This document shows, in pieces, positions 1 through 64,000 of a DNA stretch of 64,000 nt; within the stretch, counting starts at the first letter, position 1, and every line of letters starts with the position of its first letter. The notes below the pieces were generated by a model, which was given only the letters and a program-made list of their open reading frames with translations, did not search any database and had not been told where the DNA came from. This DNA is from Lishizhenia tianjinensis. GTDB taxonomy: Bacteria; Bacteroidota; Bacteroidia; Flavobacteriales_D; Crocinitomicaceae. The position numbers and the translations under genes are program-made. The DNA lies in assembly GCA_943330745.2 (NCBI GenBank), contig CALQIX020000013.1, positions 1 to 64,000 on the forward strand. The letters are read 5' to 3'.

Positions 1-268
1 TGCTGTTTTCATAATATCTGCGTTTGTTTATGAGACAAATCTGCGGCTAAACGCAAGGGTATGAAAGAAAATGAGCCGAAACGAAATCAAAATACACACT
101 GCTACGAATACGTAATTACGTAGGAGTACAAAAGAGTCTAAGTAGGTTTACGTAAAATGGGCTTAAATCAAGGAAATAACAGAAAATCAAATAACTGCCA
201 TTAGAGGATAAAACAAATACCTAGGTAATTATTAAAATAGAAAATAGAATAGGCAAGATAAATCGCTG

Positions 269-1498
269 TTAACTTCTCGCATCAATTGATTTGAATACGC
301 GTTTTAGCAGGAACGGAGTTGTGAGCGTAGTTAAAAGGCCCATAATTACGAGCATTGAAAAAATTTCAGAATTAATCAATTTCGCTTGATAAGCAATGTT
401 CGCAATAACAAGCTCCATGATTCCCCTGGCATTTAGCCCAATTCCCAAAACTAGAGATTCACGTTTTTTTAATCCGGCGGCTGTACCACCAATAAATCCA
501 CCTGCAATTTTTGAGGCAAAGGAAACAAATACGATGGCTATTAATAACCAAAAATTTGAAATGGCTTCAAACTTAAATTCTAATCCAATTCCTGCAAAAA
601 ATATAGGTGCTAAAAATCCCATTGCCATACTGTTGGTTGTGTTGTGTACTGTATTGAGATGTTTCTCACCAATCAAGTCTTTATTAATTAACATAGCTGC
701 AACGAAGGATCCAATAATAAAGTGTAATCCAACTGCTTCTGTTAGTGAGGCGAAAATTAAAATAAACACAAATAATATTGCGAAAAGCGATTCTTTTCCT
801 TTCAGAAAACCAAGAACCTTGTTTAATTGCTGTTCAATGAAATTTTCTTCTTTCGTAAAACGTTTAATTAAACGGTAACTAATAACTACAACAATTAGAA
901 AAAAGGCAAGTTTTAGTAATGTATAGATTGTAGTTGTGGTTATTGAATAAAAGGTTTTCTCGACATCTTTTAAATCCAATAAAATACCCAAAATAGTTAA
1001 TGCCATTACATCATCAAAAATTGCTACTGAAACGATTTTTTGTCCCAAAGGTGAATTTAATTTACCTAGATCCATTAATATCCGAATACTTACTGGAAGA
1101 GCAGTAATTGCTACACATAGTCCGATAAAAACGGTTGTCATTACATCTTGGTGAAACAATTTCCCAACGGCAAACCCACTTAAAATAGGTAGAAAAAATG
1201 CAGATAATGAAATGATTATATTTTTTCCTTTTAATGATTTTAATACATCATCCAAATTGATTTCTAAACCTGCCAAAATCACAAGTAAGAAAACACCTAA
1301 TTCAGAAATCACTTTGATGTCCTCTGTTCGGTGTACAAAATTTAATAAGGTTGGACCTAAAACAACACCAGCCAAAATTTCACCAATCATTGCCGGTTGA
1401 TTAAAACGCTCCATGATTTCACCAAACACTCGCGCAACAACTAATAGTATTAAAATGTTGACAAAAAAAGGTAGTTCTAAGGCAGGCATAATATCCAT
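269..1498 (-). CDS. Cation:proton antiporter, CPA2/KefB-like, membrane domain only
   Basis: Predicted inner-membrane Na+(K+)/H+ exchanger of the CPA2 family, 409 aa. It is hydrophobic throughout, with about 12 membrane segments. An early GEILAGVVLGP motif and the paired acidic residues in IFDDVMALT are typical of the ion-binding core, and a late GLNARGIMELV segment is also family-typical. No C-terminal RCK/TrkA nucleotide-binding domain follows, so this is a membrane-only version; family members with RCK domains are longer. It is the last gene of a tightly spaced minus-strand run that also contains NhaD, so two proton-coupled cation antiporters lie within 7 kb. The substrate ion cannot be told from sequence. 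Start at ATG 1498; the upstream gatC ends 40 bp away. Confidence 0.88.
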   Translation of the reverse strand: MDIMPALELPFFVNILILLVVARVFGEIMERFNQPAMIGEILAGVVLGPTLLNFVHRTEDIKVISELGVFLLVILAGLEINLDDVLKSLKGKNIIISLSAFFLPILSGFAVGKLFHQDVMTTVFIGLCVAITALPVSIRILMDLGKLNSPLGQKIVSVAIFDDVMALTILGILLDLKDVEKTFYSITTTTIYTLLKLAFFLIVVVISYRLIKRFTKEENFIEQQLNKVLGFLKGKESLFAILFVFILIFASLTEAVGLHFIIGSFVAAMLINKDLIGEKHLNTVHNTTNSMAMGFLAPIFFAGIGLEFKFEAISNFWLLIAIVFVSFASKIAGGFIGGTAAGLKKRESLVLGIGLNARGIMELVIANIAYQAKLINSEIFSMLVIMGLLTTLTTPFLLKRVFKSIDARS

Positions 1499-1538
1499 AA
1501 TCTAAAAATTAAATTTACACCTTAGTTTTACTAGGTTA

Positions 1539-1829
1539 TTATTTTGTTAACACCTTTGGAATTCGAAAATAATCCGAATCTTTTTTAGGTGCATTTTTTA
1601 ATGCTTGTTCCTTTGAAATTGTTACCTCAGCGAGATCATCTCTCAACACATTTACTGCATCCGACATAAACATTAAAGGTTCAACGCCATCTGTATTTAC
1701 AGTGTTTAATTTATCCATAAAAGCGATGATTTTTTCCATGTCCTGCTTAATCTCTTTCTTTTCCTCTCCAATAAATTCAAGGCGGGCTAAATGGGCAATA
1801 TGGTCAACAATTTCATCAGTAATTTTCAT
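1539..1829 (-). CDS. gatC: Asp-tRNA(Asn)/Glu-tRNA(Gln) amidotransferase subunit C
   Basis: Small subunit of the GatCAB complex, which converts misacylated Glu-tRNA(Gln) or Asp-tRNA(Asn) to the amidated form in the cytoplasm. The protein is 96 aa, the normal length. It has the family start (ITDEIVDHIAHLARLEF), the middle LNTVNTDGVEPL block and the C-terminal LRDDL plus DSDYFRIPKVL signature. The catalytic and tRNA-binding subunits GatA and GatB are not in this window, so the complex is encoded at more than one locus. It lies 9 bp downstream of the DMT transporter gene and is probably cotranscribed with it. Confidence 0.93.
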   Translation of the reverse strand: MKITDEIVDHIAHLARLEFIGEEKKEIKQDMEKIIAFMDKLNTVNTDGVEPLMFMSDAVNVLRDDLAEVTISKEQALKNAPKKDSDYFRIPKVLTK

Positions 1830-1838
1830 GTAGTAAAA

Positions 1839-2741
1839 TTAGAATAAGTTTTTCAATTTTGAACGTCTTTGATAATTTTTCATCCACCCATTTGCGATTA
1901 CAACAAGAATTATTAACGTTGCGCCTATATAGAATCTATTGTTCAATAAAGTATGTTCCTGAAGAATAAAAATAGCTAACAAAATCGTGTAAATTGGTTC
2001 AAGGTTGATGCTTAACGATACGGTGAATGCTCCGAGCACTTTCACGATTTCGATCGTAATTAAAAAAGCAAAAGAGGTACAAAGTATTCCTAGGAATAAC
2101 AACCATAAAAAATCACTTGTTGTCATGATAAATAAATCACTTGTTAATCTACCTTGAAACAGTAAAATAATACTTAGAAAGATAAATCCAGTTCCCATTT
2201 CGTACAGCGTAATTGTTGGAGTAGGTATTTCTTGCGCTAATTTCGCATTGAAAACAGAGAATAAGGCAGCGCATAAAGCGGAAATTAATCCATAACCCAA
2301 TGCCGCATATTCATGTGGCTGAAAATCAGAGGATACAAAGTAGATTCCGAAAATAACGATAAACCCAAGAAGAAATTCGCTTACTTGAAATGGTCGTTTC
2401 ATCACAAAAGGCTCTAGCCACGTTACGTGCAAGGTGGTGGTTGAAAGACAAAGAATCCCAAGGGAAGCAGTAGATAGCTGAATGGATTTATAAAAAGTAA
2501 TCCAATGCAAGGTTACGATTATTCCTACACCAATTAATTTTAATCCACTTTGCCAATTTGAAATAAGGATTGATTTTTTTGTAAATAGTAAAAATAATCC
2601 TAAGGCAATAAAGGCAATTAATACCCGATGCCATACAATGATGAAAGCATCAAGTGCAATGAGCTTACCTAAAATCCCTGTAAAACCCCACATAAAAATA
2701 ATCAGGTGAAGTAAAATATAGTATTTATAGGTTTTAAACAT
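1839..2741 (-). CDS. DMT-superfamily (EamA) transporter
   Basis: Integral membrane protein of 300 aa with about ten hydrophobic segments in two similar halves, the layout of the EamA drug/metabolite exporters. The first half contains MWGFTGILGKLIALDAF and the second half the acidic-rich segment near NLEPIYTILLAIFILQE, which is characteristic of EamA C-terminal halves. The substrate is unknown; relatives export amino acids, purines or other metabolites. It lies 5 bp downstream of folC in the same operon, and nothing in the context names a substrate. Confidence 0.85.
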   Translation of the reverse strand: MFKTYKYYILLHLIIFMWGFTGILGKLIALDAFIIVWHRVLIAFIALGLFLLFTKKSILISNWQSGLKLIGVGIIVTLHWITFYKSIQLSTASLGILCLSTTTLHVTWLEPFVMKRPFQVSEFLLGFIVIFGIYFVSSDFQPHEYAALGYGLISALCAALFSVFNAKLAQEIPTPTITLYEMGTGFIFLSIILLFQGRLTSDLFIMTTSDFLWLLFLGILCTSFAFLITIEIVKVLGAFTVSLSINLEPIYTILLAIFILQEHTLLNNRFYIGATLIILVVIANGWMKNYQRRSKLKNLF

Positions 2742-2746
2742 AAAAT

Positions 2747-4018
2747 TTAAATAGCGGAATCGTTAACTTGTGAGAAATCGAATTGAATGTCTTGAATTAA
2801 AAAGAAACTACCAAAAATAAGCAAGGTATCTGATGATCCTAATGACAGTAAACTTTGTTTAATAGCTTCATTGACAGCAGGAAAAACCGTCATATTATCT
2901 TGCATAAAGGTTTTTTTTATCTCTTCTAAATCGGTTTGGTTTAAACTTCGTTCTGACGAAAAAGGGGTTAAAAAAATCGATTTTTCCTGTGAGAAAAGTG
3001 GAATAATTTCTTCGTAATTTTTATCTGAACTGGAACCATAAATTAGGTAAAGATTGTTTTCGGTACTAGCTTTAACAAGTGCTAGTGTTGCTTGAATCCC
3101 TTCAAAATTATGAGAAACATCCAATATGATTCTTGGTTTTGTCGAAACAATTTCCAATCGTTTTTGATAGCCAGTGTTACGTGAAAGGTTTGCTACGGCT
3201 CTTGTGAAAATAGCCTCACTGAAAATTATTTTTTCATTTTTTGCTAATTCTACCAAAGATGCATATGCGGTTTTTGCGTTATCTAATTGAAATCCGACAT
3301 TAAATGGGAATGGCAAGTTGTTCAACCAAGTTGGAAAAGTGTAATCGTGACTGAAGTAGATTGGAGCGCCTTGTTGATTGGCTATTTTTTCAAATACAAA
3401 TTGGGTTTCATTTCTTTTTTCACCAATAACAACAGGTATATTTTGTTTGATTATCCCTGCTTTTTCTCCTGCAATTGCCTCAAGGGTTGTTCCTAGAAAT
3501 TGTGTATGATCTAATCCAATGGTAGTAATCACAGAAAGTAAAGGTGAAATGCAATTGGTAGCGTCCAACCTTCCTCCCATACCAACTTCTATTATGCAAT
3601 AATCACATTCGTTATTGGCAAAATGGGTTAATGCCATAACAAATGAAATTTCAAAAAATGATGGTTCAAAACCTTGAATGGATTGAATGGCGCTACAAAA
3701 TTCAACAACCGATTTCTCTGAAATCATTTCACCATTTATTCTGATTCTTTCGCGAAAGTCGATTATGTGTGGGGAAGTAAATAAACCCGTTTTATAGTTG
3801 TTTTCAGTAAATACAGAAGCAATTAACGAAGAGGTAGTTCCTTTGCCATTTGTTCCGGCAACGTGAATGAATTTTAATTTTTCATGTGGATTTCCAACTA
3901 ATTCTAATAATTGAATCGTGTTAGTTAAATCTGGTTTATAGGCTGATGCTCCAATTTGCTGGTAGGAAGGGAATTGCTCAAAAAGCCAAGAAACAGCGTC
4001 TTTATATGTTTTGAACAC
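2747..4018 (-). CDS. folC: Bifunctional folylpolyglutamate / dihydrofolate synthase
   Basis: Mur-ligase-type ATP-dependent enzyme that adds glutamate to folates (and to dihydropteroate) in the cytoplasm; 423 aa, normal length. The P-loop is HVAGTNGKGTTS at about residue 52. The central IGLDHTQFLG and EKAGIIK segments and the C-terminal-domain LDVSHNFEG motif (usually DGAHNPxG) are all in order. The last motif is a mild divergence that keeps the His-Asn pair. The gene starts one base after the TonB-like gene ends, so the two are translationally close. Confidence 0.92.
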   Translation of the reverse strand: MFKTYKDAVSWLFEQFPSYQQIGASAYKPDLTNTIQLLELVGNPHEKLKFIHVAGTNGKGTTSSLIASVFTENNYKTGLFTSPHIIDFRERIRINGEMISEKSVVEFCSAIQSIQGFEPSFFEISFVMALTHFANNECDYCIIEVGMGGRLDATNCISPLLSVITTIGLDHTQFLGTTLEAIAGEKAGIIKQNIPVVIGEKRNETQFVFEKIANQQGAPIYFSHDYTFPTWLNNLPFPFNVGFQLDNAKTAYASLVELAKNEKIIFSEAIFTRAVANLSRNTGYQKRLEIVSTKPRIILDVSHNFEGIQATLALVKASTENNLYLIYGSSSDKNYEEIIPLFSQEKSIFLTPFSSERSLNQTDLEEIKKTFMQDNMTVFPAVNEAIKQSLLSLGSSDTLLIFGSFFLIQDIQFDFSQVNDSAI

Positions 4019-4019
4019 C

Positions 4020-4736
4020 TTAGTCTTGTTTCAACACAATTTTTGGAAAGGTATAGCTTCTTGAATTTTTGTTCTTACCGTTGCACGGTGTACAAGTTGA
4101 TTTGGAAATCACCTCTTTTATCTTTCGTTCGACGCTAGCTTCTGCTCCTCCTAAACCACTAACACTTACAGAGGAAACGGAGCCATCTGCTTTAATTTTT
4201 ATGGTAACCGTTGCACTTGTTGGTTTTGTAACAATAACATTGTTTTTCAGCTGATTGATGATAGAATTTAAATTGGTTGGAGTACTTGAACAAGTTGTCC
4301 CATCTCCTTTTCCATCATCATCAGGCCCAGTTGCTGGTCCGAAACCTCCTGTACCTCTTCCTCCAAATCCTCCATTACCAAAAGGATTATCACCTTCACC
4401 ATTTCCATTTGGTTTACCTGTTTGTGTAGTGCTTGTAGAACTATTTCCTGTCAATACTTGTTTAGCATCCGTTGGCGAGGGAGCGGCATCAGTGGGAGAG
4501 GTTGCTCCACCACCACCTGGTTCAATAACTAATTCTTTCAGCTCAATTTCCTCCAATGTTGTTTCAGTTTTTACAACCACATCAGCCGGAGGAGGGTCTA
4601 ACATTTCAAAAGTATAAAGAAATAAAATGATCATTAAAATTAATACGGCAATAATTGCTGCAAATATTCCCGCGCGCACATCCTTTGGATCTGCTATTTC
4701 TGGCGTTTCTGTTTTGACTTGTATTGCGCTTATCAT
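4020..4736 (-). CDS. TonB-like energy transducer, Gly-rich linker
   Basis: Probable periplasm-spanning partner of the ExbB/ExbD proton channel; 238 aa. There is a short cytoplasmic N-terminus, one membrane helix at about residues 26-45, then an acidic/proline stretch. A long Gly/Asn/Thr-rich linker (about 75-150) follows, and then a C-terminal domain resembling AgmX/TonB C-domains (motif VTIKIKADGSVSSVSV). Unlike classical TonB, the linker is glycine-rich rather than Pro-Lys/Pro-Glu-rich. Three cysteines (TTCSS and TCTPC) lie in the periplasmic part and could form a disulfide. Gene order exbB-exbD-this gene with 5-7 bp gaps supports the role; the receptor it energises is unknown. Confidence 0.75.
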   Translation of the reverse strand: MISAIQVKTETPEIADPKDVRAGIFAAIIAVLILMIILFLYTFEMLDPPPADVVVKTETTLEEIELKELVIEPGGGGATSPTDAAPSPTDAKQVLTGNSSTSTTQTGKPNGNGEGDNPFGNGGFGGRGTGGFGPATGPDDDGKGDGTTCSSTPTNLNSIINQLKNNVIVTKPTSATVTIKIKADGSVSSVSVSGLGGAEASVERKIKEVISKSTCTPCNGKNKNSRSYTFPKIVLKQD

Positions 4737-4741
4737 ATTCG

Positions 4742-5152
4742 TTATTTATCGTATGCTAAAACTGGATCCCATTGATTTGCTTGAGCTAAGGCAAGTACTC
4801 TAAATACTGCTTCATAACTTGCTTCTTTATGGCCCGCTATTCTCAATTTTTGCTTGCCTGTTTTTTGCACTGCACCAGCAGCCAATTGTTTTATTTGGTC
4901 AAATTCCATTGGTTTAGCCATATCACCACCAGGCATTACCACATATTGGTTGTTTTCTGTTATCACAACGGTTGCTTCCACCGGATCTTTTACCGGTTTA
5001 AGACTTTCATCTGGTTTAGGTAAATCAATCGGCGTTTGATTGTTTGCCATTAAACTCATGATAATAAAGAAAATCAACAGCAAGAATACCAAATCGGTCA
5101 TAGAAGCCATTCCGCCCTCTACTTTGACTTTATTGCGTGTGTTAAAATTCAT
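4742..5152 (-). CDS. exbD: ExbD/TolR biopolymer transport protein
   Basis: Inner-membrane component of a proton-driven ExbB-ExbD motor; 136 aa. The N-terminal NTRNKVKVEGGMASMTDLVFLL region precedes and enters a single membrane helix carrying the family Asp (TDLVFLLLIFF), which takes part in proton transfer. A periplasmic domain follows from about residue 45. Bacteroidota often carry two ExbD genes in tandem; only one is present here. It is 7 bp downstream of exbB and 5 bp upstream of the TonB-like gene. Confidence 0.9.
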   Translation of the reverse strand: MNFNTRNKVKVEGGMASMTDLVFLLLIFFIIMSLMANNQTPIDLPKPDESLKPVKDPVEATVVITENNQYVVMPGGDMAKPMEFDQIKQLAAGAVQKTGKQKLRIAGHKEASYEAVFRVLALAQANQWDPVLAYDK

Positions 5153-5159
5153 GTTGTTG

Positions 5160-5849
5160 TTATTTTCCTGATTGGTTCAATAGATCCATAAATTCTAATG
5201 CCGCGTTCTCCATTTGGTAAACTACTTTCCCAATTTGCCCCACCAAATAGTTATATCCCATAAAGGCGATAATCCCTACAATTAATCCACCAACAGTGGT
5301 TATCATCGCAGTCATAATTCCGGGAGCAATAATTTTCAATTCTAAAGATTGAGCATTTTGTAAATCAATAAATACAACAACCATACCGATTACTGTTCCA
5401 AGAAAACCAATCATCGGCGCTGCACCAGATGCAGTTGCCAAGAAATTTAAGCGTTGCTCGAGACGTAGTATTTCAAATTTTCCCGTATTTTCAATCGTTG
5501 CAGCGATACTCTCATTTTTTGCAGTACCAATGCGCGAAATTCCTTTTAGCAACATTTTAGCAATTGGACTTTCAGAAGCTAAACATAATTGCTTGGCCCC
5601 ATCAATATTTCCGTTGGATAAATTAGACTTTACACCATTTAATAAACCGGATTCCTCTTTAGTCGCTTTTCTTAATGCCAAGAAACGTTCCACAAATACA
5701 AAAATGGTATATCCTAGCATAATTACTAAGGTTAGGTTAATTACCCATCCAATACCAGCATTTGAAGCATCGATAATATCCCACAATGGTACCTTCTTCA
5801 CTGTAGAATTCGGTTGATTGGAAACTTGAAGTAAAAAAATTAAATTCAT
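5160..5849 (-). CDS. exbB: MotA/TolQ/ExbB proton channel protein
   Basis: Inner-membrane proton-channel subunit, 229 aa. A first membrane helix lies at about 35-55 (IGWVINLTLVIMLGYTIFVFVERF). After a long cytoplasmic loop come two more helices in the conserved MotA/TolQ/ExbB block: SGAAPMIGFLGTVIGM at about 141-156 and APGIMTAMITTVGGLIVGI at about 175-193. The Thr/Pro/Gly residues of that block are intact. It works with the adjacent ExbD and TonB-like proteins. It lies 28 bp downstream of nhaD. Confidence 0.92.
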   Translation of the reverse strand: MNLIFLLQVSNQPNSTVKKVPLWDIIDASNAGIGWVINLTLVIMLGYTIFVFVERFLALRKATKEESGLLNGVKSNLSNGNIDGAKQLCLASESPIAKMLLKGISRIGTAKNESIAATIENTGKFEILRLEQRLNFLATASGAAPMIGFLGTVIGMVVVFIDLQNAQSLELKIIAPGIMTAMITTVGGLIVGIIAFMGYNYLVGQIGKVVYQMENAALEFMDLLNQSGK

Positions 5850-5877
5850 ATTCTAGAAACTTAAATTATTAAATTAG

Positions 5878-7227
5878 TTACGAAAACAATAAAAAGACAC
5901 CAATTCCTCCAAAATATCCAAGAGCCGCCAACAAGCTGATTCTTTTCATATACCAGAAGAATGTAATTTTTTCCATACCCATTGCAACTACTCCGGCAGC
6001 TGATCCAATAATTAATATTGATCCACCTGTTCCTGCAGCAAAAGCAATGAAATGCCAAACTTGGGCGTCGGCAACATCTTGGAACATTCCTATACTTGCT
6101 GCAACTAACGGTACATTGTCTATAATTGCAGATGCTAATCCTAACATGGTTACGAAGACATTTTCACCAATACCAGCAGCTGTAACATCTTTACCAAAAT
6201 TGAAAATTAATCCAGTAGATTCCATTGCTGCTACTGTCATTAATATTCCTAAGAAAAATAAAACCGACGGCATTTCAATTTTCCCTAAGGCACGCATAGT
6301 TGGTCCTGAATGTCCATTTGATTCTTCAGGTCTTGAACTTGGATCCATTGTAAAAGAACGATTGCTCAAGAATTCTGCAATAACGGCAAATAAAGCCAAT
6401 GAAAGCATCATTCCAAGATAAGGGGGTAAATGGGTCACAGTCTTAAATACAGGAACAAATACAACAAGTCCTAATCCTAAAAACAACATCAATTTTGAAT
6501 TCGGATTTACTTTTTCATCTTCCATAACTGCAACTTCTCCTTTGAATGCTGGTAAAAATGACCCAACAATTAATGGTAATAAAATACAAACTAATGATGG
6601 TAAACCTAATTTCATTATTAAATTACCAGTTGTAACTTTACCAGCCATCCATAACATGGTTGTGGTAACATCTCCAATTGGAGTCCAAGCACCTCCAGCA
6701 TTTGCAGCAATAATGATAAATCCAGCATACCACATGCGGTCTTCTTGGTCGGAAACAATTTTTCGTAAAATAGTGATTAGTACGATTGTAGCTGTAAGGT
6801 TATCAATAATGGAGGACAAAAAGAACGCTAAAAACGAAACAATCCACAATAACATTACTTTACTACGTGTTTTAATCATTCCTTTGATAGATGAAAAACC
6901 TTCGAAATAATCAATCATTTCAACGATTGCCATTGCTCCCATTAAGAATATTAGGATTTCTGCTGTTTTCCCGAAATGGTGTAATAAAGCCTCATTTACC
7001 AAATGCAAACGTGTTTCATGATCACCAGTCATCGTTGGAACGATTCCATCCGTAACACCTGTTGCAGGATCAATCCAATTCACTAAATGATCCGCTCCGA
7101 AAGCAATCAATGTCCAACAACCAACCATCATTAGCAAGGCAGGTATTAATTTGTCTATTTTGAGCGAATGCTCCATTGTAATGGCCACATAGCCCAAAAC
7201 AAAAATGATAAAAATGTAGATTTCCAT
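5878..7227 (-). CDS. nhaD: Na+/H+ antiporter NhaD
   Basis: Sodium/proton antiporter of the NhaD/ion-transporter superfamily, 449 aa with about 12 membrane segments. Supporting motifs are IIDNLTATIVLITILRKIV and NAGGAWTPIGDVTTTMLW, both characteristic of NhaD, and a late IDNVPLVAASIGM segment. It probably extrudes Na+ at alkaline pH or high salt. Its neighbours in the same run are an amino-acid dehydrogenase 11 bp upstream and the ExbB/D genes downstream. With the CPA2 antiporter at the end of the run it suggests a brackish or marine lifestyle, which is inference. Confidence 0.92.
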   Translation of the reverse strand: MEIYIFIIFVLGYVAITMEHSLKIDKLIPALLMMVGCWTLIAFGADHLVNWIDPATGVTDGIVPTMTGDHETRLHLVNEALLHHFGKTAEILIFLMGAMAIVEMIDYFEGFSSIKGMIKTRSKVMLLWIVSFLAFFLSSIIDNLTATIVLITILRKIVSDQEDRMWYAGFIIIAANAGGAWTPIGDVTTTMLWMAGKVTTGNLIMKLGLPSLVCILLPLIVGSFLPAFKGEVAVMEDEKVNPNSKLMLFLGLGLVVFVPVFKTVTHLPPYLGMMLSLALFAVIAEFLSNRSFTMDPSSRPEESNGHSGPTMRALGKIEMPSVLFFLGILMTVAAMESTGLIFNFGKDVTAAGIGENVFVTMLGLASAIIDNVPLVAASIGMFQDVADAQVWHFIAFAAGTGGSILIIGSAAGVVAMGMEKITFFWYMKRISLLAALGYFGGIGVFLLFS

Positions 7228-7238
7228 GTTTTTTTTAT

Positions 7239-8471
7239 TTAGTTTACTAATTGTTCCAGCGCTTGTTCAAAGGCTGTTCTGGCAAGCCCTGTTTTATTTT
7301 TGTTTATGTTATACGATTTTTGCAAGGCAACCATAATGGTATCGCTTGCATCTTGAAAAATTCCTTCATCTGTCAACTTCACCAAATCGTTGCTCATTAA
7401 ATAGGCAAAAACCCGAGCCATACCGCAATTTGCTATGAAATCAGGAATGAGTGAAATCGTTGAATCAGCCTTTTCTGTTATTGGTCCAAAAAATATTTGT
7501 GGGTCTGCAAAAGGTACGTTGGCGCCACAAGAAATGACACTAATTCCAGCGGATATCATTCTATCCAACTGGTTTTCATTAATCATTCTCGATCCTGCAC
7601 AAGGTATAAAAACATCAGCTTGTAAATCCCAAATTTTTGAATTGACTTCATCATAAGGGATCATTTCTGGATGATTTAACTCATTACCATTCTTGGATAA
7701 GTATAAGTGTTTTATCTGCTCAAAACTAAATCCGTTTTCGTTGATTAATCCACCAACACGATCAATGATGCCAACAATTTTCGCTCCATTTTGAGCTAAG
7801 TAATATGCAGCGGCCGAACCAACATTACCCCAACCTTGGACAATCACTTTTTTATTCGTTAAATCTCCTCCCCAAATAGAATAGTAGTGTTTGATAGATT
7901 CAGCTACACCATAGCCGGTGATCATATCAGCAACAACATACTTTCTTTCATTTGCAGGAGTAAAATCGTCATTTTCAATAATTTTGAGGACGCCTTGTCT
8001 TAATTGGCCAATTCGATTAATTTTTTGAGATTCTTTCGGTTGAAAATGGCCGTTAAAAACACCCTCCTGCGGATGCCAAACACCACAATCTTCGGTTATT
8101 GGAATAACCTCGTGTATTTCGTCAACATTTAAATCGCCACCTGTTCCGTAATAATGTTTTAATAATGGTGAAACAGCTGCATACCATCTTCTCAAAACGC
8201 CCTCTTTTCTGGGGTCTTTGGGGTCGAAATTAATTCCTGATTTTGCACCGCCAATTGGTGGGCCAGCAACCGTAAATTTAACTTCCATTGTTTTTGCCAA
8301 GGATTCAACTTCTCTTTTGTCCAATCCTACACGCATTCGTGTTCCGCCGCCAGCTGCACCACCTCTCAATGAGTTGATTACAACCCAACCTTCTGCTTCT
8401 GTTTCTGCGTCTTTCCACTCAAAAACAATTTCAGGTCGTTTATTTTCGAATTTATCTAATAATCCTTTCAT
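7239..8471 (-). CDS. Glu/Leu/Phe/Val dehydrogenase
   Basis: NAD(P)-dependent oxidative deamination of an amino acid (glutamate or a branched-chain amino acid); cytoplasmic, 410 aa. The N-terminal domain has GGAAGGGTRM and the lysine motif GPPIGGAKSGI. The Rossmann domain starts near VIVQGWGNVGSAAAYYLAQ. The sequence lacks the extra length of hexameric GdhA enzymes (about 450 aa) and is longer than typical leucine dehydrogenase (about 365 aa), so the substrate is left open. It is the first gene of the nhaD run and has its own upstream promoter element (TAATTTTG on the minus strand, 8511-8518). Confidence 0.88.
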   Translation of the reverse strand: MKGLLDKFENKRPEIVFEWKDAETEAEGWVVINSLRGGAAGGGTRMRVGLDKREVESLAKTMEVKFTVAGPPIGGAKSGINFDPKDPRKEGVLRRWYAAVSPLLKHYYGTGGDLNVDEIHEVIPITEDCGVWHPQEGVFNGHFQPKESQKINRIGQLRQGVLKIIENDDFTPANERKYVVADMITGYGVAESIKHYYSIWGGDLTNKKVIVQGWGNVGSAAAYYLAQNGAKIVGIIDRVGGLINENGFSFEQIKHLYLSKNGNELNHPEMIPYDEVNSKIWDLQADVFIPCAGSRMINENQLDRMISAGISVISCGANVPFADPQIFFGPITEKADSTISLIPDFIANCGMARVFAYLMSNDLVKLTDEGIFQDASDTIMVALQKSYNINKNKTGLARTAFEQALEQLVN

Positions 8472-8510
8472 TCTTTAATCTTAGATCCCCACAATTTAGG
8501 GAATCAAAAA

Positions 8511-8518
8511 CAAAATTA
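8511..8518 (-). promoter_or_regulatory. Putative -7 promoter element of the dehydrogenase/nhaD operon
   Basis: On the minus strand this reads TAATTTTG, an exact match to the Bacteroidota -7 consensus TAnnTTTG, 39 bases before the ATG at 8471. No convincing -33 TTG was found at normal spacing. It is the only match between the aminotransferase end and the dehydrogenase start. Confidence 0.45.
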
Positions 8519-8609
8519 ATAAACAATCGGTGTCTCTTTCATCATTTTGGAAGAGTTACCAACATCTCGGATGTGAATAAGCATTGATTTCCATAAAGTG
8601 AAGTTTGTT

Positions 8610-9797
8610 TTATTCTAGAGAAAGAATAACAGATTTAATGCCTTCAATTGCGTTTTTGGCTTCTTCATATGAGATCGTTAGGGGAGGTGATAACCGAAAA
8701 CTGTAGGGATGAGAAAGAAACCAAAAGGTTATAACACCCTGATTTAGGCATTCTTCAACAACCTTTGATACCAGATCTGCTGATTCCATGTCAAATGCCA
8801 TCATTAAACCCATCCGGCGTATTTCTTTGATTTGGGATAAAGCTCCTAATTCAACCTCAAACAATTTCCCAATTTCCTCCACTTTCTCCCAATCAATTTC
8901 TGTTGTTAGTATATCCAATGTTGCTGCAGCTGCCGCGCAAATAACAGGATGGCCTCCAAATGTGGTAATGTGACCCAACATCGGTTGACTTGTAAATTGA
9001 TTCAAAAATTCTTGAGAGGAAACTAATGCTCCAATTGGCATGCCGCCACCTAGTGCTTTTCCAAGCGTTAAAATATCTGGGGTTACTGAAAAATGTTCAA
9101 AGGCAAACAATTTTCCTGTGCGCCCCATTCCGCATTGAATTTCATCAAAAATCAATAAGGCACCTACTTCATTACATCGTTTTCGTAATTGTAATAAATA
9201 TTCCTTGTTAGGAATGCGAACTCCTGCATCTCCTTGAATCGTTTCTAAAATCACACCAGCAGTTTTTTCTGTTATCTGGCTTAAATCAATTCGATTGTTT
9301 AAATGAATAAATCGAACCTCAGGAAGTAAGGGTCTGAAAGGTTTTTTCTTGATTTCATTACCTGAAATACTTAAAGATCCATTCGTGCTTCCATGATAAG
9401 AACCTCGAAACGAAACAATTTCCATACGGCCGGTTACTCTTTTGGCTAATTTAATTGCCGCCTCGTTTGCTTCTGTTCCTGAATTAACAACGTAAACACT
9501 ATTTAGTGAAGCTGGTAAAATTGAAGTGAGTTTTTGAGCAAATTTTACTTGTGCATCTTGAACAAACTCACCATAAACCATCACATGCAAGTGCTTGTCT
9601 ACCTGATTTTTAATCGCTTCAACAACTTTTGGATGTCTGTGTCCAATGTTATTAACAGCAACTCCAGCTATAAGGTCTGTGTATTTTTTTCCTTGCTTGT
9701 CATAAATAAAAACTCCGTCCGCACGCTCCACTTCAATTAAAAAAGGAAAAGGACTTGTTTGCCCCTGGTGTGAAAGAAAAATTTCCTTCGAATTCAT
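8610..9797 (-). CDS. Class III PLP-dependent aminotransferase (acetylornithine/ornithine type)
   Basis: Cytoplasmic PLP enzyme transferring an omega-amino group, 395 aa. The motif VVNSGTEANEAAIKLAKR precedes the cofactor-stacking SFRGSYHGST. ETIQGDAG and IFDEIQCGMGRTG follow, and the Schiff-base lysine lies in LTLGKALGGGMPIG. The length fits acetylornithine/succinylornithine/ornithine transaminases, but no arginine-biosynthesis gene is nearby, so the substrate is not assigned. It lies 3 bp after the transketolase C-half gene and is the last gene of that operon. Confidence 0.88.
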   Translation of the reverse strand: MNSKEIFLSHQGQTSPFPFLIEVERADGVFIYDKQGKKYTDLIAGVAVNNIGHRHPKVVEAIKNQVDKHLHVMVYGEFVQDAQVKFAQKLTSILPASLNSVYVVNSGTEANEAAIKLAKRVTGRMEIVSFRGSYHGSTNGSLSISGNEIKKKPFRPLLPEVRFIHLNNRIDLSQITEKTAGVILETIQGDAGVRIPNKEYLLQLRKRCNEVGALLIFDEIQCGMGRTGKLFAFEHFSVTPDILTLGKALGGGMPIGALVSSQEFLNQFTSQPMLGHITTFGGHPVICAAAAATLDILTTEIDWEKVEEIGKLFEVELGALSQIKEIRRMGLMMAFDMESADLVSKVVEECLNQGVITFWFLSHPYSFRLSPPLTISYEEAKNAIEGIKSVILSLE

Positions 9798-9800
9798 TTT

Positions 9801-10757
9801 TTATCCTTTTCGAGCGATTACTTTTTCCACTGCATCAATAATATTCGCTGTATCTATGCCATATTTAGTCATTAATTCCATCGGTGTTCCACTTTCTCCA
9901 AATGAATCATTTACTGCGACAAATTCTTGTGGAACTGGAAGTTTTCTCGCTAGAACTTGTGCAACTGCTTCACCCAAACCACCATTCATCATGTGCTCTT
10001 CAGCGGTGACAACACATTTTGTTTTAGCTACTGATTTTAAGATTGCATTTTCATCCAAGGGCTTTATGGTATGCATATTTATTAACTCAACTGATATCCC
10101 TTTTTCTGTCAATGCTTTTAATGCTTCAATTGATTTCCAAACCAAATGTCCGCATGCGATTATCGTTACATCAGTACCTTCGGTTAAAACATCTGCTTTT
10201 CCAATAATAAATTTGGCATCAGGTCTAACGAAAATAGGCATAACGGGTCTTCCAAACCGTAAATAAACTGGGCCTTGGTGGTCTGCAATTGCAATTGTAG
10301 CTTGCTTAGTTTGGTTGAAGTCGGCAGGAACGATAACCGTCATATTGGGTAACATCCGCATCATACCAATGTCTTCTAAAATTTGATGGGTGGCTCCATC
10401 CTCACCCAAGGTTAATCCAGCATGCGAAGCACATATTTTAACATTCTTTTGAGAATAGGCAACGGATTGACGAATTTGGTCGTAGACTCTCCCTGTTGAA
10501 AAGTTGGCAAATGTACCCGTGAATGGTATTTTTCCACCGATTGTCATTCCTGCTGCCAAGCCAATCATATTAGCTTCTGCAATTCCTACTTGGAAGAAAC
10601 GATCGGGATTTTCATTTTTAAAGGCATCCATTTTCAAAGATCCGGTTAAATCCGCACACAGTGCAACAACATCCGGATGAGTTTTCCCTAATTCTGCTAA
10701 GCCTTCACCAAATCCTGAGCGCGTATCTTTGTTTCCAAATATTTCAAATTCAATCAT
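9801..10757 (-). CDS. Transketolase, C-terminal half (separate subunit)
   Basis: Pyrimidine-binding and C-terminal domains of transketolase as an independent 318-aa protein. It pairs with the N-half encoded at 12120-12962 to make a full thiamine-diphosphate enzyme of the pentose phosphate pathway. The catalytic Glu region is [33 protein letters not shown] and [20 protein letters not shown] are conserved in the C-half. Split transketolases are common in Bacteroidota and Firmicutes. What is odd here is a 451-codon VWA gene between the two halves, with only 3 bp on each side. Confidence 0.93.
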
Positions 10758-10760
10758 TCC

Positions 10761-12116
10761 TTATATTTTAATAGTTGTTATTTTGTTTGATTCTATTTTA
10801 ACTAATTTTTCACCCGAGTAATTAGTAGATTTCTGATTTTTTAATCGATAAACTAATTTATAATTACCTGGTTGCAATTGCCATTGGCCTTTTCGTGATT
10901 TATCTTCCAAATTACATACCCACTCCAAAGAATTGTCCTGTTTAACAAGAAAAACTTGTGCAATGTAATCGTTTGAAAATAGGTAATCAAATGTTCCAGG
11001 GGCAACAACATCAACAGTTTCAATTTTACTTTGAGTAACTTTTACTTTGTAGTAGGAGCGCGGTAATGTCAAAGCTTCTATTTCATAGTTCCCCACTAGA
11101 TACTTAACCGTTGAATTGAGGTATTGAACATTTAAGGTTGATTTTGTGTCATTAGCAATTATCCGAAAGGGTATTTGTTTGGTTTTATCATAACAATTAT
11201 TGCAAGTTGATTTTATAAATCCTTGAGGGCAATCAACTAGTATTGTATTATGAATGTGTTTTTGTATGACAATATCCTTTTTTTCAATAAGCGGAATCGT
11301 ATTTACCACAAGATCATATTTCCAGTCAGGACTAATAACTAGCGTGTCTGGATTACCATATCGATTGAGTGTATGAATAAAGGAATACTTTAAATTTTTA
11401 GTACCTGATTCATATAAAAATACCGTTACATCGGTTTCCGTTGGTTTTTTAGAAATGTCGTTGAGGTTAATTTGAACCGTTGTATTCAACAGGGTTTTAT
11501 TTATTACCGTTTTCAATGTGGAACTAAACGCTTCGCTTGTTTCAGCGTCAAAATAGGTTCCGATACATTTGAATTTTTCAAGGTATGACAAATCCATTCC
11601 AAGTCCAATAACAAATGGTGTTACTTTAACCCCTTTATCTTTTAATTTTTTAGCAATTACGCAAGGATCATTGTCGCAGGCCTCCAAACCGTCTGTAATT
11701 AAAATAATGAAGTTTCGAGCGAGAGTGTCTGGAAAATCGCCTGCTGCAGCTTCTAGTGAACGCGCAATGGGAGTGGTACCTTTTGCCTCAATACTAGTAA
11801 CACGTCGCTTAATTTGATCAATGTTGTTTTTTCCAAATATCACTTCTAATTTGGTATCGTTGCAATCTTGAAAAGTCGCCGTTATAGGCGATTGATGACC
11901 ATAAACGCGCAAGGCGATTTCGAGATTTGGAATCCCCCTCAAGTTTTCAAGGGATTTATTCAGGTGTTCTTTGGCTAAATCAATTCGTGTTTTCGATCCC
12001 CATTCTGCGTTCATGCTGTTTGAAGCATCCAAAATAAATAAGATACGTGTTAGATTTTGACCAAAAATAGTTTGGGTGGATAAAAGAAAGAAAAATATGA
12101 AAATTATAAATCTCAT
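10761..12116 (-). CDS. Exported von Willebrand factor type A domain protein
   Basis: 451 aa with an N-terminal signal peptide (hydrophobic stretch to about residue 19, then QN). A VWA domain covers about 24-205. The metal-ion-dependent adhesion site is intact: D30-A-S32-N-S34, a Thr in KGTTPIARS, and ITDGLEACDNDPC. The remaining 240 residues look beta-rich and were not recognised; they contain a CNNC-like pair (STCNNCYD). Probably periplasmic or surface-attached and divalent-metal binding. It sits inside the transketolase gene pair. Any link to transketolase is unclear since one is exported and the other cytoplasmic. Confidence 0.82.
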   Translation of the reverse strand: MRFIIFIFFFLLSTQTIFGQNLTRILFILDASNSMNAEWGSKTRIDLAKEHLNKSLENLRGIPNLEIALRVYGHQSPITATFQDCNDTKLEVIFGKNNIDQIKRRVTSIEAKGTTPIARSLEAAAGDFPDTLARNFIILITDGLEACDNDPCVIAKKLKDKGVKVTPFVIGLGMDLSYLEKFKCIGTYFDAETSEAFSSTLKTVINKTLLNTTVQINLNDISKKPTETDVTVFLYESGTKNLKYSFIHTLNRYGNPDTLVISPDWKYDLVVNTIPLIEKKDIVIQKHIHNTILVDCPQGFIKSTCNNCYDKTKQIPFRIIANDTKSTLNVQYLNSTVKYLVGNYEIEALTLPRSYYKVKVTQSKIETVDVVAPGTFDYLFSNDYIAQVFLVKQDNSLEWVCNLEDKSRKGQWQLQPGNYKLVYRLKNQKSTNYSGEKLVKIESNKITTIKI

Positions 12117-12119
12117 TGA

Positions 12120-12962
12120 TTAGTAATCACCAATTGTTTCCGTAAGTTGATTCAAAGCATTTTCAAGTTGTTCTGGATTTGGAGCTACTCCGTGCCACTT
12201 GTGTGACCCCATCATATAATCAACTCCTTGACCCATTTCAGTTTTCATGATTATGATGATTGGTTTTCCTTTTCCGCACATTGTTTTTGCTTTTTGTATT
12301 ATATTTCGAATAGAATCAAAATTGTGTCCATCCATTTCCAACACCTCCCAACCAAAAGCTTGCCATTTTCCTTTTAAATCTCCAAGAGATAGAACTTGAT
12401 CAACATCACCATCTATTTGTCTACCGTTAAAATCAATAGTGGCAATCACATTATCCACTTTATTTGCGGCAGCATACATAGCAGCTTCCCAAATTTGACC
12501 TTCTTGCAATTCACCATCACCATGCAAACAATAAACCAATGAGTTGTCACCATTTAATTTTTTTGTTAATCCTGCTCCAATTGCAACAGACAAACCTTGT
12601 CCTAGAGATCCAGAAGCCATACGAATACCCGGTAATTTTTTATCTGTTGAGGGGTGACCTTGAAGCCTAGTAGATAACTTTCGAAAAGTCGCTAATTCGC
12701 TGATCGGAAAATAACCACTCCGAGCTAAAACACTATACCAAACTGGAGAAATATGACCATTAGAAAGAAAAAACAAGTCTTCATTTTTCCCATCCATTTC
12801 AAACTGTTGGGAATCGAATTTCATTTGCTCGAAATAAAGGAAAGTTAAAAAATCAGCGCACCCCAGTGACCCACCAGGATGACCAGAGTTGACAGCCGAA
12901 ACCATTCTTAAAATATCCCTTCTGATTTGTGTTGCTATTCTAACTAATTCTTCGTTTTGCAT
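12120..12962 (-). CDS. Transketolase, N-terminal half (TPP-binding subunit)
   Basis: Thiamine-diphosphate-binding domain of transketolase as a separate 280-aa protein. Motifs seen are NSGHPGGSLGCADFL near residue 25, ASGSLGQGLSVAIG, and the TPP/Mg motif GDGELQEGQ ending about 30 residues later in IDFNGRQ. It transfers two-carbon ketol units in the non-oxidative pentose phosphate pathway together with the C-half at 9801-10757. It is the first gene of a four-gene operon. A TAGTTTTG element on the minus strand (12986-12993) lies 24 bases before the ATG. Confidence 0.93.
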   Translation of the reverse strand: MQNEELVRIATQIRRDILRMVSAVNSGHPGGSLGCADFLTFLYFEQMKFDSQQFEMDGKNEDLFFLSNGHISPVWYSVLARSGYFPISELATFRKLSTRLQGHPSTDKKLPGIRMASGSLGQGLSVAIGAGLTKKLNGDNSLVYCLHGDGELQEGQIWEAAMYAAANKVDNVIATIDFNGRQIDGDVDQVLSLGDLKGKWQAFGWEVLEMDGHNFDSIRNIIQKAKTMCGKGKPIIIIMKTEMGQGVDYMMGSHKWHGVAPNPEQLENALNQLTETIGDY

Positions 12963-12985
12963 GATGTGTTTTTTTTAAAACTATG

Positions 12986-12993
12986 CAAAACTA
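12986..12993 (-). promoter_or_regulatory. Putative -7 element of the transketolase operon
   Basis: Minus-strand TAGTTTTG matches TAnnTTTG and lies 24 bases before the N-half ATG, which fits a short 5' leader. No good -33 TTG was seen at the usual 19-22 bp, so confidence is moderate. Confidence 0.45.
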
Positions 12994-13090
12994 ACTTTAA
13001 ATACTTTAGTAAAGATTTGAAAACTTTAAACAATTAATGCAACTTTTCAACTATCTTAGTAGTCCATAAACCAAGATTAATAAAAATTCT

Positions 13091-13456
13091 ATGAAAAAAG
13101 CTTTCTTTTTTGTTGCCTTCCTGACGGTTTTTTCGTCCATTTCAATTTCCCAAAAATATAATTCTGAATTACTGAAAAGTTATTCAAAATCAGAGGTTCA
13201 ATCCTTTGATACACAAACATTAAATGCCTTGGAGTATGGAATTGAACATGCTATTTATTTTATTGCTACCCCAAAGGAAAAGCAAGTGGGTTTCCCAACA
13301 TTTAACAACCCAAAATTACTAACAAAATATACTGATTTAGGGTTGAAAATCACCAATGAAAATCAGTATTTTGAAATAAAGGAATCCAATCAACTAATGG
13401 TTGTGAAGTCATTGTTTGTTTTGAAAAATGAATTATTGAACAAGAATAAAAATTAA
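13091..13456 (+). CDS. Small exported protein of unknown function
   Basis: 121 aa, not recognised. It has a clear signal peptide (MKKAFFFVAFLTVFSSISIS, cleavage near SISISQ). The remainder is a mixed Lys/Glu/Asn-rich domain with the phrase FPTFNNPKLLTKYTDLGL and no cysteines. The stop is one base before the start of the large T9SS cargo gene, so the two are surely cotranscribed. The pairing suggests a periplasmic or secreted partner of that cargo, by context only. A near-consensus TATCTTAG at 13052-13059 could be its promoter. Confidence 0.8.
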   Translation: MKKAFFFVAFLTVFSSISISQKYNSELLKSYSKSEVQSFDTQTLNALEYGIEHAIYFIATPKEKQVGFPTFNNPKLLTKYTDLGLKITNENQYFEIKESNQLMVVKSLFVLKNELLNKNKN

Positions 13457-13457
13457 G

Positions 13458-15911
13458 ATGAAACATATTTTTACATTCGTTTTTGCGTTTTTAGCTTCGA
13501 GTTATTTTAGCCAAACAGTTATAATGGGAGATGCTGGGTTTTTGCAAAGTAATCCAATTGACTGCAATACATTTGGAATTGTAGGCACTAACTTTCAAGA
13601 TCCCGGTGGCACTGGTAATTATCTGCCTAATTTTAATGACACTACAGTTTTTTGTCCTGATTTGACATTAGGAACGAAGGTGACATTAACATTTGCGATC
13701 AATGCAGGTTTTGAGTTTAACGTTGATGGGTCAGATTTCATTTATGTTTATGATGGACCAAACACAAGCTCACCTTTATTAGGTATTCATAATTCTGTAA
13801 CTGATCCAACAGGTTTTGCCTATCAAGCATCTTGGAATAACCCATCGGGATGTTTAACGGTTGTTTTTATCTCTAATGGGGTAACTGAAGGAACAGGATG
13901 GCTTGCAAATGTGCAATGTGGTAATCAGTATCAACCTTTTGAGGGTCATATTGAAGCGTATGTCAACGGAACGGGCCCAAATGCACTTAATCCTTTAGAT
14001 ACAGGATATGTTGATGTTTGTTTTGGTGATAGTATTTTGTTTGTCGCCAAACCTATTTTTCCAAATTCTTTAGAAACAACTGGTTATGGTTACTCTCAAA
14101 ATGTGAACACAAATATTGTTTTTGATTGGGATATTACAGATGGTGGAACCTATCCACAAAATGATTCAATTTGGTTTACGCCTCCAGCTAGATCCGGTTA
14201 TCTTGTTGATGTGAAAGCAACCGATCAATTTCCATTGAGTGAGCGCGTTAGATGTAAAGTTCGCGTGTCTTTACTGCCTAGCTTTGCTGGAACTGGACCT
14301 TTGGAAGATTCGGTATGTTTAGGTTTAAACACAGAATTAATTGGTGGGGTAACAACTCAAGATACAGTTGGAGTAACAATTCCACCCGGAACTTTTGAAT
14401 TAGGAGGTAATTATGCTGGATTAACCTATTTGCCAGATGGTTCTGGTCAGCAATATACTGCTCCAATCAATATATCTGGTTTTCCTACTGATGCCACAAT
14501 TTCAAATGATCAAGATTTGAATCAAGTTTGTATAACGATGGAACATTCCTATTTGGGTGATTTGGAAATTTGGTTAGAATGTCCATCTGGGCAAATTGTA
14601 CCATTGGTTAATTCATACGGTGCAGGAGCAATCCCTGGTGGAAATAGCGGAGGAGGAACATTCTTGGGTCATCCAATTGATGATTCTGGTGGCGGTGGTC
14701 CGGGAGTGGGATGGGAATATTGTTTCAGTTCAGTATTTAATACAATTACTGGTTCAATGACGGCAAATTTAACCAATACTGTCACAGTTGCATCTCAACC
14801 ACCTTTATCAGCAGGTACATCAATAGACCCAAGTGATACTTACCAGCCTGAAACAGCGTTTTCTACGTTTACTGGTTGCCCAATTAATGGAGTTTGGACA
14901 ATTCACGTTCAAGATAATTTAGGAATCGATGATGGATATATTTTTGAATGGGGGTTGTTTTTCGATGCCTCTTTCTTTCCTGGCTTAGGTAGTTATCAAA
15001 CAGAGGCTGACACAAGTTGGTGGAGCGCTGATCCAACAATTATTTCGGGACAAACGGATACTGTCTTAGTTGTTCAACCCAATCAAGTTGGTACTTATGG
15101 TTATACGTTCAACGTAATTGATAATTTTGGTTGTCATTATGACACTACGGTTGCTTTTGTTGTATTGCCATTAGCGAATATTTTTGAAGATACGATCGCA
15201 TGTAACGATTATTTCCAAGTATCTGGTACAACAGCCTTTAATGGTGGGGTTTGGTCAGCAATAGACACAGCTATTAATTTTTCAAATAGTACTAGTAATA
15301 ATCCAATTGTCGTCACATCGACCCCGGGAATTTATGAGGTTGTTTTTACAGATAACCAATGTAACTTCTCTGATACAGGACGAATTGAATTTCCGCCACA
15401 TTTGTATATACAACTTTTAGATACAATTGTTTGTAAAGGTGCCAATTTTGAATTGAATCCGTTAACAGTTAATTCGGGAACCCTTCAAGCGGGCTATAAT
15501 CCGTTGTATTTCTTTATGTGGGACAACGGTACTACAGACTCAATACGTATTGTAAATCAGCCTGGAAATTATGTTGCTTCGATATCGAATGTTTGTTACA
15601 CGGTTTCTGACACAGCAACGATTGGAGATAAAGTGTGCGAAATCACAGCTCCGAATATCGTAGTGTTATCCTCTCAAGCAGGAAACAACACTTTCTTTGT
15701 TAATTACAGTGGATTGGAGGCGTTCAACTGTACAATCTTAAATAGATGGGGGAACAAAATTTATGAATACACTGATCCGGCCGGTGGATGGGATGGCAAA
15801 ACGCAAGGAGGAACATTAGTTGAAGAAGGTGTTTATTTCTATAAGATTAATGCTACCTTAGAAGGAGGTGAAGATATTCAATTGCATGGATTTGTTCATT
15901 TGAAATATTAA
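13458..15911 (+). CDS. T9SS type B cargo protein with CUB and P domains
   Basis: Secreted or cell-surface protein, 817 aa, with a signal peptide ending near YFSQ. Residues about 20-155 form a CUB-like domain (NVDGSDFIYVYDGPNTSSPLLG, and a Cys pair). Residues about 320-500 resemble the proprotein-convertase P domain (HSYLGDLEIWLECPSG, then NGVWTIHVQDN). The last 80 residues are the gliding-motility-associated/T9SS type B sorting domain (LNRWGNKIYE, WDGKTQGG, GVYFYKI, LHGFVHLKY). Translocation by the T9SS is known for this tail type. No catalytic motif was seen, so an adhesive role is the likeliest inference. The terminator at 15954-15977 ends the transcript. Confidence 0.9.
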   Translation: MKHIFTFVFAFLASSYFSQTVIMGDAGFLQSNPIDCNTFGIVGTNFQDPGGTGNYLPNFNDTTVFCPDLTLGTKVTLTFAINAGFEFNVDGSDFIYVYDGPNTSSPLLGIHNSVTDPTGFAYQASWNNPSGCLTVVFISNGVTEGTGWLANVQCGNQYQPFEGHIEAYVNGTGPNALNPLDTGYVDVCFGDSILFVAKPIFPNSLETTGYGYSQNVNTNIVFDWDITDGGTYPQNDSIWFTPPARSGYLVDVKATDQFPLSERVRCKVRVSLLPSFAGTGPLEDSVCLGLNTELIGGVTTQDTVGVTIPPGTFELGGNYAGLTYLPDGSGQQYTAPINISGFPTDATISNDQDLNQVCITMEHSYLGDLEIWLECPSGQIVPLVNSYGAGAIPGGNSGGGTFLGHPIDDSGGGGPGVGWEYCFSSVFNTITGSMTANLTNTVTVASQPPLSAGTSIDPSDTYQPETAFSTFTGCPINGVWTIHVQDNLGIDDGYIFEWGLFFDASFFPGLGSYQTEADTSWWSADPTIISGQTDTVLVVQPNQVGTYGYTFNVIDNFGCHYDTTVAFVVLPLANIFEDTIACNDYFQVSGTTAFNGGVWSAIDTAINFSNSTSNNPIVVTSTPGIYEVVFTDNQCNFSDTGRIEFPPHLYIQLLDTIVCKGANFELNPLTVNSGTLQAGYNPLYFFMWDNGTTDSIRIVNQPGNYVASISNVCYTVSDTATIGDKVCEITAPNIVVLSSQAGNNTFFVNYSGLEAFNCTILNRWGNKIYEYTDPAGGWDGKTQGGTLVEEGVYFYKINATLEGGEDIQLHGFVHLKY

Positions 15912-15953
15912 GAGTGAAAAGCTGTTAATTATTTTTGGATAATGTATATTATT

Positions 15954-15977
15954 AAAGGATCTCTAGGGATCCTTTTT
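15954..15977 (+). terminator. Rho-independent terminator after the T9SS cargo gene
   Basis: Perfect 8-bp stem (AAAGGATC / GATCCTTT) with a 6-base loop, running directly into a T tract, 43 bp after the stop codon at 15911. The rest of 15978-16152 shows no gene or clear structure. Confidence 0.8.
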
Positions 15978-16152
15978 TATGCTTTTAGAATTCTTTGTTC
16001 AATATTACAGAACACCTTAATTAAGATCCAAGAGCTCTAAAAGAGATTGAATCAAGAACTTATTCTGTTAGAATTCCCAACTGTTATCACTGTTTGAATT
16101 GGGTTAGAAAATCATTTATTCAAGACTTTATCACAAAGTTGACTTACCAATC

Positions 16153-16734
16153 TTACTCATCCAATTTTAAATTAGATTTTTTGAGATCAATTTTACCTTT
16201 AGGTTTCAGAAATTGGTAGTAGCTAAAGTCTTGTTTTGTCTTAATTCCTGTACCATACAATATCGCTTCAGGTGTTTTGATCGTTACCTTTGATGTAGTG
16301 TAAATAAGACTATCCTTTTGCCTCCAGTCTAAACGTTCTGTTTCCAACGATTGCTTCTTCTTAATATTATAAAGTTTCACTGAGTCTTGAACAAACATCT
16401 CGCCTTTAGTGAAATTAATTTCACCATACAAAGCAGTTAATACAGATACAATTTCTCCTTTACTAGAGTAAAAATTAACTTGTACTTTATCTTTTAATTT
16501 GGTAATTGATTCTTGATTACGTTCAATTTCAGTTATTTTGGCAATCACCTCAATTTTAGCTTTTCCAGAATCTAAATAAATAACATCAAGATCTTGAATT
16601 ACCTCATTCGGTGTTTTCTCATTATACGTAACTTTCTCTATTTCATCTAAGTCATTAACACAGGATGAAAAGGTACATCCAATAATAATAAGAAAAATAG
16701 AATAATGAAATTTACTTAACGGATACAGTGACAC
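16153..16734 (-). CDS. lptC: LPS export protein LptC
   Basis: Periplasmic, membrane-anchored component of the Lpt bridge that moves lipopolysaccharide from the inner membrane to LptA; 193 aa. A hydrophobic N-terminus ends in GCTFSSC, which reads as a lipoprotein signal. A beta-jellyroll OstA/LptC-like domain follows (about 45-175). The phrases ALYGEINFTKGEMFVQDSV and LETERLDWRQKDSLIYT are typical of Bacteroidota LptC. The chosen start is GTG and lies 23 bases inside the upstream gene; no ATG gives a full signal. It is the last gene of the coaX cluster. Confidence 0.85.
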   Translation of the reverse strand: MSLYPLSKFHYSIFLIIIGCTFSSCVNDLDEIEKVTYNEKTPNEVIQDLDVIYLDSGKAKIEVIAKITEIERNQESITKLKDKVQVNFYSSKGEIVSVLTALYGEINFTKGEMFVQDSVKLYNIKKKQSLETERLDWRQKDSLIYTTSKVTIKTPEAILYGTGIKTKQDFSYYQFLKPKGKIDLKKSNLKLDE

Positions 16735-18049
16735 CCCAACAACTTAGTGATTGAGAACTAGGATTTCCTGCATCAAACCTTTCATCTGCAGTTGGTAATT
16801 GTGACCTGTAAGAGCCAATTAATCCTCCTACATTTGCACCTGCACTTTGAGCTTGTTGAAGAAGATTAACAGCGTGATAAAAATTACACTTTCTTTCAAA
16901 GGTTGTAGAACCACAGCTGTTTGCTAATTGTCCAACACATTGTCCGGCGATTTTTAATCCATCAGCACGGTATTTACCTGATAATCCCATCGCTGCATTG
17001 TAGGCTGATTTGTAATTTCCACCGTTGAACATAGATAGAACTCGGTTATATTCTTGAGCAGCAATTTTCTCTTGTACCCGAGTGATTTCAGCTTCTATTT
17101 CTTTTTTCTCAGTTTCATTTTTGGCCATGCCTCGAGCTTCTTTGAATAAATTCATAGATTCAGTAGTATTTCCTTTCATTGTAAGCAATTTCGCTTTAGC
17201 AATGATTGATTTGTATGAGCGATCAATCTTCAATAATGTATCGATTAGAATTACGTATTCATTAGAACTAGTACATCCTTTATCTTCTAATAAATTGATT
17301 AGATTGTTCACCGTAACTAATTTTTGATCTTTGTCCTTCGGTAATGCTTTCAAATAAATAGAAATTTCAGGTAAGATATCATCGCAAGATTTAATAGCTA
17401 AGTTCAATGTGTTAGTTAAATACGTTGAAGTTTCTTCTTTCAATGCTTTATCCACACACAATTTGCTAAGAACAAAATATTCAGAAATCATTCTTGCTTT
17501 TACTTCTGCTTGTTTATCTACAGGCGCATTGAGATAGATGTTATAAATGTTCAAGTAATAATTTTTCACTACCTCATCATCCAATTTAACAGTTGCATCA
17601 TTAATAGCTTTTTTGAAGAAAATATCTGCTTTTTCTCTGTTGGCATTACTTCCTTTAAGGTAATTTGATGCGCGGATGTTGTTTTTAGCATCATTGATTC
17701 CTTTGGTATCCATACGCTCCAATAAATTATTCAAGGAGTCGTAATAAATTTTAGCATTAGCTGTATCTCTTTTGATTAGATCATTCAATACGCGTTGAAC
17801 AAATCGATAATTTTTTAAATCAAAATCAGTACATAATTTTTCTGCTTTCAATCGAAATTCAAGTTCTTTCTTGTATTCACCAATCGCTGCAGAAGTATTG
17901 TTGATTGAATCCATTGTCATGGCAGCTTTCTTTGCTCTTTGAGCATCAAATAAAGGTTTTTTCCCTGCTCCATTTGTTAAACAATCTGATGTTTGCGCAT
18001 TTAAACCTAAAGCAGTGAATAAAATAACGCTAATTACTAATGATTTCAT
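16712..18049 (-). CDS. Exported helical (TPR-like) repeat protein
   Basis: 445 aa with a signal peptide (SLVISVILFTALGLNAQ). It is then rich in Lys/Asp/Ala/Leu helices resembling tetratricopeptide repeats, including an AKLLTMKGNTTESMNLFKEAR unit. It ends in a Cys-containing segment (CGSTTFERKCNFYHAVNLL). Such a protein next to lptC and an outer-membrane barrel probably serves as a periplasmic scaffold in envelope biogenesis. That is inference from gene order, which I recall as recurrent in flavobacteria. It overlaps lptC by 23 bases and follows the barrel gene by 5 bp. Confidence 0.78.
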   Translation of the reverse strand: MKSLVISVILFTALGLNAQTSDCLTNGAGKKPLFDAQRAKKAAMTMDSINNTSAAIGEYKKELEFRLKAEKLCTDFDLKNYRFVQRVLNDLIKRDTANAKIYYDSLNNLLERMDTKGINDAKNNIRASNYLKGSNANREKADIFFKKAINDATVKLDDEVVKNYYLNIYNIYLNAPVDKQAEVKARMISEYFVLSKLCVDKALKEETSTYLTNTLNLAIKSCDDILPEISIYLKALPKDKDQKLVTVNNLINLLEDKGCTSSNEYVILIDTLLKIDRSYKSIIAKAKLLTMKGNTTESMNLFKEARGMAKNETEKKEIEAEITRVQEKIAAQEYNRVLSMFNGGNYKSAYNAAMGLSGKYRADGLKIAGQCVGQLANSCGSTTFERKCNFYHAVNLLQQAQSAGANVGGLIGSYRSQLPTADERFDAGNPSSQSLSCWGVTVSVK

Positions 18050-18054
18050 AACTG

Positions 18055-19437
18055 TTAATCTAATTTTCTTTTTCTAAACCATTTATCAAAAACCGAAGGC
18101 GACAAAATTACACCAAAATTTAAAGTTGCATATTTCTCGTTCAAAGAATTTTCAACATTTAAAGAATTTGATCCCAACGTAACTCCAAAATTAACCGACG
18201 ATAAGGATTGTTGGGCAAATATCGGGAGACCAATTCCAAAGGTTATGCCAAAATGATTGTTTTCTTGATCTGCATTCAAATAAGTTGATTTTTCTTGGAA
18301 GAATCCAGCACGATAATACATGCGTTCATAAAATTTAGTAAGCGAATTGTTTTCGAAATAGTTTCGTTCCGGAATCCACTGAACTCCAAAACCAAATCGT
18401 TGATTTTTAGAAAGATTTGAGGTTTTCGTTACTGTATCGAAGGTTTCTGAATAGTTGGAATAATCCATGCTGGCTAGATTTCCTAAAATCTTTAATTCGG
18501 AGTTTAATTTCCTATTGTTTTTTACAAGATTTTTAAACTTTAAGGTGTATTCAAATCCTACTTGCATTGAACTAGGCATACGAACTCCTCCGTTTGCTGT
18601 GTAATATGAAATGGTGTCAAAGAATTTTTCATTGAAAACATTACTTGAGTAATACAATCCACTGCTATATTTTGAATTAAATACCTGATTGGGTTCAATT
18701 GAGAAACCTATATTTATCTGAGAGTTCTTTGAAATTTTTTGTTGAAACATTGCTCCAATTTGATAGTACCAAGAAGAAAAATTAAGTTGTGTCTTTTCAA
18801 CACCTCCCTTGACGGAATTGCTAGCAATTAATCTACTTAATCGATCATTGGACAAATTTCCAAACAAAAGTCCTGTATTAGCTCCCAATGATAATTGAGT
18901 AGCTTTGAGTTTAATTAATTTAAAACTCATCCCAAAAAATGCAATTTGGGTACTACCAATTCCTTTGTAGTCATAGCGAATAGAATCTGTGCCAGTGAAA
19001 ATTTTGTCAGTGAAATTGTAGCCGCGGTATGAATACGGTTTAAAGCCAAAAGCCAAACCCATACGAGGGTGAACCCTCATACCAATTGCCAAATGGTTTA
19101 AATTACTAAAAGCAGTAACCGAGCTATTTCCATTTTCTGAGTAACGTGAAAAGTTACCATGAATTCCTGTGGATAGCAAAGTGTATCCAGAACCCAAATC
19201 TGAATAACTTGCTGGATTATTAAAATTAATTATTCCCGAATCCAAAAAAGCAACAGATGCATTACCAAGCGCCTGAAAAATTGGATTTGTTTCAATTGAC
19301 TTTTTACCCATTTCATAATAAGATAGGGGTGAGGTCGTTAAAACTTGAGATTGTAAGAAATTTAAGTTCAAAAAAATGGTAAGTATCAAGATACTTTTAT
19401 TCTGAATGGAACTTGTAAAGTTGGTATAGCCCTTCAA
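18055..19437 (-). CDS. Outer-membrane beta-barrel protein, FadL/OmpP1-like
   Basis: 460 aa with an N-terminal hydrophobic export signal (ILILTIFLNLNFLQSQ). Alternating beta-strand patterns follow over the whole length, e.g. MRVHPRMGLAFGFKPYSYRGY. The early part (NPIFQALGNASVAFLDSGIINFNNPASY) is the standard beginning of FadL/OmpP1-family barrels in Bacteroidota. The ligand is unknown. No ATG precedes the signal, so the start is a TTG at 19437, which overlaps coaX by 41 bases. This start is less certain than the rest. Confidence 0.78.
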   Translation of the reverse strand: MKGYTNFTSSIQNKSILILTIFLNLNFLQSQVLTTSPLSYYEMGKKSIETNPIFQALGNASVAFLDSGIINFNNPASYSDLGSGYTLLSTGIHGNFSRYSENGNSSVTAFSNLNHLAIGMRVHPRMGLAFGFKPYSYRGYNFTDKIFTGTDSIRYDYKGIGSTQIAFFGMSFKLIKLKATQLSLGANTGLLFGNLSNDRLSRLIASNSVKGGVEKTQLNFSSWYYQIGAMFQQKISKNSQINIGFSIEPNQVFNSKYSSGLYYSSNVFNEKFFDTISYYTANGGVRMPSSMQVGFEYTLKFKNLVKNNRKLNSELKILGNLASMDYSNYSETFDTVTKTSNLSKNQRFGFGVQWIPERNYFENNSLTKFYERMYYRAGFFQEKSTYLNADQENNHFGITFGIGLPIFAQQSLSSVNFGVTLGSNSLNVENSLNEKYATLNFGVILSPSVFDKWFRKRKLD

Positions 19438-20110
19438 TGGTTAAATTTTGTTCGACAAAGATGTTACTTTTCTCGGGGAAATCAAAATAAATTAGATCAC
19501 CACCAGTAAGAATAACTGTTAATTTTTCAAATTGTTGCTCATATATTGCAATCATTCCTTCGATTTCACATTGTATTCCGGTCATAACCCCATTCAATAA
19601 ACTTGCTTGGGTTGATTGTCCAATTAATTCTACAGACTTACTTGGTTTGACTAGTGGCAATTTGGCAGTTCCATTATGCATCGCCTGAAATCTCAAATGT
19701 ACACCCGGACTAATTGATCCTCCGTGGTAAATTTCATTTTTATCTACAAAATCAAATTTAATGCACGTACCGATATCTACTATAAGAACGGGAGTTTTCT
19801 TTTTTTTCGCTAGCGCTCCACAAACATTGCAGGCACGATCCATACCCCACGTTTCAGGTGTCTTATAATAACTACTGAACGGGAATCTAATGTCTCTGCT
19901 TAATTCAAAGATTATGGAGGCATTTTTATCTATTTCATTGCGTAAATTTTCATTGGCAACAGATGATAATGCAATGTTTTTACCTTTAATTTTATTTAAA
20001 ATAAGATGTAAATCGTGTAATGAGATTCGCTCTATGTGATCTAATTTGCCTTGAGTAATACGAGCTATTTTTACAAAAGAATTTCCAGCTTCAATGACGT
20101 AATCAACCAT
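19397..20110 (-). CDS. coaX: Type III pantothenate kinase
   Basis: First step of coenzyme A synthesis, phosphorylation of pantothenate; cytoplasmic, 237 aa, slightly short. Family motifs in order are an N-terminal phosphate motif read as EAGNSFVK, WGMDRACN (GxDR), VDIGTCIKFDFVD (DxGTxxxxD), and GGSISPGVHLRFQAMHNGTAKLP. The first motif normally reads DxGNTxxK; here Asp is Glu and Thr is Ser, a conservative but unusual change at a residue important for Mg/phosphate binding. It is the first gene of the coaX-barrel-TPR-lptC run, 15 bp after the choice-of-anchor-L gene. Confidence 0.88.
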   Translation of the reverse strand: MVDYVIEAGNSFVKIARITQGKLDHIERISLHDLHLILNKIKGKNIALSSVANENLRNEIDKNASIIFELSRDIRFPFSSYYKTPETWGMDRACNVCGALAKKKKTPVLIVDIGTCIKFDFVDKNEIYHGGSISPGVHLRFQAMHNGTAKLPLVKPSKSVELIGQSTQASLLNGVMTGIQCEIEGMIAIYEQQFEKLTVILTGGDLIYFDFPEKSNIFVEQNLTIEGLYQLYKFHSE

Positions 20111-20125
20111 TGTCTACTTATTTTA

Positions 20126-22507
20126 TTAGCGCAGAACGTTTATGTGGCCTGTTAATATTTCGGTTTCAGTGCTATTTCGCTTATATTTTAATAACCAAGA
20201 GTATGTGCCTTGTTGAACTTTTTCTCCTTTGTATTTCCCATCCCACTTAAAATTTTTATCCGAAGATTCAAATACTAATTCACCCCATCGGTTGTATATG
20301 TATATTTCAGCTGATTTTACTCCAATAAAACTGGCTGCAAAATACTCATTGATTCTGTCTTCATCTGGAACGAATGTGTTTGGAATGTATATATAGAATT
20401 CTTCAAATATATGAATGGGTTTAGTTATGCTGTCTACACAGCCTTTTGCATCGGTAGCAACGAGAGTGATTAAATAGTCTCCAGCAGGATTAAATATGTG
20501 TGTAGCATGAACTTGATCAGAATATCCTCCGTCACTAAAATACCAATCGTAAACATAGCCATTTGTTGTAAGGTTTTGAAACGAAACAGGCAGACCTTCA
20601 ATTAAATTCAAACTTGATACAGTGAAATTTGCATCTGGTTTCACAACTGTTACTTGAGCAATAGTTGGAATACTAAATGTCTGACAATCGTCTGAAACTT
20701 CTACTAAATAGGAGCTAGTTCCGCTTGGGTTGACCCAAATACCATTAGTTGTGTCACCATTTAATGCCCAATAATAATGGTAGTTTCCATATCCACCAAC
20801 TGCCGAAACTGAAATGTAAGCACTATCACCCGGACAAATTTCAGGTACATTATTCACTGAGGTTAGTAAAGGAGGACTTGTGATGATATATGAAATTGTA
20901 TCGCTTAATGTTGACCCACAACCATCCTGTACTGTAATGAAATATGTTGAACTAGTACTAGGTGCAACAGTAATTGAATCCGAAGAACTTATCGAATTAC
21001 CTGCAGTACTCCATGAATACCAATAAGAGCCAGAACCTCCAGTTACGTTAGAATAGAATGTGGTTGAAATATAGGGGCAAATTTCTGTGACATCATTAGA
21101 GACAGTCATTTGTAAAGGTTGAAAAACAGGAACACTTACTAATACCGAATCTGATGCTAAGTTATTAGAACACTGACCAGTTACACTAACGGTATAAAAA
21201 CCAGTGGTAGTAGGAGACAATGAAATGCTGCTCGTTGTTTGTCCGTTGTTCCACAAATAGGAGTAGGGTTGCAAGCCTCCTGTAACCGATGCAACTAAAG
21301 TTATATTATCTCCTGGACATAAAACAATAGGATCATTTATTTGAACGTTAATTGGCTGAATATCTTGAATGGTAAGGGTTAGGTTAATGGGAGTAATATT
21401 TCCACACGGATCCGTTAACAAGAAATCAATCAAAATGGATTCCGAACCTTCCGTTAAAAGATCGGTTAGGGTATTTAGTGTGAAGCTTATTACAGAATCG
21501 CCAGGTAAAAATGTAATACTTGATGGAATTCCAGAATAATCTAAATTGTTTGTTGCCGTTCCGTTAACTTGAATGGGTATAGTTAGGCTACTGTTTAAGT
21601 TATCTTGTCTAGAAAGAGTAATAATACTGGAAACGCACCCTTCAGCCATAATGCTAGGGCTCGAGAAAAGGGTGTCAGAAATTGTATAATCAACTGCAAC
21701 AGGTGTTTGAGACGATAAACTATTTGCCTCTAAAAAAATCCCTGAATCCCATTCGCCATCTCCAACATCTGCAATGGCAATGACTAAATGATAGGTTTCC
21801 CCACATTGAACCTTTGAAACAGCCTCTAAGACATCAGTAAATCCGTCATATTGAATGTAAAATGGATTGCCGTTATATGGAGGACTGTTACCATCTCCGT
21901 TAAAGTTAAAAAAACTTGAGTTTGTAATCGCATTCACATTATTTATCGAAACGATACTTCCATTTGTTGGGAGCTTTGCAATATTTTCTAGTCCAATTAT
22001 TCCTGGTCCAGAGATGAAAAATCCAAAAACATCATTGAATCCCGAACTGTTAGGAGGAGCGAATTCGGGGTATTCATCTGACCCAAAAACATATTTGAAA
22101 CGAACTGTGTCTGAATATGGAATAAAATCAAATTCTAAAATAGCAGCATTATAGGTCTGAGTTCCATTAAGTAAACCAGTAAGCATTGCAGATCCACCCA
22201 TATTGTTATCCATTCCGGCACCAGCTTGATTGTTGGGGCCTTGTGGCCCGGCGCCTGTATTTAATACTGTTCCTGTGGTCATAACAATTCCTTGATTTAT
22301 CCCTAAATTGGTTCCTGCAGCGGCAAAAGCTCCAATGGATGTAGGGCTGCCATTGAATGAAATATTAGAAACAGTCACACCAGGACCCAAAAGCACGTTT
22401 TGAACTAATCCAAGAGGAGACATAGAAACACTGGTATTAAGTTGGCTCCTTCCACTAAAAAAAAGTTGAAGGGCAAAGAATATAATACCAAATTTGAGAA
22501 AACTCAT
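20126..22507 (-). CDS. Choice-of-anchor L T9SS cargo protein with PKD domain
   Basis: 793 aa secreted or surface protein with a signal peptide ending near FFSGRSQ. Residues about 25-270 are a choice-of-anchor L domain (NVLLGPGVTVSNISFNGSP, YSDTVRFKYVFGSDEYPEF, VFGFFISGPG). A Calx-beta-like stretch (NLDYSGIPSSITFLPGDSV) follows, then Ig-like SprB-type segments each with a PYSYLWNNG-like phrase, then a PKD domain (YVYDWYFSDGG) at about 650. The C-terminus is the gliding-motility T9SS type B sorting domain (YIYNRWGELVFE, FKWDGKYKGE). The domain composition matches the protein at 60814-63087. Function is probably adhesion or motility. Confidence 0.9.
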   Translation of the reverse strand: MSFLKFGIIFFALQLFFSGRSQLNTSVSMSPLGLVQNVLLGPGVTVSNISFNGSPTSIGAFAAAGTNLGINQGIVMTTGTVLNTGAGPQGPNNQAGAGMDNNMGGSAMLTGLLNGTQTYNAAILEFDFIPYSDTVRFKYVFGSDEYPEFAPPNSSGFNDVFGFFISGPGIIGLENIAKLPTNGSIVSINNVNAITNSSFFNFNGDGNSPPYNGNPFYIQYDGFTDVLEAVSKVQCGETYHLVIAIADVGDGEWDSGIFLEANSLSSQTPVAVDYTISDTLFSSPSIMAEGCVSSIITLSRQDNLNSSLTIPIQVNGTATNNLDYSGIPSSITFLPGDSVISFTLNTLTDLLTEGSESILIDFLLTDPCGNITPINLTLTIQDIQPINVQINDPIVLCPGDNITLVASVTGGLQPYSYLWNNGQTTSSISLSPTTTGFYTVSVTGQCSNNLASDSVLVSVPVFQPLQMTVSNDVTEICPYISTTFYSNVTGGSGSYWYSWSTAGNSISSSDSITVAPSTSSTYFITVQDGCGSTLSDTISYIITSPPLLTSVNNVPEICPGDSAYISVSAVGGYGNYHYYWALNGDTTNGIWVNPSGTSSYLVEVSDDCQTFSIPTIAQVTVVKPDANFTVSSLNLIEGLPVSFQNLTTNGYVYDWYFSDGGYSDQVHATHIFNPAGDYLITLVATDAKGCVDSITKPIHIFEEFYIYIPNTFVPDEDRINEYFAASFIGVKSAEIYIYNRWGELVFESSDKNFKWDGKYKGEKVQQGTYSWLLKYKRNSTETEILTGHINVLR

Positions 22508-22605
22508 ATTTATTGGACGAATATTAACAATAAAAGTTGTTTAGAACGAAAGTTTATACAACAATTTATGGAAGAACGTGAAGTAGGTAAATATGTTTCG
22601 ATTCG

Positions 22606-23085
22606 TTAATAATCTTTACCATAAACATGAATATCGTTATGATTTTCTTCAATCTTGTCTTTAATCATTTTAATGGATTTTGCTAAAATAAAAATTTCTA
22701 CTCCTGCGTTATTTTGAATCCATTTCCAACTATGTGGTTCGTCCTCAACAGCTAAGGCAATATGGAAGTATAAATCAAAATTATTGACGATCAACCAGGA
22801 TTGTGCTTTTTTATTTCCTTCAGCAGCATTAATCAAACCCATTAAGTGGGGGAATCCATTTTGCATCAGCCAATTTCGTGCTTCGTCTTTTAAGTAGATA
22901 GCATAAGTTGCCATGACTAGCTCTGGGTATCCATTTTCACTCAGCCAAATCGTAAAATTCTCATCGCCTTCGATTGCTTTTGCCCAAGCAAGTACAATTT
23001 TAGCTGGATAATCAATCAATTTAGTATCCAAAAACTTAAAATCGTTTTCAGTCGGCACCTGTTTCTTGTTTTTAAAAAACTTCAT
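22606..23085 (-). CDS. Uncharacterised protein with perfect 25-residue repeats
   Basis: 159 aa, no signal peptide, not recognised. Tryptophans at 47, 72, 97 and 122 are spaced exactly 25 residues apart. Each starts a WLxxNG-like phrase (WLSENG, WLMQNG, WLIVNN, WIQNNA) followed by a helix with small and acidic residues, so it looks like a four-unit alpha-helical solenoid. It is cytoplasmic by lack of a signal. It starts 8 bp after rnr ends, so it is cotranscribed with RNase R and might act with it or with its RNA substrates (inference only). Confidence 0.8.
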   Translation of the reverse strand: MKFFKNKKQVPTENDFKFLDTKLIDYPAKIVLAWAKAIEGDENFTIWLSENGYPELVMATYAIYLKDEARNWLMQNGFPHLMGLINAAEGNKKAQSWLIVNNFDLYFHIALAVEDEPHSWKWIQNNAGVEIFILAKSIKMIKDKIEENHNDIHVYGKDY

Positions 23086-23093
23086 TCCCGAAA

Positions 23094-25229
23094 TTAGATA
23101 AGTTCAAGCTCAATTTGTCTTTTATTCGGTTTCACATCAGAAATTCGAACCGTTACACGGTCTCCGAAATTGAATTCCTTTTTCGTTTTAGCACCAATTA
23201 TTCGAAATGATTCTTGTTCAAAATAATATCGATCACCAGGAATCTCTTGAATTGCAACCATACCCTCACAAAAATTCTCATCCATTCGAACAAATAAACC
23301 GTGATCTGCTATACCAGTTATCGTTCCCTCAAATGTTTCTCCAATTTTGTCCATCACAAATATGGTTTGGAAATACTTCGATGATTCCCGTTCCGCGTCA
23401 GCAGCTTTTCGCTCTGTTTTTGAAATGTGTTTACAAATATCCTGGAGCTCGTTAGATTTATGGTGTTTTTTAGTAGTTAATTCCTCTAATAAAATCCGAT
23501 GAATCATTAAGTCTGCATACCTTCTAATAGGCGATGTAAAGTGACTGTAGTACTCAAAAGAAAGTCCATAATGACCTATGTTTTCTGTATCATATATGGC
23601 CTTCGCCATTGTACGAATAGACAAGGATTGAATAAAACCAAATTCTGAAGAACCTTTAATTTTTTCAAAAAGACTATTTAAACTTTTAGCAATATGTTTA
23701 GGATCAAAATTATCTAGTGAAATATCAAATTTATCTAGAAATACTTTTAATTGTTCAATTTTTGCTGGGTCTGGTAAATCATGTACTCGATAAACCGAAG
23801 TTGGAACGTTATGATTCTTGCGAGGTTTTCCTATAAATTCAGCTACTTTTTTATTTGCAAGCAACATAAATTCTTCAATAAGTTTGTGTGCATCTTTCGA
23901 TTTTTTAACCATTACAGCTTCTGGATTTCCTGATCCATCCATTCTAAATCGTATTTCCTCAGATTCGATGTTTAAGGCTCCTTTATTTAATCGAATTGAA
24001 CGATAATGTTTTGCGATTTCATCTATTTTGAGTATTTCTGCTGCAAATACACCAGTTTTTGTTTCAATAATTTCCTGGGCATCCTCATATGAAAATCGAT
24101 GATTAGAAAAAATTCGAGTTTTTCCAAACCATTCAGAAACGATGGAAAATTGATTATCGAATTCCAATACTACAGTAAAACAATATTTATCTTCATTTGG
24201 CCGCAGCGAACAAGCTATATTTGAAAGTTGTTCGGGTAACATTGGAATTACGCGATCTGCTAAATACACTGAATTACCTCTTTTTCTTGCCTCCAAATCT
24301 AAAGGTGTTCCTGGTCTGACATAATGACCAACATCGGCAATATGAATCCCGATTTCAATATTTCCAGTAGGTAAAATTTGAAACGAAAGAGCATCATCAA
24401 AATCTTTCGCGTCAATAGGATCAATGGTAAAAGTGGTAATTCCTTTAAAATCTCTTCTCAATTTCACTTCCTCTTCCGATACTTCTGTTTTTGTAGTTTC
24501 AGCTTCGCTAAGAACATCATCAGGAAATTGAAAAGGAATTCCGTTATAACACAGAATTGAAATCATTTCTGCATCATGGTCATTACGATTGGAAAGAACT
24601 TCGATTACTTCCCCCCATAGTTTACCATTTGCTGGCCAATGTGTTATTTTGAGAATAACTTTATCTCCATGTTTTGCACCATTAAGAAAGTCCTCTTCTA
24701 TATTTATTTCACCACCCAATTTTGGGTTCTCCACAATAAGTCGAGGCTGTTTCGTGTTGTATCGAACTTTTCCGACCACGTGAGTTCGCTCTCTTTTTAG
24801 CACTGAAACAACTTCTCCTTCAGTTCTTCTTCCTCCTGATTTTAAAATACGAATCTCAACTTCATCACCATCCATTGCATTTCCAAGATTATTGGGTCCA
24901 ACAAAAACATCTTTTGGTTGACCTTCTATAGAAACGAACCCAACTCCACTGTTAACAATGGTTAGGTTTCCGATTAGGAGACTTTCGGTTGTGCTAAGGC
25001 TAAATTCTGCATGACCCACTCGCTTAACTTTTCCTTGTCGCGATAGGTCTACTAATTTTTCAAAAATTAATTTGCGTAAACTGGGGTCTTTGATTGTTAA
25101 CATCCCACAAATCTGTCGATGAGACAAAACTTTGTTTTTGTGAGAGGTGATGAGTTTTAAAATTAATTTATCGTATGGGATAGAAGAATTTATTGGTTGA
25201 GTTTTAAATGAGCTCTTTTTTTTTGCCAT
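23094..25229 (-). CDS. rnr: Ribonuclease R
   Basis: 3'-5' exoribonuclease of the RNB family, cytoplasmic, 711 aa. The order is an N-terminal helix-turn-helix-like region, cold-shock/OB domains (about 80-215), the RNB catalytic domain from about 258, and a C-terminal S1 domain (about 630-710, FEGTITGIADHGLFVRM). The metal-binding core DPIDAKDFDDAL lies at about 270-281 and is intact. HFTSPIRRYADLMIHR near the end of RNB is also conserved. It degrades structured RNA. It sits between a SPOR-protein gene (33 bp upstream) and the 25-residue-repeat gene. Confidence 0.95.
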   Translation of the reverse strand: MAKKKSSFKTQPINSSIPYDKLILKLITSHKNKVLSHRQICGMLTIKDPSLRKLIFEKLVDLSRQGKVKRVGHAEFSLSTTESLLIGNLTIVNSGVGFVSIEGQPKDVFVGPNNLGNAMDGDEVEIRILKSGGRRTEGEVVSVLKRERTHVVGKVRYNTKQPRLIVENPKLGGEINIEEDFLNGAKHGDKVILKITHWPANGKLWGEVIEVLSNRNDHDAEMISILCYNGIPFQFPDDVLSEAETTKTEVSEEEVKLRRDFKGITTFTIDPIDAKDFDDALSFQILPTGNIEIGIHIADVGHYVRPGTPLDLEARKRGNSVYLADRVIPMLPEQLSNIACSLRPNEDKYCFTVVLEFDNQFSIVSEWFGKTRIFSNHRFSYEDAQEIIETKTGVFAAEILKIDEIAKHYRSIRLNKGALNIESEEIRFRMDGSGNPEAVMVKKSKDAHKLIEEFMLLANKKVAEFIGKPRKNHNVPTSVYRVHDLPDPAKIEQLKVFLDKFDISLDNFDPKHIAKSLNSLFEKIKGSSEFGFIQSLSIRTMAKAIYDTENIGHYGLSFEYYSHFTSPIRRYADLMIHRILLEELTTKKHHKSNELQDICKHISKTERKAADAERESSKYFQTIFVMDKIGETFEGTITGIADHGLFVRMDENFCEGMVAIQEIPGDRYYFEQESFRIIGAKTKKEFNFGDRVTVRISDVKPNKRQIELELI

Positions 25230-25262
25230 TCGGATGGTTTTATACCATTTTCAATTTTGCTG

Positions 25263-25640
25263 TTAATCGATTCTTGGAAGATTAATAGCTTGTTTTACAA
25301 CAGTAGAAAGTGGGTAGCTTTTTCTTAATTTTGAATGAATTTCATCTGCTTCAGCTTTTGTTCTGAAATCACCGGCATCTAAATAAAAGTATGGTGTTCT
25401 GTAGGCAACATACGTATCCACCCCTGGGAATTGAGAAATAAATCTTTTGCGTTGGCTGTCAATTACCGTTTTTTCTGCATCAAAAGAAATGTGTAACCTG
25501 TATCCCATGTAAGAACCTCCAGATTTACCTCCCACAAGGCCTAAAATACGACCATCAGCAATAACTTTTGTCTGAGTAAAACCCGCACTTGAAAAACAAA
25601 ATGTTAAAGAAAAGCAAATAATAGAAAGCGAAATATTCAT
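25263..25640 (-). CDS. SPOR-domain exported protein
   Basis: 125 aa with a signal peptide (LSIICFSLTFCFSSAGFTQ). A SPOR-like domain covers about 45-120: GYRLHISFDAE opening, FPGVDTYVAYRTPYFYLDAGDFRTKAEA middle, then LRKSYPLSTVV. SPOR domains bind denuded septal peptidoglycan, so a periplasmic role at the division site is expected. It is upstream of rnr on the same strand. The promoter on the minus strand matches the Bacteroidota consensus very well (25663-25696) and overlaps an inverted repeat. Confidence 0.85.
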   Translation of the reverse strand: MNISLSIICFSLTFCFSSAGFTQTKVIADGRILGLVGGKSGGSYMGYRLHISFDAEKTVIDSQRKRFISQFPGVDTYVAYRTPYFYLDAGDFRTKAEADEIHSKLRKSYPLSTVVKQAINLPRID

Positions 25641-25662
25641 AATCGATTTGATATCTTATTTA

Positions 25663-25696
25663 CAAAGATATTAATTATTTATTCAAGAATCCCAAA
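25663..25696 (-). promoter_or_regulatory. Promoter of the SPOR/rnr transcription unit
   Basis: On the minus strand: TTTG (25693-25696), 22 bp, then TATCTTTG (25663-25670). Both elements match the Bacteroidota -33/-7 consensus, 23 bases before the ATG at 25640. A 7-bp inverted repeat (ATATCTT at 25651-25657, AAGATAT at 25665-25671) overlaps the -7 element and could be an operator. Confidence 0.65.
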
Positions 25697-25774
25697 ATTC
25701 AAGCCCCTTAAAAAACGGAATCTTATTTAGAATGATTTTAAATTAGTAAAAAAACAATTAAAATTGTCATCATT

Positions 25775-25807
25775 TTGTCATAAAATACGAACAATCTTCT
25801 AATTTTG
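25775..25807 (+). promoter_or_regulatory. Promoter of the actABCDEF-cytochrome oxidase operon
   Basis: TTG (25775-25777), 22 bp spacer, TAATTTTG (25800-25807), matching the Bacteroidota consensus. TTGTCAT occurs at 25764-25770 and again at 25775-25781, an 11-bp period that covers the -33 region and may be an activator or repressor site. About 80 bases of leader follow before the ATG at 25887, containing an AACGC/GCGTT inverted repeat (25810-25835). Confidence 0.6.
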
Positions 25808-25886
25808 CGAACGCCTAACTGCGTAAAATTGCGTTAAAAGGCAGTAAACTAAATTGTAGAAATAAGTGAAAATATCTTACAATCAG

Positions 25887-27236
25887 ATGCTTAGAATCAT
25901 TAATCAATGGAGTCACGGGTTTCTTGCTCTTGCATTTATTACCGTAGTATCTTTATCCAATGCTCAGGATGCAGCCAAAATCAAAGTAGATGGCGCTGGA
26001 TTATTTAAGGCTAAATGTGCAAGCTGTCACCAACCGCACAAGGATGGTACCGGACCTAAATTATTTAAAGCCCGCGACAAATGGTCGGCTGGAGGCGCAA
26101 AAGAAGGTTCTATTTATGCTTGGGTAAACAACTGGCAAAATGCCGCAGCAACTGATCCATACGCTATGCAGGTTTCTCAATCGAAACCAACAGCAATGTC
26201 TGCATTTCCTGAATTAAAAAAAGAAGAAATAGATGGTATTTTGGATTATGTTGATGCTCAACCAGAACCAAGTGCCGGAGGTAATGATAAATCCAAAGGT
26301 GGAGCTGTTGCAGGAGGAGAAGAAGAGGGTGAGTCGGAGGGTAACTCATGGACATGGATTTTATTAGGCGTCATATTTGTGACAGTTATTTTGGCTGTAG
26401 GCGGAGTTAGGCGTCAATTAAATTATGCTGTTAGAGAAAGTGAAGGAAAACCGGTAAAAGAGCATGAAACTTATTTTTCTGAATTAAAAACGGTTGCTTG
26501 GAAATATAGATTGCATGTAGGTCTCGCAACTCTTGTGGTTGTTATATCTGTAATCGTGGCATTGTTTCAAAGTTTGTTTACGATAGGTGTAACAGAAGCT
26601 TATCAGCCAAGTCAACCAATCAAATTTCCTCACAGCGTTCATGCAGGAGTTAATGGCATTGATTGTAAATACTGTCATAGTTCTGTGACTAAATCAAAAT
26701 CAGCAGGAATCCCTTCGGTCAATGTTTGTATGAATTGCCACAAACAAATTAACGGAGAAGGAAAACCTTATGCTGCAGAGATTAAAAAAATATATGCTGC
26801 AGCTGGTTTTGTTGATGGTGAGTATAAAAATCCTTCGAAACCGATTGTTTGGAACAAGGTTCATGTCTTACCTGACCATGTTTATTTTAATCACTCTCAA
26901 CACGTTGTTGTTGGTGGTATAGATTGTAAACAATGTCACGGTGATATGGCAAAAATGAAAGAGACTGCGAAAGTTCAACCAGTTGCTGAATTGAATAAAG
27001 TAGAGGGGAACATCAAATTATCGAAACCAACATTAACAATGGGTTGGTGTATTGAATGCCACGACAAAAAGGAAATTTCTAAAGGTCCATTGTCTGACAA
27101 AAAAGACGGATATTACAATGAAATTCACAGACGTTTATTAAATAATGACAAATCACTTTACCGTAAATACTTGAAAGATAACAAAGTTACTGTAAGTGAA
27201 TTAGGTGGTTGGGAGTGTGCAAAATGCCACTATTAA
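25887..27236 (+). CDS. actA: Alternative complex III subunit ActA, six-heme fusion form
   Basis: Multiheme cytochrome c subunit of the quinol:electron-acceptor oxidoreductase ACIII. Six CxxCH sites are visible: CASCH near residue 44 in a small N-terminal cytochrome c domain, then CKYCH, CMNCH, CKQCH, CIECH and CAKCH in the pentaheme part. After the signal peptide and the first heme domain comes an acidic Gly/Glu linker. Two membrane helices follow (WTWILLGVIFVTVILAVGGV and about 50 residues later GLATLVVVISVIVALFQSLF). The classical ActA pentaheme protein is shorter, so this is a fusion. ATG 25887 is preferred; an in-frame GTG at 25866 would add seven residues. First gene of the operon. Confidence 0.9.
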   Translation: MLRIINQWSHGFLALAFITVVSLSNAQDAAKIKVDGAGLFKAKCASCHQPHKDGTGPKLFKARDKWSAGGAKEGSIYAWVNNWQNAAATDPYAMQVSQSKPTAMSAFPELKKEEIDGILDYVDAQPEPSAGGNDKSKGGAVAGGEEEGESEGNSWTWILLGVIFVTVILAVGGVRRQLNYAVRESEGKPVKEHETYFSELKTVAWKYRLHVGLATLVVVISVIVALFQSLFTIGVTEAYQPSQPIKFPHSVHAGVNGIDCKYCHSSVTKSKSAGIPSVNVCMNCHKQINGEGKPYAAEIKKIYAAAGFVDGEYKNPSKPIVWNKVHVLPDHVYFNHSQHVVVGGIDCKQCHGDMAKMKETAKVQPVAELNKVEGNIKLSKPTLTMGWCIECHDKKEISKGPLSDKKDGYYNEIHRRLLNNDKSLYRKYLKDNKVTVSELGGWECAKCHY

Positions 27237-27267
27237 TAGAAGAAAAACAGCGTTCGTATAAAAAAGA

Positions 27268-30200
27268 ATGATGATGACAAGAAAATATTGGAAAGGTTTA
27301 GAAGAATTGAAAGAAACTCCAGAATTCTTAAAATCGAAAGAACAAGAGTTCCCTGCTGAGATGTCAGTTGAAGAGTTTTTAGGTGATGATAACTTAGCTG
27401 AAAAATCAACTGCTAGAAGAGACTTTTTAAAGTTTCTAGGTTTTTCTGTTGCAGCTGCAACGGTGGCGGCATGTGAAGCACCAGTTACTAAAGTGGTTCC
27501 TTATGTTAATAAACCAGAGCATGTTACTCCTGGAATGCCAACATGGTATGCGTCAACCTATTATGATGGTAATTCTTATTCTAGTATTTTAGTTAAAACT
27601 AGAGAGGCTCGACCAATTTACATCAAGGGAAATAGAGATTTTGGGATTACTCAAGGAGGTACAAATCCTCAGATAATTGCATCTGTACTTGGTTTATATG
27701 ATAGTTCCCGACTTCAGAAACCAACAATTTCAAAAGTTGCCAAATCTTGGTCAACAATTGATTCTTCTGTCTCAGCAGCATTAGGTTCTTCGAATAAGAC
27801 AGTTTTATTAACTGGAACTGTAATAAGCCCGTCACTTAAACTTGCAATTGCTTCTCTATCAGAGAAATTGGGTGAAGGAAAATTTGAACATATTCAATAT
27901 GACGCGGTTTCTTATCGTGCTATTCGATTAGCTAACCAGGAAAATTTCGGTCAAGCATTAATTCCGTCTTATGATTTCAGTAAAGCAAAAACAATAGTGT
28001 CTATTGGAGCTGATTTTCTTGGGACATGGCTAATGGGTAATTTATATCAAACTCAATACGGTATTACAAGAAATCCAGATAGTAAATGGATGTCAAAGCA
28101 TTTTCAGTTTGAATCTGTGATGTCTATTTCTGGAACAAATGCTGATTATAGAGGGATGATTAAACCTTCAGAGGAGGCAAATGTTTTATCTTATTTAATC
28201 AAAGCATTCGGTGGTTCTGTTTCACAATCTTCTGATTTGTCTAATCAAGCTAAATCAGTAGCTGATGAAGCAATTAAGTCATTAAAGACAACGCGTGGAG
28301 AATCATTGGTTGTAGCCGGATCTAATAATAAGTCTATTCAATTATTGGCAAATAAATTAAACAATTTACTTGGCGCATATGGTGTAACAATAGATTTGAC
28401 TAAGCCAGTTCATCTGTTTGATGGTGACGACGCTAAGGTTAATTCGTTAGTGAAAAATGTAATTGCCGGACAAGGTCCTGAAACATTAATATTGGCAGGT
28501 GTTAATCCGGTATATTCTTTACCGAATGGAAAGAAATTTGGTGATGCATTATCAAAAATTAAAAATACTATTGCCGTTACTTCTCACATGGATGAAACTG
28601 CATCTAAATGTCAAATTGTTTGTGCAGAAAGTCATTCGTTAGAAACATGGTCTGACTATAATCCGGTTGGATCTCATTTTTCCCTTGCGCAACCTACCAT
28701 ACGTCCACTTTTTGGAACATCTTCTTTATTGGAGAATGTGTTAGTTTGGGCAGGTTTAAAAAAACGTGTAACAAAAAATTCTACAGAGGCGTTCGATTAT
28801 ATTCAATCAAATTGGAAGTCTACTGTATTTGCTTCGAATGATGAAGAATCCAATTTCACGAATATGTGGAATATGGCAGTTCACAATAGTTGTATAGATA
28901 TTACAAGTTCAATTTCGACAGCTAAGGTTGAAGAAGTTGTCTCCAAAGAGAATCCATCAGCACCTGAGAAAGAAAGTGTGAAATCTGGCTCTCCGGTTCT
29001 TACATCTGGATTGAATGCTTTTAAAGAAGTGTCTATTCCAGTTGTGCCAAAAGCGTCGGGATTAGAAGTAGTTTTATATCAGAAAAATGCAATAGGAACA
29101 GGAGCGCATGCCAATAATCCTTGGTTACAAGAGCTTCCAGATGCAGTTACAAAAGTAACCTGGGATAACTATATTACCATGAATCCATCTGAATTGGATT
29201 CCTATAAGTTCGTTAAAACCTATGATCAGGAACATGGGTTAAGTGTTGCTAAAGTAACAGTTAACGGAAATACAGTTTCATTACCGGTTTATCCATTACC
29301 AGGTCAAACTCCGGGAACCATCGGAATTGCTATTGGATATGGTAGAGGTGCAAATGGTGAACAAATTGGAAAAGCGGCTTTTCAAACCAAAGAATATGGT
29401 GGACATGTAACAAATGAAAACGGAAGTCCTAAGTCTATTGGTGCGAATGTTTTCCCTTTTGTTTCAACCACATCTGGATTAATGGAGTTTAATACAGCCG
29501 GTAAAATAGAGTCGACTAATGAAACTTATTTGATAGCGGCAACTCAGATTCACCATACAGTTATGGCTAGACATTCAATTGTTCGTGAAACAACATTGGA
29601 TATTTATAAATCAAAATCTAAAGATGCTTACAATCCTGCTTTTTTATTACAGAAGTTGGATGAGAATGGCGAACACGTTGAAAAACCAGTTGGAGAATTC
29701 GATTTATGGAATAGTCATCCGGTTGAGCATATAGGTCACCGTTGGGGAATGACAGTAGATTTATCTTCTTGTATTGGTTGTGGTTCTTGTTTAGTAGCGT
29801 GTCAGGCAGAAAACAATGTACCTGTAGTTGGTAAGGATGAAGTGAGACGTGGTCGTGAAATGCATTGGCTTCGAATCGATCGTTATTTTTGTTCGGATGA
29901 AGAAGCTACAGTTGGAACTAGAAAAGATGATGATACATTTAGTTTTGATAAAGCGGAAAAAGCGTCGTTGAATCCTAAAGTGGTTCATATGCCTATGATG
30001 TGTCATCATTGTAATCATGCACCATGTGAAACGGTTTGTCCAGTTGCTGCAACAACTCATAGTAATGAGGGATTGAATCAAATGACTTATAATCGTTGTA
30101 TTGGTACTAGGTATTGTGCAAATAACTGTCCTTATAAAGTAAGAAGATTCAATTGGTTTAATTATCCATCATACAAGAAATTTACGGAAGTCAATCCGGC

Positions 30201-30612
30201 TCAAGATGATTTTGGTCGTATGGTATTAAATCCAGATGTTACTGTTCGCACCCGAGGAGTAATGGAAAAATGTTCTTTCTGTGTTCAGCGTATTCAAGCG
30301 ACAAAATTAGTTGCAAAAAAAGATGGTAGACCTGTAAAAGATATGGAATTCTCTTCAGCTTGTGCTGATGCTTGCCCTACGCATGCTATTCAAGTAGGAG
30401 ACTGGAATGATGTAAATTCATTTGTCCGAAAAAGTTCGTCAGATAAAAGAGCTTATCAAGCATTGGAAGAAATAGGTGTTAAACCAAATGTTTGGTATAA
30501 AGTAAAAGTACGTAATGAGAAAAACGAATTATTATCTGCTTTACAAAAAGATAGTAATCATGGTGCTTCTCATAGTACAGAAACAAAAGAGAGTAATAAA
30601 GGTCATCATTAA
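27268..30612 (+). CDS. actB: Alternative complex III subunit ActB, molybdopterin-like/FeS fusion
   Basis: 1114-aa periplasm-facing subunit. A twin-arginine signal (ARRDFLKFLGFS) begins near residue 49 and is followed by a Cys (VAACEAP), possibly lipidated. The large middle region resembles molybdopterin oxidoreductases but in ACIII binds no Mo cofactor. The C-terminal quarter holds four ferredoxin-type cysteine clusters: CIGCGSCLVAC, CHHCNHAPCETVC, CIGTRYCANNC and CSFCVQ with ACADAC. These are expected to carry three [4Fe-4S] and one [3Fe-4S] cluster. It ends in a His/Ser-rich tail. It lies 31 bp after actA. A Ser/Lys/Pro-rich linker sits near residue 560. Confidence 0.94.
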   Translation: MMMTRKYWKGLEELKETPEFLKSKEQEFPAEMSVEEFLGDDNLAEKSTARRDFLKFLGFSVAAATVAACEAPVTKVVPYVNKPEHVTPGMPTWYASTYYDGNSYSSILVKTREARPIYIKGNRDFGITQGGTNPQIIASVLGLYDSSRLQKPTISKVAKSWSTIDSSVSAALGSSNKTVLLTGTVISPSLKLAIASLSEKLGEGKFEHIQYDAVSYRAIRLANQENFGQALIPSYDFSKAKTIVSIGADFLGTWLMGNLYQTQYGITRNPDSKWMSKHFQFESVMSISGTNADYRGMIKPSEEANVLSYLIKAFGGSVSQSSDLSNQAKSVADEAIKSLKTTRGESLVVAGSNNKSIQLLANKLNNLLGAYGVTIDLTKPVHLFDGDDAKVNSLVKNVIAGQGPETLILAGVNPVYSLPNGKKFGDALSKIKNTIAVTSHMDETASKCQIVCAESHSLETWSDYNPVGSHFSLAQPTIRPLFGTSSLLENVLVWAGLKKRVTKNSTEAFDYIQSNWKSTVFASNDEESNFTNMWNMAVHNSCIDITSSISTAKVEEVVSKENPSAPEKESVKSGSPVLTSGLNAFKEVSIPVVPKASGLEVVLYQKNAIGTGAHANNPWLQELPDAVTKVTWDNYITMNPSELDSYKFVKTYDQEHGLSVAKVTVNGNTVSLPVYPLPGQTPGTIGIAIGYGRGANGEQIGKAAFQTKEYGGHVTNENGSPKSIGANVFPFVSTTSGLMEFNTAGKIESTNETYLIAATQIHHTVMARHSIVRETTLDIYKSKSKDAYNPAFLLQKLDENGEHVEKPVGEFDLWNSHPVEHIGHRWGMTVDLSSCIGCGSCLVACQAENNVPVVGKDEVRRGREMHWLRIDRYFCSDEEATVGTRKDDDTFSFDKAEKASLNPKVVHMPMMCHHCNHAPCETVCPVAATTHSNEGLNQMTYNRCIGTRYCANNCPYKVRRFNWFNYPSYKKFTEVNPAQDDFGRMVLNPDVTVRTRGVMEKCSFCVQRIQATKLVAKKDGRPVKDMEFSSACADACPTHAIQVGDWNDVNSFVRKSSSDKRAYQALEEIGVKPNVWYKVKVRNEKNELLSALQKDSNHGASHSTETKESNKGHH

Positions 30613-30629
30613 TTGATAAATTAAAAGAA

Positions 30630-32018
30630 ATGCATAAAGAAGCAGCAATTAGAGAACCCCTCATTTTAGGTCACAAAACTTATCATGATATCACGGAGGA
30701 TGTTTGTCGACCAATTGAAGATAAAGCACCTAAAATGTGGTATATTCTTTTTGGAATAGCATTAATTATTGGTGTTTATGGTGTCGGTTGTATTGTTTAC
30801 CTTCTTGGTACTGGTGTTGGGGTATGGGGATTAAATAAAACCATTGGATGGGCATGGGATATCACCAACTTCGTATGGTGGGTTGGAATTGGACATGCAG
30901 GTACGTTGATTTCAGCAGTTTTATTATTGTTTAGGCAAAAATGGAGAATGGCGATTAATCGTTCAGCAGAAGCAATGACAATTTTTGCTGTATTTATGGC
31001 TGGTTTGTTTCCATTGATTCACATGGGAAGGTTGTGGGTAGGATATTGGACTTTACCTTTGCCAAACCAGTTTGGTTCATTGTGGGTGAACTTTAATTCT
31101 CCTCTACTTTGGGACGTTTTTGCTATTTCGACATATTTATCAGTTTCTTTAATTTTTTGGTATATTGGCTTAATTCCTGATTTTGCTACTATTAGAGATC
31201 GTGCAAAAAAACCAATTTCGAAAAAAATGTATTCTATTCTTTCCTTTGGTTGGTCTGGTAGAGCAAAGCATTGGAACCGATTTGAATTAGTATCATTAGT
31301 TTTAGCAGGTTTAGCTACTCCATTGGTATTCTCGGTTCACTCAATTGTATCCTTTGATTTTGCAACATCAATTATTCCTGGTTGGCATACGACAATTTTC
31401 CCTCCTTATTTTGTTGCCGGAGCAGTATTTTCTGGATTTGCAATGGTACAAACGCTTATGTTGATTATGAGAAAAGCGATGGGGTTGGAAGCATATATCC
31501 ATACTAAGCATGTAGAATACATGAACATCGTGATAATGGTAACAGGATCAATTGTTGGAACTGCTTACATTACCGAATTATTTATATCATGGTATTCTGG
31601 AGTAGAATATGAATCTTATGCATTCATAAATAGAGCTACTGGTCCATATTGGTGGGCATATTGGTCTATGATGACGTGTAATGTTATTTCTCCTCAATTA
31701 ATGTGGTTTAGAAAATTAAGAAGAAGTTTATTGTTTACTTTTTTCATTTCTATCATAGTGAACATCGGTATGTGGTTTGAACGATATGTTATCATTGTTA
31801 CGTCATTACATCGTGATTATTTACCATCCGCATGGAGTATGCATTATCCAAGTCACATTGATATAGGTATTTATGTAGGTACAATCGGACTTTTCTTTGT
31901 GTTTTTCTTATTGTTTGCTCGCTTTTTTCCTGTATTAGCATTGAACGAAGTAAAAACGATTTTAAAATCTTCTGGTGAGTCCTATAAAAATAGTCCAGAA
32001 ACAGAACACGCACATTAA
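30630..32018 (+). CDS. actC: Alternative complex III subunit ActC, NrfD-like quinol subunit
   Basis: Integral membrane protein of 462 aa with about ten helices, NrfD/PsrC family. It is the quinol-oxidising membrane subunit of ACIII. Conserved stretches include NFVWWVGIGHAGTLISAVLLL, FPLIHMGRLW and PLVFSVHSIVSFDFATSIIPGWHTTIFPPYF (given here only as landmarks). The N-terminus is cytoplasmic, with ITEDVCRPIE. It follows actB by 17 bp. The C-terminus is hydrophilic with His residues. Confidence 0.94.
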   Translation: MHKEAAIREPLILGHKTYHDITEDVCRPIEDKAPKMWYILFGIALIIGVYGVGCIVYLLGTGVGVWGLNKTIGWAWDITNFVWWVGIGHAGTLISAVLLLFRQKWRMAINRSAEAMTIFAVFMAGLFPLIHMGRLWVGYWTLPLPNQFGSLWVNFNSPLLWDVFAISTYLSVSLIFWYIGLIPDFATIRDRAKKPISKKMYSILSFGWSGRAKHWNRFELVSLVLAGLATPLVFSVHSIVSFDFATSIIPGWHTTIFPPYFVAGAVFSGFAMVQTLMLIMRKAMGLEAYIHTKHVEYMNIVIMVTGSIVGTAYITELFISWYSGVEYESYAFINRATGPYWWAYWSMMTCNVISPQLMWFRKLRRSLLFTFFISIIVNIGMWFERYVIIVTSLHRDYLPSAWSMHYPSHIDIGIYVGTIGLFFVFFLLFARFFPVLALNEVKTILKSSGESYKNSPETEHAH

Positions 32019-32040
32019 TAATTGAACTAAACACATTGTA

Positions 32041-32574
32041 ATGTCAGATAAAGTAATTTTCGCCACATACACCGATGAAGAAGTATTGAAAGACGGTGCT
32101 AAGAAATTGGTTTCAAAAGGAATCAAAATAAATGAAGTTTTTTCACCTTTTCCAATACATGGAATTGATCCTATTATTGGAATTAAAAACACACGTTTAG
32201 GTATAATGGCTTTTTTGTATGGTCTTACTGGACTAACATTAGCAACCGTTGGAATGAGGTTCATGATGATCGTAGATTGGCCTATGAATATAGGAGGGAA
32301 GCCAAATTTTTCATATCTGGAAAATATTTTATCCTTTATACCTATCACGTTCGAATTTACTGTACTTTGTGCAGCTCACGGTATGGCTATAACGTATTTA
32401 TTAAGAAATAAAACTTTACCTGGAATGCCTGCTCAAAACCCATATCCAAGTACCACTGATGATCGCTTTGTAATCGAAATTCGAGTTTCAGAGAACGGAA
32501 ATTATACATCAGAAGATATTCAAAATTTGGTGAAGGAAACTGGAATTGAAGGATTCGAAGAAAAGGAATGTTAA
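32041..32574 (+). CDS. actD: Alternative complex III subunit ActD (DUF3341)
   Basis: 177 aa, the DUF3341 subunit of ACIII. The N-terminal soluble part (ATYTDEEVLKDGAKKL, VFSPFPIHGID) precedes two membrane helices (LGIMAFLYGLTGLTLATVGM and ITFEFTVLCAAHGMAITYLL). A soluble C-terminal tail follows with DDRFVIEIRV. It anchors the peripheral subunits to the membrane. Position between actC and actE is the canonical order. Confidence 0.93.
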   Translation: MSDKVIFATYTDEEVLKDGAKKLVSKGIKINEVFSPFPIHGIDPIIGIKNTRLGIMAFLYGLTGLTLATVGMRFMMIVDWPMNIGGKPNFSYLENILSFIPITFEFTVLCAAHGMAITYLLRNKTLPGMPAQNPYPSTTDDRFVIEIRVSENGNYTSEDIQNLVKETGIEGFEEKEC

Positions 32575-32603
32575 GAATTATAACCCGATAAAGGTAATAA
32601 GCA

Positions 32604-33362
32604 ATGAAAATTAGATTGATAAAATTAGTAGGTATAGCAACAGTAGCCGTTATATCTATAATGGTTACGAGCTGTGTTTCAAATAGTGATAGTGCTGGTT
32701 TGGAATATATGCCAGATATGTATCGTTCACCCGCAATAGAATCCTATGTTGATTACGGTGAAATTAGAGGTAAGCAATACGGTAGGTTAAAAAATCAACT
32801 TTCTGCAAAAACACCTCCATTGGGTACAATTCCTTATTATGGGAATAATGCTGAAGATGTTTCTCTTATGCTTCCTTATTTCAGAAATCCAGGTGCTGAA
32901 TTTTGGTCAACACATGGATTAAGAGATTTTAAGTTTTCAGCAAATAATGAATACGAATTAGCAAAAGAAGACGTGATTAATCCTTATACAATGACGGCTC
33001 AAAATGCTTCAAAAATTTTGAAAGAAGGTAAAGAAATATACTCTTCGAAATGTATGCATTGTCATGGAGAGAAGGGCGATGGTAATGGTCAAATGTCAAT
33101 AAATAAAACATTTGATGGGGTGCCTAATTACGCAGATCGAGCTTCTATTTCTAATGGGCAAATGTTTTATTCTATATATTATGGTAAAGGTTCAATGGGA
33201 GCACATGGTTCAATGTTGGATAAAAAAGAAATCTGGACGGTTGTTCATTACATCCGTAATTTGGTAGACAAAAATTACGGGAAAGTTGAAAACGGAAAAT
33301 TGGTTTCATCCTCTATGGATAAATCTAAAGATTCTGTTGTAGTTAAAACTATAAATAAATAA
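32604..33362 (+). CDS. actE: Alternative complex III subunit ActE, monoheme cytochrome c lipoprotein
   Basis: 252 aa. The signal peptide ends in VTSC (Cys24), a lipoprotein signal. A single CMHCH heme site at about residue 150 sits in a cytochrome c domain whose later SMGAHGSML segment may hold the axial Met. It passes electrons from ActA towards the oxidase. It precedes actF by 3 bp. With ActA this makes seven CxxCH sites in the operon. Confidence 0.92.
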   Translation: MKIRLIKLVGIATVAVISIMVTSCVSNSDSAGLEYMPDMYRSPAIESYVDYGEIRGKQYGRLKNQLSAKTPPLGTIPYYGNNAEDVSLMLPYFRNPGAEFWSTHGLRDFKFSANNEYELAKEDVINPYTMTAQNASKILKEGKEIYSSKCMHCHGEKGDGNGQMSINKTFDGVPNYADRASISNGQMFYSIYYGKGSMGAHGSMLDKKEIWTVVHYIRNLVDKNYGKVENGKLVSSSMDKSKDSVVVKTINK

Positions 33363-33365
33363 GAA

Positions 33366-34574
33366 ATGAGTATGGAATTTACAATACCTGCAAGAGCTAA
33401 GAAAATTACGTTGTCTCTTATAGTAGTAGGTGCGGCATTGGCAGCAGTTGGAGTTGCAACTAATTATGAGGATCATCAATTCACTACTCGACTTTTGACA
33501 AATGGGTTAATAAATGCATTTTTCTTTTTTGCCATTGCACTAGGTGCATTATTCTTTCTTGCTTTGCAATATGCAACTGAAACGGGGTGGTATGCATCTG
33601 TGAAAAGGGTAATAGAGGGAATAGCTGGTGTTCTACCCTATGGAATGGGATTGTTGGCGGTTATTTTGTTAATCATTACATTGATGGATGGTGCTCATAT
33701 ATACATTTGGATGGATCCTGAAACAACGAATCCCGCATCTCATCATTTTGATGACATCATTGAGGGAAAGAAGGCATATTTAAACAAAGGTTTCTTTTGG
33801 ATTAGAACTATAGCTTATCTAGTAACTTATTATGTTTTCTGGAATGGATTTAGAAAAAGATCTTTAGAAGAAGATAGAATTGGAGGAACCAATTTACATT
33901 TTAAAAATTATAGAAAAGGTGCAACGTTTTTAGTTTTCTTTGCTGTGTTTAGTTCAACATCTGCTTGGGACTGGATTATGTCAATTGATGTACATTGGTT
34001 TTCAACACTTTTTGGATGGTATACATTCGCTGGAATGTGGTGCTCTGCTATGGTTGTGATTGTTTTAACGACTATTTACCTTAAAAAATTGGGTTATTTG
34101 GAAAGAGTCAATGATTCTCACATTCATGATATAGGAAAATGGACTTTCGCAACGTCATTTTTATGGTCCTATTTATTCTTTTCTCAATTTATGTTGATTT
34201 GGTATGCGAATATTGGTGAGGAGGTGACCTATTATCAAATAAGAATGGAAAGCTTCAAGGTGTTATACTTTTCAATGTTCTTAATCAATTTTGCGTTTCC
34301 AATGTTGATTTTAATGTCTCGTGATGCAAAAAGAAATTATGGAGTTTTAACTTTTGTGGGGGTTGTAATATTAATGGGTCATTGGACAGATGTTTACTTG
34401 ATGATTTCAGCAGGATCTCTAGGACCTAAAGCATCAATAGGTTTCCTTGAAATTGGTTTAGCATTGGTTTGTGTCGGGTTATTTATTCGAATTTTATTGA
34501 ATAACTTAACCAAGGCTCCTTTAATGCCGGTTAATCACCCCTTCTTGGATGAGAGTGTACACCATGAAATTTAA
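33366..34574 (+). CDS. actF: Alternative complex III subunit ActF, second NrfD-like membrane subunit
   Basis: 402-aa integral membrane protein with about ten helices, the second NrfD-related subunit of ACIII. Landmarks are FWIRTIAYLVTYYVFW, STSAWDWIMSIDVHWFSTLFGWYTFAG and FLWSYLFFSQFMLIWYANIGEE. It does not pump in the established model but stabilises the core. It ends 23 bp before the oxidase subunit II gene, which supports a shared transcript and the known ACIII-oxidase supercomplex. Confidence 0.93.
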   Translation: MSMEFTIPARAKKITLSLIVVGAALAAVGVATNYEDHQFTTRLLTNGLINAFFFFAIALGALFFLALQYATETGWYASVKRVIEGIAGVLPYGMGLLAVILLIITLMDGAHIYIWMDPETTNPASHHFDDIIEGKKAYLNKGFFWIRTIAYLVTYYVFWNGFRKRSLEEDRIGGTNLHFKNYRKGATFLVFFAVFSSTSAWDWIMSIDVHWFSTLFGWYTFAGMWCSAMVVIVLTTIYLKKLGYLERVNDSHIHDIGKWTFATSFLWSYLFFSQFMLIWYANIGEEVTYYQIRMESFKVLYFSMFLINFAFPMLILMSRDAKRNYGVLTFVGVVILMGHWTDVYLMISAGSLGPKASIGFLEIGLALVCVGLFIRILLNNLTKAPLMPVNHPFLDESVHHEI

Positions 34575-34597
34575 TTAAACAGAAATAAACAGATACA

Positions 34598-35878
34598 ATG
34601 GAAAGTAAATTAATCATATTACTAGTAGTAATAATTGCGGCAATTGCAATTGCGCAATTGGTTAGAGTGTATGAACTATCCTCAAAATTAAGAGGCAAAA
34701 ATGAACATGAGATAAGTGATAAGGATAATAATTTCAATGCTTTATTGTTGTTGATTTTTATGTTTGTTCAATTTTTTGGTTTTATATATTTGATGTTAGA
34801 ATATGGATGGACAGGACGAGGTGAAGCAGCAAGTGTTGAAGGTAAAGAAACGGATTGGTTACTAAATCTGAATTTTATTATTGTAATTGCGATGTTCTTC
34901 TTTACAAATGCGCTTTTGTTTTATTTCTCTTATAAATATGTTAGAAAGCCGGGAGTTAAAGCTTTTTATTATCCACATAATAATAAATTGGAAATGTTGT
35001 GGACAGTTGTTCCTGCATGTGTATTGGCAGTAATTATCATTTTAGGTTTGAAATCATGGAATGATATAACATCAGTTTCTGGAAATGATGCAAAAGTTGT
35101 GGAATTATATTCGAAACAATTTGAATGGACAGCTAGATATGCAGGTAAAAATAACAGATTGGGTAAATTTGATTACAAACTAACTTCGGATAATAATGAA
35201 TTGGGATTGGTTACGAAGAATACAATTGATACTGCCATCTTCCACATGTTGAAAGGTGTGACGGGAATAGAATCAATTCAAGCTAAGCTTAATAACCCAT
35301 CTATTATTTTAAGTGATTCAATACAAAATGTCTTGGAGAAAGAGTTGTCCTCTAAAGAGCGTTTGATTCGATTGCTATATCAAATGAAGGAAAACCATGA
35401 TTCGAAATTAGATAATGATGCTTGGGATGATTTTATTCAAAAGGATACACTTTATCTATGTGTCAATCAACTGTATGAATTTAAATTTAGAGCAAAGGAT
35501 GTATTGCATTCAGCCTACTTTCCACATTTTAGGGCTCAGATGAATACTGTGCCTGGTTTAACTACACGTTTTAAATTCACCCCAGATATTACAACGAAGG
35601 ACATGAAGATTAAAAAGAAAGATGAAAATTTCAACTATATCTTAATGTGTAATAAAATTTGTGGAGGTGCACATTATAATATGAAAATGATTGTAGTTGT
35701 TTTGTCTAAAGCTGAATACGTCGCATGGGAGAATAAAAAAATGAAAGAGACATTTAAAGACAAGTATTTTCCAGTTGTTTCCCCTGCTAAGTCACCTAAT
35801 CCAACCCCAGCGGACTCAACAGTGGTAGATTCAAGTGCCGTTTTACCGGAAAAAAAAGACTCAAACAAAAAGGTTTAA
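34598..35878 (+). CDS. Cytochrome c oxidase subunit II with insertion
   Basis: CuA-bearing subunit of the aa3-type oxidase, 426 aa, longer than usual. Two to three N-terminal membrane helices are followed by a cupredoxin domain. The CuA ligands are visible in VLHSAYFPH and CNKICGGAHYNMKM (C-x3-C-x3-H-x2-M). Between the EWTARYAG strand and the RAKDVLHS strand lies an extra charged helical segment of about 60-80 residues (about 215-280) absent from minimal subunit II. The C-terminus is Pro/Ser/Val/Lys-rich. It is located directly between actF and the subunit I gene. Confidence 0.92.
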   Translation: MESKLIILLVVIIAAIAIAQLVRVYELSSKLRGKNEHEISDKDNNFNALLLLIFMFVQFFGFIYLMLEYGWTGRGEAASVEGKETDWLLNLNFIIVIAMFFFTNALLFYFSYKYVRKPGVKAFYYPHNNKLEMLWTVVPACVLAVIIILGLKSWNDITSVSGNDAKVVELYSKQFEWTARYAGKNNRLGKFDYKLTSDNNELGLVTKNTIDTAIFHMLKGVTGIESIQAKLNNPSIILSDSIQNVLEKELSSKERLIRLLYQMKENHDSKLDNDAWDDFIQKDTLYLCVNQLYEFKFRAKDVLHSAYFPHFRAQMNTVPGLTTRFKFTPDITTKDMKIKKKDENFNYILMCNKICGGAHYNMKMIVVVLSKAEYVAWENKKMKETFKDKYFPVVSPAKSPNPTPADSTVVDSSAVLPEKKDSNKKV

Positions 35879-35894
35879 TTAAATACGTAAGAAT

Positions 35895-37709
35895 ATGGCT
35901 TCAGTAGCTCACGAAGAAGATTTGCATGGACATGGTCATCACAATCATGATCATCATGAGGAGGGTTTTGTTTCTAAATATATTTTTAGTCATGACCATA
36001 AAATGATTGGCAAGCAGTTTCTTATAACTGCCGTTTTTATGGGGATAATTGCAATGTTATTGTCTATTTTGTTCAGGATACAATTGGCTTGGCCAGGTGA
36101 GAGTTCTGATACCTTGTCTTTCTTTTTAGGTGAACGTTGGGCTCCAGGTGGTGTTTTAAAGGAAGATATGTACCTTGGTTTGGTTACCATACACGGAACC
36201 ATAATGGTTTTTTTCCTTTTAACGGGTGGATTATCCGGAACGTTTTCTAATATACTGATTCCTTTGCAATTAGGTGCAAGAGACATGGCCTCTGGGTTTT
36301 TAAATATGCTATCCTATTGGTTTTTTGCGATTTCTTCAGTGATAATGTTAATTTCCTTATTTATTGAATCTGGACCAGCAATGGCTGGTTGGACTATTTA
36401 TCCTCCATTATCAGCTTTACCTCAAGCTATTTCAGGTTCTGGTCTAGGAATGACATTGTGGTTGATTTCGATGACTATCTTCATTGCGGGTTCATTGATT
36501 GGTTCCTTAAATTATATTGTCACAGTAATCAATTTAAGAACTAAAGGTATGACCATGACAAGAATGCCTTTAACAATTTGGACCTTTTTTGTTACAGCAA
36601 TTCTTGGTGTATTATCGTTTCCAGTATTGTTATCGGCAGCGTTGTTGTTAACAATGGATAGATTGGCTGGTACAAGTTTTTATCTTTCTGATATTATAGT
36701 AGGTGGTGAAATGCTTACAAATCATGGTGGGTCACCTTTGTTATATCAACATTTATTTTGGTTTTTAGGTCATCCAGAGGTATACATCGTATTGCTTCCG
36801 GCGCTTGGGTTGTCTTCAGAAATTATCTCTACAAATTCGAGAAAACCTATTTTTGGTTATAGAGCAATGATTGGTTCTATATTAGCTATTGGATTTTTAT
36901 CATTTATTGTTTGGGGTCACCACATGTTTGTTACCGGTATGAATCCTTTTCTAGGTAGTGTTTTTGTTTTCACAACCTTGTTGATAGCTATTCCTTCAGC
37001 TGTAAAGGTCTTCAACTATTTGACAACGCTTTGGAGAGGCTCATTGGTTTTTACACCTGCTATGTTATTTGCGATTTCCCTAGTCTCAACGTTTATTACA
37101 GGTGGTGTAACCGGAATTATTCTTGCTGATTCTGCCTTAGATATTGCAATACATGATACATATTTTGTAGTTGCGCATTTTCACATTGTAATGGGAATGT
37201 CTGCGGTGTTTGGAATGTTTGCTGGTGTATATCATTGGTTTCCTAAAATGTATGGAAGAATGATGAATACTAGATTAGGTTATGCTCATTTTTGGATTAC
37301 CTTGGTTGGAGCTTATGGCGTATTTTTCCCAATGCACTTTGTTGGATTAGCAGGTGCACCAAGAAGATATTACGATTACTCTGTTTACAAGGAATTTGAT
37401 ATCAACTCTTTCGAGATGATTATGGATTTGAATGTTATAGTAACCATATTTGCAATTCTTGCAGCGTTAGGTCAAGCTTTGTTCTTATTCAATTTCTTCT
37501 ACAGTATTTATAGAGGACCTAAAGCAGTTCAAAATCCTTGGAATTCAAACACCTTAGAATGGACAACGCCTGTTGAGCATATTCATGGTAACTGGCCGGG
37601 AGAACTACCGACTGTTCACAGATGGCCATATGATTATTCAAAGCCAGGAGCTGAGACTGATTTCATTCCTCAAAATGTGCCATTGGCAGAAGGGGAAGAG
37701 GAACACTAA
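35895..37709 (+). CDS. Cytochrome c oxidase subunit I
   Basis: Catalytic heme-copper subunit, 604 aa, about 12 helices. The active-site motifs are WFLGHPEVYIVLLPALG (CuB His with the cross-linked Tyr, D/E-channel region), WGHHMFVTGM (CuB His pair) and VVAHFHIVMGM (heme ligands). The first 36 residues are exceptionally His-rich (HGHGHHNHDHHEE). It reduces oxygen to water while pumping protons, fed by ACIII. No subunit III gene follows; the operon ends at the terminator 37721-37748, so subunit III must lie elsewhere. Confidence 0.96.
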   Translation: MASVAHEEDLHGHGHHNHDHHEEGFVSKYIFSHDHKMIGKQFLITAVFMGIIAMLLSILFRIQLAWPGESSDTLSFFLGERWAPGGVLKEDMYLGLVTIHGTIMVFFLLTGGLSGTFSNILIPLQLGARDMASGFLNMLSYWFFAISSVIMLISLFIESGPAMAGWTIYPPLSALPQAISGSGLGMTLWLISMTIFIAGSLIGSLNYIVTVINLRTKGMTMTRMPLTIWTFFVTAILGVLSFPVLLSAALLLTMDRLAGTSFYLSDIIVGGEMLTNHGGSPLLYQHLFWFLGHPEVYIVLLPALGLSSEIISTNSRKPIFGYRAMIGSILAIGFLSFIVWGHHMFVTGMNPFLGSVFVFTTLLIAIPSAVKVFNYLTTLWRGSLVFTPAMLFAISLVSTFITGGVTGIILADSALDIAIHDTYFVVAHFHIVMGMSAVFGMFAGVYHWFPKMYGRMMNTRLGYAHFWITLVGAYGVFFPMHFVGLAGAPRRYYDYSVYKEFDINSFEMIMDLNVIVTIFAILAALGQALFLFNFFYSIYRGPKAVQNPWNSNTLEWTTPVEHIHGNWPGELPTVHRWPYDYSKPGAETDFIPQNVPLAEGEEEH

Positions 37710-37720
37710 AATATATTTTG

Positions 37721-37748
37721 AAAGACTGCTTAGGCAGTCTTTTTTTTT
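37721..37748 (+). terminator. Rho-independent terminator of the act-oxidase operon
   Basis: Perfect 9-bp stem AAAGACTGC / GCAGTCTTT with loop TTAG, merging into a run of Ts, 11 bp after the subunit I stop codon. It ends an approximately 12-kb eight-gene transcript. Confidence 0.92.
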
Positions 37749-37779
37749 GATAATTTAGGTCAATTAGATACTGAAATGG

Positions 37780-39459
37780 TTAATGAAAGCTTGTTTCGAG
37801 TATGTTTACATTGCCACAAACATCGGAAACAATAATTCGTATGCAATAAATCTCATGTAAAGGATTTTCAATAGTTGATTTAAGTTTCTTCGTTTTGTAG
37901 TCAAAATCAGCAGTAATCCATTCGTTGTTTATATAAACATCATATTTGGATAGTTTGGATTCGTTGTCAGCAATTGTCCAAACAAACGTTTTGGATTTAC
38001 TATTAAAACCATAGTTTGTATAGTTTAATGGAGTTATTTTTGGTTTAATGGTATCTATAATGACTTTATATGTCCCAAACTTGAGGGCTTTAGTTATCAA
38101 GTGATTTTGTTTTATATCGGTTTCGCAATAGTCGTAGTGAGAACCATTTAAATATCCAATAAAATAGTTTTTGTCTGAATGTTTTGAACTTTTCCAATCT
38201 TTAAAGGATATAATGATTGGCTTATTTATAGCTTGGTAGAGGTCACCAAAATTTATTTTTTTACCGTTATCCACAATATTCATTTTGGTTGGCTCGTATA
38301 AGCTCAAAGAATCAATTAGTAAGGAACAATTACTAAGTTGTATTTCATACTTATTATTAGGTTTCCAATAACTTGTTTCAGGAAAAAAATGTTGAGTTGT
38401 ATCCATCTGACCTGATTCAATCGTTAACCCAAATTTGATTTTATAAGCGTTTGAGAATGCGTCAATTGTTTCAATTTCTAATGGAACGCTATCACATGGA
38501 TATAATTTAATTTTGCCAGTAGAATTTGTTTCAGTTGAATTGAATTGATTCATCGAATTTTTAAATAGCTTGTGAATTTTTAACCCGTTTTTATAACCAG
38601 AATAATCTTTGTATGTGTTGATATATCTAGTTTCCTCAAAACTCACCTTGTTTAATTTGGTATGATAAAGTAGTTTATTGTTACTAGTGAGTTTATTTTC
38701 ATAAAGTCCACAAGCCCCAGTTGAATGAGGGTCATATCCTGAAATCCCAATTCCGATTGTGCCATAAAGCATTGAAAAATTGGATGGTAGTACAATAGTA
38801 TTTCCTGATGCTAGTTTCCCGTTGATAATGCTAATAGTTTTGGATTTTTTTGGTATAATAAATCCTTCATTACTTAATCCATAAACCTTCATTGAATTTA
38901 TCGTTGGTTTATAAATATCCTTGTTTCCTAACCCAAATAATAGGGGATTCAATGGAGTATCTGTCGCTGTTTCTCTAATTTCAAAATGCAAATGTGGACC
39001 TGTTGAACTTCCTGTGTTTCCTGAAAGAGCAAAAACTTGGCCTCTCTGAAGAGGAACGGCATTTGAATCTAGATAAAGTTCAATTTCATTATTTTGTTGA
39101 TTTATCCGGGCTGCATTTACCACAGAATCCAATTTTCCAAGGAATTTTGAACAATGGGCATATACACTAGTTAATCCATCTGAATGATTTATATATACAA
39201 CTTTGCCATATCCATAAGGGGTGACACGTACCCGCGAAACATAGCCATCTGCGATTGAATGTAGGTTTAATCCCTCAACCCCGTTTGTTCGATAATCTAT
39301 TCCCATGTGAAAATGATTTGGTCTTAAATCACCAAAATAGGCTCCTATGCTAATAGGAATTGATAATGGATTATGAAAATTATAATCTTGCGTTAATCCA
39401 AAAAATGAGAACATCCAAAAAATGAGAGGCAAGATAATTTTTAGAGGGAATAATTTCAT
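37780..39459 (-). CDS. M23-family metallopeptidase (large)
   Basis: Exported peptidoglycan endopeptidase, 559 aa from the ATG at 39459 (a TTG six bases upstream is also open). The signal peptide ends near FFGLTQ. The LytM/M23 domain covers about 30-180, with zinc ligands in HMGIDYR and GPHLHFEIR. A conserved ALSGNTGSS loop and an inserted stretch between the two motifs are present. The C-terminal 370 residues are beta-rich and unassigned. It probably cleaves cross-links in the periplasm. Its only -7 element ends three bases before the ATG (39463-39470), so the mRNA may be leaderless. Confidence 0.88.
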   Translation of the reverse strand: MKLFPLKIILPLIFWMFSFFGLTQDYNFHNPLSIPISIGAYFGDLRPNHFHMGIDYRTNGVEGLNLHSIADGYVSRVRVTPYGYGKVVYINHSDGLTSVYAHCSKFLGKLDSVVNAARINQQNNEIELYLDSNAVPLQRGQVFALSGNTGSSTGPHLHFEIRETATDTPLNPLLFGLGNKDIYKPTINSMKVYGLSNEGFIIPKKSKTISIINGKLASGNTIVLPSNFSMLYGTIGIGISGYDPHSTGACGLYENKLTSNNKLLYHTKLNKVSFEETRYINTYKDYSGYKNGLKIHKLFKNSMNQFNSTETNSTGKIKLYPCDSVPLEIETIDAFSNAYKIKFGLTIESGQMDTTQHFFPETSYWKPNNKYEIQLSNCSLLIDSLSLYEPTKMNIVDNGKKINFGDLYQAINKPIIISFKDWKSSKHSDKNYFIGYLNGSHYDYCETDIKQNHLITKALKFGTYKVIIDTIKPKITPLNYTNYGFNSKSKTFVWTIADNESKLSKYDVYINNEWITADFDYKTKKLKSTIENPLHEIYCIRIIVSDVCGNVNILETSFH

Positions 39460-39462
39460 ATT

Positions 39463-39470
39463 CAAAATTA
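39463..39470 (-). promoter_or_regulatory. -7 element abutting the M23 start codon
   Basis: Minus-strand TAATTTTG, exact TAnnTTTG match, followed by AAT and then the ATG at 39459. Transcription from it would start at or within a few bases of the start codon. The -33 element is not convincing. Confidence 0.45.
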
Positions 39471-39620
39471 ATTTGTTTCGTCTTTTAAAAGAGACGTGTA
39501 TTCACAAGTTTAGCACATTTAAGTGTGTAAAACTAACATTAGACAGAGATTGAAAAGGTTGATTTCTTCTTGAAATAAAAAATATTAGCGCGAAAAGTTC
39601 TTTCATGTTGGCCGGAATGC

Positions 39621-39628
39621 TAACTTTG
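39621..39628 (+). promoter_or_regulatory. -7 element of the coiled-coil/zapA/rny operon
   Basis: TAACTTTG matches TAnnTTTG, 15 bases before the ATG at 39644. Its position inside the longer reading frame that opens at 39605 argues that translation starts at 39644, not 39605. Confidence 0.55.
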
Positions 39629-39643
39629 TACAAAGCCATTTTT

Positions 39644-39955
39644 ATGACTGAGAGAATTCAAATAAGTATAGAAAGTATTAAAGCTAAAATTGCGACCCTT
39701 TTACAAGGGTTAACAGATTTGAAAATTGAAAATACAACTATGTCTAATGAAATTCAATCATTGAAGAATGAATTGCACATGAAGGTTCAAACCGAACAAA
39801 ATTTGCAATCAGTGATTGATAACTTAAATCAAGAAATAGAGTTGGCTAAAAAACAAGTTATCGAGCTTTCTCAAAAACCAGTTGGTCGTACGGAGGATGA
39901 AATTGATGAATTGGTAAAAGAAATAGATTACTGTATTGAACAACTTAAAAAATAG
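39644..39955 (+). CDS. Coiled-coil protein upstream of ZapA (possibly ZapB-like)
   Basis: 103 aa from ATG 39644, the start favoured because a promoter element (39621-39628) lies inside the upstream in-frame extension. It is almost entirely one coiled coil (about residues 5-75) with heptad Leu/Ile, Lys and Glu. It ends with a short conserved-looking IDELVKEIDYCIEQL tail. Three bases separate it from zapA. A short coiled-coil protein next to ZapA suggests a division-ring role like ZapB of enterics, but no homology to ZapB can be claimed from sequence alone. Confidence 0.82.
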   Translation: MTERIQISIESIKAKIATLLQGLTDLKIENTTMSNEIQSLKNELHMKVQTEQNLQSVIDNLNQEIELAKKQVIELSQKPVGRTEDEIDELVKEIDYCIEQLKK

Positions 39956-39958
39956 TTC

Positions 39959-40243
39959 ATGGAGAAATTGTCATTAAATGTTGTTATTGGAGGAAGAACC
40001 TATCCATTGAAAGTAAATGTGGGTGAAGAGGTTCAAATTCAAAAAGCGGCTGAGGATATCAATCGTGCAATTCAATTATTACAAGAGAATTATGCGGTGA
40101 AAGATATGCAAGATTTATTGGCGATGTCTTCGTTGCAATTGCTTTCAAAAGCATCGAATCGAATGAATAATAAGACAGATGAACCTGATTATTCTGATAT
40201 TGAAAATGCTTTATCTGATATTGAAAGTAAGCTTAATCTTTAA
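39959..40243 (+). CDS. zapA: Cell division protein ZapA
   Basis: 94-aa ZapA-family protein that binds and bundles FtsZ at the division ring. The N-terminal VVIGGRTYPLKVNVGEEVQIQKAAEDINRAI is the family core (cited as landmark), then a helical C-terminus with LLAMSSLQLL. It follows the coiled-coil gene by 3 bp and precedes rny by 54 bp. Confidence 0.9.
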   Translation: MEKLSLNVVIGGRTYPLKVNVGEEVQIQKAAEDINRAIQLLQENYAVKDMQDLLAMSSLQLLSKASNRMNNKTDEPDYSDIENALSDIESKLNL

Positions 40244-40297
40244 ATTACCGATTCTCCGATAGCTTTTTTTGTACTAGTTTAAAACAAATTAAGTGTT

Positions 40298-41830
40298 ATG
40301 GAAATTGTAATTGGGCTGTTAATCGGTCTTGTAGGAGGAGGAGGAGTTGTTGCTATTGTTCAACAAACGATGCTAAAAGCAAAGCGTGAAAAAATGATTA
40401 AGGATGCTGAGTCCGAAGGAGAGAATATAAAAAAAGATAAAATTCTTCAAGCCAAAGAGAACTTCTTGCGATTAAAAGAGGAGCATGAAACAACAATCAA
40501 GGAAAAGGAACGTAGAATACAATCTGGAGAAGACCGTATAAGAAACAAGGAAAAATCGGTAAATCAAAAAATGGAAGATTTTGGTCGAAAAGAAAAAGAC
40601 CTTGAGAAAAAACAATTAGAACTTGATACAAAAATTCAAGCGTTGGAAGTTAAAAGCCAAGAATTGGATAAAATGCAACAAAAACGTGTTGCTGAATTGT
40701 CTAAAATAAGTGGTTTGCCAGCTGAGGAAGCAAAAACTATGTTAGTAGAGGCATTGAAAGATGAAGCACGAACAAATGCTTTGGTGCATATTAAAGAAAT
40801 TGTTGAAGAATCAAAATTAAACGCTAATCGAGAAGCACGTAAGATTGTGATCCAGTCAATTCAACGTGTCGCAACTGAACAAGCAATCGAAAATGCAGTT
40901 TCTGTTTTCAATATTGAATCAGATGAAATTAAAGGTAGGATTATTGGCCGTGAGGGAAGAAATATTAGAGCGCTTGAGGCTGCAACCGGTGTGGAAATAG
41001 TTGTTGATGATACCCCGGAAGCAATAATTCTTTCTTGTTTCGACCCTGTTAGAAGAGAAATTGCCCGTTTGGCATTGCATCAATTGGTTTCAGATGGCAG
41101 AATTCATCCTGCTCGAATAGAAGAAGTAGTAGCCAAAACGCGCAAACAATTAGAAGAAGAAATCGCAGAAACAGGTAGAAGGACATGCATCGACCTTGGG
41201 ATTCATGGTTTGCATCCGGAATTGACGAGAATGGTAGGTCGCATGAAGTACCGCTCTTCTTATGGTCAAAACTTATTACAACACTCAAGAGAAGTAGCTA
41301 ACTTATGTGCTATTATGGCTGCGGAACTTGGATTGAATGTTAAAATCGCGAAAAGAGCAGGCTTGTTACACGATATTGGTAAAGTTCCTGATGAAGAACC
41401 GGAACTGCCTCATGCTATACTTGGTATGAAAATCGCTGAAAAATATGGTGAGAAAGCAGAAGTTTTAAATGCAATTGGAGCGCACCACGATGAAATAGAA
41501 ATGACTTCCTTGATTTCTCCAATTGTTCAAGTTTGTGATGCAGTTTCTGGAGCACGTCCTGGCGCAAGACGAGAGATTGTTGACGCTTATATAAAACGAA
41601 TTAAGGATTTGGAGGCATTGGCTTTGTCCTATGATGGAGTTTCTAGTGCATTCGCCATTCAAGCGGGAAGAGAATTACGTATAATGGTAGAAGCAGAGAA
41701 AGTCACAGATGCAAAGGCAGATGAATTGTCTTTTACTATCTCCCATCGAATTCAAACTGAAATGACGTATCCAGGCCAAGTAAAAGTTACTGTAATCCGT
41801 GAGAAACGTTCCGTTAATTACGCAAAATAA
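40298..41830 (+). CDS. rny: Ribonuclease Y
   Basis: Membrane-anchored endoribonuclease initiating mRNA decay; 510 aa, normal length. An N-terminal helix ([20 protein letters not shown]) is followed by a long coiled coil (about 28-190). A KH domain with [15 protein letters not shown] at about 212-226 comes next, and then an HD domain whose metal-binding pair is in [13 protein letters not shown]. Together with RNase R at 23.1-25.2 kb, two main RNA-decay enzymes are in this window. It is the last gene of the zapA unit. Confidence 0.96.
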
Positions 41831-41904
41831 GTTTATAATAGATTAAACCATTGGTAAAACAATTTGACTAATGGTATGTTAGATAATTGTTTTATTCTAG
41901 TTGC

Positions 41905-42915
41905 ATGATTCAAACTGATATTATTATTATTGGAGCAGGTCCAGTTGGCTTGTTCACTGTTTTTGAAGCAGGTCTTTTAAAATTGACTTGTCATTTAATA
42001 GACTCTCTTCCACAACCAGGTGGACAATGTTCGGAAATTTATCCTAAAAAACCTATTTATGATATTCCCGGATTTCCGAGTATTTTGGCAGGTGAGTTGA
42101 TTGACAATTTGATGAAACAAGCAGCTCCATTTAAACCAGGTTTCACACTTGGAGAGGCAGCACAAACAATTGAAAAAACTTCTGATGGAAAGTTTATTGT
42201 AACAACTGTAAAAGGCACAAAACATGAAGCTCCAATTGTTATGATAGCTGGAGGACTAGGTGTTTTTGAACCAAGAAAACCACCTATCGAAGGACTTGAA
42301 AGTTATGAAGATAAAGGAGTAGAGTATATTATTAAGGACCCTAACTTTTATCAAGGAAAGCGTTGTGTGATTGCTGGAGGAGGAGATTCAGCGTTGGACT
42401 GGTCGATTTATTTGGCTGAAAATAAAATTGCATCTGAGGTGATATTGGTTCACCGCAGTAGTTCTTTTAGAGGCCATTTGGATTCAGTTCAAAAAGTGAT
42501 TGATATGGCTGGAAAAGGGGAGATCAATTTAATTACAGAAGCAGAAGTTACAGGAATTTATGGAAATGGTAAACTGGAAAAAGTTCAAATTACGCATCAA
42601 ACCAATGGATTAATGGAAATTGACGCGGATCATTTGATTCCGCTTTTTGGTCTTAAACCGAGTTTAGGCCCAATAGCAGATTGGGGTTTAGAAATTGAGA
42701 AGAGCGCTATCAAAGTTAATACCTTAGATTATTCTACTAATATTCCGGGAATTTATGCTATTGGAGATGTAAATACGTATGAGAATAAGTTGAAGTTAAT
42801 TCTCTGTGGTTTTCATGAAGGAACTTTGGCGGTTCAATCCGCATTTGCCCGAATCCATCCAGAGAAAAAGAACGTACTAAAATATACGACAGTTAACGGG
42901 GTTCAGGGTTTCTAA
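41905..42915 (+). CDS. Ferredoxin-NADP reductase-like flavoprotein (thioredoxin-reductase fold)
   Basis: 336 aa from ATG 41905; an upstream in-frame TTG at 41887 is less likely. FAD motif IIGAGPVGLFTVFEAG, then an NADP-binding motif CVIAGGGDSALDWSIYL, and the C-terminal FAD loop GIYAIGDVNTYENK. There is no CxxC redox pair, which separates it from thioredoxin reductase and places it with the YumC-type ferredoxin/flavodoxin-NADP+ reductases. It probably moves electrons between NADPH and ferredoxin in the cytoplasm. It is followed after 2 bp by rdgB. Confidence 0.88.
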   Translation: MIQTDIIIIGAGPVGLFTVFEAGLLKLTCHLIDSLPQPGGQCSEIYPKKPIYDIPGFPSILAGELIDNLMKQAAPFKPGFTLGEAAQTIEKTSDGKFIVTTVKGTKHEAPIVMIAGGLGVFEPRKPPIEGLESYEDKGVEYIIKDPNFYQGKRCVIAGGGDSALDWSIYLAENKIASEVILVHRSSSFRGHLDSVQKVIDMAGKGEINLITEAEVTGIYGNGKLEKVQITHQTNGLMEIDADHLIPLFGLKPSLGPIADWGLEIEKSAIKVNTLDYSTNIPGIYAIGDVNTYENKLKLILCGFHEGTLAVQSAFARIHPEKKNVLKYTTVNGVQGF

Positions 42916-42917
42916 TT

Positions 42918-43493
42918 ATGAAACTTGTTTTTGCTACACACAATTCGAATAAAGTTAAAGAAATAGCCTCTTTGCTCCCTGATAATTTTCAATTATTATC
43001 CTTGACAGATATTCAGTTTGACGAAGAAATCGCTGAAACTGCGGATACGCTCGAAGGAAACTCACAATTGAAAGCACAGACAATTTACCAAAAAACGGGA
43101 GTTGCTTGTTTTGCTGATGATACAGGATTAGAAGTTGAGTCCTTGAATAATCGTCCTGGTGTGTTTTCTGCCCGTTATGCAGGCCATCATAAAAGTGATG
43201 AGGATAATATCAGTAAAGTTTTAGAGGAGATGGAAAATGAAGCAAATCGGAATGCACGTTTTCGAACCGTGATTACATTGATTATAGATGACATTGAACA
43301 TCAATTTGAAGGAATTGTACATGGAAAATTAATTTCAGAAAAAAAAGGACAATCCGGTTTTGGGTACGACCCAATTTTTGTTCCAGAAAATGAAAAAAGA
43401 ACCTTTGGGGAAATGGACTTAAATGAAAAAAACAATTTTAGTCACCGAGCGAGAGCATTTAATTCTATGATTAGCTTTTTAACCCATAGTTAA
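42918..43493 (+). CDS. rdgB: XTP/dITP pyrophosphatase (RdgB/HAM1)
   Basis: Removes non-canonical purine nucleotides (XTP, dITP) from the pool; 191 aa, cytoplasmic. The start MKLVFATHNSNKVKEI is the family signature. The catalytic CFADDTGLEVESLNNRPGVFSARYAG block follows at about 66-91, and then GFGYDPIFVPE and FGEMDLNEKNNFSHRARA. All the expected motifs are intact. It is the last plus-strand gene before a convergent P-type ATPase gene. Confidence 0.95.
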   Translation: MKLVFATHNSNKVKEIASLLPDNFQLLSLTDIQFDEEIAETADTLEGNSQLKAQTIYQKTGVACFADDTGLEVESLNNRPGVFSARYAGHHKSDEDNISKVLEEMENEANRNARFRTVITLIIDDIEHQFEGIVHGKLISEKKGQSGFGYDPIFVPENEKRTFGEMDLNEKNNFSHRARAFNSMISFLTHS

Positions 43494-43521
43494 GTTGATT
43501 TTTTTATCAGGACTTAAGCTT

Positions 43522-46008
43522 TTACTTTTTTCTAATTTTCCATTTCCTTATTTCAAGTATAATTAGGACTATCAATGCTGCAGAAAATGATCCCAATAGG
43601 TTAATCCAACCTGGAAAATCGAAACTAAAAATTAAACTTAATGCAGGAATTAATAGCAACATAAGCAATAATGAACCCGCAGAAATGAGAATAATTATGA
43701 GTGATTTATTTTTTTCCTTTATGACATCAAAAACATTTCTAGAAGTTGAAAGCGTACTGACAATTAAAAATAAATTTCCAAATATCATGGTTGAAAATGT
43801 CAACGCTCGAGTTTCCCCCACAGTGTGATTATTATAACTTGAAATAATATAAACAAAAATTATAGCTACTAGTAATAGAACACCAATTTTTGTGCTAGCA
43901 AGTATTTTTCTGAATCCAAAAAATGACTCATTTGGATTTCTAGGTAAGCGATTCATGATATTTAATTCTTCTTTTTCAGATTCAAAGGCTATAGAGCAAA
44001 CTGGATCAATAATGAGTTCCATCATTACTATGTGCAGTGGCATGAGTAAAATTGGAAAGGAGGGAACAAAAGCGGGTATTAAGGTAAGTCCAATTATTGG
44101 TGTGTGGATGGCGAGTATATAGGTCATGGCTTTTTGTAGGTTATCCATGATTTTTCGTCCCGCACGAATTGCTGCAACAATAGAACTGAAATTATCGTCC
44201 AATAAAACCATTGCAGATGCTTCACGTGCGACATCGGTTCCTTTAGCTCCCATTGCAATACCAATATCAGCTGCTTTTAATGCCGGTGCATCATTTACAC
44301 CATCGCCGGTCATGGCCACAATTTCACCATTGGCTTTCAATGCTTTTATTAATCGTAGTTTTTGATCAGGAATAATTCGGGCAAACAAATTACATTTTTT
44401 TATTTTCTCTTGTAATTCCAGATCATTCATTGTTAATAAGTCTGACCCGGTAATTACTGGTTCGTTTACAATTAGTCCAGCTTGTTCAGCAATGCTTCTT
44501 GCCGTTGTAGGAAAATCTCCAGTGATCATGATCACTTTAATTCCAGCTCCCTCACATTCCTTTAGCGCTTTAGGCACTTCAGGTCGTATTGGATCTTCAA
44601 ATCCAAGTAAGCCAATAAATCCAAATTCAAATCCATTTTGTTTTTCTGGTAAACTTAGTTTATTCTCATAGGTAGTATTTGCTACACCTAAAACGCGTTG
44701 TCCTTTATGTCCTAATTGATCGACAAGAGCTAACAAACGCTTAGCTTCGATTGATGATAGGTTGCATAACTTGAAGATTGTTTCAGGCGCTCCTTTGCAA
44801 CAAACTTGATATTTTTCATTCGTTAGTTTTAGTACATGCGTCATTGCCGTTATATCATTTGATAACGCATATTCTTTTACGGTTTCTTGTGCTACTAATT
44901 CAATAGTATTAATTGAACTATAACTCAGGTGAATCGCTTTTTCCATCGGGTCAATAGTTTGATTGTGAGAAGCATAAAATGCTGTTTGAAGTATCGGATG
45001 AATTAATTCTTTATTCTCTTCAAATTGATTTTTTGTAAGTAAATGAGATGAAGTGTAAATCGAAACTACCTCCATTTTGTTTTGTGTAATCGTTCCCGTT
45101 TTATCCGAACATAAAACAGTTGCCGAACCTAGTGTTTCAATGGCAGAAGATTTTCTTGTAAGCAAATTTTTACTCGAAAGTCTCCACGCTCCGATTGATA
45201 GAAAAACCGAGAGAACAACAGGGAATTCCTCAGGAAGCATGGCCATAGCTGTTGCAAGACCATTTAGAAGAGATTGTACAAGATCCCCTCTTGTAATAAA
45301 AAAAGCTATAATTACTAAAGAGCTTAATATACTTCCAACATAAAATAATTTCTTGATTAGTAATTTGATTTCAATTTGAAGTTTCGTTTGTTTAATTTCT
45401 ATTGATTGTAGTGACTTCCCGATTTTTCCAAAAGCTGTATTTAATCCGGTAAACGTAACCTTAATCATGGCTCGGCCTTGCACAACAAGCGTCCCGCTAA
45501 ATACGTGTATCGAAATTGAAGACAGCGTTTTACTTACGGGCAAAGATTCTCCGGTAAGAATGGATTCATCAATGCATAAATTAGATGCTGCAATAAGTAT
45601 TCCGTCGGCTGGTATGCGATCTCCTTCATGAATGATTACAATATCATCAGGAACAATTTCTCTTCCCGGTATCCGCTTTTCCATTCCATTTCGCATTACT
45701 AGCGCACGAGGAGAAGAAAGTTTTTTTAACGATTCAAGTGCTTTTTCTGTTTTTCGATTCTGATAAAAAGTAATAAAAATGATTACAAAAACCCAACTTA
45801 GTAAAATGATTCCTTCCGCCCATTCCGCTAACAAAAAGTAAAGTGAACCACAACCTAATAACAAAAGAAACATGGGCTCTTTGATTACTTCAAACCCCAA
45901 TTGAAAGAAATTCCGAGTTGAAGAAATATTTAGTTCATTGTATCCGTTCGATTGGATGCGTTGTTCAACTTCCGCGGAGGAAAGTCCATTTTCTTTTGAA
46001 TGATCCAT
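43522..46008 (-). CDS. P-type cation-transporting ATPase (type II, Ca2+-ATPase-like)
   Basis: 828-aa inner-membrane ATPase. An N-terminal cation-ATPase domain (GLSSAEVEQRIQSNGYNEL) leads to membrane helices 1-2 and the actuator loop with ILTGESLPVSK. The PEEFPVVLSVF helix-4 ion-site motif, the phosphorylation site CSDKTGTITQN, the nucleotide domain CKGAPETIF and the hinge MTGDGVNDAPALKAADIGIAMG follow. About ten helices in total, ending in a basic RKWKIRKK tail. It resembles Ca2+/Mn2+ or Na+-type ATPases; the cation is not certain. It runs convergent to rdgB. Confidence 0.92.
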   Translation of the reverse strand: MDHSKENGLSSAEVEQRIQSNGYNELNISSTRNFFQLGFEVIKEPMFLLLLGCGSLYFLLAEWAEGIILLSWVFVIIFITFYQNRKTEKALESLKKLSSPRALVMRNGMEKRIPGREIVPDDIVIIHEGDRIPADGILIAASNLCIDESILTGESLPVSKTLSSISIHVFSGTLVVQGRAMIKVTFTGLNTAFGKIGKSLQSIEIKQTKLQIEIKLLIKKLFYVGSILSSLVIIAFFITRGDLVQSLLNGLATAMAMLPEEFPVVLSVFLSIGAWRLSSKNLLTRKSSAIETLGSATVLCSDKTGTITQNKMEVVSIYTSSHLLTKNQFEENKELIHPILQTAFYASHNQTIDPMEKAIHLSYSSINTIELVAQETVKEYALSNDITAMTHVLKLTNEKYQVCCKGAPETIFKLCNLSSIEAKRLLALVDQLGHKGQRVLGVANTTYENKLSLPEKQNGFEFGFIGLLGFEDPIRPEVPKALKECEGAGIKVIMITGDFPTTARSIAEQAGLIVNEPVITGSDLLTMNDLELQEKIKKCNLFARIIPDQKLRLIKALKANGEIVAMTGDGVNDAPALKAADIGIAMGAKGTDVAREASAMVLLDDNFSSIVAAIRAGRKIMDNLQKAMTYILAIHTPIIGLTLIPAFVPSFPILLMPLHIVMMELIIDPVCSIAFESEKEELNIMNRLPRNPNESFFGFRKILASTKIGVLLLVAIIFVYIISSYNNHTVGETRALTFSTMIFGNLFLIVSTLSTSRNVFDVIKEKNKSLIIILISAGSLLLMLLLIPALSLIFSFDFPGWINLLGSFSAALIVLIILEIRKWKIRKK

Positions 46009-46119
46009 GAATGGTTTCTTTGTAAATAAGTTTTACAAAGTTCATAGGAATCTGTTTGAAAAAATTACAGAATTTTGATGAACACTATTAAGTATTTAAC
46101 CAGTTGCTAAATCCCCCAT

Positions 46120-46776
46120 TCACAAAGACTTTTTTTCTTGTTTATGAGACCCATCACAACGAGGCATTCGTTTGGAAAGTCCACATGTACAATCATTGAT
46201 GCCGATTCCTTTTAAAATGCGTTCTTCATATTTTTCTATTCGGGCTACTCGAGTATTAGACTGTTTTGAATCTGAAAAGAACAAATTGTATCCGCGTTGA
46301 CGTCCAGGGGTAAGAGCGAAAAATGCTTCTTTAAATGAGGTGTTTTTATCAAATTTGGCAAGTAGCTCTTCTGGTAAAATTAAATCTGTGGATTTTTCAA
46401 GGGGTACTTTTAATCCACTCTTCTCAATTTCTATGGCTTCGTAAATGTATGCTTTGATTGTTTTCTCAAGCTGGATGATATCAGATACACTTGTAAATTT
46501 AAACATACGCACGGCTTGTGAATTTTCACCTGGTTTGTGAAGAATATTTTCTGAATCTGCCAAAAGCACGCCTTTAAAAAAACTAATCGAAAGAAAATCT
46601 TTGAATGAACCAATTAAAACTACATTACTTTTATTGTACATGTAACAGGGCACGCCCCATTTCAATCCTTCTATTAATCCACAATCTAGTATGAAAGTGT
46701 GAACTATTTCCATTTCTAGTTTCCATTTGTCGGAATTTGTAATGTAATCTAATACAGATTTATTGTTAGTATTCAT
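46120..46776 (-). CDS. YdeI/DUF1801-like protein with C-terminal CDGSH iron-sulfur motif
   Basis: 218 aa, no signal peptide. Residues about 1-190 resemble the YdeI/DUF1801 family (LKWGVPCYMYNKSNVVLIGSFKDFLSISFFKG, and the later LTPGRQRGYNLFFSDSKQSNTRVARIEKY region, cited as landmarks). The C-terminus (196-211) contains C-T-C-G-L-S-x3-P-x-CDGSH, an exact match to the CDGSH motif C-x-C-x2-S-x3-P-x-C-DG-S-H, which binds a [2Fe-2S] cluster through three Cys and one His. The protein may therefore carry iron-sulfur. Its role is unknown. It stands alone between a P-type ATPase gene and divergent glyS. Confidence 0.8.
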   Translation of the reverse strand: MNTNNKSVLDYITNSDKWKLEMEIVHTFILDCGLIEGLKWGVPCYMYNKSNVVLIGSFKDFLSISFFKGVLLADSENILHKPGENSQAVRMFKFTSVSDIIQLEKTIKAYIYEAIEIEKSGLKVPLEKSTDLILPEELLAKFDKNTSFKEAFFALTPGRQRGYNLFFSDSKQSNTRVARIEKYEERILKGIGINDCTCGLSKRMPRCDGSHKQEKKSL

Positions 46777-46954
46777 TTTTTGAGGTAATTATTCAAATTT
46801 CACTTTCTTTTAATTTTGATAAAAATTGTAAGTATTTTGAACTTGACAAAATTAGTAATAATCCTGTTTTATTGATTCGTGTTTTAATTGTAATGAACCG
46901 TCTATATCGCTGAGTGATTTCAAACAAAGTACATTCTCCTTTTTACAGAAAAAC

Positions 46955-46962
46955 TATCTTTG
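46955..46962 (+). promoter_or_regulatory. -7 element abutting the glyS start codon
   Basis: TATCTTTG, exact match to TAnnTTTG, followed by only TACT and then the ATG at 46967. If transcription starts a few bases past the element, the message is leaderless or nearly so. No clear -33 partner. Confidence 0.5.
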
Positions 46963-46966
46963 TACT

Positions 46967-48502
46967 ATGGAACAACGTGAAGACAAATTGAAGGACATTA
47001 TTTCGCATGCAAAAGAATACGGTTTTGTATTTCCTTCTTCTGAAATATATGATGGATTATCAGCAACTTATGATTACGGACAATTAGGCGCTGAACTCAA
47101 AAATAACCTCAAAACATATTGGTGGAAATCCATGGTTCAAATGCATGATAATATTGTTGGATTAGATTCAGCTATTTTTATGCATCCAACAACTTGGAAA
47201 GCTTCTGGTCACATAGACGCCTTCAATGATCCCTTAATAGATAATAAAGACTCGAAAAAACGCTATCGTGCCGATGTATTAATTGAAGATTATATTGAAA
47301 AGCAACGGCAAAAAATAGAGAAAGAGGTTGAAAAAGGAATAAAACGTTTTGGAGCCGATTTTGATGAAACACAATTCCGGGCGACGAATCCAAATGTACT
47401 TCGAAGTCAAGAAAAAATTGATAGTGTTGAAAAACGAATGAAAGAAAGTTTGGAGGCCAATGACTTAGAAGCTGTTTATCAACTAATCGTAGATTTGGAA
47501 ATTACATGCCCCATTTCTGGCTCTAAAAACTGGACCGAAGTACGTCAATTTAATTTAATGTTTTCAACTGAATTAGGTTCTGTTTCAGGTGAAGCTGCAA
47601 CTATCTATCTACGTCCTGAAACGGCTCAAGGAATTTTCGTGAATTTTCTAAATGTTCAAAAATCGGGTCGGATGAAAATTCCGTTTGGTATAGCTCAAAT
47701 TGGAAAAGCCTTTAGAAATGAAATTGTTGCTCGGCAGTTTATTTTCCGCATGCGTGAATTTGAACAAATGGAAATGCAGTTTTTTGTGCGTCCAGGTGAA
47801 GAAATGAAATGGTATAACTACTGGAAGGAATTCCGATTGAATTGGCATCACGCCCTAAATTTAGGAGATGAAAAATACCGCTACCATGATCATTTGAAAC
47901 TAGCTCATTATGCCAATGCTGCCAGCGATATCGAATTTGATTTTCCGATGGGTTTCAAGGAATTAGAAGGGATTCATTCCAGAACAGATTTCGATTTGAA
48001 ACAACATGAGCAACATTCAGGTAAGAAACTGCACTATTTTGATCCTGAGCTCAATCAAAGTTATGTCCCCTATGTTATTGAAACGTCAATTGGATTAGAT
48101 CGTATGTTTTTGGCTGTTTTAAGTGCTTCATATAAAAATGAAACATTGGAAGATGGATCAGAGCGAGTTGTATTAAAAATTCCTGCCACACTTGCTCCAT
48201 ACAAAGCATGCATTATGCCCTTAGTAAAAAAAGATGGTCTACCAGAAAAAGCACGTGAGATAATAAAAATGCTCCAATTGGATTTTATGTTGCAATACGA
48301 TGAAAAAGATTCTATTGGCAAACGATATCGCCGTCAAGATGCAATCGGCACACCCTTTTCGGTTACTGTTGACCATCAATCTTTAGAAGATAACATGGTT
48401 ACAATTCGAGATCGTGATACGATGGAGCAACAGCGCGTTTTAATTTCAGAATTATCAACAATCCTTCATCAAAAATGCAGTTGGACAGCGTTGTTTAATT
48501 AA
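46967..48502 (+). CDS. glyS: Glycyl-tRNA synthetase, dimeric (eukaryote/archaea-like) type
   Basis: Class II aminoacyl-tRNA synthetase charging tRNA-Gly; 511 aa, single-chain homodimer type. It starts with GFVFPSSEIYDGLSATYDYGQLG, then a helical insertion (about 95-165). Motif 2 is in IGKAFRNEIVARQFIFRMREFEQMEMQFF and motif 3 in IETSIGLDRMFLAVL. A C-terminal anticodon-binding domain closes it (LAPYKACIMPLVKK, RRQDAIGTPFSVTVDHQ). It converges with and overlaps the M23 gene by four bases at the stop codons. Confidence 0.96.
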   Translation: MEQREDKLKDIISHAKEYGFVFPSSEIYDGLSATYDYGQLGAELKNNLKTYWWKSMVQMHDNIVGLDSAIFMHPTTWKASGHIDAFNDPLIDNKDSKKRYRADVLIEDYIEKQRQKIEKEVEKGIKRFGADFDETQFRATNPNVLRSQEKIDSVEKRMKESLEANDLEAVYQLIVDLEITCPISGSKNWTEVRQFNLMFSTELGSVSGEAATIYLRPETAQGIFVNFLNVQKSGRMKIPFGIAQIGKAFRNEIVARQFIFRMREFEQMEMQFFVRPGEEMKWYNYWKEFRLNWHHALNLGDEKYRYHDHLKLAHYANAASDIEFDFPMGFKELEGIHSRTDFDLKQHEQHSGKKLHYFDPELNQSYVPYVIETSIGLDRMFLAVLSASYKNETLEDGSERVVLKIPATLAPYKACIMPLVKKDGLPEKAREIIKMLQLDFMLQYDEKDSIGKRYRRQDAIGTPFSVTVDHQSLEDNMVTIRDRDTMEQQRVLISELSTILHQKCSWTALFN

Positions 48503-49485
48503 TATTGATAAACAACTGGTTCTATACCCTCCTGAATTATAGATAAGAATTTTTCAAAATCACCACTAAGATTTCCTTCAGTGGTTTTCCCACATGTATA
48601 AGCGGTACCTGAAAAATTTTCTTTCTCATTAAGCCATGTTTGGATCGTTATTCCTGTTCCTCCTGTACATCCATCATTGCTTTCAATGGTCTTTTGATTT
48701 TTTATCCCACAATTCAGGAACGCGGTTTTGCATTGTTCCCATTTAATTGTAGATATTGCAATGGTTGTATCCTTCAAAATAGTACCATATGAGTTTGCTG
48801 AATATCGAAGATGGGTTTCTGTTAGTATCCATGAAAAACTCCGGTGGTGTAATGGAGGAACAGAGGCATCCTGAAAATGGTATTCGATTTTATCTATATT
48901 TTTTGAAATAGCTGATTGGGAGTCAATTGGTTTCCTATACGAATGATAGACCTTTAATTTTTTTATTCCATGCGTAGTCTTAAACAAAGTTGGTACAGTA
49001 ACTTGTTTTCCTTCTGAATAATAATAAACATCAAAATGTAAGTGCGCCCAGGAAGAATATCCCGTATTTCCGGATAATCCAATTAATTGACCCTTCGTGA
49101 TTGTGTCGCCTACTTTCACAAATACCCCTTCATACAAGAGGTGCCAATAGGCTGCGAAAGTGCCATCAGAGTGTTTTACAACAATATGATTTCCTAAACT
49201 TAAGTACTTTTTTTTCGGTCCTCCTTTTACATTAGTTGATTCTGTTTTATAAACAATTCCTTCTCTCGAAGCATGGACTGGAGTGCCTTTTTTAGCTTTA
49301 AAATCCAATGCAAATTCTCCTTGGTGTGAATATGCACCATTGTAACCTTGCATGACCATTGACTTTTTACCAGGTGCAAATGGGAGATAATAAACATAGT
49401 TTGTGTCAATATTCAATGGCGCTTTTTGAGCAAGTAGTGAGAAAGCCAAGAATGAAAACAAAAAGAAAATAGATTTCAACGACAC
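48499..49485 (-). CDS. M23-family metallopeptidase (second)
   Basis: 328 aa with a signal peptide (IFFLFSFLAFSLLAQ). An M23/LytM domain at about 45-165 carries zinc ligands in SHQGEFALDFK and the late SWAHLHFDVYY. The loop between, LIGLSGNTGYS, is typical. C-terminal to it are about 150 residues with several Cys (CKTAFLNCGIK, DGCTGGTG, AYTCG) that I do not recognise. Probably a secreted cell-wall peptidase. No ATG fits; GTG 49485 or TTG 49479 are the candidates. It converges with glyS. Confidence 0.85.
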   Translation of the reverse strand: MSLKSIFFLFSFLAFSLLAQKAPLNIDTNYVYYLPFAPGKKSMVMQGYNGAYSHQGEFALDFKAKKGTPVHASREGIVYKTESTNVKGGPKKKYLSLGNHIVVKHSDGTFAAYWHLLYEGVFVKVGDTITKGQLIGLSGNTGYSSWAHLHFDVYYYSEGKQVTVPTLFKTTHGIKKLKVYHSYRKPIDSQSAISKNIDKIEYHFQDASVPPLHHRSFSWILTETHLRYSANSYGTILKDTTIAISTIKWEQCKTAFLNCGIKNQKTIESNDGCTGGTGITIQTWLNEKENFSGTAYTCGKTTEGNLSGDFEKFLSIIQEGIEPVVYQY

Positions 49486-49565
49486 AATTAGTTCAATTTT
49501 TAGTATAACAAACTTAATTTATTTTAGGTTAAAAAATACAAAGTGACTAATTTATAAATATGAAT

Positions 49566-49597
49566 TTTGTTAACCAATTCATATTAGCTTACATTTG
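49566..49597 (+). promoter_or_regulatory. Promoter of the rlpA operon, adjacent to the start codon
   Basis: TTTG (49566-49569), 20-bp spacer, TACATTTG (49590-49597): both elements are exact and optimally spaced. CTT and then ATG (49601) follow immediately, so the transcript should begin at or just beside the start codon. It is one of the two best matches in the window. Confidence 0.7.
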
Positions 49598-49600
49598 CTT

Positions 49601-49975
49601 ATGAAGAAAAGGAAAACAGTTTTATATTTGATGGTTTCTTGGGTGATGTTTTCAGCATTTTCCTCTAATGAAATAGAAAAAGGAATAGCTAGTTATTATG
49701 GAATGTCCTTTGAAGGCAGAAAGACTTCATCAGGAGAGATTTTACGAAATGATAGCTTAACTGCTGCCCACAAGACATTGAAATTTGGTACATTGGTTAA
49801 AGTTACAAACACAAAAAATGATTCAGTTGTAATAGTAAAGATTAATGATCGTTTACCTAAAAGTTCATCTCGTGTGATAGATTTAACATTAGGGGCTGCT
49901 AAAAAATTGAATTTTATTCGGGCAGGATTAACTCCTGTTACACTTGAAATAATTGAAAAAGATGAAAAAAAATAG
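49601..49975 (+). CDS. RlpA-like double-psi beta-barrel protein
   Basis: 124 aa with a signal peptide (TVLYLMVSWVMFSAFSS). It consists of one DPBB domain: GIASYYGMSFEGRKTSSGE, then TAAHKTLKFGTLVKVTN, then VIVKINDRLPKSSSRVIDLT. The conserved Tyr, His, Asp and Arg residues are in place. RlpA proteins are septal lytic transglycosylases acting on naked glycan strands. No SPOR domain is attached here, though a separate SPOR protein is encoded at 25.3 kb. ATG 49601 is used rather than the TTG at 49595 because the promoter element occupies the latter. Confidence 0.88.
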   Translation: MKKRKTVLYLMVSWVMFSAFSSNEIEKGIASYYGMSFEGRKTSSGEILRNDSLTAAHKTLKFGTLVKVTNTKNDSVVIVKINDRLPKSSSRVIDLTLGAAKKLNFIRAGLTPVTLEIIEKDEKK

Positions 49976-50258
49976 CATAATCGTGGCATTATTTGCCCTT
50001 GCACTTACTTCGTGCTCAAAAGGAACCATTTCAACGGTGGTTGAAAATCCGGTAGTTACAACTCCTGTGAATCGAGATGTTTCTGGGGCAACTCTATATG
50101 CTCAGGAATGTACTAAATGTCATGGATTTGAACCAAGAGAAAAATATACCGCCGAACAATGGAAGCGAATTGTTCCTGACATGGCAAGAAAAGCTGGGAT
50201 TGATGCCAATCAAGAAGCAATTATTCTAAAATATGTATTGGAGGCTGCAAAACCTTAA
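49962..50258 (+). CDS. Small monoheme cytochrome c lipoprotein
   Basis: 98 aa from ATG 49962 (in-frame TTG at 49953 possible). The signal peptide ends in LALTSC, a lipoprotein signal. There is one heme site, CTKCH at about residue 44 (LYAQECTKCHGF), with helices after it typical of a small cytochrome c (EQWKRIVPDMARKAGID, which may provide the axial Met, then AIILKYVLEAAK). It overlaps rlpA by 14 bases in another frame and precedes the dioxygenase gene by 2 bp. Its redox partner is unknown. Confidence 0.85.
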   Translation: MKKNSIIVALFALALTSCSKGTISTVVENPVVTTPVNRDVSGATLYAQECTKCHGFEPREKYTAEQWKRIVPDMARKAGIDANQEAIILKYVLEAAKP

Positions 50259-50260
50259 TA

Positions 50261-51142
50261 TTGGAACGCCGTAATTTTTTAGGATTGTCTGCTATGTCTA
50301 TCGCTTTTGCTTCTCTCACTAGTTTGAGATCTTTTTTTGACGAAAAGGAGAGGGGTAATGAAATTTTTCCGACCTTATTTGTTGGACACGGATCACCAAT
50401 GAATGCGATCGAACAAAATGAGTTTACACTTCAGTGGAAAAAAATCACTTTAAATTTTGATAAACCCAAAGCAATTATTTGTATTTCCGCACATTGGTTG
50501 ACGAAAGGAACCTTTGTTACTTCTATGGAAAGGCCAAAAACTATTCATGATTTTGGAGGGTTTCCACAACAATTGTTTGATGTTGAATATCCTGCGGTTG
50601 GATCACCTGACGTAGCTCATTGGGCGAAAGAAGCGGTTTCTAGTGCATCTATACAAGATAATTATGAATGGGGATTAGATCACGGCACTTGGTCTATTCT
50701 AAAAAATATGTATCCTGAAGCAGATATTCCGGTAATTCAGTTAAGTATCGATTACACCAAGCCATTGTCCTACCATTTTCAATTAGCACAAGAATTAAAA
50801 TCGTTGCGAAAAAAAGGAATACTAATTATAGGTAGTGGAAACATGGTTCACAACCTTGGAATGGTAGCGTGGGATAAAATTAATACGCCAGGTTTTGGGT
50901 ATGATTGGGTTTTAGAAATAGATTCAATATTTAAAGATAAAATAAGCAACAGAGATTTTCAATCTTTGATTAATTGGTCGGATTTGCACAAACAAATTTC
51001 GCTGGCAGTACCCACCTTGGATCATTATATTCCTTTGATTTATTCAGTTGGACTTAGTGAAAAACAAGATGAGGTTGCATTTTTCAATGATAAAGCGGTT
51101 GCTGGTTCACTCACAATGACCTCAGTTCAGTTTGGTATATGA
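50261..51142 (+). CDS. DODA/YgiD-type extradiol dioxygenase family protein, TTG start
   Basis: 293 aa, aromatic-ring-opening dioxygenase of the LigB/4,5-DOPA family. The metal-site residues are in FVGHGSPMNAIEQNEF (His), ICISAHWLTKG (His) and DHGTWSILK (His). The start is TTG at 50261; it yields ERRNFLGLSAMSIAFASL, a twin-arginine-type signal (RRNFL). Starting at the later ATG (MSIAFASL) would discard it. It would therefore be folded, metal-loaded and exported. It shares a four-base ATGA overlap with the CoA-transferase gene. The substrate is unknown. Confidence 0.85.
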   Translation: MERRNFLGLSAMSIAFASLTSLRSFFDEKERGNEIFPTLFVGHGSPMNAIEQNEFTLQWKKITLNFDKPKAIICISAHWLTKGTFVTSMERPKTIHDFGGFPQQLFDVEYPAVGSPDVAHWAKEAVSSASIQDNYEWGLDHGTWSILKNMYPEADIPVIQLSIDYTKPLSYHFQLAQELKSLRKKGILIIGSGNMVHNLGMVAWDKINTPGFGYDWVLEIDSIFKDKISNRDFQSLINWSDLHKQISLAVPTLDHYIPLIYSVGLSEKQDEVAFFNDKAVAGSLTMTSVQFGI

Positions 51143-52200
51143 TACTTAGTACTTTAAAAATAATCGATCTTTCAACCGTTTTAGCCGGACCCTCTGTCGG
51201 AACATTTTTTGCTGAGCTAGGCGCGGATGTAATTAAAATAGAAAGTACTCAATTTCCGGATGTAACACGTTCTTGGAAATTACCTTCAGAAAGTCCTGAT
51301 GCTCAGGTGAGTGCTTATTTTTCATCTGTGAATTATTCCAAACGATATATTCAACTTGAATTTAATGATAACGATCAGTTTGATCAACTGATGCAGTTAA
51401 TATCCGGAGCAGATATTGTTTTAATGAATTTTAAAAAATCAACAGAAACAAAATTTGGATTAACACCTGAGTTATTGCTGGATCACTTTCCAAGATTGAT
51501 AATTGGGAAAATCACTGGTTTTGGTGATGAAAATGACCGAGTAGCCTACGATTTAATTTTACAGGCGGAAACGGGATTTATGTCAATGAATGGAACTGCT
51601 GAATCTGGACCAGTTAAAATGCCTGTCGCACTCATAGATGTTTTAGCTGCTCATCATTTGAAAGAAGGGATTCTTGTGGCGTTATTGGATCGTATTAAAT
51701 CTAATAGGGGTAAAATTATTTCTGTTTCCTTGTATGATGCAGCTATTGTAAGCTTAGCGAATCAAGCGTCCAATTATTTAATGGAAAATAAAATCCCTTC
51801 TCGCATGGGAAGTTTACATCCAAACATAGCACCGTATGGAGAGATTTTTGCAACAAAAGATTCTTTTCAAATAACCCTTGCCATTGGAAGTAATACGCAT
51901 TTTCAAAAATTGTGCGTGATTTTGTGTTTGCCAGATTTAGTAATCGATGAACGCTTTTCTACGAACCAACAACGTTTGAAAAATAGACAAGAGTTGGCGC
52001 TAGTTCTTTCTGAAAAATTGATGCACATAGAAGCGGATGATTTTTTAGATCGTTGCCATCAAGCATATATTCCTGCTGCTCGTATCAAGAATTTAAAAGA
52101 GGTCTTTCAGGATGTCGAGGCGCAGAAATTGATTCGTCAGGAAATCATTTCTGGACATGAAACGAAACGCCTAACCTCAATTGCATTTCAATGGAAATAG
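51139..52200 (+). CDS. CaiB/BaiF-type (class III) CoA transferase
   Basis: 353 aa, cytoplasmic family III CoA transferase, moving CoA between carboxylic acids. The start LKIIDLSTVLAGPSVGTFFAELGADVIKIE is family-typical (landmark). The probable catalytic Asp lies in VALIDVLAAHHLKEGILVALLDR. The C-terminal half has GSLHPNIAPYGEIFATKDS. It is somewhat shorter than the usual ~390 aa. It overlaps the dioxygenase stop by four bases and the GNAT start by ten, so translational coupling is likely. The acid is unknown. Confidence 0.88.
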   Translation: MILSTLKIIDLSTVLAGPSVGTFFAELGADVIKIESTQFPDVTRSWKLPSESPDAQVSAYFSSVNYSKRYIQLEFNDNDQFDQLMQLISGADIVLMNFKKSTETKFGLTPELLLDHFPRLIIGKITGFGDENDRVAYDLILQAETGFMSMNGTAESGPVKMPVALIDVLAAHHLKEGILVALLDRIKSNRGKIISVSLYDAAIVSLANQASNYLMENKIPSRMGSLHPNIAPYGEIFATKDSFQITLAIGSNTHFQKLCVILCLPDLVIDERFSTNQQRLKNRQELALVLSEKLMHIEADDFLDRCHQAYIPAARIKNLKEVFQDVEAQKLIRQEIISGHETKRLTSIAFQWK

Positions 52201-52625
52201 AAATTCGATCGCCAAAAACTAAATCGGAATGGGAGAATTATTACGAATTGCGGTTCCGTGTTTTACGCGAACCATGGAAGCAACCTAGAGGTTCAGAAAA
52301 AAATGAAGGAGATACCATTGGAATACATTTGGCACTATTTCAGTTTGGTGTAATAAAAGCAATTGCCAGATTAGATGTCTTTGATGAACATGTTGGCCAG
52401 GTTCGCTTCGTTGCTGTAGAATCAGATAACCAGGGCTCTGGTTTAGGTAACAGAATAATGCGTGAAGCAGAAAAATTATCAATCGCCAGAGGAGATACTC
52501 ACATGATTTTGCATGCCCGGGAACAAGCAGTTGGTTTCTATCTCAATCAAGGATACGACTTGATTAAAAAATCGCATTTACTTTTTGACACAATTCAACA
52601 TTATTTGATGCAAAAGAGGTATTAA
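52191..52625 (+). CDS. GNAT-family N-acetyltransferase
   Basis: 144 aa, single acetyltransferase domain. The acetyl-CoA loop is ESDNQGSGLGNRIMREAEK (Q/RxxGxG/A form) at about 85-100. The fold ends with LHAREQAVGFYLNQGYDLI, both standard GNAT features resembling the ElaA branch. The substrate is unknown. It is the last gene of the rlpA operon and overlaps the CoA-transferase gene by ten bases. Confidence 0.88.
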   Translation: MEIEIRSPKTKSEWENYYELRFRVLREPWKQPRGSEKNEGDTIGIHLALFQFGVIKAIARLDVFDEHVGQVRFVAVESDNQGSGLGNRIMREAEKLSIARGDTHMILHAREQAVGFYLNQGYDLIKKSHLLFDTIQHYLMQKRY

Positions 52626-52644
52626 TTAATATTGTTTTTACGCG

Positions 52645-52657
52645 ACTAATAATTAGT
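52645..52657. repeat. Perfect palindrome upstream of the MerR gene
   Basis: ACTAAT-A-ATTAGT, a perfect 13-bp inverted repeat, 38 bp upstream of the merR -7 element TAGATTTG (52696-52703). It may be an operator; it is not the same sequence as the inverted repeat in the bcp promoter. Confidence 0.4.
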
Positions 52658-52695
52658 ATTGTAAATAAAGAATTTTTCACTGAACCTTTTGTCGT

Positions 52696-52703
52696 TAGAT
52701 TTG
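52696..52703 (+). promoter_or_regulatory. -7 element of the MerR-type regulator gene
   Basis: TAGATTTG matches TAnnTTTG, 33 bases before the ATG at 52737. No convincing -33. Confidence 0.4.
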
Positions 52704-52736
52704 TTTGAGACATGTTATTAAGTGTGGTAGATAAAA

Positions 52737-53606
52737 ATGGCTGAATATAAAATCAAAGATTTAGAGGTTCTTTCTGGTGTAAAAGCGCACACCATTCGAA
52801 TTTGGGAAAAGCGGTATAATTTACTTTCACCGGATCGTACTGAAACTCAAATTCGTTTATATACAGACGAAGATTTAGTTATTTTATTAAATGTTTGTTT
52901 GTTATATAAGCATGGTGTTAAAATATCGCATATTGCGAATATGTCTTTTCCACAGATTCAAGCAAAAGTAATTGAAATTCAAGAGTCCTTTGATTTAGGT
53001 GATAGTTCGGAACAATTGATATTGGCTTTATTAACCTTAGATGAGGCTTTATTTCGCAATACCTTAGGTTCATTAATTGCTGAAGTTGGATTGATTAAAA
53101 CATTTTTAGATCATTTAATTCCATTTTTAGACAGAATTGGAATCATGTGGTTGGTCGGTACTATTAATCCTTCGCAAGAGCATTTTATTTCTAATCTTAT
53201 TCGCCAGAAAATAATTGCCGAAATTGATAAAATGCCGATTCCAGTTAACCTTGAGAATCCAATAATGTTGTTTTTGCCAGAGCATGAATGGCATGAAATA
53301 AGCTTGCTTTTTTATCAGTTTATTTTGCGTGAGAAGCAATTGCATACGGTTTATTTAGGACAAAGTTTACCCTTCAATTCTTTAGTAGAGTGTATTCACC
53401 AATTGAAGCCTTGTGCCTTGGTCACTTCCTGGTTGACTGCTGTTGAGGAAAATTTTATTGAGAATTATTTCAAACAATTAAAAGAAGAGGTGGGCAATAT
53501 TCCAATTTTGGCAGGAGGTTATCAAATTAAATCGAATAGTTCCCGCCTTTGTGAGTTGGTCGTTGAAATTGATACTGTAGAATCGTTGAGTACTCATTTT
53601 TCTTAA
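52737..53606 (+). CDS. MerR-family regulator with cobalamin-binding domain (CarH/LitR-like)
   Basis: 289-aa transcription factor. A MerR helix-turn-helix covers 1-80 (LEVLSGVKAHTIRIWEKRYNLL). Residues 85-165 form a helical bundle with W138-x9-E148-H149, the motif that caps adenosylcobalamin in CarH. The C-terminal Rossmann-type domain has E184-W-H186-x-x-S189, then 41 residues to S231-W-L233, then 26 to G260-G261. This is the DxHxxG-x41-SxL-x26-28-GG cobalamin signature with D to E and G to S changes. H186 would be the lower axial ligand. A light- and B12-controlled repressor is the inference. The next gene is bcp, and the gap contains a MerR-style operator. Confidence 0.88.
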   Translation: MAEYKIKDLEVLSGVKAHTIRIWEKRYNLLSPDRTETQIRLYTDEDLVILLNVCLLYKHGVKISHIANMSFPQIQAKVIEIQESFDLGDSSEQLILALLTLDEALFRNTLGSLIAEVGLIKTFLDHLIPFLDRIGIMWLVGTINPSQEHFISNLIRQKIIAEIDKMPIPVNLENPIMLFLPEHEWHEISLLFYQFILREKQLHTVYLGQSLPFNSLVECIHQLKPCALVTSWLTAVEENFIENYFKQLKEEVGNIPILAGGYQIKSNSSRLCELVVEIDTVESLSTHFS

Positions 53607-53620
53607 ATTATTTTTCAGTT

Positions 53621-53654
53621 TTTGTGTTTGATTAATATAATATCATTATATTTG
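53621..53654 (+). promoter_or_regulatory. bcp promoter with candidate MerR-type operator
   Basis: TTTG (53621-53624), 22-bp spacer, TATATTTG (53647-53654). A perfect inverted repeat AATATAAT-ATC-ATTATATT (53634-53652) lies in the spacer and overlaps the -7 element, the usual placement for MerR-family operators. TTTGATTAATATA occurs twice as a direct repeat (53627-53639 and 53651-53663), and TTAATCAA, the inverse of TTGATTAA, at 53691-53698. Confidence 0.6.
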
Positions 53655-53699
53655 ATTAATATATAGTCAATAAGTGTTTTTTATTAATTTTTAATCAAT

Positions 53700-54161
53700 A
53701 TGACAGAATTAAAAACAGGAGATGTTGCTCCAAATTTTAAAGGAATAGATCAGAATGGTGATTCTATTGAGCTCGTTCAGTTTTTGGGGAAGAAAGTAGT
53801 TTTATATTTTTATCCCAAGGACGATACCCCAGGTTGTACTGCCCAGGCTTGTAACTTACGAGATAATTTAGCTGTGTTACAAACATGCGGGATTGAAGTT
53901 GTTGGAGTTAGTACTGATTCGATAAAGAGCCACTCAAAATTCAGTTCTAAATTTGAGTTAAATTTCTCATTGATTGCCGATGAAAACAAAGAAATAGTTG
54001 AACAATATGGTGTTTGGGGGTTAAAGAAATTTATGGGCCGCGAATATATTGGTACAAACCGCACAACTTTTCTTATTGATGAAAAAGGAATTGTTGAAGG
54101 AATTATTTCTAAACCAAAAACCAAGGCACACGCAGAAGAAATTTTGTCTTTACTAAAATAA
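53700..54161 (+). CDS. bcp: Thioredoxin-dependent peroxiredoxin Bcp (PrxQ)
   Basis: Reduces hydrogen peroxide and organic peroxides using thioredoxin; cytoplasmic, 153 aa. The peroxidatic Cys46 is in DDTPGCTAQAC with the probable resolving Cys51 five residues later, as in E. coli Bcp. Downstream VVGVSTDSIKSHSKF and LIADENKEIVEQYGVWG are conserved. It lies 93 bp after the MerR/B12 regulator gene with a structured promoter between them. About 73 bp further is recA. Confidence 0.95.
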   Translation: MTELKTGDVAPNFKGIDQNGDSIELVQFLGKKVVLYFYPKDDTPGCTAQACNLRDNLAVLQTCGIEVVGVSTDSIKSHSKFSSKFELNFSLIADENKEIVEQYGVWGLKKFMGREYIGTNRTTFLIDEKGIVEGIISKPKTKAHAEEILSLLK

Positions 54162-54171
54162 TTTAGAACAA

Positions 54172-54206
54172 CGTAAATAGTTTACGCTCATGGTCTAATA
54201 CTTTTG
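54172..54206 (+). promoter_or_regulatory. recA promoter with overlapping palindrome
   Basis: TACTTTTG (54199-54206) is an exact -7 match, 28 bases before the recA ATG. The -33 region is covered by the perfect inverted repeat CGTAAA-TAG-TTTACG (54172-54186). A repressor bound there would block the promoter, which fits an SOS-type operator; that identity is not shown. Confidence 0.5.
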
Positions 54207-54234
54207 TCTTGTTATTTATATAAAACCAAACGAT

Positions 54235-55266
54235 ATGTCGAAAAAAGAAGTGAATGTTGAAAAATTAAAAGCCTTGCAGCTTACAATGGAGAAATTGGAT
54301 AAAGCCTTTGGAAAAGGTTCTGTTATGAAACTGGGTGATAGTCCCGTAGAAAAGGTGGAGGTAATTCCAACCGGTTCGGTATCTCTGGATCTAGCATTGG
54401 GTATTAATGGGTATCCTAAAGGAAGAGTGGTAGAGATTTATGGTCCTGAATCTTCTGGTAAAACAACATTAGCAATACATGCTATTGCGGAAGTGCAAAA
54501 GCAGGGAGGAATCGCGGCATTTATTGATGCTGAACATGCTTTTGATCAGTTTTATGCTCAAAAGTTAGGGGTTGATGTGGCAAACCTTTTAATTTCTCAG
54601 CCAGATAATGGTGAGCAAGCATTGGAAATTGCTGATAATTTGATTCGTTCTGGAGCAATTGATTTAATTGTTATCGATTCCGTTGCTGCATTGACGCCAA
54701 AAGCGGAAATAGAAGGTGAGATGGGTGATTCTCAAATGGGATTGCAAGCTCGTTTAATGTCTAAAGCGTTACGTAAGCTGACAGGATCAATTAATAAGGC
54801 GGGTTGTTGTTGTATTTTTATCAATCAGTTACGTGATAAAATAGGTGTTATGTTTGGCAATCCGGAAACTACAACCGGTGGAAATGCATTAAAATTTTAT
54901 TCTTCAATTAGATTAGATATTCGAAAAGCAACTCAGATAAAAGATGGTGAAGAAATTATTGGTAATCGTGTAAAAGTAAAAGTGGTGAAAAATAAAGTAG
55001 CTCCACCTTTTAGGAAAGCGGAGTTTGACATTTTGTACGGTGAAGGTATTTCTAAAATTGGTGAAGTAATTGACTTAGGTGTTGAGCTAAATATCTTAAA
55101 GAAAAGCGGCTCATGGTTTTCTTATGGAGAAACTCGTTTGGGACAAGGGCGTGATTCTGTTAAATCAATTTTGGCAGATAACCATGAATTAATGGATGAA
55201 TTGGAGGGGAAAATTAAGGATGCTCTTGCTAAACCCAATGCTGCAGCATTGGTATTACAAGACTAA
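54235..55266 (+). CDS. recA: Recombinase RecA
   Basis: Homologous recombination and SOS co-protease, 343 aa, normal length. The N-terminal [15 protein letters not shown] opens it. Walker A is GPESSGKTT at about 67-75 and Walker B is in [12 protein letters not shown]. The L1/L2 regions include [15 protein letters not shown] and [23 protein letters not shown] (landmark). It is a stand-alone gene with a strong UUCG-loop terminator behind it (55283-55310) and a palindrome over its promoter. Confidence 0.97.
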
Positions 55267-55282
55267 TGTATATCGTTTGGTT

Positions 55283-55310
55283 AAAACAGCGCACTTCGGT
55301 GCGCTGTTTT
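55283..55310. terminator. Terminator between recA and the HAD gene, UUCG loop
   Basis: Perfect 12-bp stem AAAACAGCGCAC / GTGCGCTGTTTT with a TTCG tetraloop. With A-runs on one side and T-runs on the other it can act in both directions, serving recA (plus) and the convergent HAD phosphatase gene (minus), whose stop is 3 bp away. Confidence 0.93.
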
Positions 55311-55313
55311 AGT

Positions 55314-55940
55314 TTATAGCTGAATGGATGAAATAACAGTCGGTAAATCGTAAATACTTGTTAAATGAAGTGTTCGCAAACCTGCTTTTTGTGCACCTTC
55401 AATATGCTGAATTGAATCATCAATAAACAAAGTATTTTCTGGGATTAGGTTATGCTGATTGCATACGCTTAAAAAAGTTTCCGGATGAGGTTTGCGCATT
55501 CCAAATTCATGAGAGAAATGTATTTTTTCAAAATAAAAATCTATAGGTTTTGAATCAACGTTATTCCATTTACTATGAACAAGATTAAGGTGCAGTTCAT
55601 TTGTATTACTTAATAAAAAGATCCTTACGTTTTCTTGAAGTTGTTTTAAAACAGCTATTGAATTCAATTCAAATTCACCAATCATGGCATTCCATGCTTG
55701 AACAACTTGATTTGGACTAATTACTTTATTTGACAGAGCAAGTAATTTATTTATAAAATGAGCAGTAGAAATCCTTCCAACCTCATATTGTTGAAATAAT
55801 TCCGCCTGTTCACCTTGCGAATAAAGTAAGGCGGCATCAGTAAAACCAATTTTTTCAAATGCTTGTATTGTCGCTAAATAATCAACATGAATAAATACAC
55901 CACCTAGATCAAATATAATCGCCTCTATTTTTTCTTCCAT
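55314..55940 (-). CDS. HAD-superfamily phosphatase
   Basis: 208 aa from ATG 55940 (an in-frame GTG at 55946 would add two residues). The HAD motifs are IIFDLGGVFIHVD (nucleophile Asp), IFLLSNTNELH (Ser/Thr motif), GMRKPHPETF (Lys) and TLFIDDSIQHIEGAQKAGL (acidic pair). The cap is a small helical insertion. It resembles the YihX/alpha-D-glucose-1-phosphate phosphatase branch, but the substrate is not certain. Cytoplasmic. Transcribed toward recA. Confidence 0.9.
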   Translation of the reverse strand: MEEKIEAIIFDLGGVFIHVDYLATIQAFEKIGFTDAALLYSQGEQAELFQQYEVGRISTAHFINKLLALSNKVISPNQVVQAWNAMIGEFELNSIAVLKQLQENVRIFLLSNTNELHLNLVHSKWNNVDSKPIDFYFEKIHFSHEFGMRKPHPETFLSVCNQHNLIPENTLFIDDSIQHIEGAQKAGLRTLHLTSIYDLPTVISSIQL

Positions 55941-55948
55941 CTTCACAT

Positions 55949-55973
55949 AAAAAAAGCCACCGAAAAGTGGCTT
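55949..55973 (-). terminator. Terminator of the YceI gene
   Basis: Seven-base-pair stem AAGCCAC / GTGGCTT with a 6-base loop; on the minus strand it is followed by a T tract. It lies 20 bp after the YceI stop and just before the HAD start. Confidence 0.85.
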
Positions 55974-55992
55974 ATAAAATACAAATAAATGA

Positions 55993-56616
55993 CTATTTAT
56001 TGTTTAACACCAGGTTTAAATCAAAGGAAATAATTGATTTAATTGTTTTTTCTGGCTTTTCTTCATTTACCTTTAATCCTTCAATATTTAATGATTTTAA
56101 ATCCAAATCAAAAGACCCGATAATCGTTGCTTTTGAACCATCATTGGTTAAAGTAACAGGAATATCTTGTTTCATTTCTTTGCCTAATAAAGAAATAGTT
56201 GTCGTTAATTTTCCATCCTTATATTGCGAAACTTTTACAGTAATTTCAGGAAACTTAGCTACATCAAAATAATCTTTGGCGGACAAATGTCCTTTTAACA
56301 TTTCTTTTTTATCCGCAGGTAATTTTTTGTCTTCAACAGTAATTGAACCCATATTTACTACAAATTCACCTGAAACATTCGTTAATCCTTGCGCTGTTAG
56401 TGACCCTGATTTAAATTTCAATGATCCAATATGGAAATCTTCTTCAGATTTTGAACCTTTCCATTTCAACGTGGAAGCCATGGTATCAACCGTAAACTTA
56501 GAAATAGTCGCTGATTCGGTTGCGTTTGCAGATGCGTTACCTGTTCCTTTTTCTCCACCACATGAAGTGATTAACAAAGTTAACGCAGCTCCAACTAAAA
56601 TAATTCCGTTTTTCAT
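55993..56616 (-). CDS. YceI-family lipoprotein
   Basis: 207 aa. The signal peptide ends in LLITSC, so it is probably lipid-anchored. A Ser/Thr/Ala-rich spacer is followed by a YceI beta-barrel (about 38-205; TMASTLKWKGSKSEEDFHIGSLKF opening cited as landmark, LSAKDYFDVAKFPEITVK middle). YceI proteins bind isoprenoid-like lipids such as polyisoprenoid quinone precursors; the role in vivo is unclear. It has its own -7 element (TATTTTTG on the minus strand, 56633-56640) and terminator. Confidence 0.88.
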   Translation of the reverse strand: MKNGIILVGAALTLLITSCGGEKGTGNASANATESATISKFTVDTMASTLKWKGSKSEEDFHIGSLKFKSGSLTAQGLTNVSGEFVVNMGSITVEDKKLPADKKEMLKGHLSAKDYFDVAKFPEITVKVSQYKDGKLTTTISLLGKEMKQDIPVTLTNDGSKATIIGSFDLDLKSLNIEGLKVNEEKPEKTIKSIISFDLNLVLNNK

Positions 56617-56632
56617 AATGATTTTTTTTGCT

Positions 56633-56640
56633 CAAAAATA
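56633..56640 (-). promoter_or_regulatory. -7 element of the YceI gene
   Basis: Minus-strand TATTTTTG matches TAnnTTTG, 16 bases before the ATG at 56616; a TTTG lies 16 bp upstream (56657-56660), slightly closer than usual. Confidence 0.45.
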
Positions 56641-56690
56641 CAAACAGATATTTTAGCAAATTAAGTTGAATGAATTAAATAATGTTAAGA

Positions 56691-58811
56691 TTATTTGGAT
56701 TTTCCTTTCACTAGTTTCATTTCATCCACTAAATGCTTTGCTCCCGCATATTTATCCATTACCCATAAAACATAGCGAATATCGACAACCACATTTCGAC
56801 ACCGATTCGCATCAAACATATAATCACTCATTGTACTTTCCCATGTTCTATCAAAATTTAAGCCCATTAAATGACCGTTTTTGTCCAAAACGGGTGATCC
56901 AGAATTTCCGCCTGTTGTATGGTTTGATCCCGTAAAACAAACCCATAATTCTCCATTTTGAGCGTAAGTCCCATAATCCTTAGCTTTGTGGAGATCAATC
57001 ATCCGTGGCAATAATTCAAAATCCGGATTTCCTGAATTATACTTAGCAATGATTCCGTCTAAGGTTGTATGCTCCGTATACTTCATGCCGTCGGCAGGAG
57101 AAGATCCTTCTAGTTTACCATATGAAATACGTAAAGTGCTATTGGCATCAGGCCAATGTTTATCGTTCGGGAACATGACCTTTTTTCCTTCAACATAGCG
57201 TTTTAATAAGCTCGTCATTTCTCCATTAAAAGCTTGAAAAGAAGGACTAGTTTCGCTTCTGAATTTTATCATTAACTTGTTATAGTGGGTAAATCCGGGA
57301 TCATTTTCGGCAATGCTTTTGCTTGTTTCATTATAAGAGGACAAGAATTGAAAAAATCGATTTTTATCGGTTAAAATTGATTGAGAGTAAATTGTGTTCG
57401 CTAAAGTTTGGATATCATTAATTGTCATCGATATGTTTCCAATTTGTTCAAAATACTCAACGGTTAGTAGTTCAAATATTCTTTTATCAATCTTGTCATC
57501 ATAATTTTTGAAAAATCCTTCTGCACTCGTTTTTAGCTTATCAATAACAGATTGAAGTTCATTTTTTTCTTTGTATTTAGAATAATTGGACATTAAGTCA
57601 TTTAATCCTCGAATTAGTTTGAAATACTCCGGCCCATAAGAAAAGTATTCAACGCCCATTGCATATTGAAATTCAATATCAATTTTTGATGAAACAAGCT
57701 CATTCATTTTTTGAATAACATCGCCAAATTTTACTTTCCAATCTGGATTACTTGTCGCTTTATCTTGGTATATTTTCTCTCGTTGGATTTTAAGATTTAC
57801 CGCATCTAAACGCTTTAATCCATCTATCTGACCAATCCATTTTTTCCATGCATTAGCAATACTTGCCTGTTTAGCTGCATATTGAATTCGTGTTTTATCG
57901 GAACTTTTCATGCCTGCATCAATAATTCCCAAAGAAAGATCGCGCATCCGAATTCTAGCTGGTCTCTCCTTTTCAATGATGAATTTTAAATAAGATGACA
58001 CCACATGTTGTTCTGTGCTCCCAGGAAAACCGTAAACCATCGTAAAGTCACCTTGTTTCCTATTTTTAAATGAAATAGGAAGAAAATGAATGGGTTTATA
58101 TGGAATGTTATCTGCTGAATAGGGTGCGGGTTTGTTATCTTTACCTACATAGATACGAAAAACCGAAAAATCACCCGTATGTCGCGGCCAAACCCAATTA
58201 TCTGTATCACCACCAAATTTCCCAATGGAATTTGGGGGAGTTCCAACAAAGCGCACATCTAAAAACACCTCCTTTACCATCATATAATAATCATTCCCAT
58301 AGTTAAAGGGTTTGATTTCAGCCTCGTAGTGAGTGCCAGCTGTAGCTTTAGAAGTTAATTCTTTGATGTAAGCCTGAATGCTTGCTTCATCTGTTTTTCC
58401 TAATCCTTGAATTAATTTTGTGACATCTTCAATTCTTACTATTCGCACAGCAGTTAATCCGGGGTTTGACAATTCTTCTTGTTTATTCCTTGCCCAAAAA
58501 CCAAATTTTAAATAATCATTGTCTAAGGATGAATGCGATTGAATTTGGGAATAACCACAATGGTGATTGGTCAATAATAATCCTTGATCAGAAACTAGCT
58601 CAGCCGTACAGCCCCCTCCAAATTGAAGAATAGCATCCTTTATACTAGCTTTGTTTACGTTATAAATATCTTGAGCAGATAATTTCATGCCTTTGGCCTT
58701 CATATCTGATTCGAATGCAGAAATTAACGAGGGAATTAACATTCCTTCATCGGCGTGAAGTCGACTAATAAAGATTACAAAGGCGGTTAAACAGAAAAAT
58801 ATTTTTTTCAT
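56691..58811 (-). CDS. S46-family dipeptidyl-peptidase, DPP11-like
   Basis: Exported serine exopeptidase releasing dipeptides, 706 aa with a signal peptide (FFCLTAFVIFISRLHA). It has a chymotrypsin-like fold with a helical insertion. The catalytic His is in LLLTNHHCGY (about 84), the Asp in GGDTDNWVWPRHTGDF (about 202-204), and Ser637 in TTGGNSGSPV. Arg655 in NFDRTWE lies exactly 18 residues after the catalytic Ser, as in Porphyromonas DPP11 (S655/R673), where that Arg selects acidic P1 residues. It therefore probably cleaves after Asp/Glu; DPP7 has Gly there. It is a single gene between YceI and aspartate kinase. Confidence 0.9.
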   Translation of the reverse strand: MKKIFFCLTAFVIFISRLHADEGMLIPSLISAFESDMKAKGMKLSAQDIYNVNKASIKDAILQFGGGCTAELVSDQGLLLTNHHCGYSQIQSHSSLDNDYLKFGFWARNKQEELSNPGLTAVRIVRIEDVTKLIQGLGKTDEASIQAYIKELTSKATAGTHYEAEIKPFNYGNDYYMMVKEVFLDVRFVGTPPNSIGKFGGDTDNWVWPRHTGDFSVFRIYVGKDNKPAPYSADNIPYKPIHFLPISFKNRKQGDFTMVYGFPGSTEQHVVSSYLKFIIEKERPARIRMRDLSLGIIDAGMKSSDKTRIQYAAKQASIANAWKKWIGQIDGLKRLDAVNLKIQREKIYQDKATSNPDWKVKFGDVIQKMNELVSSKIDIEFQYAMGVEYFSYGPEYFKLIRGLNDLMSNYSKYKEKNELQSVIDKLKTSAEGFFKNYDDKIDKRIFELLTVEYFEQIGNISMTINDIQTLANTIYSQSILTDKNRFFQFLSSYNETSKSIAENDPGFTHYNKLMIKFRSETSPSFQAFNGEMTSLLKRYVEGKKVMFPNDKHWPDANSTLRISYGKLEGSSPADGMKYTEHTTLDGIIAKYNSGNPDFELLPRMIDLHKAKDYGTYAQNGELWVCFTGSNHTTGGNSGSPVLDKNGHLMGLNFDRTWESTMSDYMFDANRCRNVVVDIRYVLWVMDKYAGAKHLVDEMKLVKGKSK

Positions 58812-58892
58812 TATCTATGATTTTAGAGATTGCGAATTTACAATTTTAACTAATAAAATGAGGATTCAAATAGTTCATTGAATTCAAATTTC

Positions 58893-58900
58893 TACTTTTG
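58893..58900 (+). promoter_or_regulatory. -7 element of the aspartate kinase/feoA operon
   Basis: TACTTTTG, exact TAnnTTTG match, 16 bases before the ATG at 58917. Confidence 0.5.
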
Positions 58901-58916
58901 TTTTAAATAAAATCAA

Positions 58917-60182
58917 ATGGAGGTTTTCAAATTTGGTGGTGCATCGGTAAAGGATGCTTCTTCGGTTCGCAATGTTGGGGCTATCGTAACAAGGTTTTTA
59001 GGTAATAAATTAATTGTGATTGTGTCTGCAATGGCGAAGTCGACAAATAAATTGGAAGAAATTGTCGAAGCCAGAAAAAATCAAAATTTAACTTTATACA
59101 ATGAATTTATTGAGGAGTTGTATAATTTTCATTTGGAAATAATGGGAGAATTATTTCAGGATAAAGATTCATTCATTTATGACGAAACGGAAATCATTTT
59201 TAAGGATTTGCAAGATCGATTTTACCGACCATTTCCAGAGAATTATTCTTTTGAATATGATCAAGTTGTATCTTTAGGTGAAGTGATTTCATCAAAAATT
59301 GTCGCTGCTTATTTAACTAAAATCGGAATATCTTCTACTTGGGTTGATGCACGACAATTAGTTCGAACCGATAATCAGTTTCAAGAAGGTAATTTAGATT
59401 GGGAGAAAACAGAAGAATTAATTCAATCAAAATTGACAACTGATTTTTTAAAAAAGGATGTTTTAGTGACTCAAGGTTTTGTTGGTCAAACTCCAGAGGG
59501 TTTTACAACTACCTTGGGAAGAGAAGGGTCAGACTATTCAGCAGCGATATTCGCCTATTGTTTGAATGCAAAAAAAGTTACTATTTGGAAAGATGTGCCA
59601 GGTATGTTGAATGCTGATCCAAAATATTTTGAAGATACAATCAAGTTAGATCAAATTTCTTACAAAGAAGCAATTGAGCTTTCTTATTATGGCGCTTCCG
59701 TAATACATCCTAAAACAATAAAACCCTTACAAAATAAGGGAATTCCTCTTTTTATAAAATCTTTTATTCAACCAAATGAACAAGGAACAGTAATACAAGA
59801 ATCTACTGTAAACGATAATTTGATTCCTTCCTTTATCGTGAAAAAGGATCAAGTTTTATTCTCGATACGACCGATAGATTTTTCTTTCATAGCAGAAGAA
59901 AGTTTAAGTGATATTTTCAGCAAGCTGTCAAGGTATCATGCGAAAATAAATTTGATGCAAAATTCTGCCCTTAGTTTTTCATTACTTATGGATCGCAAAA
60001 AGGCAGATCCGGAACAGATTAAGAAAATTTTAGGGGATTCATACAAGATATGGTACAACGATCACTTGGAGTTGGTGACAATTCGCCATTATGATCAGCA
60101 GACAATAGATTTAGTGACAAAGGGAAAAACAATTATTTTGGAGCAAAAAACGAGACAAACGATTCGCATCGTTTTGAAATAA
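58917..60182 (+). CDS. Monofunctional aspartate kinase
   Basis: First step of the aspartate pathway to Lys, Met and Thr; cytoplasmic, 421 aa. The amino-acid-kinase domain starts with EVFKFGGASVKDASSVRNV, and contains TQGFVGQTPEGFTTTLGREGSDYSA (landmark) and VTIWKDVPGMLNADPK. The late SYYGASVIHPKTIKPL is conserved. The C-terminal about 130 residues form a shortened ACT region, as in many Bacteroidota; feedback control is not predictable. feoA starts at the base right after its stop codon. Confidence 0.92.
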   Translation: MEVFKFGGASVKDASSVRNVGAIVTRFLGNKLIVIVSAMAKSTNKLEEIVEARKNQNLTLYNEFIEELYNFHLEIMGELFQDKDSFIYDETEIIFKDLQDRFYRPFPENYSFEYDQVVSLGEVISSKIVAAYLTKIGISSTWVDARQLVRTDNQFQEGNLDWEKTEELIQSKLTTDFLKKDVLVTQGFVGQTPEGFTTTLGREGSDYSAAIFAYCLNAKKVTIWKDVPGMLNADPKYFEDTIKLDQISYKEAIELSYYGASVIHPKTIKPLQNKGIPLFIKSFIQPNEQGTVIQESTVNDNLIPSFIVKKDQVLFSIRPIDFSFIAEESLSDIFSKLSRYHAKINLMQNSALSFSLLMDRKKADPEQIKKILGDSYKIWYNDHLELVTIRHYDQQTIDLVTKGKTIILEQKTRQTIRIVLK

Positions 60183-60416
60183 ATGAACATGATAAAATTA
60201 CTGTCGGAAATCAAACACACTCAGAATTTAATTATTTCCGGTGTTAACTCCCCTAGCCTCGAGGCGAAATTTGCAGAGATGGGTGTTGTCTCTGGTAAAG
60301 AAATCCGATGGCTTTTTTGCGCCCCATTTTCTGATCCAATCGCAATAGAAATTGATGGTTATGTTTTATCAATGCGGTTAGATGAAGCGAAACATGTTGA
60401 AGTTCATTTGGTTTAA
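60183..60416 (+). CDS. FeoA-domain protein
   Basis: 77 aa, cytoplasmic SH3-like FeoA domain (KFAEMGVVSGKEIRWLFCAPFSDPIAIEIDGYVLSMRLDEAKHVEV, given as a landmark in pieces: AEMGVVSG, APFSDPIAIEI, LSMRLDEA). FeoA assists the ferrous-iron permease FeoB, which is not in the window. It begins directly after the aspartate kinase stop, so it is coupled to that gene, an uncommon neighbour for feoA. Confidence 0.85.
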   Translation: MNMIKLLSEIKHTQNLIISGVNSPSLEAKFAEMGVVSGKEIRWLFCAPFSDPIAIEIDGYVLSMRLDEAKHVEVHLV

Positions 60417-60508
60417 TTGTTTGAAAAACAGCGGTTTGATTTTTTGAACTATCGCTTTTGTAACCTTGGCTCGAATTATGCCGTATCAATTGCACAATTC
60501 AAAAAAAC

Positions 60509-60706
60509 ATGAAAGCAAATATTCAAGTGTTAAATAAAAGTTCATTAGGTGTAGCAAAGGAAAAGTTATCGCAACATCGGTCTATGGGTACAAAATCGAA
60601 TTTATCTATTTTTCAAGTTGCACATTTAATGGATACATTAAAAAGTAATTCTGATTCGGAAAAAAATCAACTTCCATCCCTATTTTTTAGTGTGGGATTG
60701 AATTAA
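60509..60706 (+). CDS. Small protein of unknown function
   Basis: 65 aa, not recognised; no signal peptide or membrane helix. It is basic in the first half (NKSSLGVAKEKLSQH) with Ser/Asn-rich segments. It has a possible promoter, TTTG (60435-60438), 22 bp, TAACCTTG (60461-60468, one mismatch). It stands alone in the gap between feoA and the choice-of-anchor-L gene. A chance open frame is possible. Confidence 0.45.
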   Translation: MKANIQVLNKSSLGVAKEKLSQHRSMGTKSNLSIFQVAHLMDTLKSNSDSEKNQLPSLFFSVGLN

Positions 60707-60813
60707 TAATCGATTTCACATCTTTTTTTTCATTCTTTTAGTTAATTTTACCTTACAGATGCAACTTTTTTTAGGAATTAGTTGTCATGTAATTATTAAT
60801 AAATTTTAAAGTT

Positions 60814-63087
60814 TTGAAAAATATATTTTACCTCCCGTTACTTTTCATTTTTTGTTCTATCCAAGCTTTTAATTCCCAAAGTATTGCTGTTAATACGGCG
60901 CAAACTCCAACACAATTAGTTAACAATGTGTTATTGGGTTTTGGTGTAACAGCATTCAATATCACAATCAATGGAAGTCCGCTTAACGCAAACACTCCAG
61001 TAAGTAATGTCACCTCTTTTACCAATGCCAATCCGGCTTTTCCATTTGCAGCAGGAATGTTGTTAACTACCGGAAACGGAGTTGGTGCGCAGGGACCAAA
61101 TAACGCAACAAGCTTTACCAATAATACTCCAGCAACCCCTAATGTTGGAACAGATCCTGAACTCAATGCGATAGCAAATGGTACGGTTACGAATGGAGTT
61201 GTATTAGAATTTGACTTTATACCGTCAGGTGACACAATGAGTTTTCGATATATTTTTGGATCTGAAGAATATCCGGAATATTCACCATCCACCTTTAATG
61301 ATGCCTTTGGTTTGTTTTTATGGGGTCCAGGTATCACAGGTCCGTATGCCTTAGCAGGATACCCTGCTGGTGGTTCAAACATTGCAGTTATTCCAGGAGG
61401 AACTCCGGTTACGATAAACAATGTAGGAGACGCCTCAAACACTGCATATTATGTGTTTAATGAGTCTGCATCTACACTAACTTATGGCGATGCAATACAA
61501 TATGACGGAACAACAGTTGTATTAAATGCAGCGGCAAGCGTTCAGTGTAATCAAACATACCACATTAAATTGGCTATATCAAACGTTGGTGATCAAGCCT
61601 TTGATTCAGGGGTTTTTCTTGAGGCAGGTAGTTTTGTTTCAGATGCTGTTGCTGTTACTGTTGCAACTGTTTCAGGTGACACAACAATCGTTGAAGGATG
61701 TACGGATGCTAATTTTATTTTTACCCGACCAGCTACTCAATTAGATGACACTTTAATTATTAATTATACGATTACTGGGGATGCAATTGAAGGTGTTGAC
61801 TATAATGATTTGATTAATCCAATTACCTTTTTACCAGGTGAAGATTCAGTAGTTATCAATCTATCTCCTGTTCAAGACGGATTGTCTGAAGGCTTTGAAT
61901 CTGTAATTATAACTGTAGAAATCATCAATCCATGTAACGATACGATTTTCTCATCTGGAACTATTTTCATTGGAGATGGACCAATAATTAATATTTTAGA
62001 ATCGGATCCGCTCGTATTGTGTGCTACAGATAGTATTCCTTTAAGCGTATCTGCATCAGGTGGTTATGCTCCTTATACATACGTCTGGACAACTATTACA
62101 GGTGCCCCAATTGGAACCGGTGATACAATTACTGGAAGTATTTTAGCCAACGGAGTTGTTCAATATCTTGTAACTGCTACCGATAACTGTAATTTTTCGA
62201 ATGTTGATACTGTTTCATTGACCATGAATCAAACACTGGCAGTTGATACAATGGGTACTGAACCATCAAGTTGTCAACCCACTGGGGTTGTTTGGGGGCT
62301 TGCTACCGGAATTACGGGTGTTCCTGCTTATAATTGGACCGGCCCTGGCGCTAATAATACTAACTTCATTGATGCTTCGGTTTGGGAGAATATCCCATCC
62401 GGTTGGTATTATTTTACGGTTACAGATAATGTTTGTACTGCATCCGATAGTGTCTTTGTAGATTTATTAGATCCACCAATTGCAAGTTTTTCAGTTACTC
62501 CATTAAGTGGTTGTGCCCCAATGGAAGTTTCAATAACAAATACGAGTCAAAATGGAACCAATTATTTATGGAGCTTAGGAGATGGAACGACAAATACAAC
62601 TGCAGACTTATCTGGATTTACGCATATTTTTACGGATACAACCTCCAATCAAGCATATGTGATTCAGTTAATCGTTCAACAAGGCCCTTTCTGTAGCGAT
62701 ACTGCTGTTATAGGAGTTATAACCTCTGTCTGTGGATGTATGAATCCGGCCGCTGATAATTACAACCCGAATGCAACTGTGGATGATGGAAGTTGTATTT
62801 TTCCAGATCCTATCATAACTGCACCAAACGTGATTACTCCAAATAATGATGGTTTGAATGATACATTTATTCTTGAATGGATGAATTTGACATCATTGAG
62901 ATTGGTGATATTAAATCGATGGGGTAACACAATATATGATGTGACCAGTGCAGATTTATTGAATATGACACCAAGTTGGGATGGCGGAAACGCAACGGAT
63001 GGTGTATATTTTTACCGATACGAAGGTATTGGTGTTGCTGGACAAGAATTGGATGGACATGGTTTCCTTCATTTAGTTAGAGATTAA
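60814..63087 (+). CDS. Choice-of-anchor L T9SS cargo protein (second), TTG start
   Basis: 757 aa, secreted. TTG 60814 is used: the frame has no ATG before the signal peptide (FYLPLLFIFCSIQAF) and a stop at 60790. A choice-of-anchor L domain covers about 30-285 (NVLLGFGVTAFNITINGSP, SGDTMSFRYIFGSEEYPEY, FGLFLWGPG). Then come a Calx-beta-like stretch (EGVDYNDLINPITFLPG), SprB-like repeats, a PKD-like unit, and a Ca-binding style motif (CMNPAADNYNPNATVDDGSC). The T9SS type B sorting domain closes it (LNRWGNTIYDV, SWDGGNATDGVYFYRYEG). Same architecture as 20126-22507. The terminator is at 63123-63155. Confidence 0.9.
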   Translation: MKNIFYLPLLFIFCSIQAFNSQSIAVNTAQTPTQLVNNVLLGFGVTAFNITINGSPLNANTPVSNVTSFTNANPAFPFAAGMLLTTGNGVGAQGPNNATSFTNNTPATPNVGTDPELNAIANGTVTNGVVLEFDFIPSGDTMSFRYIFGSEEYPEYSPSTFNDAFGLFLWGPGITGPYALAGYPAGGSNIAVIPGGTPVTINNVGDASNTAYYVFNESASTLTYGDAIQYDGTTVVLNAAASVQCNQTYHIKLAISNVGDQAFDSGVFLEAGSFVSDAVAVTVATVSGDTTIVEGCTDANFIFTRPATQLDDTLIINYTITGDAIEGVDYNDLINPITFLPGEDSVVINLSPVQDGLSEGFESVIITVEIINPCNDTIFSSGTIFIGDGPIINILESDPLVLCATDSIPLSVSASGGYAPYTYVWTTITGAPIGTGDTITGSILANGVVQYLVTATDNCNFSNVDTVSLTMNQTLAVDTMGTEPSSCQPTGVVWGLATGITGVPAYNWTGPGANNTNFIDASVWENIPSGWYYFTVTDNVCTASDSVFVDLLDPPIASFSVTPLSGCAPMEVSITNTSQNGTNYLWSLGDGTTNTTADLSGFTHIFTDTTSNQAYVIQLIVQQGPFCSDTAVIGVITSVCGCMNPAADNYNPNATVDDGSCIFPDPIITAPNVITPNNDGLNDTFILEWMNLTSLRLVILNRWGNTIYDVTSADLLNMTPSWDGGNATDGVYFYRYEGIGVAGQELDGHGFLHLVRD

Positions 63088-63401
63088 TCTATCCTACAGA
63101 TCCCTAGAAATACATTTATTTTAAGGAATCATACGAAAGTGTGATTCCTTTTTTATTTAAAAGTAATTAATTACTGATGCTAATTTTTTACTGATGCATT
63201 ATTGCCGATTGAACGAACTGCTGCAAGGTAGTAAAATCATTCACACCTTTTTCATGAAGCTATAATATCCAAAAAGAATAAGCCTCAAAGTAATAATATT
63301 AAGTTTTGTATGAGCTTTAATTATTGATAGTTATGAATTTTGGAGAAAAATACGATGTGTATTAAAATCCCAACTTTCAATGGGTCTAAATATCGAAAAG
63401 A
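63088..63401. other. Intergenic region of 314 bp
   Basis: Contains the terminator at 63123-63155 and a 10-bp direct repeat TTACTGATGC at 63171-63180 and 63188-63197. No gene, RNA gene or convincing promoter was seen in the rest. Confidence 0.6.
63123..63155 (+). terminator. Terminator of the second choice-of-anchor-L gene, GAAA loop
   Basis: 12-bp stem (AAGGAATCATAC with GTGTGATTCCTT, one G-T pair) and a GAAA tetraloop, followed by a T tract, 35 bp after the stop codon. Confidence 0.9.
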
Positions 63402-64000
63402 TTAAATTGTTTTTTTCACATTTACAGCAAGCAGTTTATTCCAATATTTACCGGTAATAAATAATTGATTCTCTGTTTTATTGTAAGCGATTCCATTAAG
63501 AACCTCACCACGTCCACGATATTTTGTGGAAATTTCCCCAGCATTAATAAGGGCAATTACCGCTCCAGATTTCGGATTGATCACGGCAATTAGATCCGTT
63601 GTATAAACATTGGCATAAATTAAACCATCAATGTATTCTAGTTCATTTAACTGAGTTATTGGACCCTCATTCGTGCAGGCTTCAATGGTTTTAACAATTT
63701 CAAAAGTTGTAGGGTCTCTAAAAACAAGTTGTTCTGTACCATTTGACATGATTAGGTATTTACCATCGTTACACAATCCCCATCCTTCTCCATTGTATTT
63801 ATGTTCTTTAGGTAATACAGTAAGACTTTTTGCGTCATAGGTTAAACACTTCTGGTTTTTCCAGGTTAATTGGTATAGTGTATCGCGTAATACGGTAATT
63901 CCTTCACCAAAATGTGACGCATCCATGCCCATTTTTCGAACTAATTTCCCCGTTGATTTATCAACTTGTGCGACAAGAGTTTGCCCATTGCTTCCTGGAT
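63402..64000 (-). CDS. Glutaminyl-peptide cyclotransferase, plant-like beta-propeller type (5' end cut off)
   Basis: The gene enters from the right edge; the frame stays open from 64000 to the stop at 63402, giving about 199 C-terminal residues. It matches the bacterial/plant-type glutamine cyclotransferase family: GMDASHFGEGITVLRD, LTWKNQKCLTYD, EGWGLCNDGKYLIMSNGTEQLVFRDPTTF (cited as landmarks), INELEY-like QLNELEYIDGLIYANVY, and a late GRGEVLNGIAYNKTENQLFITGKYW. The family cyclises N-terminal Gln to pyroglutamate on exported proteins. The signal peptide and first blades lie outside the window. Confidence 0.9.
   Translation of the reverse strand, partial: PGSNGQTLVAQVDKSTGKLVRKMGMDASHFGEGITVLRDTLYQLTWKNQKCLTYDAKSLTVLPKEHKYNGEGWGLCNDGKYLIMSNGTEQLVFRDPTTFEIVKTIEACTNEGPITQLNELEYIDGLIYANVYTTDLIAVINPKSGAVIALINAGEISTKYRGRGEVLNGIAYNKTENQLFITGKYWNKLLAVNVKKTI

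Follow-up and report, generated by a model that had tools for sequence, protein, structure and literature searches.

Homologues of the cobalamin-dependent regulator CarH are spread over several phyla, and CarH operators consist of 11-bp direct repeats of the form nnnnTnnACAn, according to parts of PMC9304148. Thermus thermophilus CarH/LitR (5c8d, 5c8e and 3whp) combines a MerR helix-turn-helix, a four-helix cap and a Rossmann cobalamin domain, and its His132 provides the upper ligand of the light state. The H132A variant of this protein (TtCarH) was described as mostly tetrameric after light, with a disassembly that mostly fails, although an earlier report had disagreed (PMC10442372, in part). 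CtMerR of Chloracidobacterium thermophilum (8jbs, 8jbt), a protein of the CarH type and CarH-like fold that carries Arg at the place of His132, is reported to be light responsive and to pass from tetramer to monomer in the light (PMC11796333, in part). In Myxococcus xanthus, MerR-B12 repressors (CarA and CarH) act at a crt promoter, the ECF sigma factor CarQ takes part in the light response, and the anti-sigma factor CarR holds CarQ in a B12-independent pathway; CarA has lost the Trp of the Wx9EH motif (parts of PMC9304148). A light-induced pigment is reported from the flavobacterium Chryseobacterium lacus, where the regulator is unknown as far as the relevant part of PMC7064467 goes. In the open-licence literature, no description of such a regulator, operator, regulon or rhodopsin link was found for Bacteroidota; MerR is not mentioned in the relevant part of a Dokdonia rhodopsin paper (PMC3587595), nor 'Bacteroid' or 'flavobacter' in that of PMC12627116.

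The window analysed here is a stretch of 64,000 nucleotides from Lishizhenia tianjinensis (contig CALQIX020000013.1 of assembly GCA_943330745.2). It contains a gene for a CarH-like protein, the main features of which are as follows.

52737..53606, + strand: CarH-like MerR/B12 transcriptional regulator (ATG at 52737, stop at 53606, 289 aa)
52746..52943, + strand: MerR helix-turn-helix, residues 4-69 (Pfam), with the recognition helix R21-x-W23-E24-K25-R26-Y27
53010..53213, + strand: B12-binding_2 four-helix cap, residues 92-159 (Pfam)
53148..53183, + strand: W138-x9-E148-H149 (W131-x9-E141-H142 in CarH), residue 139 being Leu where CarH has His132
53286..53303, + strand: E184-W185-H186-E-I-S189, with H186 in the alignment column of His177, the CarH cobalt ligand
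53427..53519, + strand: S231-x-L233 to G260-G261, a part of the cobalamin signature (sequence and alignment)

The domain make-up and predicted structure both point to the CarH group. In Pfam, MerR_1 (PF13411) scored 54.9 bits against a cut-off of 21.6 and B12-binding_2 (PF02607) 32.2 bits against 23, and the Rossmann domain B12-binding (PF02310) reached 21.5 bits, below its cut-off of 32.1. The best solved relative is 3whp (E 7e-17), and the CarH equivalog NF052513 is the top NCBIfam match, with 82.5 bits below its cut-off of 400. An AlphaFold2 model, calculated from 61 Bacteroidota sequences (the window protein and 60 of 80 named loci), has a pLDDT of 92.3 and a pTM of 0.86, and Thermus CarH fills the first 28 Foldseek rows obtained with it. 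The first-pass annotation had proposed an overlay on CarH: the predicted cobalamin domain has the CarH fold and matches that of TtCarH with Z 19.6 and an rmsd of 2.1 A over 196 residues at 22% identity. Moreover, the recognition helix, RxWEKRY, differs by one letter from the RxWERRY of the group; R21, W23, E24 and R26 are invariant in the alignment of 132 rows described below, and residue 25 is K in 78, Q in 46, R in 7 and V in 1 of them.

The same annotation had recognised a nearly complete cobalamin signature, whose residues and spacings proved exact: W138-x9-E148-H149, which is the Wx9EH motif of the helical cap, then E184-x-H186-x-x-S189, 41 residues, S231-x-L233, 26 residues and G260-G261. 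It had also named free variation of H186 and the W-x9-EH residues among homologues as an outcome that would refute the photoreceptor proposal. Such variation was not seen in an alignment of 132 Bacteroidota rows, in which W138 is kept in 131, E148 in 131, H149 in 130 and H186 in all; this alignment includes about three duplicates (132 different of 135 sequences entered the tree) and omits six truncated or far rows (L027, L055, L059, L054, L056 and L057). Among 30 rows of the detached type found in the window genus, the four residues are kept in 29, 30, 30 and 30, respectively, and among 25 further rows, comprising order members together with L053, L056 and L057 of the window genus, in 24, 24, 22 and 24; the truncated or fragmentary loci L027, L055 and L059 were omitted from both counts. 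Apart from H186, His is frequent only at columns 149 (130 rows) and 183 (43 rows).

Several letters deviate from published signatures. The strict form D/ExHx2G/P-x41-SxT/V-x22-27-GG (parts of PMC9304148) is matched by the ligand His, the spacing and the GG of the window protein, which has S189 for G/P and L233 for T/V. The exchange of Gly for Ser had been regarded as the main doubt, which is not a strong one: the place of S189 (G180 of TtCarH) holds G in 78 and S in 44 of the 132 rows, G or P together in 80, and a disabling effect of Ser is ruled out by its being so common. Similarly, the light-responsive set used by SignatureFinder, namely GxxW, EH, GxxH and GxxxP (PMC11796333, in part), is represented by GxxW, EH and GxxxP, with HxxH in place of GxxH; among the 132 rows, 56 have G at the first place of this motif. 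Genes for a cob(I)alamin adenosyltransferase (PF01923) are present in 57 of 60 genomes, including that of the window. The Bacteroidota proteins likely bind cobalamin, judging from their sequences.

In a panel of 60 genomes that included the window genome, 54 had a homologue of the regulator at E 0.001 or better. The earlier remark that no carotenoid gene lies beside the regulator is true of the window; the genetic link itself is seen in relatives, and the window genome does have a carotenoid operon at another place. There, at G000:C1:58850-62605, an ECF-type sigma gene (170 aa) is followed by a crtI-like desaturase, a phytoene synthase, an idi-like NUDIX gene and, as the last gene of the operon, a 6-pyruvoyl-tetrahydropterin synthase (PTPS) gene; a photolyase gene lies about 21 kb away. 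Outside the genus, carH is found within approximately 3.5 kb of crtB (phytoene synthase) in 13 of the 19 order genomes having both, by hand comparison, and among the best 80 of 590 named Bacteroidota loci it is accompanied in 38 by a sigma gene resembling the one of the window genome, in 19 by crtB and in 8 by photolyase. Neighbours differ in the window genus, where 16 loci were inspected and named by eye: the neighbour is an engB-like gene in 11, several of which also have leuS- and yebC-like genes; in two the adjoining genes are RecN/GSCFA-like; and the other three (L001, L003 and L030) have a peroxiredoxin and recA. One genus member, G006, has the crt-linked type instead (L053). In a tree obtained by a quick method and with many open forks, the window protein and most genus members fall into a clade of support 98 with Fluviicola (carH followed by crtI) and a Crocinitomicaceae MAG (carH followed by sigma-crt), for which reason the unlinked arrangement appears derived. 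Since the window genome does have sigma-crtI-crtB, at another place and with two putative operators in the promoter, the absent carotenoid neighbour looks like a relocation, and on phylogenetic grounds the regulator gene seems to have moved away from the operon in most of the genus members seen. Two far MerR-B12 homologues of another genus member, G023 (L056 and L057), form a long separate branch and are possibly foreign or contamination.

Upstream of the sigma genes, an inverted repeat of 30 bp recurs, TGTTTAA-N16-TTAAACA, which is taken as the putative operator. It occurs three times in exact form in the window genome, where the reversed control has no match; two of these copies are in the sigma-crt promoter (C1:58773 and 58807) and the third, at G000:C5:31517-31546 (L138), is 49 bp before folE, the gene of GTP cyclohydrolase I. 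Of its two one-mismatch sites, the one on G000:C9 immediately precedes the start codon of an ORF of 141 aa that by eye is lipoprotein-like, and around the one on G000:C33 no ORF was seen among the closed ORFs listed; a two-mismatch scan of this genome was uninformative (77 matches against 139 for the control). There is no site of this type beside the window regulator gene itself. Of 33 sigma promoters, restricted to genes that tblastn matched nearly from the first residue, all 33 contain one or more copies scoring 12/14 or higher, and 29 contain two. The spacing is also specific: in the best 80 of 590 named loci (926 kb), N16 gave 43 exact copies in 34 loci and N17 gave 4, and every other spacing from 0 to 30 gave 0-1. 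The -7 box of Bacteroidota promoters has the consensus TAnnTTTG, and its overlap with the repeat is not main evidence because it is exact in only 8 of the 33 sigma promoters.

The site tends to occur together with the regulator. It was found in 49 genomes of the 60-genome panel, the reversed control occurring once in each of five. In a class survey of 296 genomes of at least 90% completeness, with the regulator called at E 1e-20, the site occurred in 151 of 198 genomes with the regulator versus 9 of 98 without it (Fisher p 7e-30, a value that, beyond the control, ignores kinship and base composition), and the counts of site and control were 300:27 and 9:4, respectively. The exact site is absent from 47 of those 198 regulator genomes and occurs in only 1 of 9 in family f21; the order members G043, G045, G053, G055, G058 and G059, only the first of which was in the survey, likewise have the regulator and no exact site. 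As for the reported CarH operators (parts of PMC9304148), the half-site TAAACA fits their TnnACA; only this half-site agrees, the arrangement being an inverted repeat with N16 instead of 11-bp direct repeats. By inference, the CarH-like protein would bind TGTTTAA-N16-TTAAACA.

In relatives, the contexts of the site (L134-L166 and L092) include sigma-crt, secreted FAS1/fasciclin proteins, rhodopsin, folE (two genomes), dxs (one genome) and others, with one site between fasciclin and photolyase genes; some of these are probably due to chance. Many aquatic relatives of the window organism carry rhodopsins, and 17 of 30 rhodopsin genes of Flavobacteriales (L141, L143, L144, L151 and L247-L276; 30 of 34 matches taken in, one with only 61 bases upstream) have an N16 site of at least 13/14 within 300 bp upstream, which is 84-90 bp before the ATG in 11 of the 17. 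Across control spacings of 6-26, three such scores occurred at N17, two at N8 and none at others. Among fasciclin genes (30 loci taken, four without a usable ORF), 18 of 26 have a site (L134-L137, L140, L142, L146, L156 and L286-L306), and in 16 of these 18 the distance from its right half to the ATG is 2-16 bp, with 2 bp in 10; the spacing control gave high scores at N9 in 9 of the 26 and at N8 in one. The rhodopsin genes, like the FAS1 genes, are related to one another by descent and do not constitute independent evidence, and neither family was found in the window genome. The two genomes with a folE site belong to different families (L138, and L162 as named by eye); folE and the PTPS gene of the crt operon could place a pterin route, perhaps for a photolyase antenna, in the same switch. 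At L152 (G051), a gene named by eye as dxs, for the first enzyme of the MEP isoprenoid pathway, starts 2 bp from the site.

Taken together, the regulator is probably a CarH-like, B12-binding dark repressor that acts in trans on sigma-crt and folE and is released by light. The analysis itself shows its domain make-up, predicted fold and pocket conservation, the site with its spacing and its placement at the sigma-crt promoter, and the co-occurrence of site and regulator. In the dark, an adenosylcobalamin-loaded oligomer would sit on TGTTTAA-N16-TTAAACA at the promoter of sigma-crtI-crtB-idi-PTPS and on the one folE site and keep these genes off. Light would break the Co-C bond and make the oligomer leave the DNA, upon which the carotenoid and pterin genes would come on, with photolyase perhaps following via the sigma factor. 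The regulator gene, having left the operon in the window genus, would exert this control in trans. Compared with Thermus CarH, which it resembles in architecture, in the equivalents of W131/E141/H142/H177 and in having carotenoid genes as likely targets, the system differs in its inverted-repeat operator, in its unlinked regulator gene and in a sigma gene that heads the putative target operon; like the Myxococcus xanthus system, it would combine a MerR-B12 repressor at a crt promoter with an ECF sigma factor, but here the sigma gene is itself preceded by the putative operator.

The residues of the switch are where the comparison with TtCarH becomes less close. The place of His132 is taken by Leu139, and it holds Leu in 62, Gln in 48 and His in none of the 132 rows. 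The dimer contact Arg176-Asp201 is replaced by Trp185-Ser210 (Trp in 57 and Leu in 46 rows at the former place, Ser in 101 and Asp in 3 at the latter), and Gly192 corresponds to Gln201, with Gly in 107 of the 132 rows. With His132 and the Arg176-Asp201 pair replaced in this manner, the textbook photo-switch of CarH cannot be assumed. The missing His is not fatal to a light response, since CtMerR with Arg at that place still monomerises in light, and light may plausibly act by a route other than His132, by analogy with this protein; the CtMerR residue differs from the mostly Leu or Gln of the Bacteroidota rows, and identity in the structural alignment is 16%. The original proposal of a CarH-like photoreceptor is partly supported, namely by its architecture, the conserved pocket, an adenosyltransferase in the genome and putative carotenoid and rhodopsin targets; the textbook switch is not among the supported points. 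The score below the equivalog cut-off, the strict signature letters, the absence of His132 and an operator without direct repeats place the protein, by sequence, in a Bacteroidota branch of CarH-like regulators and outside CarH proper.

An adenosylcobalamin-binding repressor of the same genes might instead sense B12 or the redox state of cobalamin, with photolysis leaving the oligomer intact when His132 is missing. This is unlikely, if still to be reckoned with: the lack of His132 in 132 of 132 rows and the mostly tetrameric TtCarH H132A after light (PMC10442372, in part) speak for it, whereas the carotenoid operon and rhodopsin genes among the putative targets, as well as the light-responsive CtMerR with its Arg (PMC11796333, in part), speak for light.

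It is distinctly unlikely that a different protein, for instance the ECF sigma factor encoded beside carH, reads the repeat as a -35/-10 pair and that the MerR protein only co-occurs with it. N16 is a usual ECF spacing, and a sigma gene adjoins carH in 38 of the best 80 of 590 named loci. On the other hand, the halves are inverted copies of each other, and a promoter reading fits poorly with a right half that can reach up to the start codon, too close for a -10 box at the 16 fasciclin genes and at some sigma genes (about 2-4 bp before the ATG). In addition, the site separates carH from crtI in two Fluviicola loci, where a sigma gene is lacking at this position, and the half-site fits the CarH pattern (parts of PMC9304148). 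A regulator of the CarA kind, no longer dependent on B12 and working through protein partners, is very improbable: the deviating signature letters (S for G/P, L for T/V) and the different dimer contacts would suit it, but the Trp lost in CarA (parts of PMC9304148) persists in all but one of the 132 rows, the ligand His in every one of them, and the genome has an adenosyltransferase. Finally, a chance resemblance of an unrelated MerR protein, for which only the low identity to TtCarH (22%) could be cited, is refuted by MerR_1 and B12-binding_2 scores above their cut-offs, the match to 3whp, the CarH fold and a pocket kept across the 132 rows.

Beyond the probable light-released dark repressor of the window genome, it is tentatively proposed that a separate Bacteroidota branch of B12 photoreceptors may act as a master dark repressor, with a 30-bp inverted-repeat operator and a switch without a bis-His state. 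Its regulon might comprise carotenoids, an ECF sigma factor, pterin and isoprenoid supply, secreted fasciclins and perhaps photolyase, and rhodopsin of the proton-pump type in many aquatic Flavobacteriales. If this is true, vitamin B12 would relay light to switch on rhodopsin phototrophy, and a light response without His132 would bear on the workings of CarH-type switches. A candidate repressor, an exact site and a target list make the light induction of pigment and rhodopsin testable in cultivable species.

A second, different element precedes the regulator gene.

52682..52705, + strand: 5' element GAACCT-N13-TTGTT, 31 bp before the window ATG; genus consensus GAACAA-N13-TTGTT

The window copy, GAACCT-N13-TTGTTT, is imperfectly kept and scores 9/11 against the consensus; of 39 distinct regions upstream of detached genes, 36 match it at 10 or 11 of 11. 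High scores numbered 41 at spacing 13 when all regions were counted, and no other spacing from 6 to 21 exceeded 8. ECF promoters consist of a -35/-10 pair, and the element is more promoter-like than palindromic since, in 30 tabulated rows, the left G is kept in 29 and TTGTT is followed by A or T and never by C. As a guess, it may be a candidate ECF-sigma promoter, and a cascade could be imagined in which the regulator acts on the sigma factor, and this in turn on photolyase and on the regulator gene itself. The idea of sigma targets is weak, as the element precedes some photolyase/cryptochrome genes and is missing before many.

The first-pass annotation had pointed to a peroxiredoxin next to the regulator.

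53700..54161, + strand: Bcp-type peroxiredoxin gene, downstream neighbour on the same strand, which also adjoins carH in L003 and L030

Its product is 94 and 62% identical to the carH-adjacent copies in L003 and L030, respectively, and 35-43% identical to crt-locus copies; it is thus closer to the former. In two sister loci (L066, 3843-4295; L072, 5512-5964), photolyase is immediately followed by another peroxiredoxin of the Bcp type, a diverged one, and a redox role is no more than a possible reading of the window gene. Elsewhere in the window, an ORF at 50261-51142 resembles, by eye, a DODA-type extradiol dioxygenase and lies upstream of a CoA-transferase gene, CaiB/BaiF-like by eye, and a GNAT gene.
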